A stretch of 40,607 bases of DNA, from NCBI GenBank assembly GCA_029263295.1, contig JAJCXT010000009.1:1-40607 (forward strand), read 5' to 3'. This document shows, piece after piece, positions 1 through 40,607 of this stretch. Position numbers and translations under genes: made by a program. This DNA is from Acidobacteriota bacterium. GTDB lineage: Bacteria > Acidobacteriota > UBA890 > WLXD01. Below the pieces are notes generated by a model that was given only the letters and a program-made list of their open reading frames with translations, was not told the DNA's origin and did not search any database. Every line of letters starts with the position of its first letter. The first letter of the stretch is position 1.

Positions 1-117
1 CCCGACGCTCCTTACCGCTGCATGGTGGATGCCTTCGATGAGCTCAAGCAGGCTCAGGTGAAGAACATCTCCATCCCGACGCAGGCGGAAAAGGCAGCTT
101 GGGGCGGCGTCATTTAG
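1..117 (+). CDS. exbD: ExbD/TolR-family biopolymer transport protein (C-terminal end only)
   Basis: The window opens inside a reading frame that ends with TAG at 115-117; 38 residues are visible. They contain the pattern seen at the end of ExbD periplasmic domains: a Pro-Asp-Ala-Pro-Tyr stretch, a helix with Val-Asp-Ala-Phe-Asp-Glu-Leu, a Gln-Val-Lys-Asn turn and a final Ile-Ser-Ile-Pro strand. ExbD is a single-span inner-membrane protein that, with ExbB, uses the proton gradient to energise TonB. tonB starts 12 bp downstream on the same strand, which strongly supports the assignment. TolR is the closest alternative, but the tonB neighbour favours ExbD. The start lies outside the window. Confidence 0.75.
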   Translation, partial: PDAPYRCMVDAFDELKQAQVKNISIPTQAEKAAWGGVI

Positions 118-129
118 GCGGAGGACACG

Positions 130-861
130 ATGGCTGACGAAACCAAGACTCCCGTTCCCGCAGGCGGCACCGATGCCGAGGTCCAAGAGGCCCTCGCGGC
201 GATGGCGCTGCACGTATCGGCGGACGATGAGGACGGCTCTTCGCTGAAGGTCGCCTGGATTGCTGCAATCGTCTTCCACTTCGCCCTCTTCGTGGTCGTC
301 TTCCCGGAATTCGGGGCGAGCGACACTTTCGAAGAGACGAAGGAAGCGGTGGTGATCAAGCGGTACAAGCCGCCAGAGCCGCCCAAGGAACAGCCGAAGA
401 AGAAGGTCGTCAAGAAGAAGACGGCGCGTGTGCCGATTCCCGATCCGACGCCCGACGATCCCGAGCCGATTGTTGACGAGGATGTCGAGTACATCGAAAC
501 CGATGAGGAGTTGGTCGATACCGACTTCATGATGGGTGGCCCCGTGGGCGGCCCACCGATAATCGATCAGGGTCCGATGCGTGTCGGTGGCGATATTCAG
601 GCGCCAACGAAGATCATGAACGTCTTGCCCGAGTACCCAGAACTCGCGCGGCGCGCGCGGCTCGGCGGGATCGTGATTCTCGAGGCGACCATTGACCGCG
701 AAGGCAACGTGACCAACGTCAACGTGCTGCGTGGTCTCGGTCTCGGCCTCGACGACGCGGCTATCAAGGCGGTATCGGAGTGGAAGTACACCCCGACCTT
801 CTACAACGGTCGTCCGGTGGAGATCCTGCTTACCGTGACCGTCCAATTCACGCTTCAGTAG
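130..861 (+). CDS. tonB: TonB energy transducer
   Basis: 243 residues. A cytoplasmic N-terminus of about 40 residues precedes one membrane span (about 41-59) that contains a His (His50), as in the TonB anchor that engages ExbB/ExbD. Next come a Pro/Lys- and Pro/Asp-rich periplasmic linker (about 80-115), an acidic stretch (115-132) and a C-terminal TonB fold (about 165-243) with the family pattern Pro-Glu-Tyr-Pro-Glu-Leu-Ala-Arg-Arg-Ala-Arg, a Gly-rich turn and a Trp-Lys-Tyr-Thr-Pro motif. TonB transmits inner-membrane ion-gradient energy to outer-membrane receptors. The start is set by GGAGGA at 120-125. The gene follows exbD by 12 bp and precedes a TPR gene, a common ExbD-TonB-TPR arrangement. 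The 40-residue acidic cytoplasmic tail is longer than in the enterobacterial protein. Confidence 0.93.
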   Translation: MADETKTPVPAGGTDAEVQEALAAMALHVSADDEDGSSLKVAWIAAIVFHFALFVVVFPEFGASDTFEETKEAVVIKRYKPPEPPKEQPKKKVVKKKTARVPIPDPTPDDPEPIVDEDVEYIETDEELVDTDFMMGGPVGGPPIIDQGPMRVGGDIQAPTKIMNVLPEYPELARRARLGGIVILEATIDREGNVTNVNVLRGLGLGLDDAAIKAVSEWKYTPTFYNGRPVEILLTVTVQFTLQ

Positions 862-893
862 CCGCCCCAGCGGTACAAACTGGTTAAGGAAAC

Positions 894-927
894 GGGCTTC
901 CCGCTACAATAGAGCGGTGGGGAGCCC
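894..927 (+). terminator. Hairpin between tonB and the TPR gene
   Basis: GGGCT at 894-898 pairs with AGCCC at 923-927, and the inner arms (CCCGCT, 900-905; AGCGG, 913-917) pair around a 7-nt loop, with a bulge on the 3' side. No T-run follows, so it is a weak terminator or an RNA-processing or attenuation hairpin that would let some transcription pass into the TPR gene. Confidence 0.35.
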
Positions 928-953
928 GAAACCTATACAGGCAAATCAGCATC

Positions 954-2069
954 ATGAGAACCAACCTTCTTCGCGTACTCCCTGTCGTCGCCCTGGTGGC
1001 GGCCCTCGCTGCTCCCGGTACCGCGCTGGCGCAGGATCCCGATGCCCTCTGGCGCGCGGGCCAAGCGTCCGCCAACAGCGGCGATACGCGCGGCTGTATC
1101 GACAACCTCCGCGCTGCGCTGCAAGCGGGCGGCGAGGCGTACGATGGATGGGGTTGGCTGCACATGACCTTGGGCATGTGCCTGGCGCAGCGCAACCAGC
1201 GCGACGAGGCGATTTCCGAGCTGCAGACGGCGAAGGACCTGGTGACCGCGGACCAGGAGCACTTCAACGTCAATAACGCGCTCGCACAGGTGTACATCGC
1301 GCGCGGCTCAGCCGGTGACTACGACCGCGCTATCGCGGCGGAGAACGAGGCGGGCCAGTTCGCGGGCGATGCGCGCATGCGCGGACTGCACTCGAAGACG
1401 CTGGGACAGGCCTACTACTTCAAGGAAGACTGGAGTTCGGCGGTCCGTCATCTGGGTGATGCTGCCTCGGCACGCGCCACGGATGCTGACGTCGCTCAGA
1501 AGCTCGGGCGCGCCCACTTCGAGTCTGGCAACACCTCGCAGGCCAAGCAGTGGTTCGAGAAGACCCTGTCGTTGGATCGCAACAACAACGCTGCGATCAC
1601 GAACCTCGGCCGTCTCTTCCTGGATGAGCAGGACTACGATCAGGCGATTGGTTATCTCGGCCGTGCCGTGCAGGCGGACCCGCAGAACATGCAGATCCGC
1701 AACATGCTCGGTCGTGGCTACCTGGGCAAGCGCGACTACAGCAGTGCCATCGCGCAGCTGAGGCAGGTCGTGCAGACTCGTTCGAGTGACGGCAACGCGC
1801 ACTACAACCTCGGTCAGGCCTACCAGGCCTCCGGGGACGATGCCAACGCGATCGCCTCGTACAACAATGCGCTGCGCTATCTCACCGCGGGCAGCGCGGC
1901 GCGTGCCGGCGCACTCTATGACGTTGCCTTCGTCTACGAGAAGAATGGCGAGTACGAGGACGCTCTGGCCGCGTTCGAGGATGCCGCCGCGATCAACCCG
2001 GATTCGAAGACGACCGATGCCATTGAGCGGGTGAAAGAACGCATACGCCGACAGAAATCAGGATCCTGA
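954..2069 (+). CDS. Exported tetratricopeptide-repeat protein
   Basis: 371 residues. The N-terminus is a clear signal peptide (MRTNLLR, a hydrophobic Val/Ala/Leu core, then an Ala-Leu-Ala cleavage site near residue 26 followed by Gln-Asp). The rest is a series of about seven to eight helix-turn-helix TPR units with the usual Gly, Tyr/Ala and Pro positions (for example the units near residues 189-222, 223-256 and 257-290). TPR domains are protein-binding scaffolds. No catalytic motif is visible. The gene follows tonB by 92 bp on the same strand. Periplasmic TPR proteins are often found beside ExbB/ExbD/TonB loci and may assist uptake or act with a partner protein, but the precise role is unknown. 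It is followed by a strong terminator at 2225. Confidence 0.85.
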   Translation: MRTNLLRVLPVVALVAALAAPGTALAQDPDALWRAGQASANSGDTRGCIDNLRAALQAGGEAYDGWGWLHMTLGMCLAQRNQRDEAISELQTAKDLVTADQEHFNVNNALAQVYIARGSAGDYDRAIAAENEAGQFAGDARMRGLHSKTLGQAYYFKEDWSSAVRHLGDAASARATDADVAQKLGRAHFESGNTSQAKQWFEKTLSLDRNNNAAITNLGRLFLDEQDYDQAIGYLGRAVQADPQNMQIRNMLGRGYLGKRDYSSAIAQLRQVVQTRSSDGNAHYNLGQAYQASGDDANAIASYNNALRYLTAGSAARAGALYDVAFVYEKNGEYEDALAAFEDAAAINPDSKTTDAIERVKERIRRQKSGS

Positions 2070-2224
2070 GCGGTTCTGACGGCCAGCGGCGAGGCTGAAC
2101 GGCCCTGACGCGCGCCAGCGGCGTCGCGCTCTCCTCGACGTACGAAGTACGATTTCGTCGGCGCTCCTTGCCGGCACACGCCAGGACCATTCAGCCGGTT
2201 AGTGTTTGGTCGGTGACGAAATTT

Positions 2225-2250
2225 GGGCCGCCCTTTGGGCGGCCCTCTTT
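2225..2250 (+). terminator. Strong bidirectional Rho-independent terminator
   Basis: A perfect 9-bp GC stem (GGGCCGCCC, 2225-2233; GGGCGGCCC, 2237-2245) with a TTT loop is followed by TCTTT on the + strand; on the - strand it is followed by AAATTT. It lies between the convergent TPR gene (+) and the last glycosyltransferase gene (-, ends at 2276), so it probably serves both. The 150 bp between the TPR stop and the hairpin contain no gene I can recognise. Confidence 0.8.
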
Positions 2251-2275
2251 CGTAGCGGCGGACAGTGGGTTGGCG

Positions 2276-3442
2276 TCAGAGAGAGCTCAGGAGTGCTTCG
2301 TAGCGGGTGGCTACGGCTTCCCAGGAGTAGGTTTGGCGGGCGTAGGTGGCGCCCGAGGCTGCCAGGGTGTCGCGTAGGGTGGCGTCGCTGAGCAGGAGCT
2401 TCAGCGATTCGGCGAACTCGGGATAGCCGTCGTAGAACAGGCCGCCGTTGCTGGCGCGGCACAACTCGACGTAGGCGCTGCTGGACGCGTTCGCGAGGAC
2501 CGGCGTGCCTGCGGCGTTGGCTTCCATCAGGACGATGCCGAAGCTCTCGAGGGCCGAAGGAGCTGCGAGCACCGTGGCGGTCGCCAGGCGCCGCCGCTTC
2601 TCTTCCTCGGAGACGTAGCCGAGCGCGTCGATCCAGGGTTCGTCCGGGAGTTCCATCGCGGCCTCGCCCATCAGCCATAGCTGCAGGTCGGAACTCTGAT
2701 CGGTACGGAAGCGACGGAGCCAGTCGACTAGCTCGCCTACACCCTTTCCTTCCTCGATCCGGCCGGCGTACAGGACGGCCGGCGGTGTCCGCGGCGGCGC
2801 CGTCTGCGCGGCTGCGGCCAGGGCGTCGAGATCATTAATGCCGACGCCGGCGACGGTTGTCGGGCAGGACAGGCCGGGGAAGCGCCGTGCTACGAGTGCG
2901 CCTTCCGCCTCGGTGTTGAAAACCAGAGCGCGTGGCAGCTCGAACACTGCGCGGTAGGTCTCCAGCCAGAACGGTGCTTCGTCGTGGGCGGTTGGCACGA
3001 GGACGCTGCGCTCGGGCGCGACGTGGATGCCGTGCACCGTGGGGTAGTACAGGTAGGTGAAGAAGATGAGGAACTCATGATCGCGGCCGGCGGAGTGGAG
3101 GTGATCCACGAGGCCGCGCACGTGAGGGCCCTGCGCCTCGATCCATGCCACTTCGTCCTCGCCCGTGCGGTCGGCGTTCGTGAACAGTTCTTCGGACAGC
3201 GCGTTGAACGAGTCGACGTCGCGCTCCTGCGTGGCGCGGAAGCGGCGCACCGTAACGCCGTGGAGCCGATCCGAACCCTCGGGATAGTGGTTGGCCCACG
3301 TGCGGTAGGAGCGCGCGCAACTCGTCAGGACCTCGATCTCGTGGCCGCGTCGGGCCAGGGACTCGGCCACACCCCGGCACAGACTTTCGGCGCCACCGAC
3401 GACATCGGCACCGTATCGCTGAACGATCATGGCGATCTTCAT
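2276..3442 (-). CDS. GT4-family glycosyltransferase (type I of this operon)
   Basis: 388 residues with a GT-B fold of the GT4 type. The N-terminal half starts with MKIAMIVQRYG and a Gly-Gly-Ala-Glu acceptor-side loop. The C-terminal half has a Leu-Tyr-Ala-Gly-Arg-Ile-Glu-Glu-Gly-Lys-Gly segment and the donor-binding E-x7-E motif (Glu-Ser-Phe-Gly-Ile-Val-Leu-Met-Glu). It would transfer a sugar from a nucleotide-sugar donor onto a growing glycan at the cytoplasmic face of the membrane; donor and acceptor cannot be read from sequence. Its start overlaps the stop of the previous gene by 4 bp (ATGA, 3439-3442), so translation is probably coupled. It resembles the enzyme at 5594-6787 (shared VVQRYG start, Gly-Gly-Ala-Glu, Cys-Ala-Arg-x-Tyr and Ala-Gln-Gly-Pro motifs), indicating a duplication. 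Last gene of the operon. Confidence 0.88.
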   Translation of the reverse strand: MKIAMIVQRYGADVVGGAESLCRGVAESLARRGHEIEVLTSCARSYRTWANHYPEGSDRLHGVTVRRFRATQERDVDSFNALSEELFTNADRTGEDEVAWIEAQGPHVRGLVDHLHSAGRDHEFLIFFTYLYYPTVHGIHVAPERSVLVPTAHDEAPFWLETYRAVFELPRALVFNTEAEGALVARRFPGLSCPTTVAGVGINDLDALAAAAQTAPPRTPPAVLYAGRIEEGKGVGELVDWLRRFRTDQSSDLQLWLMGEAAMELPDEPWIDALGYVSEEEKRRRLATATVLAAPSALESFGIVLMEANAAGTPVLANASSSAYVELCRASNGGLFYDGYPEFAESLKLLLSDATLRDTLAASGATYARQTYSWEAVATRYEALLSSL

Positions 3443-4521
3443 GGCTTTCCGATCATCTCATCGATCGCTTCGAGCCAGCGCTGCATTACCAGATCTGGAG
3501 CGAACAGCGCCACGCGCTGAAGGCCGTTGGAGATCAAACGTTCGCGTGTTGGCGCGTCCGTAACCAGCACGTTCATCATCTCCGCCAACGTCGCCGGGTC
3601 GTCGTCGCCGAACGTCAACCCGGCGTCGCCCAGCGTCTCGGGTATCGCAGCCGCGTGGCGCGCCAGGATTGGCAGCCCGAAGTGCATCGCTTCGAGCAAC
3701 GGCGCGCAGAAGCCCTCGTGCTCGCTCGTGCACATGTACACGTCCGCACTCCGGTACCAGCCGACAAGATCGGCAAGGGGTACGCGCCCAACCCACCGCA
3801 GGCGGCCGTCGAGCCCGAGGCTGGAGGCAAGTTCGGCCAGGGCGTCGCTATACCGCTCGAGTCCCCGATTGCCGCCGACGATGACGAACTGGGCGTTGGG
3901 GTCGATGTGGTTGACGTAGTACGCCGCCGCCCGCACGAACGATTCCAGGCGCTTGTTCGGGGCGATGCGTCCGACCGTGAGGAAGGTCGTGGGCGAGGTT
4001 CCCTCCTGGGCGGTGACGATGGGGTCCGACTCGACGTCGTACTGCGACAGGTCCAGGGCGAGCGGTAGAGTTCGCGTGCGTTCGAAGCCCGCCGCGCGCA
4101 GGCCCTCGCAGTTGAAATCGGAGACGCCGATGGCCGCATCGATACGACCGGACATCGCGAGCTCACATAGCTCCGCCGCTCCGCGCGCGGTGAGCGCCGC
4201 AACGTCCGGGCAGAACGGCAGAAGCAACTCCGGCGGGGTGAGGTTGTGATACACGAGCGCGCGTGTGCCGTCGGCCTCCACCAGGAGCTCGCTCAGCGGC
4301 GACGGGATGGCGAAGTGCAGCAGGGTCAGGTCGTCGGGGCCTGGCGCCGCCAGGGCTTCCATGGGCAGTACCGTGCCGCGCAGACCCTCGTCGATCGTGA
4401 GGGCGTGTACTTCAGCCTCGTATCCGACCGTGCGCAGCGCGGCGGCGAGGTGAAGCGCCGAGTTGCCGGTGGCATCGCCCGTGTGGGCCGCCGGCAGCAG
4501 CTGCGTGACGCGCCGGCTCAT
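3439..4521 (-). CDS. GT4-family glycosyltransferase (type II of this operon)
   Basis: 360 residues. The N-terminal part has a Gly-Asp-Ala-Thr-Gly-Asn motif near residues 15-20 and a Tyr-His-Asn-Leu-Thr-Pro segment typical of GT4 acceptor domains. The C-terminal donor domain has Thr-Val-Gly-Arg-Ile-Ala-Pro-Asn-Lys and the E-x7-E region Glu-His-Glu-Gly-Phe-Cys-Ala-Pro-Leu-Leu-Glu. It is a clear paralogue of its upstream neighbour (4518-5597), which has Gly-Asp-Ala-Ile-Gly-Asn, Tyr-His-Asn-Ile-Thr-Pro and Glu-His-Glu-Gly-Phe-Cys-Val-Pro at equivalent places. Both ends overlap neighbouring genes by 4 bp (ATGA), so all the transferases should be made from one mRNA in similar amounts. The substrate is unknown. 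Confidence 0.88.
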   Translation of the reverse strand: MSRRVTQLLPAAHTGDATGNSALHLAAALRTVGYEAEVHALTIDEGLRGTVLPMEALAAPGPDDLTLLHFAIPSPLSELLVEADGTRALVYHNLTPPELLLPFCPDVAALTARGAAELCELAMSGRIDAAIGVSDFNCEGLRAAGFERTRTLPLALDLSQYDVESDPIVTAQEGTSPTTFLTVGRIAPNKRLESFVRAAAYYVNHIDPNAQFVIVGGNRGLERYSDALAELASSLGLDGRLRWVGRVPLADLVGWYRSADVYMCTSEHEGFCAPLLEAMHFGLPILARHAAAIPETLGDAGLTFGDDDPATLAEMMNVLVTDAPTRERLISNGLQRVALFAPDLVMQRWLEAIDEMIGKP

Positions 4522-5597
4522 GGGCTCTCGGAGAGGCCCAGCAAGTGCTCCATTAGGGCCGTCAGCACGGTCTGGGGTGTCACGGAGTCGAGTGCCCTTC
4601 GCTGGCGCCTCAGCAGGGCTTCTCGCGTCGCCTCGTCGTCGAGAACGGCGGCGATCGTCTCGGCGATCAGCGCGGGGTCTTTGTCCTCGAACAGGAGCAC
4701 GCCTTCGCCGGTGGAGTAGGGGATGGCGGCGGCGTCGAAAGCGAAGACGGGCAGGTCCCGGTAGATCGCCTCGAATAGCGGCACGCAGAACCCTTCGTGT
4801 TCCGACATGCAGACGAAGGCGTCGGCAACGCTGTAGTAGGCGCGCAATTCAGCGTTGGTCACATGGCCCGTGAAGTGAATGCCGTCCACCCCGAGCGCAG
4901 CCGCCATGTCCTGCAAGGCGTCGTAGTACGGCGAGAAGGTACGGTGCTCTCCCACGATGACGAGCCGGGCACGGTGGTTCACATACCGCTGGAAGTACGC
5001 GAAGGCGCGAACGATGTCCTCGAAGCACTTATTGGGCACGACGCGGCCGACGAACAGCCAGGTAGGCCGGTCGCCGTCGAAGCGTGCCATCACCGTAGGG
5101 TCCGTCGGGCCGTCAAGCGCGCTCAGGTCGAGCAGCAACGGGAGCACCGCGGTGGGTTCGAATCCGAGCTCCTCCAGTTCGCGTCGGTTGTACTCGGAGT
5201 CGCCCAGGCCCAGTGCCGTGCGCTCGCGCAACGAAGCCAGTTCGATTCGTCCGGCGGCGCAATCGCGGGCTACAGTGAAGGTGTAAGGGGCGTACCAGTG
5301 TGCTGGTGTGATGTTGTGGTAGATGAGCACCAGTCGATCTTCGATCTCTTGCACCAACTGCGAGACCTTCGAGCCGATCGAGTAGTGCAGCAGCACGATG
5401 TTGTCGGCCCGGGCGACCTCTAGGTACTCCTGATAAGGACGGACCTCAGCCGCCATGCGCGGATCCACGAGTTCCACGAACACGTCGGACTCATAGCCGG
5501 CTGCGCGCAGGGCGTCACGGATCTGCATGACCTCGTTGCCGATGGCGTCGCCGTATGCCGCCGAGACCGTCAACTGGTGGATCGCGTGAGGTTTCAT
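4518..5597 (-). CDS. GT4-family glycosyltransferase (type II of this operon)
   Basis: 359 residues from the ATG at 5597. The frame is open for 48 further codons upstream, but the start at 5597 overlaps the previous stop as ATGA, exactly like the other junctions, and the longer N-terminus is Arg/Pro-rich and lies inside the previous gene. Motifs are Gly-Asp-Ala-Ile-Gly-Asn near residue 15, Tyr-His-Asn-Ile-Thr-Pro, Phe-Val-Gly-Arg-Val-Val-Pro-Asn-Lys, and the donor-binding Glu-His-Glu-Gly-Phe-Cys-Val-Pro-Leu-Phe-Glu. It is paralogous to the enzyme at 3439-4521. It probably adds one sugar to a surface polysaccharide or glycolipid; specificity cannot be predicted. Confidence 0.88.
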   Translation of the reverse strand: MKPHAIHQLTVSAAYGDAIGNEVMQIRDALRAAGYESDVFVELVDPRMAAEVRPYQEYLEVARADNIVLLHYSIGSKVSQLVQEIEDRLVLIYHNITPAHWYAPYTFTVARDCAAGRIELASLRERTALGLGDSEYNRRELEELGFEPTAVLPLLLDLSALDGPTDPTVMARFDGDRPTWLFVGRVVPNKCFEDIVRAFAYFQRYVNHRARLVIVGEHRTFSPYYDALQDMAAALGVDGIHFTGHVTNAELRAYYSVADAFVCMSEHEGFCVPLFEAIYRDLPVFAFDAAAIPYSTGEGVLLFEDKDPALIAETIAAVLDDEATREALLRRQRRALDSVTPQTVLTALMEHLLGLSESP

Positions 5598-6787
5598 GAC
5601 GAGTCTTCGCCCTGCAGTCGTTCGAGCATCCGCTCGTACTTGTCCTCGATTACGGGCCAAGTGTAGTTGGCATCGTAGTAGCGCTTGCCGGCCGCGCCTA
5701 GGGCGCGGCCCAACTGGTGGTCGCTGGCCAGTAGCCGGCACGACTCCACGAATTCAGCACTGTCGCCGTACCAGAGCCCGCCGTCCGCGCGCCGGGCCTG
5801 GCCCTTGAGGACATCACAGTGGGCGTTGACGAGGACGGGCCTCGAGAGCGCCCAGGACTCCAGCAGGACCATCGAGAGACTCTCGTAGAACGAGGGCATC
5901 GCCAGCGCGGTGCACGCGGACAGCGCGTCGTACTTCTCCTGATCGGTCACGCGACCCAGATAGGTGATGCCCGGGTGGTCCGGGATCTCGAGGATCGCGC
6001 TTCCTGCCAGCACCAGTCGCGGTGGCGTTTCGCCCGCGGCGGTCATGATGGCGTGAGCCCGCTGGTAGTAGTCGAACAGTTGCTCGCAGCCCTTGTTCGA
6101 ATCGATGCGGCCGACGTACAGCAGAAACGGGCCGTCAATCCCCCGCTCGGCGCGGAAGCGTTCTGCGCTTACCGGCGGCGGATCGACGATACCGACACCG
6201 ACGATGACGTTGGCGACGTCGCGATTGTCCGCCTGGGCCTCGATCATGTCGCGCTCTTCATGCGAGTTGTACATGATCGCCCGCGCGTTGCGGAAGTTAT
6301 CGCGAAACATCGGCATCTCGACCGCCGGGTCGGGCTCGGCCGTTGGCACCAGGATCCCCTTACCGCGCACCTGTTGGAGCGCGTGGTAGGTCGTCCAGTA
6401 GCGGTATGAGAAGCACAGAAAGTAGTCGAAGTCGTCGCGATGATGACCGATCCATCTGCGCATCCGCGGCGTATAGGGGCCCTGAGCGTCCATCCATGCA
6501 CGGGCTTCGCGGGCGCTGTGCTGACGATGAAAGACGCGCTGCTGGAGACGGCCGAAGCGCATCGGGTTGCGCGGTCGCCGTACGGGGAAGCGGAACACGG
6601 GCAGTCCATCGACGACGCTGAGGCCACGGGCGTACTCGTTGCGCCAGGTGACGTAGTCGCGCGCGCAGGTGGTAAGCACCGTCACATCGTGACGAGCCGC
6701 GAGGCGTTCCGCGATCAAGCGAGCATGCAGTTCGGCGCCGCCGGTGATTTCCGTACCGTAGCGTTGAACGACGACGGCCAGTTGCAC
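5594..6787 (-). CDS. GT4-family glycosyltransferase (type I of this operon)
   Basis: 397 residues starting with GTG at 6787, 3 bp after the stop of the small upstream gene. The start region reads MQLAVVVQRYG followed by a Gly-Gly-Ala-Glu-Leu-His loop. Further motifs are Leu-Tyr-Val-Gly-Arg-Ile-Asp-Ser-Asn-Lys-Gly and an E-x7-E region (Glu-Ser-Leu-Ser-Met-Val-Leu-Leu-Glu). The equivalent motifs in the gene at 2276-3442 show these two are paralogues flanking the two type II enzymes. As a GT4 retaining transferase it would act at the cytoplasmic face during glycan assembly. No polymerase, flippase or sugar-nucleotide gene is in the visible part of the cluster, so the product is undefined. Confidence 0.88.
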   Translation of the reverse strand: MQLAVVVQRYGTEITGGAELHARLIAERLAARHDVTVLTTCARDYVTWRNEYARGLSVVDGLPVFRFPVRRPRNPMRFGRLQQRVFHRQHSAREARAWMDAQGPYTPRMRRWIGHHRDDFDYFLCFSYRYWTTYHALQQVRGKGILVPTAEPDPAVEMPMFRDNFRNARAIMYNSHEERDMIEAQADNRDVANVIVGVGIVDPPPVSAERFRAERGIDGPFLLYVGRIDSNKGCEQLFDYYQRAHAIMTAAGETPPRLVLAGSAILEIPDHPGITYLGRVTDQEKYDALSACTALAMPSFYESLSMVLLESWALSRPVLVNAHCDVLKGQARRADGGLWYGDSAEFVESCRLLASDHQLGRALGAAGKRYYDANYTWPVIEDKYERMLERLQGEDSS

Positions 6788-6790
6788 GAT

Positions 6791-7249
6791 CTACCGCGAT
6801 GCGTTTCGCGTGTCGAGGTGCGCCCTGAGAGCGTCCACCTCGGCGCGCAGCGTGGCGTTCTCCTGCATAACGTCGTGCAGCGCCGCAGCGACACCGATGT
6901 TCACCTTGAACTGCTTGTGCAGTGGCAGGTCGGTGTTGACGAAGAGCTTGACCAGTGGCCGCATCAGTCTTCGAACGGCAGAGATCAGCGTGCCGGTGAC
7001 GCCGGGGTGCGACGCGTAGATGTCCTCGGGGGCTACGTTCCAGCCCGTGTCCAGGCGCAGCTCACGCTGTAGCTGATAAGGGCGCGCGTCGTCGAGATCG
7101 AGATGGTCGCGCAGCCTCAAGATCACGTCGGCCCGGTCGACGGCGGGCAGGCTCGGGTCCGCGCTCGCCCTGCGACCGGCGCGCTGGCGCACCTGCTCCA
7201 TCACGTCGTCGACGTTCAGGGCGTCGTAGTCGATGCGGTACTCGGACAT
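6791..7249 (-). CDS. Small coiled-coil protein heading the glycosyltransferase operon
   Basis: 152 residues from the ATG at 7249; in-frame GTG (7309) and ATG (7294) starts would add up to 20 low-complexity Pro/Ala-rich residues. The sequence has an acidic N-terminus (SEYRIDYDALN), a conserved-looking middle with His-Pro-Gly-Val-Thr-Gly followed by an amphipathic basic helix (LMRPLVKLFVNT), and a C-terminal heptad-like coiled coil (MQENATLRAEVDALRAHL). I have seen similar segments as N-terminal tails of methyltransferases and glycosyltransferases in polysaccharide clusters, where they probably attach to membranes or oligomerise; here the segment stands alone. No catalytic domain is present. 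It is the first gene of the operon and may scaffold the four transferases. The function is inferred from position only. Confidence 0.6.
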   Translation of the reverse strand: MSEYRIDYDALNVDDVMEQVRQRAGRRASADPSLPAVDRADVILRLRDHLDLDDARPYQLQRELRLDTGWNVAPEDIYASHPGVTGTLISAVRRLMRPLVKLFVNTDLPLHKQFKVNIGVAAALHDVMQENATLRAEVDALRAHLDTRNASR

Positions 7250-7381
7250 GGTGGCGGGTGCTCGGGGAGCGGGCGTAACGGGTGAGGAGATCATCGTGAA
7301 TCGCGACACCGTATCTTATCGCGTCCGTCGATCTGATCCGTGCCTGCTCGCCCTGCCGGGAGCCGCTGCTAGCATGGCGTG

Positions 7382-8020
7382 ATGTCTGACGATCAAGCGC
7401 GAATTCCCGAAGCGACGACGCGCAGGCTGTCGCTGTATCTGCGCGTCCTGGCTGATCTCGAGCGCAACGGCGCCGATACGGTCTCCAGTCGTGGCATCGC
7501 CGACCTGTGTCGGCTGAATCCTGCGCAGGTGCGCAAGGACCTCTCGCGTTTCGGGGCCTTCGGCGTGCGCGGCGTCGGTTACGACGTCGCGGAACTCCGG
7601 CAGATTGTCGCCGGCCTTCTCGGCGTTGATACTGACAGCCGCGTGGTGATCGTCGGCGCCGGCAACCTCGGACAGGCGCTGGCCGACTATCCCGGATTCC
7701 ATGGCGGCGGTTTCGAGGTCGTCGCGCTATTCGACGTTCGCGAAGAGATCGTTGGCACGATGTCGCGGCGCGGGCATCCGGTTCATCACATCGACGAGCT
7801 CGAGCGGATCATTCGTGACGCTGACGTGCGCATCGGCATGGTCGCCGTGCCCGCTGCCAAAGCGGCAGAGGTCGTCGAGCGACTGGTCGGCGGCGGCGTG
7901 CGCGGCCTCGTCAACTTCGCCCCAGTCCGCCTCGACGTTCCCGAAGGCATCGCCGTCCGCAACGTCGATCTAACGGTAGAACTAGAAAGCCTCTCGTTCT
8001 TCCTGCGAGATCGAAAGTAG
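7382..8020 (+). CDS. rex: Redox-sensing transcriptional repressor Rex
   Basis: 212 residues from the ATG at 7382 (a GTG at 7379 is also possible), the usual Rex length. The N-terminal winged helix (about 5-80) carries the family phrase LNPAQVRKDLSRFGAFGVRGVGY. A Rossmann domain follows with the NAD(H)-binding VGAGNLGQALADY near residue 85 and an acidic Phe-Asp-Val at the end of the second strand. The C-terminal swapped helix ends LSFFLRDRK. Rex dimers bind DNA when NADH/NAD+ is low and release it when NADH rises, typically controlling respiratory and fermentative genes. It is divergent from the glycosyltransferase operon and convergent with the atp/nuo cluster, which is a plausible target. 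I could not find a convincing Rex operator in the window. Confidence 0.95.
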   Translation: MSDDQARIPEATTRRLSLYLRVLADLERNGADTVSSRGIADLCRLNPAQVRKDLSRFGAFGVRGVGYDVAELRQIVAGLLGVDTDSRVVIVGAGNLGQALADYPGFHGGGFEVVALFDVREEIVGTMSRRGHPVHHIDELERIIRDADVRIGMVAVPAAKAAEVVERLVGGGVRGLVNFAPVRLDVPEGIAVRNVDLTVELESLSFFLRDRK

Positions 8021-8033
8021 TACGGGAACGCAA

Positions 8034-8061
8034 GACGCCGCCGCGTTGCCGCGGCGGCGTC
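8034..8061. terminator. Bidirectional hairpin terminator between rex and atpE
   Basis: A perfect 12-bp inverted repeat (GACGCCGCCGCG, 8034-8045; its complement at 8050-8061) with a 4-nt TTGC loop sits 13 bp after the rex stop and 24 bp after the end of atpE on the other strand. No long T-run is present on either side. Its position between convergent genes argues for a shared terminator. Confidence 0.7.
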
Positions 8062-8085
8062 CTGTCGTAACTTCGCTGCCCCGTG

Positions 8086-8427
8086 CTAGACGGTGGCGAG
8101 GTTCCCTGCGAACAGGAAGATCAGCAGGATCGCGATCAGCAGCGCGTAGATGGCCAGGGACTCGATGAGGACGAGACCGAAGATCATCGCACCGCGAATG
8201 GCGCCAGCTGCGCTCGGGTTACGAGCGATGCCCTCGAGCGCGGCCGCAATGGCCTTGCTCTGGGCGTAACCGCAGACGGCGGCCGCGATGGCCATGCCGA
8301 AGCCCGCCGCGGTGGCGATCGCCGCGTAGCCGGAGAAGATGTTGGCTGCCGCATCCTGGGCAAACGCCAGGTTCGGCGTCAACAGCAGGACCAGAGTGGA
8401 GGCAAGCAGGACGTGCCGCTTGTTCAT
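8086..8427 (-). CDS. atpE: F-type ATP synthase subunit c with an N-terminal signal-like extension
   Basis: 113 residues against the usual 70-90. The extra N-terminus (MNKRHVLLAS, a Leu-rich core, then Ala-Phe-Ala before Gln24) looks like a cleavable signal peptide. The mature hairpin has two membrane helices joined by the polar Ala-Arg-Asn-Pro loop (68-71). The ion-binding carboxylate is Glu89, followed by Ser90 and then Tyr94. Gln56 in helix 1 aligns with Gln32 of the Ilyobacter tartaricus Na+-type ring, where Gln, Glu, Ser and Tyr hold the ion, so Na+ coupling is possible but unproven. A ring of c subunits forms the F0 rotor. AAAGGAG lies 9 nt before the start. Last gene of the atpI-atpB-atpE segment. 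Confidence 0.95.
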   Translation of the reverse strand: MNKRHVLLASTLVLLLTPNLAFAQDAAANIFSGYAAIATAAGFGMAIAAAVCGYAQSKAIAAALEGIARNPSAAGAIRGAMIFGLVLIESLAIYALLIAILLIFLFAGNLATV

Positions 8428-8475
8428 AGGGGTTGCTCCTTTGAGGCGTTCTGATAACTGCCGGCCACAGCCGGA

Positions 8476-9171
8476 TCAGTGGCCGTGTTCCAGGGCGCCG
8501 GCGATATAGATCATCGACAGCATGATGAACACGAAAGTCTGCATGAACGAGACGAAGACACCCAGTGGTCCGAACACCACCGGTAGACCGATCGGGATCA
8601 AGAAGAAGAACACTCCGGCGATGGTGTGCTCCGCGAAGATGTTCCCGAAGAGACGAATGGCCAACGAGGTGGGCCGCGAGAGATGGCTGAGAATCTCGAT
8701 CGGTAGCATCAGCGGCATCATCAAGGGGATGTCACCGGTGAACTGCTTGATGTACGTGAAACCCTGCGCGCGTATCCCGATGAAGTTGTAGATCAGGAAC
8801 GCGGTCAGGCCCAGCGCCGCCGTGGTGTTGAGGTCAGCGGTGGGCGGCTGAAAGCCCGGGAAGAACGCCAGCAGGTTCGCCGTCACGATGAAGAACGCCA
8901 TCGGCCCGAGGACCTTGGCGTACTTGCGCGCGTGCTCGCCGATGAACGCGTCGCACATCGTGTTGATCGAACCCACGCCGAACTCCAGCATCTGCTGTGC
9001 CGGGCCCGGTTCGTACAGCGAGAAGCGCCGCGAGAAGATCGGGAAGATCAGCAGGCACAGCAACACCAGGAACCAGGCCATCACCGCTTGGTCGGTAATG
9101 AAGCCGGTCCCGAACGTGTGATCGAGCCAGGGATAAATCCAGCTATAGAGCGCGGAAACTTCGTGTTCCAT
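8476..9171 (-). CDS. atpB: F-type ATP synthase subunit a
   Basis: 231 residues, five to six membrane helices. The conserved SLAIRLFGNIFAEH segment carries the essential Arg173 (equivalent to E. coli Arg210), which sits against the c-ring carboxylate in the ion path. An upstream PIEILSHLSRP segment and the C-terminal FVSFMQTFVFIMLSMIYI helix are also typical. The short C-terminus ends in Gly-His-Gly-His. Subunit a is the stator half-channel of F0 in the inner membrane. It is 48 bp upstream of atpE and 19 bp downstream of atpI. The peripheral-stalk gene atpF and all F1 genes are missing from this locus, so the ATP synthase genes are split over at least two chromosomal places. Confidence 0.96.
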   Translation of the reverse strand: MEHEVSALYSWIYPWLDHTFGTGFITDQAVMAWFLVLLCLLIFPIFSRRFSLYEPGPAQQMLEFGVGSINTMCDAFIGEHARKYAKVLGPMAFFIVTANLLAFFPGFQPPTADLNTTAALGLTAFLIYNFIGIRAQGFTYIKQFTGDIPLMMPLMLPIEILSHLSRPTSLAIRLFGNIFAEHTIAGVFFFLIPIGLPVVFGPLGVFVSFMQTFVFIMLSMIYIAGALEHGH

Positions 9172-9190
9172 GACTGTACTTCAGGGCGTC

Positions 9191-9640
9191 CTACGGGCGG
9201 CGAGATGCGCCGCGGAAGAGCTGGAAAATCGCTTCCAGGAGGATCGCGATGACTAGAACTGACAGCCCCAGGGCAACCGGAATCGGTCCAACCCCAGGCG
9301 CCAGGACGATAGCACAGAGCACTATACCCAGCAACGCATAACGGCCCACCAGAAACGCCGCCTGCATGGGGTTCGGTCCCTCGGAATCTCCGCTCATGAG
9401 CGCGTCCGTGACGGAGACCAGCCCCTGGAAGTTCAACAGCATCAGAGTGGCCGAAACTAGCGTGCCCAGAACCTGCCAGGGCGACCTCGTTACGAACCCC
9501 ACGCCGACCGTCAGGAGCAGGGTGGCGGCCACCGCGATGATGCGTACGCGTTGCACCGTGGCGTCGGTGTCGCGGAGGCGCAGGAGCCACGAGCCGCCAG
9601 GCACCTCTTGCTTGGTTGGTGGTGAATCGGCGTCGTTCAT
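9191..9640 (-). CDS. atpI: ATP synthase I-like membrane protein (AtpI)
   Basis: 149 residues from the ATG at 9640; an in-frame GTG at 9742 would add 34 polar residues but has no better ribosome site. Four membrane helices are visible (about residues 33-50, 55-75, 93-115 and 118-138) with short polar loops and a basic C-terminus (GASRRP), matching the ATP synthase I family encoded just before atpB in many operons. AtpI is not part of the finished enzyme; in some species it helps assemble the c ring, and together with AtpZ it has been linked to divalent cation supply. It is the first gene of the isolated atpI-atpB-atpE segment. Its natural partner atpZ lies 3.2 kb away on the other side of an inserted padR-ADOP pair. 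Confidence 0.75.
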   Translation of the reverse strand: MNDADSPPTKQEVPGGSWLLRLRDTDATVQRVRIIAVAATLLLTVGVGFVTRSPWQVLGTLVSATLMLLNFQGLVSVTDALMSGDSEGPNPMQAAFLVGRYALLGIVLCAIVLAPGVGPIPVALGLSVLVIAILLEAIFQLFRGASRRP

Positions 9641-9789
9641 GTCGCCAACTGTAGCCAATCCCGAGCGCCACCCATAGTCGTTGGTGGCTCCCGGATCCTC
9701 GTCCGTACCGCCCGTGCTATCGGAGCTGAAGAAGCCACGCACCGGTACGAAGAATCACAGGCAGCGTGGTTTCATCGAGGCAAGTCGAC

Positions 9790-9795
9790 TATAAT
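9790..9795 (+). promoter_or_regulatory. Possible -10 element of the padR-ADOP operon
   Basis: A perfect TATAAT occurs just 4 bp before the first ATG of padR in otherwise GC-rich DNA; no good -35 is seen 17 bp upstream. If it is a real -10, transcription starts at or after the ATG at 9800, and the first codon would then be the ATG at 9824 or 9875, or the mRNA is leaderless. The 159-bp region 9641-9799 must also hold the divergent promoter for atpI-atpB-atpE, unless that segment is read only from elsewhere. Confidence 0.4.
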
Positions 9796-9799
9796 CAAA

Positions 9800-10201
9800 A
9801 TGCCCATATCGAATACGCCGAACATGAGGTGGCAAGAGTTGATCCGCGGCGAGCGACTGCGTGACCTGATCCCGATGAAACCCGAGGCATTCACCGTGCT
9901 GCTCACGCTGCTCCATGAACCCGGTCACGGTTATGCCATCCTGCAGGCCGCAAAGGCCGATCCAGGCGCCCGCGGTGATTTGCAGCCGGGTTCGCTGTAT
10001 CGCCTCCTGGCGCGCCTCCTGGACGCGGACCTGGTGGCCGAGTTGCCAGCGAGCGAGGTGCCAGGCGACGCGGACACGCGCCGCCGGTACTACAGAATCA
10101 CTGCGCTCGGACGGGCAGCCGTAGAGGCCGAGTCGGAGCGCATGGCGGCCCTGGTGGACACCGCGCGCCGGCGGCTGGTCGGCGCCGGGAGCGACCTCTG
10201 A
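9800..10201 (+). CDS. PadR-family transcriptional repressor (ADOP partner)
   Basis: 133 residues from the ATG at 9800; ATGs at 9824 and 9875 are credible alternatives because a TATAAT overlaps the first start and the PadR fold proper begins near residue 26 (MKPEAFTVLLTLL). The winged-helix core has the family phrase HGYAIL, then GSLYRLLARLLDADLVAE and RRYYRITALGRAAVEAE, the standard PadR recognition helix, wing and dimer helix. PadR proteins repress neighbouring transport or stress genes and let go when they bind a ligand. The stop overlaps the start of the ADOP gene (TGATG, 10199-10203), so the pair is coupled. Together they interrupt the atpZ-atpI junction, on the opposite strand to the energy operon. 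Confidence 0.88.
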   Translation: MPISNTPNMRWQELIRGERLRDLIPMKPEAFTVLLTLLHEPGHGYAILQAAKADPGARGDLQPGSLYRLLARLLDADLVAELPASEVPGDADTRRRYYRITALGRAAVEAESERMAALVDTARRRLVGAGSDL

Positions 10202-12822
10202 TGGACGCGCGTAACCTCCCGGTGCGAGCCTCGGTGTGGCTCTATCGCTCGCTGTTGCGGATCTTTCCGGCGTGGTTTGGCCGGCGCTTCGCGGTTGAGG
10301 CCGCTCAGGTCTTCGCGGACGTAGCCGTCGCAGCGTACTCCTCGAAAGGGCTGCTAGGCCTGACGTTGCTCTGGGGCAGGACCTTCTCCGACCTGGCGAG
10401 GGGAGCGTGGCAGGAGAGAGGCACGTACGTGAGCCTCGCGAGTCTCGGCGCGACGCTACGCAGCGCCCCGCGAGCGTTCCGCCGCGAGCCATGGTTCAGC
10501 GCCGCCGTGATCTTGACCATCGGTCTCGGCGTGGGCAGCGCGACCGCAATCTACACGCTGGCCCACGGCATCCTGCTGCGACCCTTGCCGTTTCCCGGCT
10601 CCGAGCGGGTGCTGGCCCTTTGCGAGGTCGATCCCCAGACGGTCGGGTACTGCATCGCTTCGCCTCCCAACGTGCGCGACCTGGGCGCGATGACCGCGGC
10701 CGTTGATCATGCGGGTGTGGCGCGGACCTGGCGATTCCGCCGACAGGACGGGTCAGACAGTACGCCCATGAGAGTAGGGATTGCGACTCCGGGGTTCCTT
10801 CGAGCTCATGAGCCGAGCCTGCTGCACGGCAGGTTGTTCACGGAGTCGGAACTCACACCTGGCGACAATCAGGTCGTTGTCCTGATGCACTCCTTCTGGC
10901 AGGAGTGGGCGGGCGGCGATCCGGGTGTCGTAGGAGGGCCGATTACCCTCGACGGCAAGGACTTCACGATCGTAGGCGTCTTCGAGCCGGACACCTGGTT
11001 CCCGCAGTTCGAACATGCGCTGGCATGGGCCCCGATTACGGCGACGCCCGACAACCCCGACCAGCGTGGCTGGCGCGGCTTTGTCTCGGTCGCGCGAATC
11101 GTCGAGGGCGTGAGCCTGGAGCAGGCCAGCGCGGAACTCGAGGCCAACTATGCGATCCTCGCTGCTGAGTATCCGGAGGATCTGGCCGGTTGGGACCTGC
11201 AGGTCGAGCGTCTCCGCACCCAGATGACGGGGGATGCGGTGCCCGCGATTCGCCTCTTCGGCCTCGCTGTCACCTGTCTGCTTCTTATCGGCTGCGCGAA
11301 CGTCGCCAATCTGCTCATTGTTCGGGCCCAGGCTCGAGCCCCCGAAACGGCGGTTCGTGCCGCGTTGGGCGCCGGAAGGACGCGCCTCGCGGCGCAGTTG
11401 CTGGCGGAAAGCCTGATGCTCTCGGCTGCCGGTGGCGTGGTCGGGATCGGACTGGCGGTTGTCCTGGTGCGGGCCGGAATCGGCTACGCGCCGCCTGGCA
11501 TCCCGAGGCTCGGTGAGGTCGGGATTGATCTCAATGTCGCCGGGTTCGCCCTGGCGCTCTCGATCGTTACGGCACTTGTCTTCGGTCTGGTTCCGGCCCT
11601 GCGTGTCACCCGGACCGATGTCGGTGTCGTGCTTCGGGGCGGACGATTCGGCGATGCCGACGCCGCGCGGATGCGACGGGCCATCCTGGTCATGGAGTTG
11701 GCGCTTGCGATGACCCTGCTAACCGGCGCGGGCCTGGGGATCAAGGGCTTTGCCGGACTCTCCAACTGGGAGCCCGGGTTCGACCAGGAAGGCCTCGTGA
11801 TCACCTGGATGGTCGCGGACTTCAGTCAGGTCGAGAGCGGCGCCGAGATGGTGGAGAGCTTCGACCTGGTAGCGCACGTAGTGGCCGCGCTTCCGGGGAT
11901 TGCTGCCGTCGGCCAAACGTCCACCGGGCCGCTCTTTGGAGGCATCGAAACGGACGAACTGCGGATCGAAGGCGAGCAACCGGGCGGCCAGCTGTCGATG
12001 GCTCAGCACTTCGACATTGGACCGCGCTATTTCGAGACTCTCGGTGTTCCGATGGTCCGCGGTCGGGGTCTTTCCGATTCCGACACCGCAGAGGGGGCGC
12101 CAGTAGCCATCGTGAACGAAGCTCTGGTGCGTCGGTACTGGCCCGATGGTGATCCCATAGGGGCGGAGATCGCGGTCGGCGAGCATGTCGCCACCGTCGT
12201 GGGTATCGTGCGGGACACCCTCCCGTTCGCGCCCGGTGAGCTCGTTCGCCCTTCCGTCTACTGGCCCAAGCGGCAGTACACCCGCGGCGCCACTTACCTG
12301 GTCATGCGTACGGATCTGGCTCCGGCGGAGGTCGAGAAGCTCGTGCGCGAGAGGCTGGCTGCTGAGATTCCCCTGGTAGAGGTGACGCCGTTCAGCGCAC
12401 TGCGCGATCTGGCTGGCCAGGAACTGGTGTCACCGCGATTCCAGATCATGCTGCTCAGCACCTTCGCCCTCACGGCATTGCTGCTTTCGAGCGTCGGCGT
12501 GTACTCGATTGTCGCGTACAGCGTTGCCCAGCAATCGCGTGAGATTGGCGTCAGGCTCGCGCTCGGCGCCCATCCGCGTCGTATTGCCGGTGAGGTAGTG
12601 CGTTCTGGCGTGCGCCTGGCCCTTGTAGGTGGCGCCATCGGCGTCCTGGGTGCCCTCGCCCTGGCCCGCACACTGGAGGCCGTCCTGCACGGCGTCTCGT
12701 CGACCGATCCTCTGGCGCTGGCGTCAGTGGCCACGTTGTTCGTGCTCATCGCGGCCATTGCGTGCTGGCTTCCGGCTCGCCGGGCTGCGCGGGTCGACCC
12801 CGTCGGCGCGTTGCGCGGCTAG
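10201..12822 (+). CDS. ADOP-type MacB/FtsX permease
   Basis: 873 residues. About 90 N-terminal residues (Leu-Tyr-Arg-x-Leu-Leu-Arg-Ile-Phe-Pro and following helix) form the 'permease prefix' seen in PadR-linked members. Then a first unit: membrane helix (about 98-120, followed by LLRPLPF), periplasmic MacB-type core (about 120-340) and three FtsX helices (about 350-475). A second unit repeats this: helix near 495, core about 515-740 and FtsX helices about 750-865, ending with the Ala-Arg-Arg-Ala-Ala-Arg-Val-Asp-Pro motif typical of these permeases. No ATPase is encoded beside it, hence 'orphan'. The substrate is unknown; MacB relatives export peptides, toxins or lipids or remodel the envelope. 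Translationally coupled to padR. Confidence 0.9.
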   Translation: MDARNLPVRASVWLYRSLLRIFPAWFGRRFAVEAAQVFADVAVAAYSSKGLLGLTLLWGRTFSDLARGAWQERGTYVSLASLGATLRSAPRAFRREPWFSAAVILTIGLGVGSATAIYTLAHGILLRPLPFPGSERVLALCEVDPQTVGYCIASPPNVRDLGAMTAAVDHAGVARTWRFRRQDGSDSTPMRVGIATPGFLRAHEPSLLHGRLFTESELTPGDNQVVVLMHSFWQEWAGGDPGVVGGPITLDGKDFTIVGVFEPDTWFPQFEHALAWAPITATPDNPDQRGWRGFVSVARIVEGVSLEQASAELEANYAILAAEYPEDLAGWDLQVERLRTQMTGDAVPAIRLFGLAVTCLLLIGCANVANLLIVRAQARAPETAVRAALGAGRTRLAAQLLAESLMLSAAGGVVGIGLAVVLVRAGIGYAPPGIPRLGEVGIDLNVAGFALALSIVTALVFGLVPALRVTRTDVGVVLRGGRFGDADAARMRRAILVMELALAMTLLTGAGLGIKGFAGLSNWEPGFDQEGLVITWMVADFSQVESGAEMVESFDLVAHVVAALPGIAAVGQTSTGPLFGGIETDELRIEGEQPGGQLSMAQHFDIGPRYFETLGVPMVRGRGLSDSDTAEGAPVAIVNEALVRRYWPDGDPIGAEIAVGEHVATVVGIVRDTLPFAPGELVRPSVYWPKRQYTRGATYLVMRTDLAPAEVEKLVRERLAAEIPLVEVTPFSALRDLAGQELVSPRFQIMLLSTFALTALLLSSVGVYSIVAYSVAQQSREIGVRLALGAHPRRIAGEVVRSGVRLALVGGAIGVLGALALARTLEAVLHGVSSTDPLALASVATLFVLIAAIACWLPARRAARVDPVGALRG

Positions 12823-12866
12823 CACGGGCTGCTTGTGGCAAGGCGGCGTTGCTGACGCGACCTGGG

Positions 12867-13151
12867 TCAGCGTTTCCAGGTCGGCCCGTCGTTGTCGTCC
12901 GATGGCTCGTCGTCGAGGGTTGCGGCGGCGCGGAGCAGTTCGCGCATCGCCGTAGCCACGCCGAGGGCGAAGCCAGCGAGCATCAGCCAGGGTGCGGTGT
13001 CGAATCGGCCGTCGAGCCAACGGCCGATGAGCATGCCAAAACCGATCGACACCGGGAACATGATCCCCACGTGTCCGAGGGCTCCGAGTTGGCGAACCCA
13101 GCCTCGCAGTCCGCCCGGGCCGTCGTCAGGGGGCGGCGTGGTGGCTGCCAT
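12867..13151 (-). CDS. atpZ: AtpZ/AtpI-type small membrane protein
   Basis: 94 residues with two membrane helices (about 25-45, including GIMFPVSIGFGMLIGRWLDG, and about 53-72) and an acidic C-terminal tail (DDEPSDDND). The Gly-rich first helix followed by Trp-Leu-Asp and a short hydrophilic turn match the 'ATPase gene 1' family, which normally sits directly before atpI and atpB. In Bacillus the homologue has been implicated in Mg2+ or Ca2+ uptake. The gene follows nuoN by only 7 bp, so it is the last gene of the visible nuo transcript. Its usual partner atpI is 3.2 kb away, with padR-ADOP in between on the other strand. The 44-bp gap to the convergent ADOP stop has no strong terminator. Confidence 0.8.
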   Translation of the reverse strand: MAATTPPPDDGPGGLRGWVRQLGALGHVGIMFPVSIGFGMLIGRWLDGRFDTAPWLMLAGFALGVATAMRELLRAAATLDDEPSDDNDGPTWKR

Positions 13152-13158
13152 CAGGCTG

Positions 13159-14631
13159 CTAGAAGGGCAGTGCTGCCGACTGCACCCACTCGAGGAACGG
13201 CGTCGCCAGAATCACCCCCAGCAGGGTGACGGCGGCGCTGAGCGCCAGGGTAACGTTGAGCGGCATGGAGGTCACCAGCGTGACGTCTTCGTCGACCTCT
13301 GCGATGAACATCACCTTCACCAGGCGCAGGTAGTAGAAGATCGAGATCGCCGCGTTGATCGCGCCGACAACCGCCAGCCATCCGTAGCCCGCTTCGATGG
13401 CGGCCCCGAACACGTACCACTTGCCGAGAAAGCCGATCGTCGGCGGGATGCCGCCGAGCGAGAGCAGGAAGATCACCATTCCTGTTGCCGCCCAGCCGCT
13501 GCGGTGGATCAGGCCGGCGAAGTCGTTCACCCGGTCGCACGGCATGCCTTCGCGGCGGAACAGCACGATCATGCCCCACGCACCGATGTTCATGAACGTG
13601 TACGCGAACAGATAGAACATCGCCGCGGTGATGCCGTACTCGGTTCCGGCGACGACACCCATCAGCGCATACCCGGCGTGGGCGACGCTCGAGTACGCGA
13701 ACATGCGCTTCACGTTGTCCTGGGTGACGGCGGCGATGTTGCCGAAGGTCATCGTGGCGACCGACACCACAGCGAGCAGCGCTGTCCATGAGGCCGCCAT
13801 GGGTCCGAAGGCGACGAACAGCAGCCGGATCATCATGGCGAAGGCTGCCGCCTTGGACGCCACCGAAATGAACAGGGAGATCGGCGTGGGTGCGCCAGAG
13901 TACGCATCGGGCGCCCACATGTGGAACGGCACCGCGGCTACCTTGAAGGCCAGCGAGACCACCAGCAGGATCAGTCCCAGGATCAGAATGGGATTCTCCG
14001 TGGTTCCCGGCACGGCCAGCGACGTGGCGATTGCCTCGAGGTTCGTCGTGCCGGTGACCGCGTAGACCAGCGAGAGGGCGTAGATGAAGATGCCCGAAGA
14101 GAGGCCGCCGAGGATGAAGTACTTCAGGCCGGCCTCGGTGGATCGACGATCCTTCTTCAGGTAGCCGACGAGCACGTAGACCGACAGCGCTTGCAGTTCG
14201 AGACCGATGAAGAGGCTGATCAGATCCGCGGCGCGCGCCATGATCATCATGCCGATGAGCGATGTCAGCATGAAGAAGTAGTACTCGGGAGCGTGCGCGT
14301 CCTCGTCGTCCAGGAAGCGGAACGAGGCCCCTATCGCGAGGGCGGCGGCGACCAGGAACAAGGCGGAGAAGAAGCTGCCGTAGCCATCCACGGCGAGTTG
14401 TCCCGAGAAAGCACTGGTCACACCAGCGGCGATCTGGGCCGGAACACCGAACATCACCCCGGCCATGGCGGCGAGCACGAACAGGAGTGTCACGCCGGCA
14501 AAACGACTGCCTGTCCTGTTGCCGCTCGGCGCGAAAGCACCCCACACCAGCACCACGCAGGCGCCGATGGCGAGCGTGATCTCGCCGTTGAGCGACGCCA
14601 GGTCGGATAACGCGAAGGGCATGTTTTCCAT
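13159..14631 (-). CDS. nuoN: NADH-quinone oxidoreductase subunit N
   Basis: 490 residues, about 14 membrane helices, one of the three antiporter-like proton-pumping subunits of complex I. Visible family marks are the Glu in LFIGLELQALSVYVLVGY (helix 5), the Lys-containing KVAAVPFHMWAPDAYSGAPTP (helix 7 and broken-helix loop) and a further Lys in SVASKAAAFAMM. The ATG at 14631 is 5 bp after the nuoM stop; an ATG three codons later is also possible. Length and motifs are standard. Followed after 7 bp by atpZ. Confidence 0.96.
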   Translation of the reverse strand: MENMPFALSDLASLNGEITLAIGACVVLVWGAFAPSGNRTGSRFAGVTLLFVLAAMAGVMFGVPAQIAAGVTSAFSGQLAVDGYGSFFSALFLVAAALAIGASFRFLDDEDAHAPEYYFFMLTSLIGMMIMARAADLISLFIGLELQALSVYVLVGYLKKDRRSTEAGLKYFILGGLSSGIFIYALSLVYAVTGTTNLEAIATSLAVPGTTENPILILGLILLVVSLAFKVAAVPFHMWAPDAYSGAPTPISLFISVASKAAAFAMMIRLLFVAFGPMAASWTALLAVVSVATMTFGNIAAVTQDNVKRMFAYSSVAHAGYALMGVVAGTEYGITAAMFYLFAYTFMNIGAWGMIVLFRREGMPCDRVNDFAGLIHRSGWAATGMVIFLLSLGGIPPTIGFLGKWYVFGAAIEAGYGWLAVVGAINAAISIFYYLRLVKVMFIAEVDEDVTLVTSMPLNVTLALSAAVTLLGVILATPFLEWVQSAALPF

Positions 14632-14636
14632 CGGGA

Positions 14637-16268
14637 TCAGCCCTCTATGGGAAGGACCTGCGGCAGGCTCTGAGGCAGGGCAGCCAACGGCTCGTCGACC
14701 GGCTCGAGTTCGGTATCAGCCGCCATCTGGGCTCCCGGAATGCTCGGCAGCGGCGGTGGCGTGATGTCGGAGCCGTCGAAGTAGCCCGGATGGACTCGTT
14801 CGATGATCGCGTTCACCGGCGGTTCGATGGTCTTGAGCACCGCGTTCGGCGCGAGGCCCATCCAGACGGCGAGAACCGCGAGCGGCACGAGAGTGGCGAT
14901 CTCACGCAGGTTGAGATCGTTGAGCGCGGCGATCTTGTCGTCTTTCACCTCGCCGAACATGACGCGCTGGAAGAGCCACAACAGGTATGCGGCCCCGAGG
15001 ACGATGCCCCAGACGGCCCAGTACGTGTACACCGGGTTCCACTCGAAGGATCCGATGAGGATCAGGAATTCGCCGATGAAGCCGTTGAGCCCCGGCAGGC
15101 CCATCGATGAGAGCGCCATGATCGCGAACAAAGTGGCGAACACGGGCATGACCTTACCGAGTCCGGAGAAGGCGGCGATCTCGCGCGTATGCATGCGCTC
15201 GTACATCAGGCCGACGACGAGGAAGAGTCCGCTCGTCGAGACGCCGTGGTTGAGCATCTGGATGACGGCGCCCTGCAGGCCGATCGGGTTGAGCGCGAAG
15301 ATGCCCAGGGTGATGAAGCCCATGTGAGAGACGGAGGAGTAGGCAACCAGGCTCTTCCAGTCTTTCTGCATCAGCGCTACGAGGCCACCGTAGAGGATGG
15401 CAATGATCGACAGAATCGCGATCATCGGCGCGAACTGAATCGAGGCCTCGGGAAGGATCGGCAGCGAGAGGCGCACGAAGCCGTAGGTGCCCATCTTCAG
15501 CAGCACGCCAGCGAGGATCACCGAGCCGGCGGTCGGTGCCTGAACGTGGGCGTCAGGCAGCCAGGTGTGGAATGGCCACATCGGAACCTTGATCGCGAAG
15601 GCCAGGAAGAAGCCGAGGAAGGCCCACCACTGGAGATCGGAGGGAATCGACAGTTGGTAGTACGCCAGGATGTTGGTGGTCCACTCGCCCGTAACGGAGT
15701 GGTTGTAGAAGTACAGGGCCAGGATCCCCACCAGCATTAGCACCGAGCCGGCCAGCGTGTACAGGAACAGCTTGATCGCGGCGTACATGCGGTTCTTGCC
15801 GCCCCAGATGGCGATCAAGAAGTACATCGGTACCAGCATGATTTCCCAGAACATGTAGAACAGGAAGAAGTCGAAGGCGATGAACACGCCCAACATGCCC
15901 GTCTGCAGGATCATGAGGTACACGTAGTACTCCTTGATCCGCGTCCCGATATAGGTCCACGACGAGAGGCACGCTATGGTGCCGAGCATCGTCGTCAGCA
16001 GGATGAGCGCGAGGGACATCCCGTCGATGCCGGTGAAGTACTCCACGCCGATGGTCGGGATCCACTCCATGCGGGTGACGCCTTGCAACTCGGTCGTGTC
16101 GAAGTCGAACCCGCGCAGCAGGAACAGTGACAGGATGAAGTCCGCGAACAGGATGATGTTCGCGGCCCACCGGATCTCGTTCTCGCGCTCCTTGCCGAAC
16201 AGCAGCGCTATCGCGAGCGCTCCCAGAGCGGGCAAGAAGACGACCAATGTCAGGAGAGTTGGGCTCAT
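14637..16268 (-). CDS. nuoM: NADH-quinone oxidoreductase subunit M
   Basis: 543 residues, slightly longer than the usual ~500. Antiporter-like subunit with the conserved Glu in FYMFWEIMLVPMYFLIAIWG, a Lys in AFAIKVPMWPFHTWLPDAH and the Lys/Met region LLKMGTYGFVRL. It forms one proton channel of the complex I membrane arm. The last 45-50 residues are a Pro/Glu-rich, probably disordered tail (PPPLPSIPGAQ...) that standard NuoM lacks. TAGGAG is 6 nt before the start. The 94-bp gap to nuoL is the largest in the operon and contains a hairpin. Confidence 0.96.
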   Translation of the reverse strand: MSPTLLTLVVFLPALGALAIALLFGKERENEIRWAANIILFADFILSLFLLRGFDFDTTELQGVTRMEWIPTIGVEYFTGIDGMSLALILLTTMLGTIACLSSWTYIGTRIKEYYVYLMILQTGMLGVFIAFDFFLFYMFWEIMLVPMYFLIAIWGGKNRMYAAIKLFLYTLAGSVLMLVGILALYFYNHSVTGEWTTNILAYYQLSIPSDLQWWAFLGFFLAFAIKVPMWPFHTWLPDAHVQAPTAGSVILAGVLLKMGTYGFVRLSLPILPEASIQFAPMIAILSIIAILYGGLVALMQKDWKSLVAYSSVSHMGFITLGIFALNPIGLQGAVIQMLNHGVSTSGLFLVVGLMYERMHTREIAAFSGLGKVMPVFATLFAIMALSSMGLPGLNGFIGEFLILIGSFEWNPVYTYWAVWGIVLGAAYLLWLFQRVMFGEVKDDKIAALNDLNLREIATLVPLAVLAVWMGLAPNAVLKTIEPPVNAIIERVHPGYFDGSDITPPPLPSIPGAQMAADTELEPVDEPLAALPQSLPQVLPIEG

Positions 16269-16299
16269 CGCTGCTCCTACCTACAGGTACCGTTTCACG

Positions 16300-16319
16300 A
16301 GGGCGGTCGCGGCCGCCCT
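16300..16319 (-). promoter_or_regulatory. Intercistronic hairpin between nuoL and nuoM
   Basis: AGGGCGG (16300-16306) and CCGCCCT (16313-16319) form a 7-bp stem with a 6-nt loop in the only sizeable gap of the nuo operon (16269-16362). No T-run follows on the - strand, so it is more likely an mRNA-processing or partial attenuation element than a true terminator. Confidence 0.45.
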
Positions 16320-16362
16320 TTGATGTTCGCTTGTTTAATCTTCTGGCTGTCTGGTTCGCGGA

Positions 16363-18594
16363 CTACAGGAACAGGTATGCGGACACGAGAACGAAGGCAC
16401 CGATGGCGATCACCAGTGCGTAGTTCTGCACCATTCCCGTCTGCAGGGCGCGAAATACCCAAGAACTCGACCAAACGCTGTTGGCGACACCGTTCACGGT
16501 GCCGTCGATAACGCGGCCATCAAACTCGTTGCTGGCATTGGCCGACTGCTTCGTCGCCTCGGCCACGCCGTTCACCGTGCCGTCGAGCACCGCGTCGTCA
16601 AACACCCACAGGGCCCGGCCCAGGTCCTTGGCGCGGTTGACGAAGACGGCGTTGTAAAGCTCGTCGACCCAATACTTGTTCCACATGGCGCTGTAGAGGC
16701 CGCCGAAGCGCTTGGCGGGCTCGTCCACAGGCTTGCCGCGTCCGTAGATCTGATACGCGAGGCCGATCCCTGCGAGTGCCACGGTGGTCGAAATCAGCAT
16801 CAGCGTCCATTCGAGGGCGGTGTGGTCTTCCGCGTGCTCCTGCTCCGCGCCGCCTGTCTCCTGGGCCGCGAGCACGATCGCGGGCTCGTCACCGGCGCGC
16901 GCTACGACCTGGGCAGCCTCGCCGCCAACGGCGGGCCCTACCAGGGTGTCTGACTGGGGCAGCATCGCATGCGCGTCGGCTTCGCCGTGGTCTTCTGTTG
17001 CCTCGGAATGGCCGCCCGTCACAGGTTCGAGCCAGCGCACGATATCGACACGCTCGTGCAACGCGGCCAGCGGTCCGATCTGCAGGTTCGCCGGAATGCC
17101 GACGTAACCGCCAACGATCGACAGGATCGCCAGGACCACCAGGGGTGCGGTCATCACGTGCGGGTTCTCGTGCACGTGCGACTCGGTGTGCTCGTCCATG
17201 CGGGAGTCGCCGTAGAAAACCATGATCAACATGCGCGTCATGTAGAAGGCGGTCATCCCGGCGACGAGCGTCCCGACGGCCCAGAGCCAGGGCGCGCCGT
17301 TGGGGCCAGCCCACGCGTTCCAGAGGATCTCGTCCTTGGAGAAGAACCCGGCCAGGCCGGGAACGCCGGCGATCGCCAGGGTGCCAACCAGGAATGTCTT
17401 GTGGGTGATCGGCATGTACTTGCGCAGGTTGCCCATCTTCCACATGTCGAGTTCGCCGTGCAGCGCGTGCATCACCGAACCGGCGGCCATGAACAGCAGC
17501 GCCTTGAAGAACGCGTGCGTCATGAGGTGGAACACGCCTACGGCGTAGGCGCCGACGCCACAAGCCAGGAACATGTAGCCGAGTTGTGAAACCGTGGAGT
17601 AGGCGAGGACCCGCTTGATGTCGTTCTGCACCATCGCGATCGATGCTGCCATCAGCGCGGTCAGCGCGCCGATCACCGCGACGGCGGTCATCGTGGCCGG
17701 TGACAGGGAGAACAGCACGTTCGAGCGCACGACCATGTACACGCCCGCGGTGACCATGGTGGCGGCGTGGATCAGCGCCGAGACCGGCGTCGGGCCTTCC
17801 ATCGCGTCGGGCAACCACACGTACAGCGGGATCTGCGCGCTCTTACCGGTGGCGCCGATGAGCAGCATCATCGTGGCGAAGGTGATCACACCGGCGCCGA
17901 CCTGGTAGTTGGCGGCCGCGGCAGCGAAGACCTGATCGTAGTCGAGCGTGCCGAACGTGAAGAAGATCGTGAACATACCGATCAGGAAGCCGGCGTCACC
18001 CACCCGGTTGGCCACGAACGCTTTCTTGGCGGCGTCTCCTGCCGATTTCTTCTGGTAGTAGTAGCCGATCAGCAAGAATGAGCACAGCCCGACCCCCTCC
18101 CAGCCGATGAACATCATCGCGAAGGAGTTGCCGAGTACGAGAATGAGCATGAACGACGCGAACAGGTTCATGTACGTGAAGAACCTGTAGAAGCCTTTGT
18201 CGGGCGGGTCGTGTTTCATGTACCCGATCGCGTACACGTGGATCAGGAAGCCAACGCCGGTGACCACCAGAACCATGAGCGCCGAGAGCGGATCGAACTG
18301 CAGCCCGAACGGGACGTTGAAGGGCGCTGCCGACACGCCAGTGGCGTTGTCGTGCATGTGCACGAGCGAGGTGGAGATCCAGTCGTAGAGCTCGATCTCC
18401 ACGTGGCGGTCCGCCGCCGGCATGCCTGCCAGTTGTACGAATGAGCCCAGCCCGATGGCGAAGGCGACGAGCATGCAGCCGCTCGCCAGCACGCCGGTGA
18501 ACAGCTGCGAGCGGATATACCGCGACGCAAACAGCCCATTGACGACGACCCCGACCAGCGGGACCAGCGGAATCAGCCAGAAGTATTCCAGCAC
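16363..18594 (-). CDS. nuoL: NADH-quinone oxidoreductase subunit L
   Basis: 743 residues, about 130 longer than E. coli NuoL. The antiporter core is intact: FIGWEGVGLCSFLLIGYYY (key Glu), KSAQIPLYVWLPDAMEGPTP (key Lys) and the broken-helix region SALIHAATMVTAGVYMVVR. The extra length is near the C-terminus: a Glu/His/Ala-rich soluble insert around residues 511-594 and, just before the last membrane helix, two copies of an Asp-Gly-Thr-Val-Asn-Gly-Val-Ala motif (near 660 and 695). NuoL is the distal proton pump and carries the long lateral helix that clamps the membrane arm. The start is GTG, 3 bp after the nuoK stop. Confidence 0.96.
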   Translation of the reverse strand: MLEYFWLIPLVPLVGVVVNGLFASRYIRSQLFTGVLASGCMLVAFAIGLGSFVQLAGMPAADRHVEIELYDWISTSLVHMHDNATGVSAAPFNVPFGLQFDPLSALMVLVVTGVGFLIHVYAIGYMKHDPPDKGFYRFFTYMNLFASFMLILVLGNSFAMMFIGWEGVGLCSFLLIGYYYQKKSAGDAAKKAFVANRVGDAGFLIGMFTIFFTFGTLDYDQVFAAAAANYQVGAGVITFATMMLLIGATGKSAQIPLYVWLPDAMEGPTPVSALIHAATMVTAGVYMVVRSNVLFSLSPATMTAVAVIGALTALMAASIAMVQNDIKRVLAYSTVSQLGYMFLACGVGAYAVGVFHLMTHAFFKALLFMAAGSVMHALHGELDMWKMGNLRKYMPITHKTFLVGTLAIAGVPGLAGFFSKDEILWNAWAGPNGAPWLWAVGTLVAGMTAFYMTRMLIMVFYGDSRMDEHTESHVHENPHVMTAPLVVLAILSIVGGYVGIPANLQIGPLAALHERVDIVRWLEPVTGGHSEATEDHGEADAHAMLPQSDTLVGPAVGGEAAQVVARAGDEPAIVLAAQETGGAEQEHAEDHTALEWTLMLISTTVALAGIGLAYQIYGRGKPVDEPAKRFGGLYSAMWNKYWVDELYNAVFVNRAKDLGRALWVFDDAVLDGTVNGVAEATKQSANASNEFDGRVIDGTVNGVANSVWSSSWVFRALQTGMVQNYALVIAIGAFVLVSAYLFL

Positions 18595-18597
18595 GCC

Positions 18598-18906
18598 TTA
18601 GCCCTTCAGCAGATGGATCTCGTCGACGTTGACCGTCTGCGAGTTCCGGAACATGGCAATCACCAGGCCGAGTCCGATCGCCACCTCGGCGGCGGCCACG
18701 GCGATGGTGAAGATGGTGAACACCTGCCCGGTCATGTCCGGGCGGAAGCGCGACACCGCAACGAGGTTGATGTTGGCGGCGTTGAAGATCAGTTCGAGGC
18801 ACATCAGCACCATGATCACGTTGCGGCGCATCAGCACGCCGGCGACGCCGATGCCGAACAGCAGCGCGGATAGCAGCAGGTAGTGATTCAGTCCTAGCGT
18901 TGCCAC
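18598..18906 (-). CDS. nuoK: NADH-quinone oxidoreductase subunit K
   Basis: 102 residues, three membrane helices, the typical size. The two conserved membrane glutamates of the proton path are present in VLMCLELIFNAANINLV and AAAEVAIGLGLVIAMF. The N-terminal LNHYLLLSALLFGIGVAGVLMRR is a family hallmark. The start is GTG at 18906, one base after the nuoJ stop, which implies tight coupling. It links the quinone-side module (NuoA/J/H) to the antiporter-like subunits. Confidence 0.96.
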   Translation of the reverse strand: MATLGLNHYLLLSALLFGIGVAGVLMRRNVIMVLMCLELIFNAANINLVAVSRFRPDMTGQVFTIFTIAVAAAEVAIGLGLVIAMFRNSQTVNVDEIHLLKG

Positions 18907-18907
18907 G

Positions 18908-19423
18908 TCAGACTCGCTTCTTGGACAGGTAGATGGCGCCGATCATGGCGACCAGCAGAAGAACCGACGCCACCTCGAAGGGCAGCAGGTAGTCGGTGTA
19001 GAGCATCATGCCCAGCGTCTCGGTATTGCCGCCGTCAACCGCTCGCAGCACAGACGCCGACGCCGACGGGTCGGCCGACAGGTCACCGGCGTTACCCCAC
19101 ACCAGGAAGCCGATCTGAGTTGCGAGGATCAGGCTCAGTACCGCCGCGGGCAGCCACTGCCGGTGCAGGAACTCGACCTGATACGTCTCGGTGACGTTCA
19201 CCAGCATGACCACGAACAGGAACAGCACCACGATGCCGCCGGCGTAGACGAGGATCTGCACCGCGGCCACGAACTCGGCCTCTAGCAGGATGAAGAGCCC
19301 GCCGACCGCGACGAACGAAATCACCATGTAGACGATCGAGTGCACCAGGTTGCGACTCGTCACCATCAGTACAGCGCTCGAGAGCACCACAGCCGCGATG
19401 GCGTAGAAGGCGTAGATTTCCAA
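18908..19423 (-). CDS. nuoJ: NADH-quinone oxidoreductase subunit J
   Basis: 171 residues with five predicted membrane helices. Typical phrases are the N-terminal FYAIAAVVLSSAVLMVTSRNLVHS, the ILLEAEFVAAVQILVYAGGIVVLFLFVVML stretch containing the pi-bulge helix, and the C-terminal VASVLLLVAMIGAIYLSKK. NuoJ is part of the membrane arm that relays conformational change from the quinone site. It lies 14 bp after nuoI and 1 bp before nuoK. Confidence 0.95.
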   Translation of the reverse strand: MEIYAFYAIAAVVLSSAVLMVTSRNLVHSIVYMVISFVAVGGLFILLEAEFVAAVQILVYAGGIVVLFLFVVMLVNVTETYQVEFLHRQWLPAAVLSLILATQIGFLVWGNAGDLSADPSASASVLRAVDGGNTETLGMMLYTDYLLPFEVASVLLLVAMIGAIYLSKKRV

Positions 19424-19437
19424 ACTCAGTCCCGTGC

Positions 19438-19920
19438 TTAGCGCTCGTAATGAATGATGTCGTGGCCGCTGTCGAGGATGCGCAGGTCGTGTACTGCGTC
19501 GGCGCGGTTGTAAACCGCCGCCTCATACTCGTTGCTGTGATAGATCGAGTCGACCGGGCAGACCTCTTCGCATAATCCGCAAAACAGGCAGCGCGCGTGA
19601 TCGATGTAGAAGTACGTGGCGTACTTGCCACCCTTCCCCTTGGTGTAGCCGCGCTCGGCCTCGAGGTGGATGCACTTGTCAGGGCAGATTTTTTCGCACA
19701 GATAGCACCCGATGCAGGTGCTCTCATCAACGCGCAGGATGCCGCGGTAGTTCGGATGGACCGACTCGCGCTCCAGTGGGTATTGCACCGTGACCTTGGG
19801 GCGGAACGTGTACTTCAGCGTCAGCCACATGCCCTTGAGCAGTTCCACCAGCAGGAACCGCTCCAGGAAGGTCTTCTTTGGTGCCGAGGAAATCGGCGCT
19901 GAGGAATCGGTTGTGCTCAT
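19438..19920 (-). CDS. nuoI: NADH-quinone oxidoreductase subunit I (2x[4Fe-4S])
   Basis: 160 residues. Two ferredoxin-type motifs hold clusters N6a and N6b: Cys69-x2-Cys72-x2-Cys75-x3-Cys79-Pro and Cys111-x2-Cys114-x2-Cys117-x3-Cys121-Pro. The N-terminal 50 residues include the amphipathic LLKGMWLTLKYTFRPKVTVQYP segment that docks on the membrane arm. It passes electrons to NuoB near the quinone site. Between nuoH (19-bp gap) and nuoJ. Intact cluster ligands show an electron-transfer-competent connecting arm even though nuoE/F/G are not here. Confidence 0.97.
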   Translation of the reverse strand: MSTTDSSAPISSAPKKTFLERFLLVELLKGMWLTLKYTFRPKVTVQYPLERESVHPNYRGILRVDESTCIGCYLCEKICPDKCIHLEAERGYTKGKGGKYATYFYIDHARCLFCGLCEEVCPVDSIYHSNEYEAAVYNRADAVHDLRILDSGHDIIHYER

Positions 19921-19939
19921 ACGAGGTCCATGCGGCGCA

Positions 19940-20974
19940 TCAGGCTAGCAAGAGCATCACCACACCGGTGACGAGTAAATTGAGGATCGACAACGGGATC
20001 AGGGACTTCCAGTTGAGCGCCATCAGCTGATCGTAGCGATAGCGGGGGAAGGTGCCGCGGATCCAGATGTAGAGATACAGGAAGGTCGTGACCTTGAGCA
20101 GGAACCAGATGCCGCTGGGAACGGCGTCGAGGAACGCCAGGGCCTCCACGTTGGGGAACGGCCGCAGCCATCCGCCCCAGAACAACGTCACGTTGATTGC
20201 GGCCATCACGAGCATCGCGGTGTACTCGCCTAGGAAGAACAGCGCCCAGCGCATCCCGGAGTACTCGGTGAAGAAGCCGCCCACGAGTTCCGATTCGGCC
20301 TCGGCCATGTCGAAGGGAGCGCGGTTGGTCTCCGCCACCATGGCGATCGTGAAGATGCCCCAGGCGACGGGCTGGACGAAGATGAACCAGACACCCATGT
20401 CGAGCTGTGCCTCGACGATGCCGACCATCGAAAGCGTCCCGGCCATCATGAGCCCGGCGAGCACCGCGAACGTGAGGGCGATCTCGTAGGAGACCATCTG
20501 GGCGGCAGCACGCATGGCGCCGAGCAGCGGGTACTTCGAGTTGCTCGACCAGCCGCCGAGGATGATCCCGTACGTCGTCAGGCCACTGATGCCGAGGATC
20601 AGCAGGATGCCGACGTTGACATCGGCGATGACACCGGGGATGTGGTAGCCGAACAACGTGATGCCTTCCCCGAACGGGATCAGCGCCAGTGTCGTGAAGG
20701 CCGCCGCCACCACGACGATCGGCGACGCGATGTAAAGGAGCTTGTCGGCCGATCCCGGAATGAGGTCTTCCTTGAGGATCAGCTTCAGCGAGTCGGCGAT
20801 GGGCTGGAGCAGGCCGTGAGGACCGACACGCATCGGGCCCAGGCGACTCTGAATGAACGCCAGCACCTTGCGCTCCGCCAGGACGATATAGCCGGTGGCG
20901 AGGCCGAGAATGCCGAGCAGAACGCCAATCTGAACCAGCGGGATGACGACGTTGATGATCAGGAAGTCGGTCAT
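19940..20974 (-). CDS. nuoH: NADH-quinone oxidoreductase subunit H
   Basis: 344 residues, eight membrane helices. The quinone-cavity motifs are intact: LGPMRVGPHGLLQPIADSLK followed by LILKEDLIPGSADK, and AETNRAPFDMAEAESELVGG followed by FFTEYSGMRW. NuoH forms the quinone-entry channel and couples redox chemistry to pumping. Its ATG overlaps the nuoD stop by 4 bp (ATGA, 20971-20974), so the two are translationally coupled. Confidence 0.97.
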   Translation of the reverse strand: MTDFLIINVVIPLVQIGVLLGILGLATGYIVLAERKVLAFIQSRLGPMRVGPHGLLQPIADSLKLILKEDLIPGSADKLLYIASPIVVVAAAFTTLALIPFGEGITLFGYHIPGVIADVNVGILLILGISGLTTYGIILGGWSSNSKYPLLGAMRAAAQMVSYEIALTFAVLAGLMMAGTLSMVGIVEAQLDMGVWFIFVQPVAWGIFTIAMVAETNRAPFDMAEAESELVGGFFTEYSGMRWALFFLGEYTAMLVMAAINVTLFWGGWLRPFPNVEALAFLDAVPSGIWFLLKVTTFLYLYIWIRGTFPRYRYDQLMALNWKSLIPLSILNLLVTGVVMLLLA

Positions 20975-22071
20975 CGATCAACGTCTCCCAGCACGATGTC
21001 GATCGTGCCGATAACGGTCACGACATCTGCGATCAGAAGACCCTTCGACATCGGGCCGACCGCCTGCAGATTGCAGAAGGATGGTGCCCGGATCTTGCAC
21101 TTGTAGGGGATGTCCTTGCCGCCACCGATCATGTAGTAGCCGAGTTCGCCGCGCGGGCTCTCGACCACGTGGTACGCCTCGACGCCTTCGGCGATCTTGA
21201 TCATCTTCGGCGCCTTGCCCGTGATCTTGCCTTCGGGCATCTTCGCGAGCGCCTGCTGAACGATACGGGTCGACTGGCGCATCTCTTCCATGCGTACCAG
21301 GTAGCGCGAGTACGAGTCGCAGTCCGGGTACACCGGGACGTCGAAGTCGACGGTGTCGTAGCCGCCGTAGGGCAACGCCTTGCGCAGGTCGTGATCTACG
21401 CCCGAGCCGCGCAGCATGGGGCCGGAAAGGCCGAGAGCGATGGCGTCTTCGCCGCTGATGACACCGATACCAACCGTGCGTTCCATCCAGATGCGGTTGG
21501 CGTTGAGCAGCGTCTCGTATTCTTCGACGCGCGCCGGGAACGTGCCGCAGAACTCGAGTACGGCCTCGACCCAGCCTTCCGGAAGGTCACGCCGCAGCCC
21601 GCCGGGCTTGAAGGCGGACGTTGTGAGGCGATCACCCAGCGCGGCCTCGAAGAAGTCGAGGATGACTTCGCGCTCGCGGGTGCACCAGAAGAGCATCGTC
21701 TGCGCGCCGATATCCAGCGCGTGCGTTGCCAGCCAGAACAGATGGCTGGCGATGCGCGAGAGCTCGACGATCGCCATGCGCGCGTACAGCGCTCGCTCGG
21801 ACACCTGATAGCCGCCGAGCTTCTCGACAGTTTCCACGTAGCCCAGGTTGTTGTACGGGGCGGCCAGGTAGTCGGTGCGATCCGTGAACGGGACGTTCTG
21901 GTAATAGTTGCGTGTCTCGCAGAGCTTCTCCGTGCCGCGATGCAGGTAACCCATCACGGTATCGACGTCCAGAACGGTTTCGCCGTCGAGATGCAGAACC
22001 AGGCGCAGCACGCCGTGCGTGGACGGGTGCTGCGGACCCATGTTCAGTTCGAATTCTTTGGTTTCCAGCAT
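20971..22071 (-). CDS. nuoD: NADH-quinone oxidoreductase subunit D
   Basis: 366 residues, a little shorter than the usual ~400 but starting at the normal MLETKEFELNMGPQHPSTHGVLRLVL. The quinone-binding GPQHPSTHG loop, the MGYLHRGTEKL segment and the C-terminal SFCNLQAVGPMSKGLLIAD segment with VVTVIGTIDIVLGDVDR are complete. NuoD with NuoB makes the quinone-reduction site. It is separate from nuoC (3-bp gap), unlike the nuoCD fusion of enterobacteria. Confidence 0.97.
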   Translation of the reverse strand: MLETKEFELNMGPQHPSTHGVLRLVLHLDGETVLDVDTVMGYLHRGTEKLCETRNYYQNVPFTDRTDYLAAPYNNLGYVETVEKLGGYQVSERALYARMAIVELSRIASHLFWLATHALDIGAQTMLFWCTREREVILDFFEAALGDRLTTSAFKPGGLRRDLPEGWVEAVLEFCGTFPARVEEYETLLNANRIWMERTVGIGVISGEDAIALGLSGPMLRGSGVDHDLRKALPYGGYDTVDFDVPVYPDCDSYSRYLVRMEEMRQSTRIVQQALAKMPEGKITGKAPKMIKIAEGVEAYHVVESPRGELGYYMIGGGKDIPYKCKIRAPSFCNLQAVGPMSKGLLIADVVTVIGTIDIVLGDVDR

Positions 22072-22074
22072 GGC

Positions 22075-22854
22075 CTAGTCGCCTTCCTGGTCCGGTGTTT
22101 CCGTTTCGCTCTCGTCGGCCGGAGGCTCAGGTACCCAGAGCGCGCCGACGACGCCTGGCCCTGCCATCTCACGTTCCTGCTCGTTGATCGCCTGCTCGCC
22201 GCGGATGCGATCGAACTGGCCGCCACGGAACGCCGCCTGCTGCCGCGTGAGTAGTTCCAGGTTCGGCCCCTCCAGCGGGTAGTCCTTGCGCAGAGGGAAG
22301 CCTTCCCAGTCGTCGGGCAGGAAGATCCGCCGCAGGTCCGGGTGGCCGAGAAACTCAGTGCCGTAGAGGTCGTAGGTCTCGCGCTCGAGCCAGTCGGCGG
22401 CCGGCCAGATGTCGACCATGCTGGGGACACCCTCGCCGTCTTCGCAGCCGCACTTCACTGTAAGGCGATGGTTCTCGCCGACGGAATACAGGTGGTACAC
22501 GACGTCGAAGCGGGGATCGCGGGTTGTGTAGTCCACCGCGGTAACGCTCGACAGGTAGTTGAGCTTCAGGTCGCCGTCGCGCAGCCAGGTCATCACCTCG
22601 GTCAGATCGTCGGCTCCGGCACGGACGATGGGCGTGCCGCACTGGTCCTCGCCCTCGTCGCTGACCTTGTCCCCGAACTGGCCAGTCAAAGCGGCCGTCA
22701 CGGGGTGGGGCTCCGGTTCCGGTTCCGGCTCGGGTGCTGGCGCAGGCGTAGCGTCGGCCGCAGCGGGTTTCTCCGCTACTGCCTCGGGCTTTTCTTCTGC
22801 GGCCGGCTTCGCTGCCGGCTCTTCGGCGCTGTCGTTGCTTGGCTCGTCAGCCAT
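22075..22854 (-). CDS. nuoC: NADH-quinone oxidoreductase subunit C with a long acidic Ala/Pro N-terminus
   Basis: 259 residues. Residues 1-50 are low-complexity Ala/Pro/Glu with a (Glu-Pro) run, absent from typical NuoC. The conserved NuoC/30-kDa domain follows (about 55-220) with YLSSVTAVDY, RFDVVYHLYSV, the hallmark SMVDIWPAADWLERETYDLYG and FLGHPDLRRIFLPDDWEGFPLRKDYPLEGPN (split here only by my description). The C-terminus is an acidic Glu/Asp tail. NuoC is the structural connecting-arm subunit beside NuoD. The long disordered N-terminus may be lineage-specific; it reads without interruption and the start at 22854 is 25 bp after the nuoB stop. Confidence 0.95.
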   Translation of the reverse strand: MADEPSNDSAEEPAAKPAAEEKPEAVAEKPAAADATPAPAPEPEPEPEPHPVTAALTGQFGDKVSDEGEDQCGTPIVRAGADDLTEVMTWLRDGDLKLNYLSSVTAVDYTTRDPRFDVVYHLYSVGENHRLTVKCGCEDGEGVPSMVDIWPAADWLERETYDLYGTEFLGHPDLRRIFLPDDWEGFPLRKDYPLEGPNLELLTRQQAAFRGGQFDRIRGEQAINEQEREMAGPGVVGALWVPEPPADESETETPDQEGD

Positions 22855-22879
22855 TTTCAGCCTTTGGTGAATCCCGCGG

Positions 22880-23349
<470 letters not shown>

Positions 23350-23359
<10 letters not shown>

Positions 23360-23706
23360 TCGAGTGCCCCGCGTTTCCAGGCGTAGACGTAGCCGAAGAT
23401 CAGGATTGCCAGGAAGATCACCATTTCGATCAATCCGAACAGGGCGAGCTGGCGGTACCGGATAGCCCACGGAAACATGAAGACCGTCTCCACATCGAAG
23501 ACCAGAAACAGCATCGCGACGATGTAGAAGCGGATCGAGAAGCGCGCGTGTGCGTCGCGGGTGGGCTCGATGCCGCACTCGTAGGGGGCCAGCTTGCCTT
23601 CGCTCTGCGGTGGCGTCGGTCGGATGAACCGCCCGAGGACCACAGGCAGGATCGCGAAGGCGATTGCCACACCCAGGAAGATCGCGATCGGTAGATAGGC
23701 GACCAT
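23350..23706 (-). CDS. nuoA: NADH-quinone oxidoreductase subunit A
   Basis: 118 residues, three membrane helices. The conserved loop PYECGIEP and the following [23 protein letters not shown] are classic NuoA signatures; NuoA gates the quinone channel with NuoH and NuoJ. It is the first gene of the nuo operon. Upstream on the - strand a TTGACT (23794-23789) could be a -35 element with a poor -10 17 bp on, so the promoter is only tentatively placed. Confidence 0.96.
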
Positions 23707-23941
23707 GCCACCGCACCCCGAGAATTAAAGGACGAGAACCCTCCGGATGGGGTTCGTGCCGGCTGAGTTTCTTGCAAGCGGGGGCGATAGTCAATCCGCT
23801 ACCCATGGCGCTGAACGTCGAGGGGGAGATGCCGCCGATCTCGCGCGGGTGTGGGACCCGGTCGTTGCCTTAACTAGAGTCCCGAGACCTGTTTTCCGGC
23901 TATTGAAATCCGGGCCGCTACGCAGCGAGGACCCCCAAGGG
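23707..23941. other. Intergenic region upstream of nuoA
   Basis: This stretch should contain the nuo promoter (reading leftwards). The only candidate I see is TTGACT at 23794-23789 (- strand) with GAAACT 17 bp downstream, a poor match. No open frame longer than about 25 codons looks real. The right end leads into the kinase-gene remnant. Confidence 0.4.
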
Positions 23942-24064
23942 ATGGACGAAACGACACAGCCTGGGCACTACCGCATCGTCGGCCAGCTCGGCGCCGGCGG
24001 CATGGGAAGGTGTATCGCGGCGTCGGTACCCGTAGGTCAGCGGCTCAACGACCTGCCTCCATAG
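23942..24064 (+). pseudogene. Remnant of a Ser/Thr protein kinase gene (glycine-rich loop only)
   Basis: An ATG at 23942 begins a PknB-type N-terminus: Pro-Gly-His-Tyr-Arg-Ile-Val, then the ATP-binding glycine-rich loop Gly-Gln-Leu-Gly-Ala-Gly-Gly-Met-Gly (about residues 14-22). Intact kinases then continue with Glu/Lys-Val-Tyr-Arg-Ala. Here that segment (VYRGVGTR) is found in another frame right after Met-Gly, which implies a one- to two-base frameshift near 24005. The original frame stops at 24064 and the rest of the kinase is missing; the DUF4097 gene follows on the other strand. This looks like the stub of a deleted kinase gene. Confidence 0.65.
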
Positions 24065-24075
24065 GCATCCTGAGG

Positions 24076-24852
24076 CTATTGCCGGGCGGGTGCGTGGCGC
24101 AGCGTGATGGGTGCGTTATCGGTTTGCAGCCTGAACAGCGGGCCACCGCCGTTGATTCGCCCGGTAGCTCGGCGACGGTCGGGCGGCAGTGGTCGAAGTC
24201 CGCCCCTGCCGTCGGGCTCGATAACGAACTCCGAGACGAAGCCCGCATTATCGGTCTCCAGGGTGATGTCCGCACGGAGGGCCGCGGGGAACGCCAGATC
24301 GATGACGCCATTGCTGGTGGCGAAGGACATCGGCATACCGGGCGTCACGCTGATGAACTCCCCGACGATGGTGCCGTTGGATGTGTGGACGATGGCACTG
24401 CCGGACACCTTATCCAGAGTGACTCCGGCGTTGGAGTTCTCGATGGAGATCTCGCCGCTCACTCGGCGGACAACGACGGGTCCACCGTTCGAGCCCCAGA
24501 TCTCGACTGCCGAGGCACGCGGAACTTCGAGTCTGAGACTCACGCGCTGGGTGTTCTGGGGGCTCTCGATGCGCATTGTGTTGCCGTCAACTGACGGCAC
24601 GAGGAAGGTCGTCAGCGCCGCCATTCGTGATGCTGCCTCATCTCCTGTCTGCACAATTGGCATGACCTGCAGCGACACATCGTCGCGTTCGCCTCCGACT
24701 ATCTCAATATCCGCGTACGCCACCTTGACGATGATGGACTGGGGGAGTGCGGCGTCGTCGAATGCGTAGAGGCGGACGTCGGGTTGCTGGGCGCTCACCG
24801 GAGAGACAGCGAGGGTTATCGAGAGCGCGAGTACGAAAAGAGGTGTTTTCAT
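24076..24852 (-). CDS. Exported DUF4097-like beta-repeat protein
   Basis: 258 residues from the ATG at 24852 (ATGA overlap with the anti-sigma stop); the frame is open further upstream only as a shadow of that gene. A signal peptide (MKTPLFVLALSITLAV, cleavage near Ala21) is followed by repeated short beta-strand units with Gly/Asn turns, such as the segments around VEIWGSNGGPVVVRRVSGEISIE.. and ..TSNGTIVGEF, a pattern seen in DUF4097 'putative adhesin' proteins. These are often encoded with ECF sigma/anti-sigma pairs, as here. No enzyme motif is visible. It is last in the operon and may be an envelope target or sensor. The family call rests on pattern and context. Confidence 0.65.
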   Translation of the reverse strand: MKTPLFVLALSITLAVSPVSAQQPDVRLYAFDDAALPQSIIVKVAYADIEIVGGERDDVSLQVMPIVQTGDEAASRMAALTTFLVPSVDGNTMRIESPQNTQRVSLRLEVPRASAVEIWGSNGGPVVVRRVSGEISIENSNAGVTLDKVSGSAIVHTSNGTIVGEFISVTPGMPMSFATSNGVIDLAFPAALRADITLETDNAGFVSEFVIEPDGRGGLRPLPPDRRRATGRINGGGPLFRLQTDNAPITLRHAPARQ

Positions 24853-25613
24853 GAGAGGTGCTCCAGGGCCCAGTGGGCGTGCTCGCGAACCGAGCGCTCG
24901 GGGTCGTTGGTGGCCACAGTTCGCAGTAGCTGCTCTGCGGCTCGAATATCCAGGGCGACATACAGCTCGATGATTGCCTTGCGGAGAATCGGGACGTCCT
25001 GCTCGCCGAATGCATCGATCAACAAGAGCGACTGAGCCGGCGAAACCGGATGCCCACGCAACGCGTCGACAACGGCCAGACGCACGTTGACCGACGGGTC
25101 GTTGGCGAGCACCTCGACAAGGGTCGACCAGATCGCCTCGCGTGGGGTAGCGAGCACTGCCGCGGAGATCACCGCCTGCAGGCGCTCGTGCGCCGAGCCA
25201 GTGGTCAAATCGCCCGTCAGGCGGGTCGGCAAGTTGTCTGCCTCTTCTCCAGGCGACGCCGTAGTCAGCGCCGTTGGCAGCAGCCACCGGCTGGCGATCG
25301 TACCGGCGCCGAATGTCAGCACCAGCACGGCGGCAAGTGCCCAGTGTTGCCAACCGACGGAACGCGGCCGGGTTGCCCTTGTCGAGCGCGAAGCCTGGCC
25401 GAGCATCAGCTGGTAGCGCTCGGGACCCGGGGCGTCCAACGGCAGCGCCGTGTAGGCGTCGATCGTCGTGTCGAGTTCGGCCAGTTTCGCTGAGCACGCA
25501 GCGCAATGATCGAGGTGCTCTCGCATCGCCTGCTCATCGCTTTCCAACTCGCCATACCGCCACAGGATCAAGCTCGAATCCCGCGGGCAGCCCGGCTTGA
25601 GATCAGTTGGCAT
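24849..25613 (-). CDS. Zinc-finger anti-sigma factor with HEAT-like periplasmic domain
   Basis: 254 residues. The cytoplasmic N-terminus has the ZAS motif His33-x3-Cys37-x2-Cys40 in an anti-sigma fold (about 10-50). One membrane helix lies at about 89-110. The periplasmic part (about 145-254) is helical, with HEAT-like phrases (NDPSVNVRLAVVDALRGHP; ATNDPERSVREHAHWALEHL), an uncommon outer domain for an anti-sigma factor. It should hold the sigma factor encoded directly upstream (11-bp overlap) at the membrane until an envelope signal releases it. The stop overlaps the next gene as ATGA. Confidence 0.85.
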   Translation of the reverse strand: MPTDLKPGCPRDSSLILWRYGELESDEQAMREHLDHCAACSAKLAELDTTIDAYTALPLDAPGPERYQLMLGQASRSTRATRPRSVGWQHWALAAVLVLTFGAGTIASRWLLPTALTTASPGEEADNLPTRLTGDLTTGSAHERLQAVISAAVLATPREAIWSTLVEVLANDPSVNVRLAVVDALRGHPVSPAQSLLLIDAFGEQDVPILRKAIIELYVALDIRAAEQLLRTVATNDPERSVREHAHWALEHLS

Positions 25614-26175
25614 GGTCCGAGACTCCTTTCTTCAGTTCCTGGAGGGCGCGGTGCATGTGGCTGAGGACTGTCCCAAGAGGTTGGTGGAGGAGTTCGGCGA
25701 TCTCGCGGAAGCTCAACTCGCCATGCTGGCGCAGGAGGAACACCTCGCGGCGGTCCTCTGGCAGGGCGTCGAGAGCCGCTGAGACCTGTGCCAGACGCTG
25801 GCGCAACTCGATCGCGGCCGTCGCCGCCGGCTCGATGACGGGCTCGTGCACGGTGTCGATGGGGACATCGGCGAACACCGCGCGATGACGCACATGATCG
25901 CGACCGGCATCGTGCACCGTGTTGCGTGCGACGGCGAAAAGCCACGCGGAAAAACGTCCACGGTCCCGGTAGCGCGGCAGGCCGCGCCAACAGCGCAGGA
26001 GTGTCTCCTGGAGTAGGTCCTCGGCAAGGTCGCGGTTCGCCATGCTGCGGACCAGGAAACCGAACAGCCTGGTGCGATAGGGCGCAAGCAGTTCCGCGAA
26101 CGCGTCCTCGCTTCCCTGCGCAGCAGCCTGCACAAGCAGCTTCTCGGTCCTTGGTTTCGGGTCCAGGTCGATCAT
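25603..26175 (-). CDS. ECF RNA polymerase sigma factor
   Basis: 190 residues from the ATG at 26175; the open frame extends far upstream, but that part overlaps the beta-lactamase-like gene and is not sigma-like. Region 2 (about 25-90) shows AFAELLAPYRTRLFGFLVRS, DLAEDLLQETLLRCW and FSAWLFAVARN. Region 4 (about 130-183) shows LDALPEDRREVFLLRQHGEL, then SFREIAELLHQPLGTVLSHMHRA, the -35-binding helix-turn-helix. It lacks regions 1 and 3, as ECF factors do. It redirects RNA polymerase to a stress regulon when the anti-sigma factor encoded by the overlapping next gene lets go. The 34-bp gap from the upstream hydrolase suggests cotranscription. Confidence 0.93.
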   Translation of the reverse strand: MIDLDPKPRTEKLLVQAAAQGSEDAFAELLAPYRTRLFGFLVRSMANRDLAEDLLQETLLRCWRGLPRYRDRGRFSAWLFAVARNTVHDAGRDHVRHRAVFADVPIDTVHEPVIEPAATAAIELRQRLAQVSAALDALPEDRREVFLLRQHGELSFREIAELLHQPLGTVLSHMHRALQELKKGVSDHAN

Positions 26176-26209
26176 CCGTGTCCTGTCGGCGGAGGGCTTG
26201 CGGGCGCGG

Positions 26210-27955
26210 TCAGCGCGCCGGTGCTCGATCGAACCATAGTCCTCGTATCCATCCAGAAGTGATCGCGAATCCGGACACTTTACCGTCGGTGCCGCGCCTA
26301 AAGCGCAGCGCATGTGGGCGATTGTCGAAGGTGGCCACTGCGAGATCTTGCGTGACCGGTTGCAGTGCGGCGCGCTCGCCGTTCGCCAGTTCCAGGTGGA
26401 GCTCTTCGCGCGACGAGTCGATGCGGTAGCGGGCATCGAGTTCGTCGCTGACAAAGACCCCGACATAGCCCGCGGGGTCGAATTCCTCGGGGTCGACGCG
26501 CTGGTACTCTTGATACCTGATCGTCTGGAAGTTGCCGACGCGCAGGGTAAGCGCCCGGTCGCCGGCCGCGTCGCGCTCGAAGTCCAAGGTGATGCGGATG
26601 CCGAAACCAGGCATCAGGAAGCTGTCGGGGCTGACCGGCTCCAGAGCGCTGTCCGTGCGGTCACGCCCGTAGTACAGCACGCCATCTTCGACGTAGATGC
26701 GGCGCGTATGTCCTTCGGTCTCGGCCCAGTAGTCGCCCGCCCAGGCATCGAGTTGGCTGGCTTCCAGGGCGATCGGCCCCGGCACCGTATCGGGGGAGGT
26801 GCGAGCAGTCTCCGCTAGGGGCTCCGTCGGCACCTCGGGCAGGAGCGTGTCGAGGACGGCGTTGCTCAGAGCGGTGGCATTGGCGTTGTCAGCGTTGCAC
26901 AGTACCGCCACCGCGATGCCGTGCTCTGGCGCCGCTACCAGGCGCGTGCGAAAGCCCTTGAAGCTCCCGGTGTGGCCGACGACTCGCGTGCCGCGGAATG
27001 CCCCGACGCGGTGCCCCATGCCGTAGTCGAGTTCGGTGCCGTCGGCAAGGCGGCCACGCCGCACCAACTCTGCGAGGGTTTCCGGTCGCAGGACCGCGCT
27101 CGCCATCAAGTTGCGTCCCCAGGCGGTGAGGTCGGCTGCGGTTGATAGCAGCCCGCCGTCGCCCACGACATCGAACTCCTTGACGTAGCGACGAAGCTCT
27201 GTTTCGGCTACCTCGTAGCTCGCTACGCGCCCCTCGGCCACCCGGCGATGATCGTTCTCGAAGCGCGAGCTGGCCATCCCGAGCGGCGTGAAGATCTCCT
27301 CTTGGGTGAAGTCCAAGAACGACTTGCCGCTGAGCCGTTCCACCAGTTCTACCAGCAGTACGTAGTTGGAGTTGCTGTAGTCGTGAAGGGTGCCCGGAGC
27401 GAATTGCAGGCTGTGTTGGCGGGCGAGCATGCGAAGTACCTGCGCATTGTCGAGGTAGTCGAGCTCATGGCTGCCCGCGAGCCTTAGCAGGCCGAAGTAG
27501 TCACGGACTCCGCTCGTGTGCTGAGCCAGCTGACGTACGGTGATGGCCTGATCGACGCGCCCCAACTGGGGCAAGTGGCGGCGGGCATCATCGTCCCAGC
27601 TGAGCAGCCCGCGTTCGACCAGGAGCGCGGCACTTGCGGCGGTGAATTGCTTCGCCACCGACGCTACGTAGAAGACCGAGTCGGGTCGCAGCGGCTCGCC
27701 GTACTCGAGGTTGGCCATGCCGTAGCCGTCCTCGAAGATCACGCCTTGGCGATCGGAGATGGCGCACACGCAACCGGGTCGATCGGAACGGTTCCAGTCT
27801 TCGAAGATCGCCGCGATGGCTTCCGTATCGATTCGGTCGGCCAGATCGCGCGGTGGCTCGAAGGCGGATGATCCGTGAAGTTCGGGTGCCATGGTGGTGG
27901 CCGCGAGCAAGAGGGCGGTCGCGCCAATGGACGCCAGAGTTGGCTGAATCCGCAT
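26210..27955 (-). CDS. Exported serine beta-lactamase-like hydrolase (class C / S12 family)
   Basis: 581 residues from the ATG at 27955, chosen because AAGGAG lies 7 nt upstream and a signal peptide follows (MRIQPTLASIGATALLLAA). The active-site motifs of the class C/S12 superfamily are present: Ser99-x2-Lys102 (SVAK), Tyr193-Ser-Asn195 and His328-Thr-Gly330. After about residue 400 an extra beta-rich C-terminal domain occurs, as in esterase/D-aminopeptidase-type members, rather than in true resistance enzymes. It may cleave or transfer D-amino-acid peptides or esters in the periplasm; drug hydrolysis cannot be inferred. It is upstream of, and probably cotranscribed with, the sigma/anti-sigma pair. 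Confidence 0.88.
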   Translation of the reverse strand: MRIQPTLASIGATALLLAATTMAPELHGSSAFEPPRDLADRIDTEAIAAIFEDWNRSDRPGCVCAISDRQGVIFEDGYGMANLEYGEPLRPDSVFYVASVAKQFTAASAALLVERGLLSWDDDARRHLPQLGRVDQAITVRQLAQHTSGVRDYFGLLRLAGSHELDYLDNAQVLRMLARQHSLQFAPGTLHDYSNSNYVLLVELVERLSGKSFLDFTQEEIFTPLGMASSRFENDHRRVAEGRVASYEVAETELRRYVKEFDVVGDGGLLSTAADLTAWGRNLMASAVLRPETLAELVRRGRLADGTELDYGMGHRVGAFRGTRVVGHTGSFKGFRTRLVAAPEHGIAVAVLCNADNANATALSNAVLDTLLPEVPTEPLAETARTSPDTVPGPIALEASQLDAWAGDYWAETEGHTRRIYVEDGVLYYGRDRTDSALEPVSPDSFLMPGFGIRITLDFERDAAGDRALTLRVGNFQTIRYQEYQRVDPEEFDPAGYVGVFVSDELDARYRIDSSREELHLELANGERAALQPVTQDLAVATFDNRPHALRFRRGTDGKVSGFAITSGWIRGLWFDRAPAR

Positions 27956-28312
27956 CGTCGTTTCTCCTTGAGGTGCTGAGCAAGATCCGGCCGGCTCCCA
28001 CCAACGTGGCGGCAAGCCGACACAAGTAGAAACGGTCCCCGGAAGGCGTTATTGCGCGGCAGCGCAATTTCTCTGACATCGCCGAGATGCCCGGCGGGAC
28101 GCGCCGCGCGTGAGAGCTGGCTCACAGTGGTGAGTGTCGATCTTCGGAAAAGAGCGTCCGCTGTGGTTATTACGATCAGGTCAGCGTTCCCCGGCGCTCG
28201 AGACCAATGTCGATCATCGGTAGTCGACGGCAGTGCTTATCGCCGGACGCGCAGACCACCGGTCTGGTGTCGGGGTGGTGTTGCGGTCGGCCGCCCCGAA
28301 CCGGGTCAAGTC
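27956..28312. other. Divergent intergenic region (hydrolase / ADOP)
   Basis: 357 bp between divergent genes. It holds the Shine-Dalgarno of the hydrolase (AAGGAG, - strand, about 27963-27968), the dyad at 28051-28068 and a second short dyad CTCAC/GTGAG near 28122-28135. The + frame is open from 28052, but the residues before 28313 are Arg/Ser-rich and do not resemble the permease family, so I treat them as non-coding. No PadR gene or RNA gene is seen. Confidence 0.55.
28051..28068. promoter_or_regulatory. Inverted repeat, possible operator
   Basis: ATTGCGC and GCGCAAT (7 bp each) flank a GGCA spacer, about 95 bp upstream of the hydrolase start and 245 bp upstream of the ADOP start. A perfect dyad in a divergent promoter region is a plausible repressor site; the binding protein is unknown. 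Confidence 0.35.
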
Positions 28313-30748
28313 ATGCTCCTAGACCTCAAGTACGGACTGCGGCTGCTGTTCAAGACGCCGGTGGTGACTGCCGCCGCGGTCCTCACCCTGGCGCTCGGAA
28401 TCGGCGCCAATGCAGCCGTTTTCAGCGTTGTCGAAGCTACCTTCCTGCGCGCGTTGCCGTTTCCTGACTCCGGCCGCATGGTGCAGGTGGAGAGGCGCTT
28501 CCCGACCGACGTGGCACCCAACACATCAGTCCCCCAGTACGTCTTCTGGCGCGATCATTCCGACGTCTTCGAGACCCTCTGCGCCTATGATTGGCTCGAG
28601 TTGGGGTTCAACCTCACCGAGCACGGCGATCCGCTACGTTTGGCCGGCACCCGTGTCACTGCCAGCTTCTTCGATACGTTCGCCGTCCGTCCGGCGCTAG
28701 GCCGGACCTTCAACGAGCAGGAGGACCAGCCCTCGGGGCCGCTGGCCGTGATCCTGTCGGACGGCCTATGGAAAGAGCTGTTCGCTTCGGATCGCGACGC
28801 GCTCGGGGAGTCGCTGCGGCTTAACGGCCAGCCGCACGAGATCATCGGAGTGATGCCGCCCGGATTCCGTTACCCGGCGACGGCCCAGCTGTGGGTGCCA
28901 TTGCAGCCGGACTCGAGCAGTACGGACCGACAGGCGTACCTGCAGGTTACGGGCAAACTGCGCGCGGGGATCACGTCGGAGCAGGCGATGGCCGAGGTTA
29001 CGGCCGCCAACGACGAGTATCTGAGCATTGTCGGCACCGTCGCTGACGGGGAGTTGGTGTCGCTGCGACCGCCTCAGACGATGCTCTTCGGCGAGTTGCG
29101 TTCGACGCTGCTGATAGTGACTGCGGTCGCAGCATTCGTGCTGCTGATTGCCTGCGGCAATGTAGCCAGTCTGCAGCTGGCTCGTGGCGCCGAGCGAACC
29201 CAGGAGATTGCCCTCCGCCGCAGCGTCGGAGCTCCGGCGGCACGCATCGTGCGTCAGTTGCTCACTGAGAGTCTGCTGTTAGCGGCGCTCGGCGGAACGG
29301 CTGGACTGCTGCTGGCGCTGGGCGGCCTGCGACTGGTGGTGGATCTCATCCCTGCCTCGAGCCGCCCGCTGGCCGCCGTCGGGCTGAATGTTCCCGTGCT
29401 GTTGTTCGCCGCTCTGGTAACTGTCGGGGTGGGGACCGCGGTCGGGTTGCTTCCTGCGCTGCGCGCACGGCGGACGAGCGCGGCGAGTCAGCTCAACGAC
29501 TCCACCAGCCGCATCGTGGCCGGAGGCAGGCTACGGCAAGTGGTCGTTGGAACTCAGATCGCCTTGACGGTCGTCGCGCTCATCGGCGCGGGTTTGTTCA
29601 TCCGCAGTTTCCTGTTGCTGGTCAACCGCGACGTCGGCCTGACGGCGGAAGGAGTGCTAACTGCGCACTTGCCGATGGCCGCAGCCACCTATGACGGGCC
29701 CGAAGACTGGCAGGGGCTGTCCGATAGATTGGTGGAGGTGATCGCAGCGCTCCCGGGAGTGGAGGCGACGGCCGCGGCGACCAATCTGCCCATGGCGAGA
29801 GCGCCCGGCATGACCTTCGTCATCGAGGGCGCCCCGGCCCCTGCAACTGATGAGGACGTTCCCGCTGCGCACTACAGACCGGGCACGTCCGCGTACTTCG
29901 CGACGTTCGGCATTGACATCCTGCGTGGGCGTGAGTTCGATGATGGCGATCGATTCGGCAGCGCGGCTGTGGTGATCATCAACGAGCGAGCGGCCGATCT
30001 TTATTGGCCCGGGCAAGACGCGCTAGGTGCTCAGATCACGATCGGCCCACCGGTGTTTCCCCCGCCATTTCATGATCCCAGCCCACGCACCGTCGTCGGT
30101 GTTGTGGCGAATGTCCTCGAAGAGGGACTCGACAGCGTTCCGGAGCCCGTGCTCTACGTCCCGCTCGGACAGGTGCCGGCCGGGCTGATGCGCCGATACG
30201 TGAGTCTGCTGCCGCTGGCGCTCGCGATCAGAACGACGGGCCCCCCCGAGCAGTTCCTGCCGGCTCTGCGCCGGTCGGTGCTGGCGCACGACCCGAACCA
30301 GCCACTGATGGCAATCGACACTCTGGAGGACTACCTTCGGGGGACAGTGGCCGATCGCGAGGCGATCATGCGACTGCTGGTCGTGTTCGGCATTCTGGCG
30401 TTGTTCCTTGCCATGATCGGTGTTTACGGGGTGGCGAGCTACACGGTGCAGCAGCGCACCCGCGAGATAGGCGTACGTGTCGCTCTCGGTGCGGGTAGCG
30501 CCCATATTCGTAAGCTGGTTCTCGGGCAGGGCCTCGTCGCGATATCGATCGGGGTCGCAGGGGGGACCCTGGCGGCGCTTGCTCTCGGTGACCTGGCCGC
30601 GAGCCTTGTGTTCGGGGTCGGCACGCGAGATCCGCTGATCCTGGTCGCGGTGCCTACGCTGATGTTGGGCGTGGCCGCCGCAGCCATGCTGATCCCCGTC
30701 GCCCGTGCCCTCCGGGTCGATCCCGTCCGGGTGCTGCGGGGCGGGTAG
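28313..30748 (+). CDS. ADOP-type MacB/FtsX permease (without prefix)
   Basis: 811 residues from the ATG at 28313, where the family's usual start MLLDLKYGLRLLFKTPVVT begins. It has two MacB/FtsX units: helix about 20-42 followed by FLRALPFPDSGRM, core about 45-265 and FtsX helices about 270-395; then helix about 415-430, core about 435-670 and FtsX helices about 685-805, ending Ala-Leu-Arg-Val-Asp-Pro-Val-Arg-Val-Leu-Arg-Gly-Gly. The characteristic phrase YTVQQRTREIGVRVALGAG is present. No ATPase and no PadR lie beside it, unlike the other two ADOPs here, and it lacks their 85-95-residue N-terminal prefix. The function is unknown (envelope transport or mechanotransmission by analogy to MacB). 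Confidence 0.88.
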   Translation: MLLDLKYGLRLLFKTPVVTAAAVLTLALGIGANAAVFSVVEATFLRALPFPDSGRMVQVERRFPTDVAPNTSVPQYVFWRDHSDVFETLCAYDWLELGFNLTEHGDPLRLAGTRVTASFFDTFAVRPALGRTFNEQEDQPSGPLAVILSDGLWKELFASDRDALGESLRLNGQPHEIIGVMPPGFRYPATAQLWVPLQPDSSSTDRQAYLQVTGKLRAGITSEQAMAEVTAANDEYLSIVGTVADGELVSLRPPQTMLFGELRSTLLIVTAVAAFVLLIACGNVASLQLARGAERTQEIALRRSVGAPAARIVRQLLTESLLLAALGGTAGLLLALGGLRLVVDLIPASSRPLAAVGLNVPVLLFAALVTVGVGTAVGLLPALRARRTSAASQLNDSTSRIVAGGRLRQVVVGTQIALTVVALIGAGLFIRSFLLLVNRDVGLTAEGVLTAHLPMAAATYDGPEDWQGLSDRLVEVIAALPGVEATAAATNLPMARAPGMTFVIEGAPAPATDEDVPAAHYRPGTSAYFATFGIDILRGREFDDGDRFGSAAVVIINERAADLYWPGQDALGAQITIGPPVFPPPFHDPSPRTVVGVVANVLEEGLDSVPEPVLYVPLGQVPAGLMRRYVSLLPLALAIRTTGPPEQFLPALRRSVLAHDPNQPLMAIDTLEDYLRGTVADREAIMRLLVVFGILALFLAMIGVYGVASYTVQQRTREIGVRVALGAGSAHIRKLVLGQGLVAISIGVAGGTLAALALGDLAASLVFGVGTRDPLILVAVPTLMLGVAAAAMLIPVARALRVDPVRVLRGG

Positions 30749-30851
30749 CCGCCTGTCGCAGACGAGACGCTTACGCGGTGGCTATGTAAGATGCTGTGGA
30801 TATCCGCTCTACGTAGCTTCGGTCGCACCGCGCCCGGCCAGGACACATCTC

Positions 30852-33632
30852 ATGTTTCGAATCCTTGCGACGCTCGCCCTTGCGGTCGGTTTGTTGGCCG
30901 GTCAACAGGCGGTGTTCGATCAGGCAGACCTCGACCGCACCGAGGATCTCTCCGAATCGTTGGCCAACGACCTGCTGCGTTTGTCGGTGGCCACCCGTGA
31001 CCGTGACGCGGTAGGAATCGCGCCGCATTGGGCCGATGAGGTCGAGATCACCGGTTTCTTCGACGGGCCCTCCGAGACGCAGGAGCTGCACGACTGGCTG
31101 GGGACGCACTCGTGGGGGACCGGCGGAGCGGAGCGCGTGACGCGCACCGCGTTGATGCAGCGATTCGCCACTTTGCTCGACCACTTCGATTCGATCGACG
31201 ACGCGCGCTTCAAGGTGAAGCGCGCCCAGTTCGTAGAGGGCGACGACCGCGGGACGGCGCGCATCCAGTTCAAGATCGTCGGGCGCGACCGTGAGGGGCA
31301 GCGCGAGTGGCTAGTGTCCTGGGCGGAGGTCGAAGCCGAGCGCGTGAGCGAGGAGGACTGGCAGATCGTCAGTTTCGCGGTGGAGTCGGCGCAGTCCAAG
31401 GTCGCGGCTCGCGACCTGTTCGACGAGGTTGCGGTGCCGGCCGGTGTAGGGACCACGTTCCCGGACTTCGGCAAGGCGCCGAACGACTCGGTCGTTGCCC
31501 ATGGCGCTGCGGTTGCCGATATCAACAATGACGGACTCATGGACGTGCTCGCTACTGGCGTCGAGGGCAATGCCCTCTACCTGAACGAGGGTGACGGCAC
31601 GTTCCGCGACATTTCCGAGGAGACGCTCGTAGGTCTGACTCCAACGGCGAGCGGCGCGGTGTTCTTCGATGCGGACAACGACGGCGATCAGGATCTCTTT
31701 CTCTCCGCGGTCGGTGCGCAGATGTTCCTCGAGAATCGACTGGTCCCGGATGGCTCGCTGGCATTCATGGATATTTCGCCAACCGCTGGCGTCGCACGGA
31801 CGGCGATCGGCTTCAGCCCGGCCGTGGCCGACGTCAACGGCGACGGGCTTCTCGATGTCTACGTCACCGGCTACAACCAGTACGGGATCGTGATGCCGGA
31901 CTCCTGGCACGATGCCCGCAACGGGACGGCCAACCTCCTGTTCCTGAATCTCGGAGGCCTCGAGTTCCGTGAGGCGGGTGCGGAGTGGGGCGTGCGCGAT
32001 CCCCGCTGGGGCTACGCCGCGGCGTTCGCCGACGTCGACGGTGACGCTGATCCCGATCTGTACGTCGCCAACGACTTCGGCCAGAACGCCCTGTACGAGA
32101 ACGTCGGTGGCCGCTTCGTCGACATTGCCGACGAACGCGGGGTCCTGGATCCGGGCAACGGCATGGGCGTGTCGTTCGGTGACTTCCAGAACGACGGACA
32201 CCTCGATCTGCATGTCACGAACATGTCCTCCACCGCTGGCAACCGCATTCTCGCGCGGCTCTTTCCCGAGCAGGACAGTGGCGACCCGCTGCTGCGCAAG
32301 CTGGCCTCGGGCAACACGATGTTTCTGGGAGATGGCGACGGTAATTTTTCCGACATCACCCAGGATCTCGGTGGCATTGGCGCCGGCTGGGCCTGGGGCG
32401 GGGGATTCCTCGACTTCGACAATGACGGATGGGAGGACGTCTACGCCCCGAACGGCTTCATCTCGGGCAAGACGATGAACGACACATGAAGCGTGTTCTG
32501 GCGCCACGTGGTGGCTGCCCAGGCTGAAGCGGAGGAGACGGGTAACTCCGAGTACCAGAACAACCACATGTCGATGATCTTCCAGGAAGGTCTGTCGTTC
32601 AGTGGTTACGAGCGCGACTACCTGGGCATGAACGTCGGTGGCACCGAGCTCATCGATGTCTCAGGCGTATCGGGCCTGGACGCGATCGGCGACGGCCGCG
32701 GCGCCGCGCTGGCCGACTTCGATAACGATGGTGATCTCGACATCTTTCTGGTGTCCTTCCAGCGCAATGCCCACGAGTTGTTCCGCAACAACATCGGCAG
32801 CGACCACGGCTTCGTTCGTGTGGCGCTGGAGGGCACCGAGAGCGGACGCGACGGCTTTGGCGCAATCGTTCGCGCGGGCACGGCGAACGGAGTGGTCACC
32901 AAACTCAAGTCGGCCGGTTCGGGCTTTCTGGCACAGAATGACCCCCGCCTGTTGATCGGGCTCGGAGCGGCCGCGCAGGCGGACTGGATCGAAGTGTCGT
33001 GGCCGAGCGGGGTGGTTCAGCGAGTCGACGGGCTCGACGGGGCGGCCGGGATTCCCGCCGGCGTCTCCGTGCTCATCCGCGAGGGCGGCACTGTGACGCG
33101 GGTAGATGAACAGACATTCGCGCTGGCGGATCCGCTGAGCAGCGAAGAGCGCACGTTCGCCGGCCTGACGTTCGGTCGCGGTGACGTGTTCCCGGACCTG
33201 GGCCTGCTCGATCGCGACCAAGTACCTGATGGCGTCGAGCTTCCTGGCTCCGCGGCGACGACCGTGCACGAACTGCTGCGGCCAGGCCGCCGGACCCTAC
33301 TCAACATCTGGGCAACCTGGTGTGTTCCTTGCCGGCGCGAGATGCCGCAACTCGAGCAACTGAGTGGGCCGTTGGCAAAGGCCGGTGTTGACCTGATCGG
33401 CATCAGCATCGATACCGACACGGCGGCGCGTGTCGTGCCGTTCCTCAGCGATATGGGCACGACGTACCCGGTACATGTGAGCAACGACTTGCGCATTCCC
33501 GGACTCTACGAGGGCGATGCGATCACGGTACCGCTGTCGGTCCTGCTCGACGACCAGGGTCGCGTGCTGCAGGTGATCGGCGGCTGGTCGGTGGAAACCG
33601 CCGAGCAGTTCCACGAGTTGACGCAGCGCTAG
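30852..33632 (+). CDS. Candidate selenoprotein: exported CRTAC1/FG-GAP-ASPIC/UnbV protein fused to a TlpA-like thioredoxin (in-frame TGA)
   Basis: A single frame of 926 codons if the TGA at 32487-32489 (codon 546) is read through. Order: signal peptide (MFRILATLALAVGLLAG); NTF2-like region (about 25-190); six FG-GAP/VCBS calcium-loop repeats (DINNDG, DADNDG, DVNGDG, DVDGDA, DFQNDG, DFDNDG); the phrase NGFISG-KTMNDT, then TGA, then SVFWRHVV; a seventh repeat (DFDNDG); an ASPIC/UnbV domain (about 650-745, with RDGFGAIVRAG and SGFLAQNDPRLLIGLG); and a TlpA-like domain (about 790-926) with Cys824-Val-Pro-Cys827. Frame, repeats and codon use continue unbroken across the TGA. A SECIS-like stem-loop follows, and selA lies 3.7 kb downstream. 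From memory, relatives often carry Cys in the segment before F-[FY]-W-R; I could not check this. Alternatives are a recent nonsense mutation, a sequencing error, or reinitiation at GTG 32493. Confidence 0.75.
32487..32489 (+). other. In-frame TGA, possible selenocysteine codon
   Basis: TGA lies in phase with both the upstream (30852) and downstream (to 33632) coding sequence, between codons for Thr and Ser. No other stop occurs in that frame over 2.8 kb. The position is just after the sixth FG-GAP repeat, at the join to the conserved Phe-Trp-Arg segment. Confidence 0.65.
32500..32519 (+). promoter_or_regulatory. Bacterial SECIS-like stem-loop
   Basis: GGCGCCAC (32500-32507) pairs with GTGGC (32511-32515) and GCC (32517-32519), giving 8 bp with a single bulged T at 32516 and a GTG loop (32508-32510). 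An alternative outer pairing CTGG/CCAG (32498-32501; 32519-32522) could replace the lower pairs. The loop begins with G and lies 18 nt after the TGA, within the range known for SelB-binding bacterial SECIS elements, whose apical loops carry a G and U. Confidence 0.6.
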
Positions 33633-33770
33633 CAGCGCCGGGCTGCGATCGACCTCACGCTCGAGTTTGAGCGGAGATCTGCGCCCGGAACCGGCATTGC
33701 TGGCAGCCAGACTCCGATCCCCTCCCCCAAAAAAACGCCCCGACCCCCCTCCCAAGTCCAGGCGACTCGA

Positions 33771-33820
33771 TATAAGGTCATGTATATACTTAGTTATATA
33801 TAGTTTTTGTATGAGTACTC
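33771..33820 (+). promoter_or_regulatory. AT-rich promoter/operator region of the second padR-ADOP pair
   Basis: A sharp AT-rich island in GC-rich DNA. It contains TATAAG (33771-33776), GTATATAC (33782-33789), the dyad TATATA-N6-TATATA (33783-33800) and the palindrome GAGTACTC (33813-33820). It sits 50-100 bp before the padR start at 33871. PadR proteins usually bind AT-rich dyads in their own promoters, so autoregulation is likely. Exact -35/-10 boxes cannot be assigned with confidence. Confidence 0.5.
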
Positions 33821-33870
33821 GTCGACGGCTCGGTTACTCTCGGCCATGGACAGCAAGGAGCGAAGACGAC

Positions 33871-34203
33871 GTGTCCGACTCTCTCTCTCTGAACTCCGCG
33901 CAACTCCACATCCTGCTCGCGCTGCTTGATCGACCGCGACACGGTTACGCGATCATGGTCGACGTTCTGGAAAGCACGGGTGGCACCACGCGCCTCTGGC
34001 CCGCCACTCTCTACAACACGCTCAAGAAGCTCGCCGACGCAGAACTGATAATCCAGGTCGACGATCCCGACGGCAGCGACGATGCTCGGCGCCGGGCGTA
34101 TGCGCTGACCGACCTCGGGACGCGGGCGCTTGATCAGGAAGCCGACCGGATGCAGAGGCTGGTGGATGCGGTCCGGGCGAAGCGTACCGAGGCGCGGTCT
34201 TGA
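33871..34203 (+). CDS. PadR-family transcriptional repressor (ADOP partner)
   Basis: 110 residues from GTG at 33871, supported by AAGGAG 10 nt upstream and by the usual PadR start (SDSLSLNSAQLHILLALL). An ATG at 33811 is in frame but lies within the AT-rich promoter island. Motifs: HGYAIMVDVLESTGG, LWPATLYNTLKKLADAELI, ARRRAYALTDLGTRALDQE, making winged helix plus C-terminal dimer helix. The stop overlaps the next start (TTGA, 34200-34203), so it is coupled to the ADOP gene. It resembles the repressor at 9800 in fold and gene order, but their sequences are only distantly alike. Confidence 0.9.
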   Translation: MSDSLSLNSAQLHILLALLDRPRHGYAIMVDVLESTGGTTRLWPATLYNTLKKLADAELIIQVDDPDGSDDARRRAYALTDLGTRALDQEADRMQRLVDAVRAKRTEARS

Positions 34204-36839
34204 TTCCTCTGCTGCGATGGCTTGCCCGGCTGTTGTCGCCGGCTTTGGTCCGCCAGATGGGCCCTGCGCTAGACGGTGCGATCGAGGAGACCTGGCGTTG
34301 TGAGACACAAGGTCGCGGCAAAGCACGCCAGGCGCAGATTGCGATGCTTCTGATTGCTGATCTGCTCAAACAGATCGTTGTTACTCGACGCAGCACGGCA
34401 TTCGGCCGTGGTCTGCAACCCGACTCCCCGCTCGGTGGCTACGAACCCATGCATACCTTCCTTTCTGACCTGACCTTCGGTATCCGTAACCTCGCGAGGA
34501 CCCCAGTGCCGTCGCTCGTGATGTTGACGACGCTAGCGCTGGGCATCGGCGGGAGCACCACGGTATTTACGCTGTTCAACGCGGAGCTGGTTAGCCCGCT
34601 TCCTTACCGGGAGGCGGAACGGCTCCTGAGCGTGACCTTCGAGCTGGACGGCTCGCCGCGGAACTTCTCGGGACTCAACTTGGACTCGCTCGCTGAGCAG
34701 GCGGGTTCGTTCGAGTCCATAACCGGTTTCGATGATCGAAAACTGTTCAACGTCACCGGCGGCGATGAGCCCGTCCGCCTGTACGGCGCGGCTGCCGACG
34801 CGACTTTCTTCACCACTCTGGGGGTCGAACCGATCTTGGGTCGGACCTTCCTGGCCAGCGATGATCAGCCGGGCGCTCAGCGGGTCGTCGTCCTTGGAGA
34901 GGGCATCTGGCGCAGTCTGTTCGCTGGCGATGAGGACATCGTCGGCCGTTCGGTGCAGCTGAACGGACTCGCCTATGCAGTTATCGGGATCGCTCCCGGA
35001 ACGCTGAAGATTCCGAATCGCGAACAGCTCTGGGTAGCGCTGGCGACACACCCCTACGGCGACAACCGGTCGCAGGAACGCGACAACACGTACCTCGAGG
35101 TGGTCGCCAGACTCGCCCCCGGAGTACGCCTGGGCGAGGCTCGTGCCGAGATGGAAGCCGTTTCGCGAAGGCTCGCGGCGGCCTATCCCGATGCTAATGC
35201 GGATAGCCGCGTGCGCCTCGCGCCACTCCGCGAGTCGCTGGTGGGGAGCAATCGCGCGCTGCTGGCCACGCTCATGGGGGCGGTCGTGGCTGTCCTGCTG
35301 ATCGCCTGCGTCAACATCGCGGCTCTCCAAGTTTCGCGTGCTGCCGCTCGCCACAAAGAGCTCGCCGTCAGGCTCGCTCTGGGGGCCACACGTGCACGAA
35401 TCGCTCGGCAGTTGCTCACCGAAGCGCTCGCCCTCAGCGCGTTGGCCGGGATTGCTGGCATCGGTGCGGCTGTCTGGTCGCGCCGCATCATCTTGACGGC
35501 CCTGCCCGGCCAGTTTCCACGCCTCGAACACGTCGGCATGGACGCTACCGTGCTGTTGTTCGTGGCCGCGGCCACGTTGGGTTCCGCGATCCTGTTCGGT
35601 GTGCTGCCCGCGTTGCTCGTGTCGGCGGCGAGCCCGTTGAGCAGCCGGATCGGCGGCTCGGCCGATCAGCGCACCCGGTCGCGGGTCCGGAAGGGCCTGG
35701 TCGTGGCCCAGGTCGCCTTCGCGCTCGCACTGTTGGTGAACGCCGGCTTGCTCGCTCGCAGCGTGGCGCATCTCGCTGGTGTCGACAATGGCTTTGACGG
35801 TTCCGGAGTCCTCACCGCCAGCCTCTCCGTGCCGGAGAGTCGCTACGATGACGACGCGACGATCGCGTTCTTCGCGGAGGTGCTCGGTCGACTCAACAGC
35901 ACCGGTACGTTCGACGCTGCCGCGGCCATCAATCGGTTGCCGGTGTCCGGTGGAACGAACATCGCGACCTTCTCGATCGAGGGGCGTGACGCCGAATATG
36001 AGGCCGCAAGCCACGTGCGCATGGTGTCGCCCGAGTACTTCGAGACCATGTCGATCCCGGTGCGTGAGGGTAGGGGATTCACTGCCGGCGATTTCGCCGC
36101 ACGCCAGCCGCTCGCGATAGTCGACGCCGAGTTCGCGAGTCGCCACTGGCCGGATGGCGGAGCTGTTGGCGCGCGCGTCCAGCCCGGCCGCGGCGCGCCG
36201 TGGTTCCGTGTCATCGGTGTCGCTGGGGCGACCCGGCATTGGGGACCTCGTTTCGATCCGGAGCCAACGATCTACGCTCTGTACTCGGTCGTTCCCGAGG
36301 CGACCATGATGCTCGCGTTGCGTGCGGCCGGTGATCCGCTCGCACAGGTCGCGGACCTTCGCCGTATCGTCTGGTCCGTGGACCCGGAAATCCCAGTTGA
36401 ACAGATTCGGACGATGGACGACGCCGTGGCGGCGTCTGTGATCGACTCGCGCGCGAGCGCCACCGTCTTCGGACTCTTCTCGGCCTTCGCGTTGCTCCTG
36501 GCCTCGCTGGGCGTATACGGCATGCTGGGGCAGTCGGTTGCCCGGCGGACGCGCGAAATCGGCATCCGGCTCGCGCTGGGGGCGGACCGGCGCAGTGTCC
36601 ACCGGTTGATCATGCGCGAGTGCCGCCAGGTCAGTGGGGTCGGCGTGCTCGTCGGCCTCGGCGTTGCGTTGGCCACCAGTCGGGCGATTGCGGCCCAGCT
36701 GCATGGCATCGAACCTTTCGATCCGGTTACCTTCGTCGCGATTGCGCTGCTGCTGTTCGCGGCGGCGGTACTAGCTGCTCTGATCCCCGCTCGTCGCGCG
36801 ACCCGGATCGATCCACTTCGCAGTCTCCGGGCTGACTAG
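34200..36839 (+). CDS. ADOP-type MacB/FtsX permease
   Basis: 879 residues from TTG at 34200, overlapping padR by 4 bp; an ATG at 34449 (residue 84) would drop the 'permease prefix' helix region (residues 1-83). Two MacB/FtsX units follow: helix about 99-120 then LVSPLPYREAERL, core about 120-340 and FtsX helices about 345-480; helix about 495-510, core about 515-745 and FtsX helices about 755-870, ending Arg-Arg-Ala-Thr-Arg-Ile-Asp-Pro. The phrase RRTREIGIRLALGADRRS marks the family. No ATPase is encoded nearby. The transported or moved molecule is unknown. A long open frame on the opposite strand is a codon-bias shadow. Confidence 0.9.
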   Translation: MIPLLRWLARLLSPALVRQMGPALDGAIEETWRCETQGRGKARQAQIAMLLIADLLKQIVVTRRSTAFGRGLQPDSPLGGYEPMHTFLSDLTFGIRNLARTPVPSLVMLTTLALGIGGSTTVFTLFNAELVSPLPYREAERLLSVTFELDGSPRNFSGLNLDSLAEQAGSFESITGFDDRKLFNVTGGDEPVRLYGAAADATFFTTLGVEPILGRTFLASDDQPGAQRVVVLGEGIWRSLFAGDEDIVGRSVQLNGLAYAVIGIAPGTLKIPNREQLWVALATHPYGDNRSQERDNTYLEVVARLAPGVRLGEARAEMEAVSRRLAAAYPDANADSRVRLAPLRESLVGSNRALLATLMGAVVAVLLIACVNIAALQVSRAAARHKELAVRLALGATRARIARQLLTEALALSALAGIAGIGAAVWSRRIILTALPGQFPRLEHVGMDATVLLFVAAATLGSAILFGVLPALLVSAASPLSSRIGGSADQRTRSRVRKGLVVAQVAFALALLVNAGLLARSVAHLAGVDNGFDGSGVLTASLSVPESRYDDDATIAFFAEVLGRLNSTGTFDAAAAINRLPVSGGTNIATFSIEGRDAEYEAASHVRMVSPEYFETMSIPVREGRGFTAGDFAARQPLAIVDAEFASRHWPDGGAVGARVQPGRGAPWFRVIGVAGATRHWGPRFDPEPTIYALYSVVPEATMMLALRAAGDPLAQVADLRRIVWSVDPEIPVEQIRTMDDAVAASVIDSRASATVFGLFSAFALLLASLGVYGMLGQSVARRTREIGIRLALGADRRSVHRLIMRECRQVSGVGVLVGLGVALATSRAIAAQLHGIEPFDPVTFVAIALLLFAAAVLAALIPARRATRIDPLRSLRAD

Positions 36840-36849
36840 CGTAGCCAGA

Positions 36850-37218
36850 TCAGGACCGCAGGCTCCAGAAGAGCGGGAGCCAGAGTTCGCGCGCCATCGG
36901 CAGGACCTGGTCGTTGATGCGCACCTCGACCGCGGCAGAGCCGAAGGCTCCGTCGACGAGGGCGAACAGACCGTGCAGGGCTCCAACCTGGTCGAGCGTG
37001 AACGTAGCCGTCGACTGGCCAGCAGGTGTCGAGTCACAGGACTCGGCCTGCGCCAGGGCTCCCGCCGCCGCGGTCGCCGTCGCTTCGTCGAGCCGCGGGT
37101 ATTGCAGTGTTACCCGTAGCTTCTGCGGAAACTTGTCCGGAAAGAGCATGCGAGCTGTTTCCGGATCCAGCTGTTCGAGTAACTGTTGGTCGCGCTGCGC
37201 GCTGCGAGAATCGCTCAC
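36850..37218 (-). CDS. Small protein of unknown function, divergent from selA
   Basis: 122 residues if started at GTG 37218 (a TTG at 37219-37221 is adjacent; GGAG lies about 8-11 nt upstream). The frame is open further upstream, but that part would cross the selA leader and start. The sequence has an acidic/polar N-terminus (SDSRSAQRDQQLLEQLDPE), a FPDKFPQKLRVTLQYPRLDE strand-turn region, an Ala-rich helix and a C-terminal hydrophobic stretch (LHGLFALVDGAF; LWLPLFW). One Cys. No signal peptide or clear membrane span. I do not recognise a family. It ends 10 bp after the convergent ADOP stop, and its start is 147 bp from selA. Confidence 0.5.
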   Translation of the reverse strand: MSDSRSAQRDQQLLEQLDPETARMLFPDKFPQKLRVTLQYPRLDEATATAAAGALAQAESCDSTPAGQSTATFTLDQVGALHGLFALVDGAFGSAAVEVRINDQVLPMARELWLPLFWSLRS

Positions 37219-37250
37219 CAAGACGTCTCCAATGGCAGGTCCCGAGTAGG

Positions 37251-37285
37251 ATGCTAGCAGAAGGCGAGGCGCCTTCTGCCAGCAT
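37251..37285 (+). terminator. Long hairpin in the selA leader
   Basis: ATGCT-A-GCAGAAGGCG (37251-37266) pairs with CGCCTTCTGC-C-AGCAT (37270-37285): 15 of 16 pairs with an AGG loop, followed by CTTGTCTCTTTT. It has the form of an intrinsic terminator on the + strand but lies upstream of selA, so it may be a leader attenuator, or a barrier to read-through from the ADOP gene. Confidence 0.55.
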
Positions 37286-37298
37286 CTTGTCTCTTTTG

Positions 37299-37317
37299 GC
37301 GGGCCGCAACGGCCCGC
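37299..37317 (+). promoter_or_regulatory. Second hairpin in the selA leader
   Basis: GCGGGCCG (37299-37306) and CGGCCCGC (37310-37317) form a perfect 8-bp GC stem with a CAA loop, 13 bp after the first hairpin and 48 bp before the selA start. Two successive stems suggest a structured 5' leader. Confidence 0.45.
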
Positions 37318-37365
37318 GCGTAAGGTTGGTCGGCGGCAGTGCCGTCGCCTAGCTCCCGGGGAAAC

Positions 37366-38766
37366 ATGGTCCACGTCAGTGAACTGTTTCGGCGCTTGCC
37401 GCGCATGGACGAACTGCTTGACCATCCACGCCTGCTCGAGTGGATGGTGGAAGCGGGGGTTTCGCGGGAGTTTGTTCGCGAAGCGGCTACGCATGTGCTG
37501 GATGCTCTGCGCGAGGCGATTGCCGCGGACGAGTTGTCGGAGGAGGGGCTGCAGGAGCTCCTCGATGATCCGGCGGTAGCGGTCGTGCGCGCGTCGGAGG
37601 CCCTCGTCGAGCCACACTTGCGACGGGTCGTGAACGGTACCGGCGTTGTCGTGCACACCAATCTGGGGCGGTCGCCGTGGCCGCAGAGTGCGGCGCAGCG
37701 GGTGGCGGAGCTCGCCACCGCGTACACCAACCTCGAGTTCGACCTCGAGGGGGGCAGCCGGGGCGGCCGCGAGCGCCCGGTGAGTCGGTTCCTCGAGCGC
37801 TTGCTACCCGGCGTTGCGGTCGCAGTAGTGAACAACAACGCGGCCGCGGTGTTGCTCGTACTGAACACGTTCGCTCAAGGACGCGAAGTCATCGTGTCGC
37901 GCGGCGAGCTGGTGGAGATTGGCGGCTCGTTCCGGATCCCGGACGTTATGGAGAAGGGCTTCTGCAAGCTGCGCGAGGTGGGCACGACGAACCGCACTCG
38001 GATAGGCGACTATCGCGCGGCGATCGGCCCCCACACGGGGCTGCTGCTGTCCGTGCACCCGAGCAACTACCGCGTTGTCGGTTTTACCGAATCGACGCCG
38101 CTCGAGGAACTCGTCGAACTCGGCCGGGAGCACGATGTGCCGGTCGCCGAGGACCTCGGGAGCGGAAATCTCGTCGGCGCGGGCATGGCAGGGCTGGACG
38201 AGCCGACGGTTGCCGCGCGCCTGGCAAGTGGCGTCGATCTGCTGACCTTCTCGGGGGACAAACTGCTGGGCGGCCCGCAGGCAGGGTTCATCGTCGGCAA
38301 GCCTGAGGCCGTGGAGCGCTGCCGCGCGAATCCGCTCTATCGCGCGATGCGGCTCGACAAGACGACGCTGCTAGGGCTCGAGGCGACGATGATCGACTAT
38401 GTGGCCGGGCGCTACGACGCGATCCCGGCACTGCGCATGTTGCGTCGCGCAGAGGCGGATCTGCACACCGACGCCGAATGCCTGGCCGGCCTGGTGCACG
38501 ACGTGGTGCCAGAGCTGGGCCTGGAGATCCTGCAACTCGAATCGCGCGTCGGCGGCGGCGCGGCCCCCGAGGTTGGCCTCTCTTCCTGGGGCGTGGCCAT
38601 CACCGCGCCGGAGATCAGTGCCGACGAGCTCACCCGCCGTCTGCGAAGCACCGCGCCCGCGGTAGTCGGCCGCGTCATAGACGACCGCCTAGTGATAGAC
38701 GTCCGCACCCTACTCGACGGTGACCGTGAACGAGTAGCCTCAGCCCTGTCCCAAGCCGCAATCTGA
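37366..38766 (+). CDS. selA: L-seryl-tRNA(Sec) selenium transferase
   Basis: 466 residues from the ATG at 37366 (GGGG 5-8 nt upstream; a GTG at 37339 would add nine residues), close to the 463 of E. coli SelA. The N-terminal helical domain (LFRRLPRMDELLDHP) is followed by VVNGTGVVVHTNLGRSPWP, the GGSRGGRE loop, VNNNAAAVLLVLN, and the PLP-lysine motif TFSGDKLLGGPQAG (Lys near residue 304). SelA is a PLP enzyme that converts seryl-tRNA(Sec) to selenocysteyl-tRNA(Sec) with selenophosphate. Its presence means the genome probably decodes UGA as selenocysteine. selB usually follows selA, but here the convergent rng gene follows; selB, selD and selC are not in the window. Confidence 0.96.
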   Translation: MVHVSELFRRLPRMDELLDHPRLLEWMVEAGVSREFVREAATHVLDALREAIAADELSEEGLQELLDDPAVAVVRASEALVEPHLRRVVNGTGVVVHTNLGRSPWPQSAAQRVAELATAYTNLEFDLEGGSRGGRERPVSRFLERLLPGVAVAVVNNNAAAVLLVLNTFAQGREVIVSRGELVEIGGSFRIPDVMEKGFCKLREVGTTNRTRIGDYRAAIGPHTGLLLSVHPSNYRVVGFTESTPLEELVELGREHDVPVAEDLGSGNLVGAGMAGLDEPTVAARLASGVDLLTFSGDKLLGGPQAGFIVGKPEAVERCRANPLYRAMRLDKTTLLGLEATMIDYVAGRYDAIPALRMLRRAEADLHTDAECLAGLVHDVVPELGLEILQLESRVGGGAAPEVGLSSWGVAITAPEISADELTRRLRSTAPAVVGRVIDDRLVIDVRTLLDGDRERVASALSQAAI

Positions 38767-38889
38767 GCAACCGCGGGGCCATCAATGCCACCGCTGCCTA
38801 GAGAAACACAGGCGGTTCCGTGGCGGCCCTACGCAGGCCGGGATCGTTCAACGGCACTACTGCCTGGAAAACACCGTGACCTGGTCAGA

Positions 38890-38912
38890 AACCTGTAGCC
38901 CCGCTACAGGTT
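38890..38912. terminator. Terminator hairpin between selA and rng
   Basis: AACCTGTAGC (38890-38899) and GCTACAGGTT (38903-38912) form a perfect 10-bp stem with a CCC loop between the convergent selA and rng. The right arm contains the rng stop codon (TAG on the - strand, 38904-38906). No long T-run follows. The rest of 38767-38889 shows only partial inverted repeats; I found no tRNA fold there. Confidence 0.6.
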
Positions 38913-40430
38913 ACTGACTTCGAAGCGTTCCTGATGGAACGTCTGGTCGGCGACGACGTCGACCGGGCCCTGCACCGCGTCCCGGACTCCCTGCAGCACC
39001 GAGCGGTGATCGCCGGCCAGCGAGCGCGTAATCGTGGGGTTGGTACGAATCACGACACCGCGGCCGCGCAGGTCCCGCTTGAGGCGGTTGACCTCGCGCA
39101 GGATCTCCAGGCAGATCGTGTCGATCGACTTCACCCGACCACTCGAGTGGCAGTACGGGCAGTCTTCCGTGAGCTGACGTTCGAGGCTTTGCTTTACCCT
39201 CTGCCGCGTCAACTCGACGAGGCCGAATTCCGAGATCTGCAGCAGTTGTGTCTTGGCGCGGTCCTTTTCGAGTTCTCGCTGCAGGACTTCAACCACCTGG
39301 GCGCGGTTCTTGGGCTCGTCCATGTCGATGAAGTCGACCACGATGATGCCGCCGAGATCGCGCAGGCGAATCTGCCGAACGATCTCTTTGACCGCTTCCA
39401 GGTTGGTGTTCAGAACCGTGTCTTCGAGGCGTTTCTTGCCGACGTACTTGCCGGTGTTGATGTCGATCGCCACCAGCGCTTCAGTCTGGTTGATCACCAG
39501 GTAAGCGCCTGACTTCAGCCACACCTGGCTATCGAGCGCCTTGTCGATCTGCTGCTCGACCTTGTAATGGTCGAAGATCGGACGGTCCGATTGATGCAAC
39601 TGCAGGCGATCCGCAAGACTGGGGTTCACCTGTTCGAGGAAGCGCCGCGCGCGTTCGAACTCTTCGGCGTCGTCGATCACGACCCGGTCGTACTCGCTGG
39701 TGAACAGATCACGCAACAGGCGCAGGAGAACAGATAGGTCGCGGTGGATCACCGCGGGCGCCGAGGCTCCCTCGCTCCGCTGCTTCAGCGCCTCCCACAA
39801 CTCGTGCAGGAAGCGCATGTCGTCGTGGAATTCCTGTTCACTGCGGCCGACGCCGGCGGTGCGGACGATGAAGCCGCCCCAGCCCTTCTCTCGTCCTTTG
39901 TTGACGATCTTCTTGAGGCGGACTCGCTCGGCGCGGTCCGCGATGCGCTTGGACACTCCGACGTGGTCCACCGACGGGGTGTAGACCAGGTACCGGCCTG
40001 GCAGCGAGATGTTCGTGGTGATGCGGGCGCCCTTTGTGCCGAGTGGTGCCTTCGAGATCTGCACCAGGACCTCCTGGCCTCTGCTCAGGAGCTTCTCGAT
40101 TTTCTGGTTCTCTCGTGCCCGGCGGCTCTGTCGCTTGCCGGGCCTCGGCTGATCGTCGTCTTCGGCGTCATCGTCCAGCCACGCCGAGTAGGCGTCGATG
40201 TTCGAGAGGACGTCCGAGACGTAGAGAAAGCCGTCGCGCTCTAGTCCGATATTGACGAACGCGGACTGCATGCCGGGGAGCACGCGGTTGACGCGCCCCT
40301 TGTAGATATTGCCGGCTGTGCCGCGGGAGGCTTCCCGCTCTATGAAAATCTCTTGAAGTTCGCCGTCCTCGATGACAGCGACGCGGGTCTCATTACCGCC
40401 ACAGTTGGCGATGATTTCTTTTCCAGGCAT
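38904..40430 (-). CDS. rng: Ribonuclease G (RNase E/G family)
   Basis: 508 residues, normal for RNase G and lacking the long C-terminal scaffold of RNase E. An S1 domain (about 36-125, interrupted by an acidic/basic insert DDDAEDDDQPRPGKRQSRR) starts with GNIYKGRVNRVLPGMQSAFV. Catalytic Mg2+ ligands are in VAIDINTGKYVGKK (Asp near 322) and VVDFIDMD (Asp near 365). The zinc-link/dimer motif is CPYCHSSG (about 423-430; Cys-x2-Cys). It cleaves single-stranded AU-rich RNA with a 5'-monophosphate and matures 16S rRNA. A GGGAG Shine-Dalgarno lies just upstream of the ATG and overlaps a small GGGAGCCTCCC dyad that could occlude it. Confidence 0.95.
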   Translation of the reverse strand: MPGKEIIANCGGNETRVAVIEDGELQEIFIEREASRGTAGNIYKGRVNRVLPGMQSAFVNIGLERDGFLYVSDVLSNIDAYSAWLDDDAEDDDQPRPGKRQSRRARENQKIEKLLSRGQEVLVQISKAPLGTKGARITTNISLPGRYLVYTPSVDHVGVSKRIADRAERVRLKKIVNKGREKGWGGFIVRTAGVGRSEQEFHDDMRFLHELWEALKQRSEGASAPAVIHRDLSVLLRLLRDLFTSEYDRVVIDDAEEFERARRFLEQVNPSLADRLQLHQSDRPIFDHYKVEQQIDKALDSQVWLKSGAYLVINQTEALVAIDINTGKYVGKKRLEDTVLNTNLEAVKEIVRQIRLRDLGGIIVVDFIDMDEPKNRAQVVEVLQRELEKDRAKTQLLQISEFGLVELTRQRVKQSLERQLTEDCPYCHSSGRVKSIDTICLEILREVNRLKRDLRGRGVVIRTNPTITRSLAGDHRSVLQGVRDAVQGPVDVVADQTFHQERFEVSNL

Positions 40431-40607
40431 GGGAGGCTCCCAGGCGCACTTCTACCCAGCGGTGTTTGAATCGCACGGGTGGAGTGCGGTTGCCTAACGG
40501 GTGCCCGGACACACGAATACCCCGAAGCGCGGGCGGGAAAGCCGCCGCGCAGGTCGTGCGTGCCGAATGGGGCACCCATCGGATGGATATGGGGGCTACA
40601 CCCTTCG
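40431..40607. other. Unassigned right end, with a GC hairpin
   Basis: 177 bp upstream of rng. It contains the rng ribosome site and a GC-rich hairpin with GAAAG loop (GCGCGGGCGG at 40527-40536 against CCGCCGCGC at 40542-40550, one bulged G). Open frames on the - strand run through it but do not resemble a known protein, so I call no gene. Confidence 0.4.

Follow-up and report, generated by a model that had tools for sequence, protein, structure and literature searches.

A candidate family of exported beta-propeller selenoproteins with a CRTAC1-like domain architecture

A gene from an Acidobacteriota genome carries an in-frame UGA at codon 546 that is almost certainly read as selenocysteine (Sec), judging from its sequence context and that of its homologues. 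The gene lies in a stretch of 40,607 nucleotides (contig JAJCXT010000009.1, referred to as the window) and is interrupted only by this codon. It is highly probable that the two frames on either side constitute a single gene for an exported selenoprotein. Sequence data could hardly give stronger support to the decoding of the UGA, and no description of the family turned up in the literature that was searched; its function we infer.

The first-pass annotation of the window had read the two frames, which share one phase, as one gene split by the TGA, and this reading holds. Positions 30,852 to 33,632 of the forward strand form one frame of 926 codons with a terminal TAG, in which codon 546 (32,487–32,489) is the sole in-frame TGA. 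In a comparison with L104, a homologue from the same genus, the two halves have equally low dN/dS (0.067 upstream and 0.094 downstream of the UGA), and two more distant relatives likewise give similar values on either side. Hence, selection at the protein level acts on the downstream half just as it does on the upstream half.

The predicted protein comprises an N-terminal hydrophobic export signal, an N-terminal domain of ~190 residues, an FG-GAP beta-propeller (residues ~215–660, 31,494–32,831; Pfam FG-GAP_3/FG-GAP and Foldseek), an ASPIC/UnbV domain (PF07593, Pfam UnbV_ASPIC; 32,853–33,035) and a TlpA/ResA-like thioredoxin domain (33,216–33,578; Redoxin, E = 1.7e-13, with similarity to ResA/TlpA structures), all encoded on the forward strand. 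FG-GAP repeats followed by ASPIC/UnbV are the layout of CRTAC1-type proteins, and the thioredoxin fold carries the CxxC motif of the TlpA/ResA type in the form CVPC (Cys824 and Cys827, 33,321–33,332). These are the only cysteines of the protein, which together with Sec546 gives three redox residues in all. The UGA itself falls in the motif D-T-U-S-V-F-W-R within an insertion of the propeller (residues ~536–600). As had been proposed, the ASPIC/UnbV and Redoxin/TlpA domains follow in series, and Pfam places both 3' of the TGA. The accompanying claim of FG-GAP repeats on both sides stands for the 5' side, while the 3' match is weaker (E = 1.2e-4) and just under the cut-off. Export is plausible from the hydrophobic N-terminus, and the sequences of several homologues read as lipoprotein-like at this end. 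In the AlphaFold model of the protein (mean pLDDT 84), confidence drops to ~66 around Sec, which with this modest local certainty would sit near the start of a helix in the bacterial propeller insertion. Three ADOP-family duplicated permeases are also encoded in the window (10,201–12,822, 28,052–30,748 and 34,200–36,839), two of which flank the selenoprotein gene.

Decoding signal and selenocysteine machinery

A hairpin with the layout of a bacterial SECIS element follows the UGA at 32,495–32,523 (forward strand), with a core stem GCCAC/GUGGC (32,503–32,507/32,511–32,515) and a GUG loop (32,508–32,510). Its apical loop lies 18 nt after the UGA, in register and within the published limits for such elements (PMC13188914). 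An Rfam scan of the window gave no match at gathering scores. The folding energy of the hairpin is unexceptional (z = 0.15 over 55 nt and -1.2 over 29 nt), so that the initial argument from a SECIS-spaced stem-loop is weak by itself; it is the covariation across homologues that makes it strong. A hairpin with a G-containing loop 17–20 nt downstream of the UGA is found across the Sec forms. When genes were recoded synonymously with the protein kept fixed, the mean best energy of a G-loop hairpin was -7.46 in the UGA genes, a much stronger hairpin than the -2.71 of their recoded versions, whereas sense-codon homologues did not differ from their own recodings (-2.11 versus -1.86).

Covariation was examined in the subtype to which we refer as A, for which 77 distinct sequences were compared. 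Pairs 17-29, 18-28, 19-27 and 20-26 are formed in all of them, a pairing matched by none of 2000 shuffles; as related sequences are non-independent, P-values here serve as guides only. Pair 18-28, between the last position of the Arg codon and the first position of the codon four places later, occurs as UA, CG, GC, GU and AU. The residue encoded there (Thr, Ala, Pro or Ser) thus follows the RNA pair. Similarly, pair 20-26 changes from AU to GC where Gln-Val-Val becomes Arg-Val-Ala. The 22 sense-codon homologues exhibit no excess pairing over shuffles. In other subtypes, where the protein context differs, the hairpin has a loop of the GGUC type, as in GCGC-GGUC-GCGC at 20 nt. A divergent subtype with the motif DGUTCLWRAVV (L158 and L162; L243 and L242) has a strong but different hairpin with the loop CGUGAC, 20 nt after the UGA.

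Synthesis of Sec requires the product of selA, L-seryl-tRNA(Sec) selenium transferase. This gene had been noted in the same window and is confirmed at 37,339–38,766 on the forward strand by an above-cut-off match to TIGR00474 (E = 1.1e-158); it lies 3.7 kb downstream of the selenoprotein gene and is not adjacent to it. The remaining components, for which a search of the genome had been recommended, were all found in the source assembly (3.36 Mb in 122 contigs, 78% complete): SelB (364 bits, over the cut-off), SelD (295 bits) and a tRNA-Sec with the anticodon TCA. The genome therefore holds the full set of SelA, SelB, SelD and tRNA-Sec(UCA) expected of a bacterial selenoprotein producer. The SelD match (L186, G000:C35:14028-14933) is located inside an open frame of 906 codons that possibly encodes a fusion protein, or whose length may simply reflect the GC-rich genome. 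In the proposed mechanism, the hairpin just 3' of UGA-546 would recruit SelB with its charged Sec-tRNA, and the codon would then be read as selenocysteine.

The distribution of SelB is in line with such decoding. Among Acidobacteriota with a strong homologue, SelB was detected in 41 of 44 genomes with the UGA form versus 9 of 20 with sense forms only (p = 5e-5), and in Planctomycetota the corresponding figures are 58 of 62 versus 132 of 232 other genomes (p = 5e-9). Of the genomes behind the first loci collected, 26 of 28 have SelB. Where it was not found in a UGA genome, selA was present in one case and tRNA-Sec in six of the seven tested, so that assembly gaps explain nearly all exceptions; the lone remaining one (G265) is a genome of 72% completeness. 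With this one exception, the UGA form is confined to Sec-using genomes.

Homologues, replacement of selenocysteine and proposed function

The homologue search suggested for column 546 returned UGA at this very column in 125 distinct genes of the tree set, from at least six phyla (Acidobacteriota, Planctomycetota, Verrucomicrobiota, Gemmatimonadota, Myxococcota and Latescibacterota). Full-length relatives of 43–49% identity, with TGA at exactly the same codon, had come from a scan of species genomes. For Acidobacteriota, 396 genomes were searched with a profile of the Sec region and the column was read by profile alignment; in a Planctomycetota sample, 83 of 294 genomes matched, and part of their further TGA-bearing matches were read individually at the Sec column. 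The Sec site occurs in several versions, namely D[TL]USxFWR[QH]VV, DLUSDLWRxVVR, DTUSEYWRAVVR, DLULPYILSAVAH (of the group DLULPYxxxAVAH), DLUSCFWSTVV and DGUTCLWRAVV. The original claim of a new selenoprotein is therefore supported, with the correction that the family is not peculiar to the genome in which it was noticed. It is large, is represented in numerous phyla and frequently occurs in multiple copies within a genome. In the planctomycetotal genomes G783 and G814, ten and eight CRTAC1-type matches were counted, respectively, and the verrucomicrobial genome G420, the source of L047 and of loci L190, L194 and L196-L201, contains eight genes of the CRTAC1 type, each with one in-frame TGA. 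Plasmids furnished weak relatives only.

No conserved neighbour was found around the genes of subtype A. In some Acidobacteriota, an FG-GAP plus TPR protein is encoded directly 3' of the Sec gene (L017:12949-16665 and L021:12774-16229). Two tandem Sec-type CRTAC1 genes without thioredoxin domain are part of a cluster (L031:2079-15791) together with genes for two ketoacyl synthases, an HMG-CoA reductase, an FAD amine-oxidase/desaturase-like protein, an acyltransferase and an ABC1/UbiB kinase. In L038 and L039, the gene sizes form an identical series. Possibly, this type of cluster encodes a lipid or terpenoid pathway that makes use of selenoproteins.

In close homologues with a sense codon, Sec is replaced by S, A, G, N, D, E, Q, H or R. 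On the tree, some six changes account for these forms, which branch from within the UGA forms. The largest clade without Sec belongs to the Acidobacteriota, and genomes that lack SelB are among its members; here, drift has left S, A, G, N, Q, D or E in the column, and in planctomycetotal paralogues it holds E, H, R, N, A or Q. Non-Cys sense residues at this position, with no other UGA cases, had been named beforehand as evidence against a selenoprotein. Such residues do occur, but as lineage-specific losses nested within a set of over 100 UGA cases. At the Sec column, Cys was encountered solely in a distant sister clade characterized by DYC[ST]xxW (two genes in L156, as well as L202, L261 and L262) from Acidobacteriota, Planctomycetota and the verrucomicrobial G420; among close relatives, no Cys homologue was found. 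Such homologues are the usual discovery criterion for bacterial selenoproteins and not part of their definition.

A hint at function comes from the thioredoxin domain. CxxC is intact in all 95 Sec forms with a readable TlpA domain and broken in 21 of 25 readable Sec-less forms, the latter representing few independent losses. This pattern is in keeping with a relay whereby Sec is recycled through the TlpA disulfide, although independent contrasts of Sec and CxxC (four pairs, of which two agree, none opposes and two are neutral) are not significant. Sec would attack its substrate outside the cytoplasm and become oxidized, upon which the CVPC pair of the protein's own TlpA domain would reduce it in each cycle. 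As read from the sequences, there is about an even chance that Sec indeed acts as the attacking redox residue of an extracytoplasmic oxidoreductase recycled in this manner. A peroxide or another small oxidant is a first and rather doubtful guess for the substrate. The product would typically combine a CRTAC1-like FG-GAP propeller and ASPIC/UnbV with a C-terminal TlpA/ResA thioredoxin domain, and the branches without this domain would use a separate reductant.

Conceivably, Sec instead binds a metal or another ligand in the propeller of what would still be a selenoprotein, with the TlpA domain serving another client. Sec subtypes that lack a thioredoxin domain, i. e. both tandem genes of L031 as well as the second one of L047, would be accommodated by such a site, as would the four Sec-less genes that keep CxxC (L041, L062, L168/L239 and L137/L233) and the charged replacements E, D, H and R, which could suit ligand binding. 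Yet, A, G, S and N are found as replacements as well and would be unable to keep a ligand, and an unrelated role of the TlpA domain sits less well with the observation that CxxC never varies in Sec forms but is decaying in most forms without Sec. We regard ligand binding as a real possibility, if on balance the less likely one.

Alternative readings of the UGA codon

Three further readings dispense with selenocysteine altogether. If UGA-546 were a true stop, two proteins would result, a truncated FG-GAP protein and a downstream product restarted at the GTG at position 32,493. This is very unlikely: in close homologues, a sense codon at the column keeps a single frame open throughout, the hairpin covaries in UGA forms only, and these forms track SelB. 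An in-frame GTG does follow just 3' of the TGA, and the TGA itself is situated in a propeller insertion that resembles a linker, but the codon after the UGA is in most homologues one for Ser and not a start codon.

Decoding as some other amino acid, via a changed code or general read-through, is more improbable still. The frame would be open under this assumption, too. However, UGA ends selA, nuoM, nuoH and a sigma-factor gene in the same window, so the code is standard. Moreover, Trp in the selenoprotein gene is always encoded by UGG (18 codons), UGA is seen at one column only, and a SECIS element is accompanied by all four Sec genes. An assembly error or a recent nonsense mutation in a pseudogene, for which a single, fragmented and incomplete genome might leave room, can practically be dismissed, as the same UGA is present in independent genomes of the same genus, family and order and in the other genes of the tree set, and as selection persists after the UGA (dN/dS 0.09).

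Relation to known systems

To our knowledge, the soil and marine lineages that host the family are not noted for rich selenoproteomes, and public annotation pipelines probably split such genes in two. The family looks like one of the more widespread among bacterial selenoproteins. It offers ASPIC/UnbV proteins a putative redox function that can be tested, and it points to selenium-dependent chemistry outside the cytoplasm. The architecture had been put forward as undescribed among selenoproteins, and indeed the table of a catalogue from May 2026, which covers 119 families and subfamilies of prokaryotic selenoproteins, contains no CRTAC1/FG-GAP/ASPIC family (PMC13188914). The family differs from those catalogued by its motif, D-x-U-S/T/L in place of UxxC or CxxU, and by close homologues that have no Cys. 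NCBIfam release 20 has no equivalog for any subtype tried, and literature searches for CRTAC1, ASPIC, UnbV or FG-GAP in connection with selenium, mostly in open-access main texts, gave nothing relevant.

It appears that the family was overlooked because its close relatives never carry Cys in place of Sec. The deep-Sep method filters by Cys homologues, and its authors state in their 2025 paper that every known selenoprotein now seems to have a Cys counterpart (PMC12013277). Since close Cys homologues are essentially absent here, searches based on Cys pairs will miss this family and perhaps others. Whether we are dealing with a large and ancient, hitherto unlisted family of exported beta-propeller selenoenzymes whose Sec works together with a TlpA domain of its own polypeptide, and that escaped Cys-based searches since Sec was lost to non-redox residues, we judge to be evenly balanced.

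Similar selenoproteins are the UGC-containing TlpA disulfide reductase and ResA-like WAxxUGC proteins (NF041054), with which the protein shares its probable export and a TlpA/ResA-type domain. Its match to NF041054 is weak (39 bits, cut-off 300), and instead of Sec inside the thioredoxin motif it has a plain CVPC, Sec being located ~278 residues upstream in the propeller. The propeller itself is shared with CRTAC1, the best match in both structure and sequence (murine crystal structure 9etn; Foldseek hit 9etn_A, E = 1.8e-27). CRTAC1 possesses neither Sec nor a TlpA domain, and the Sec-region profile aligns with it only beyond the Sec-bearing insertion. The C-terminal domain with its CxxC is that of the TlpA/ResA thiol-disulfide oxidoreductases (1jfu, 1st9), but here it is fused to a propeller selenoprotein, for which it perhaps acts as an internal reductant.
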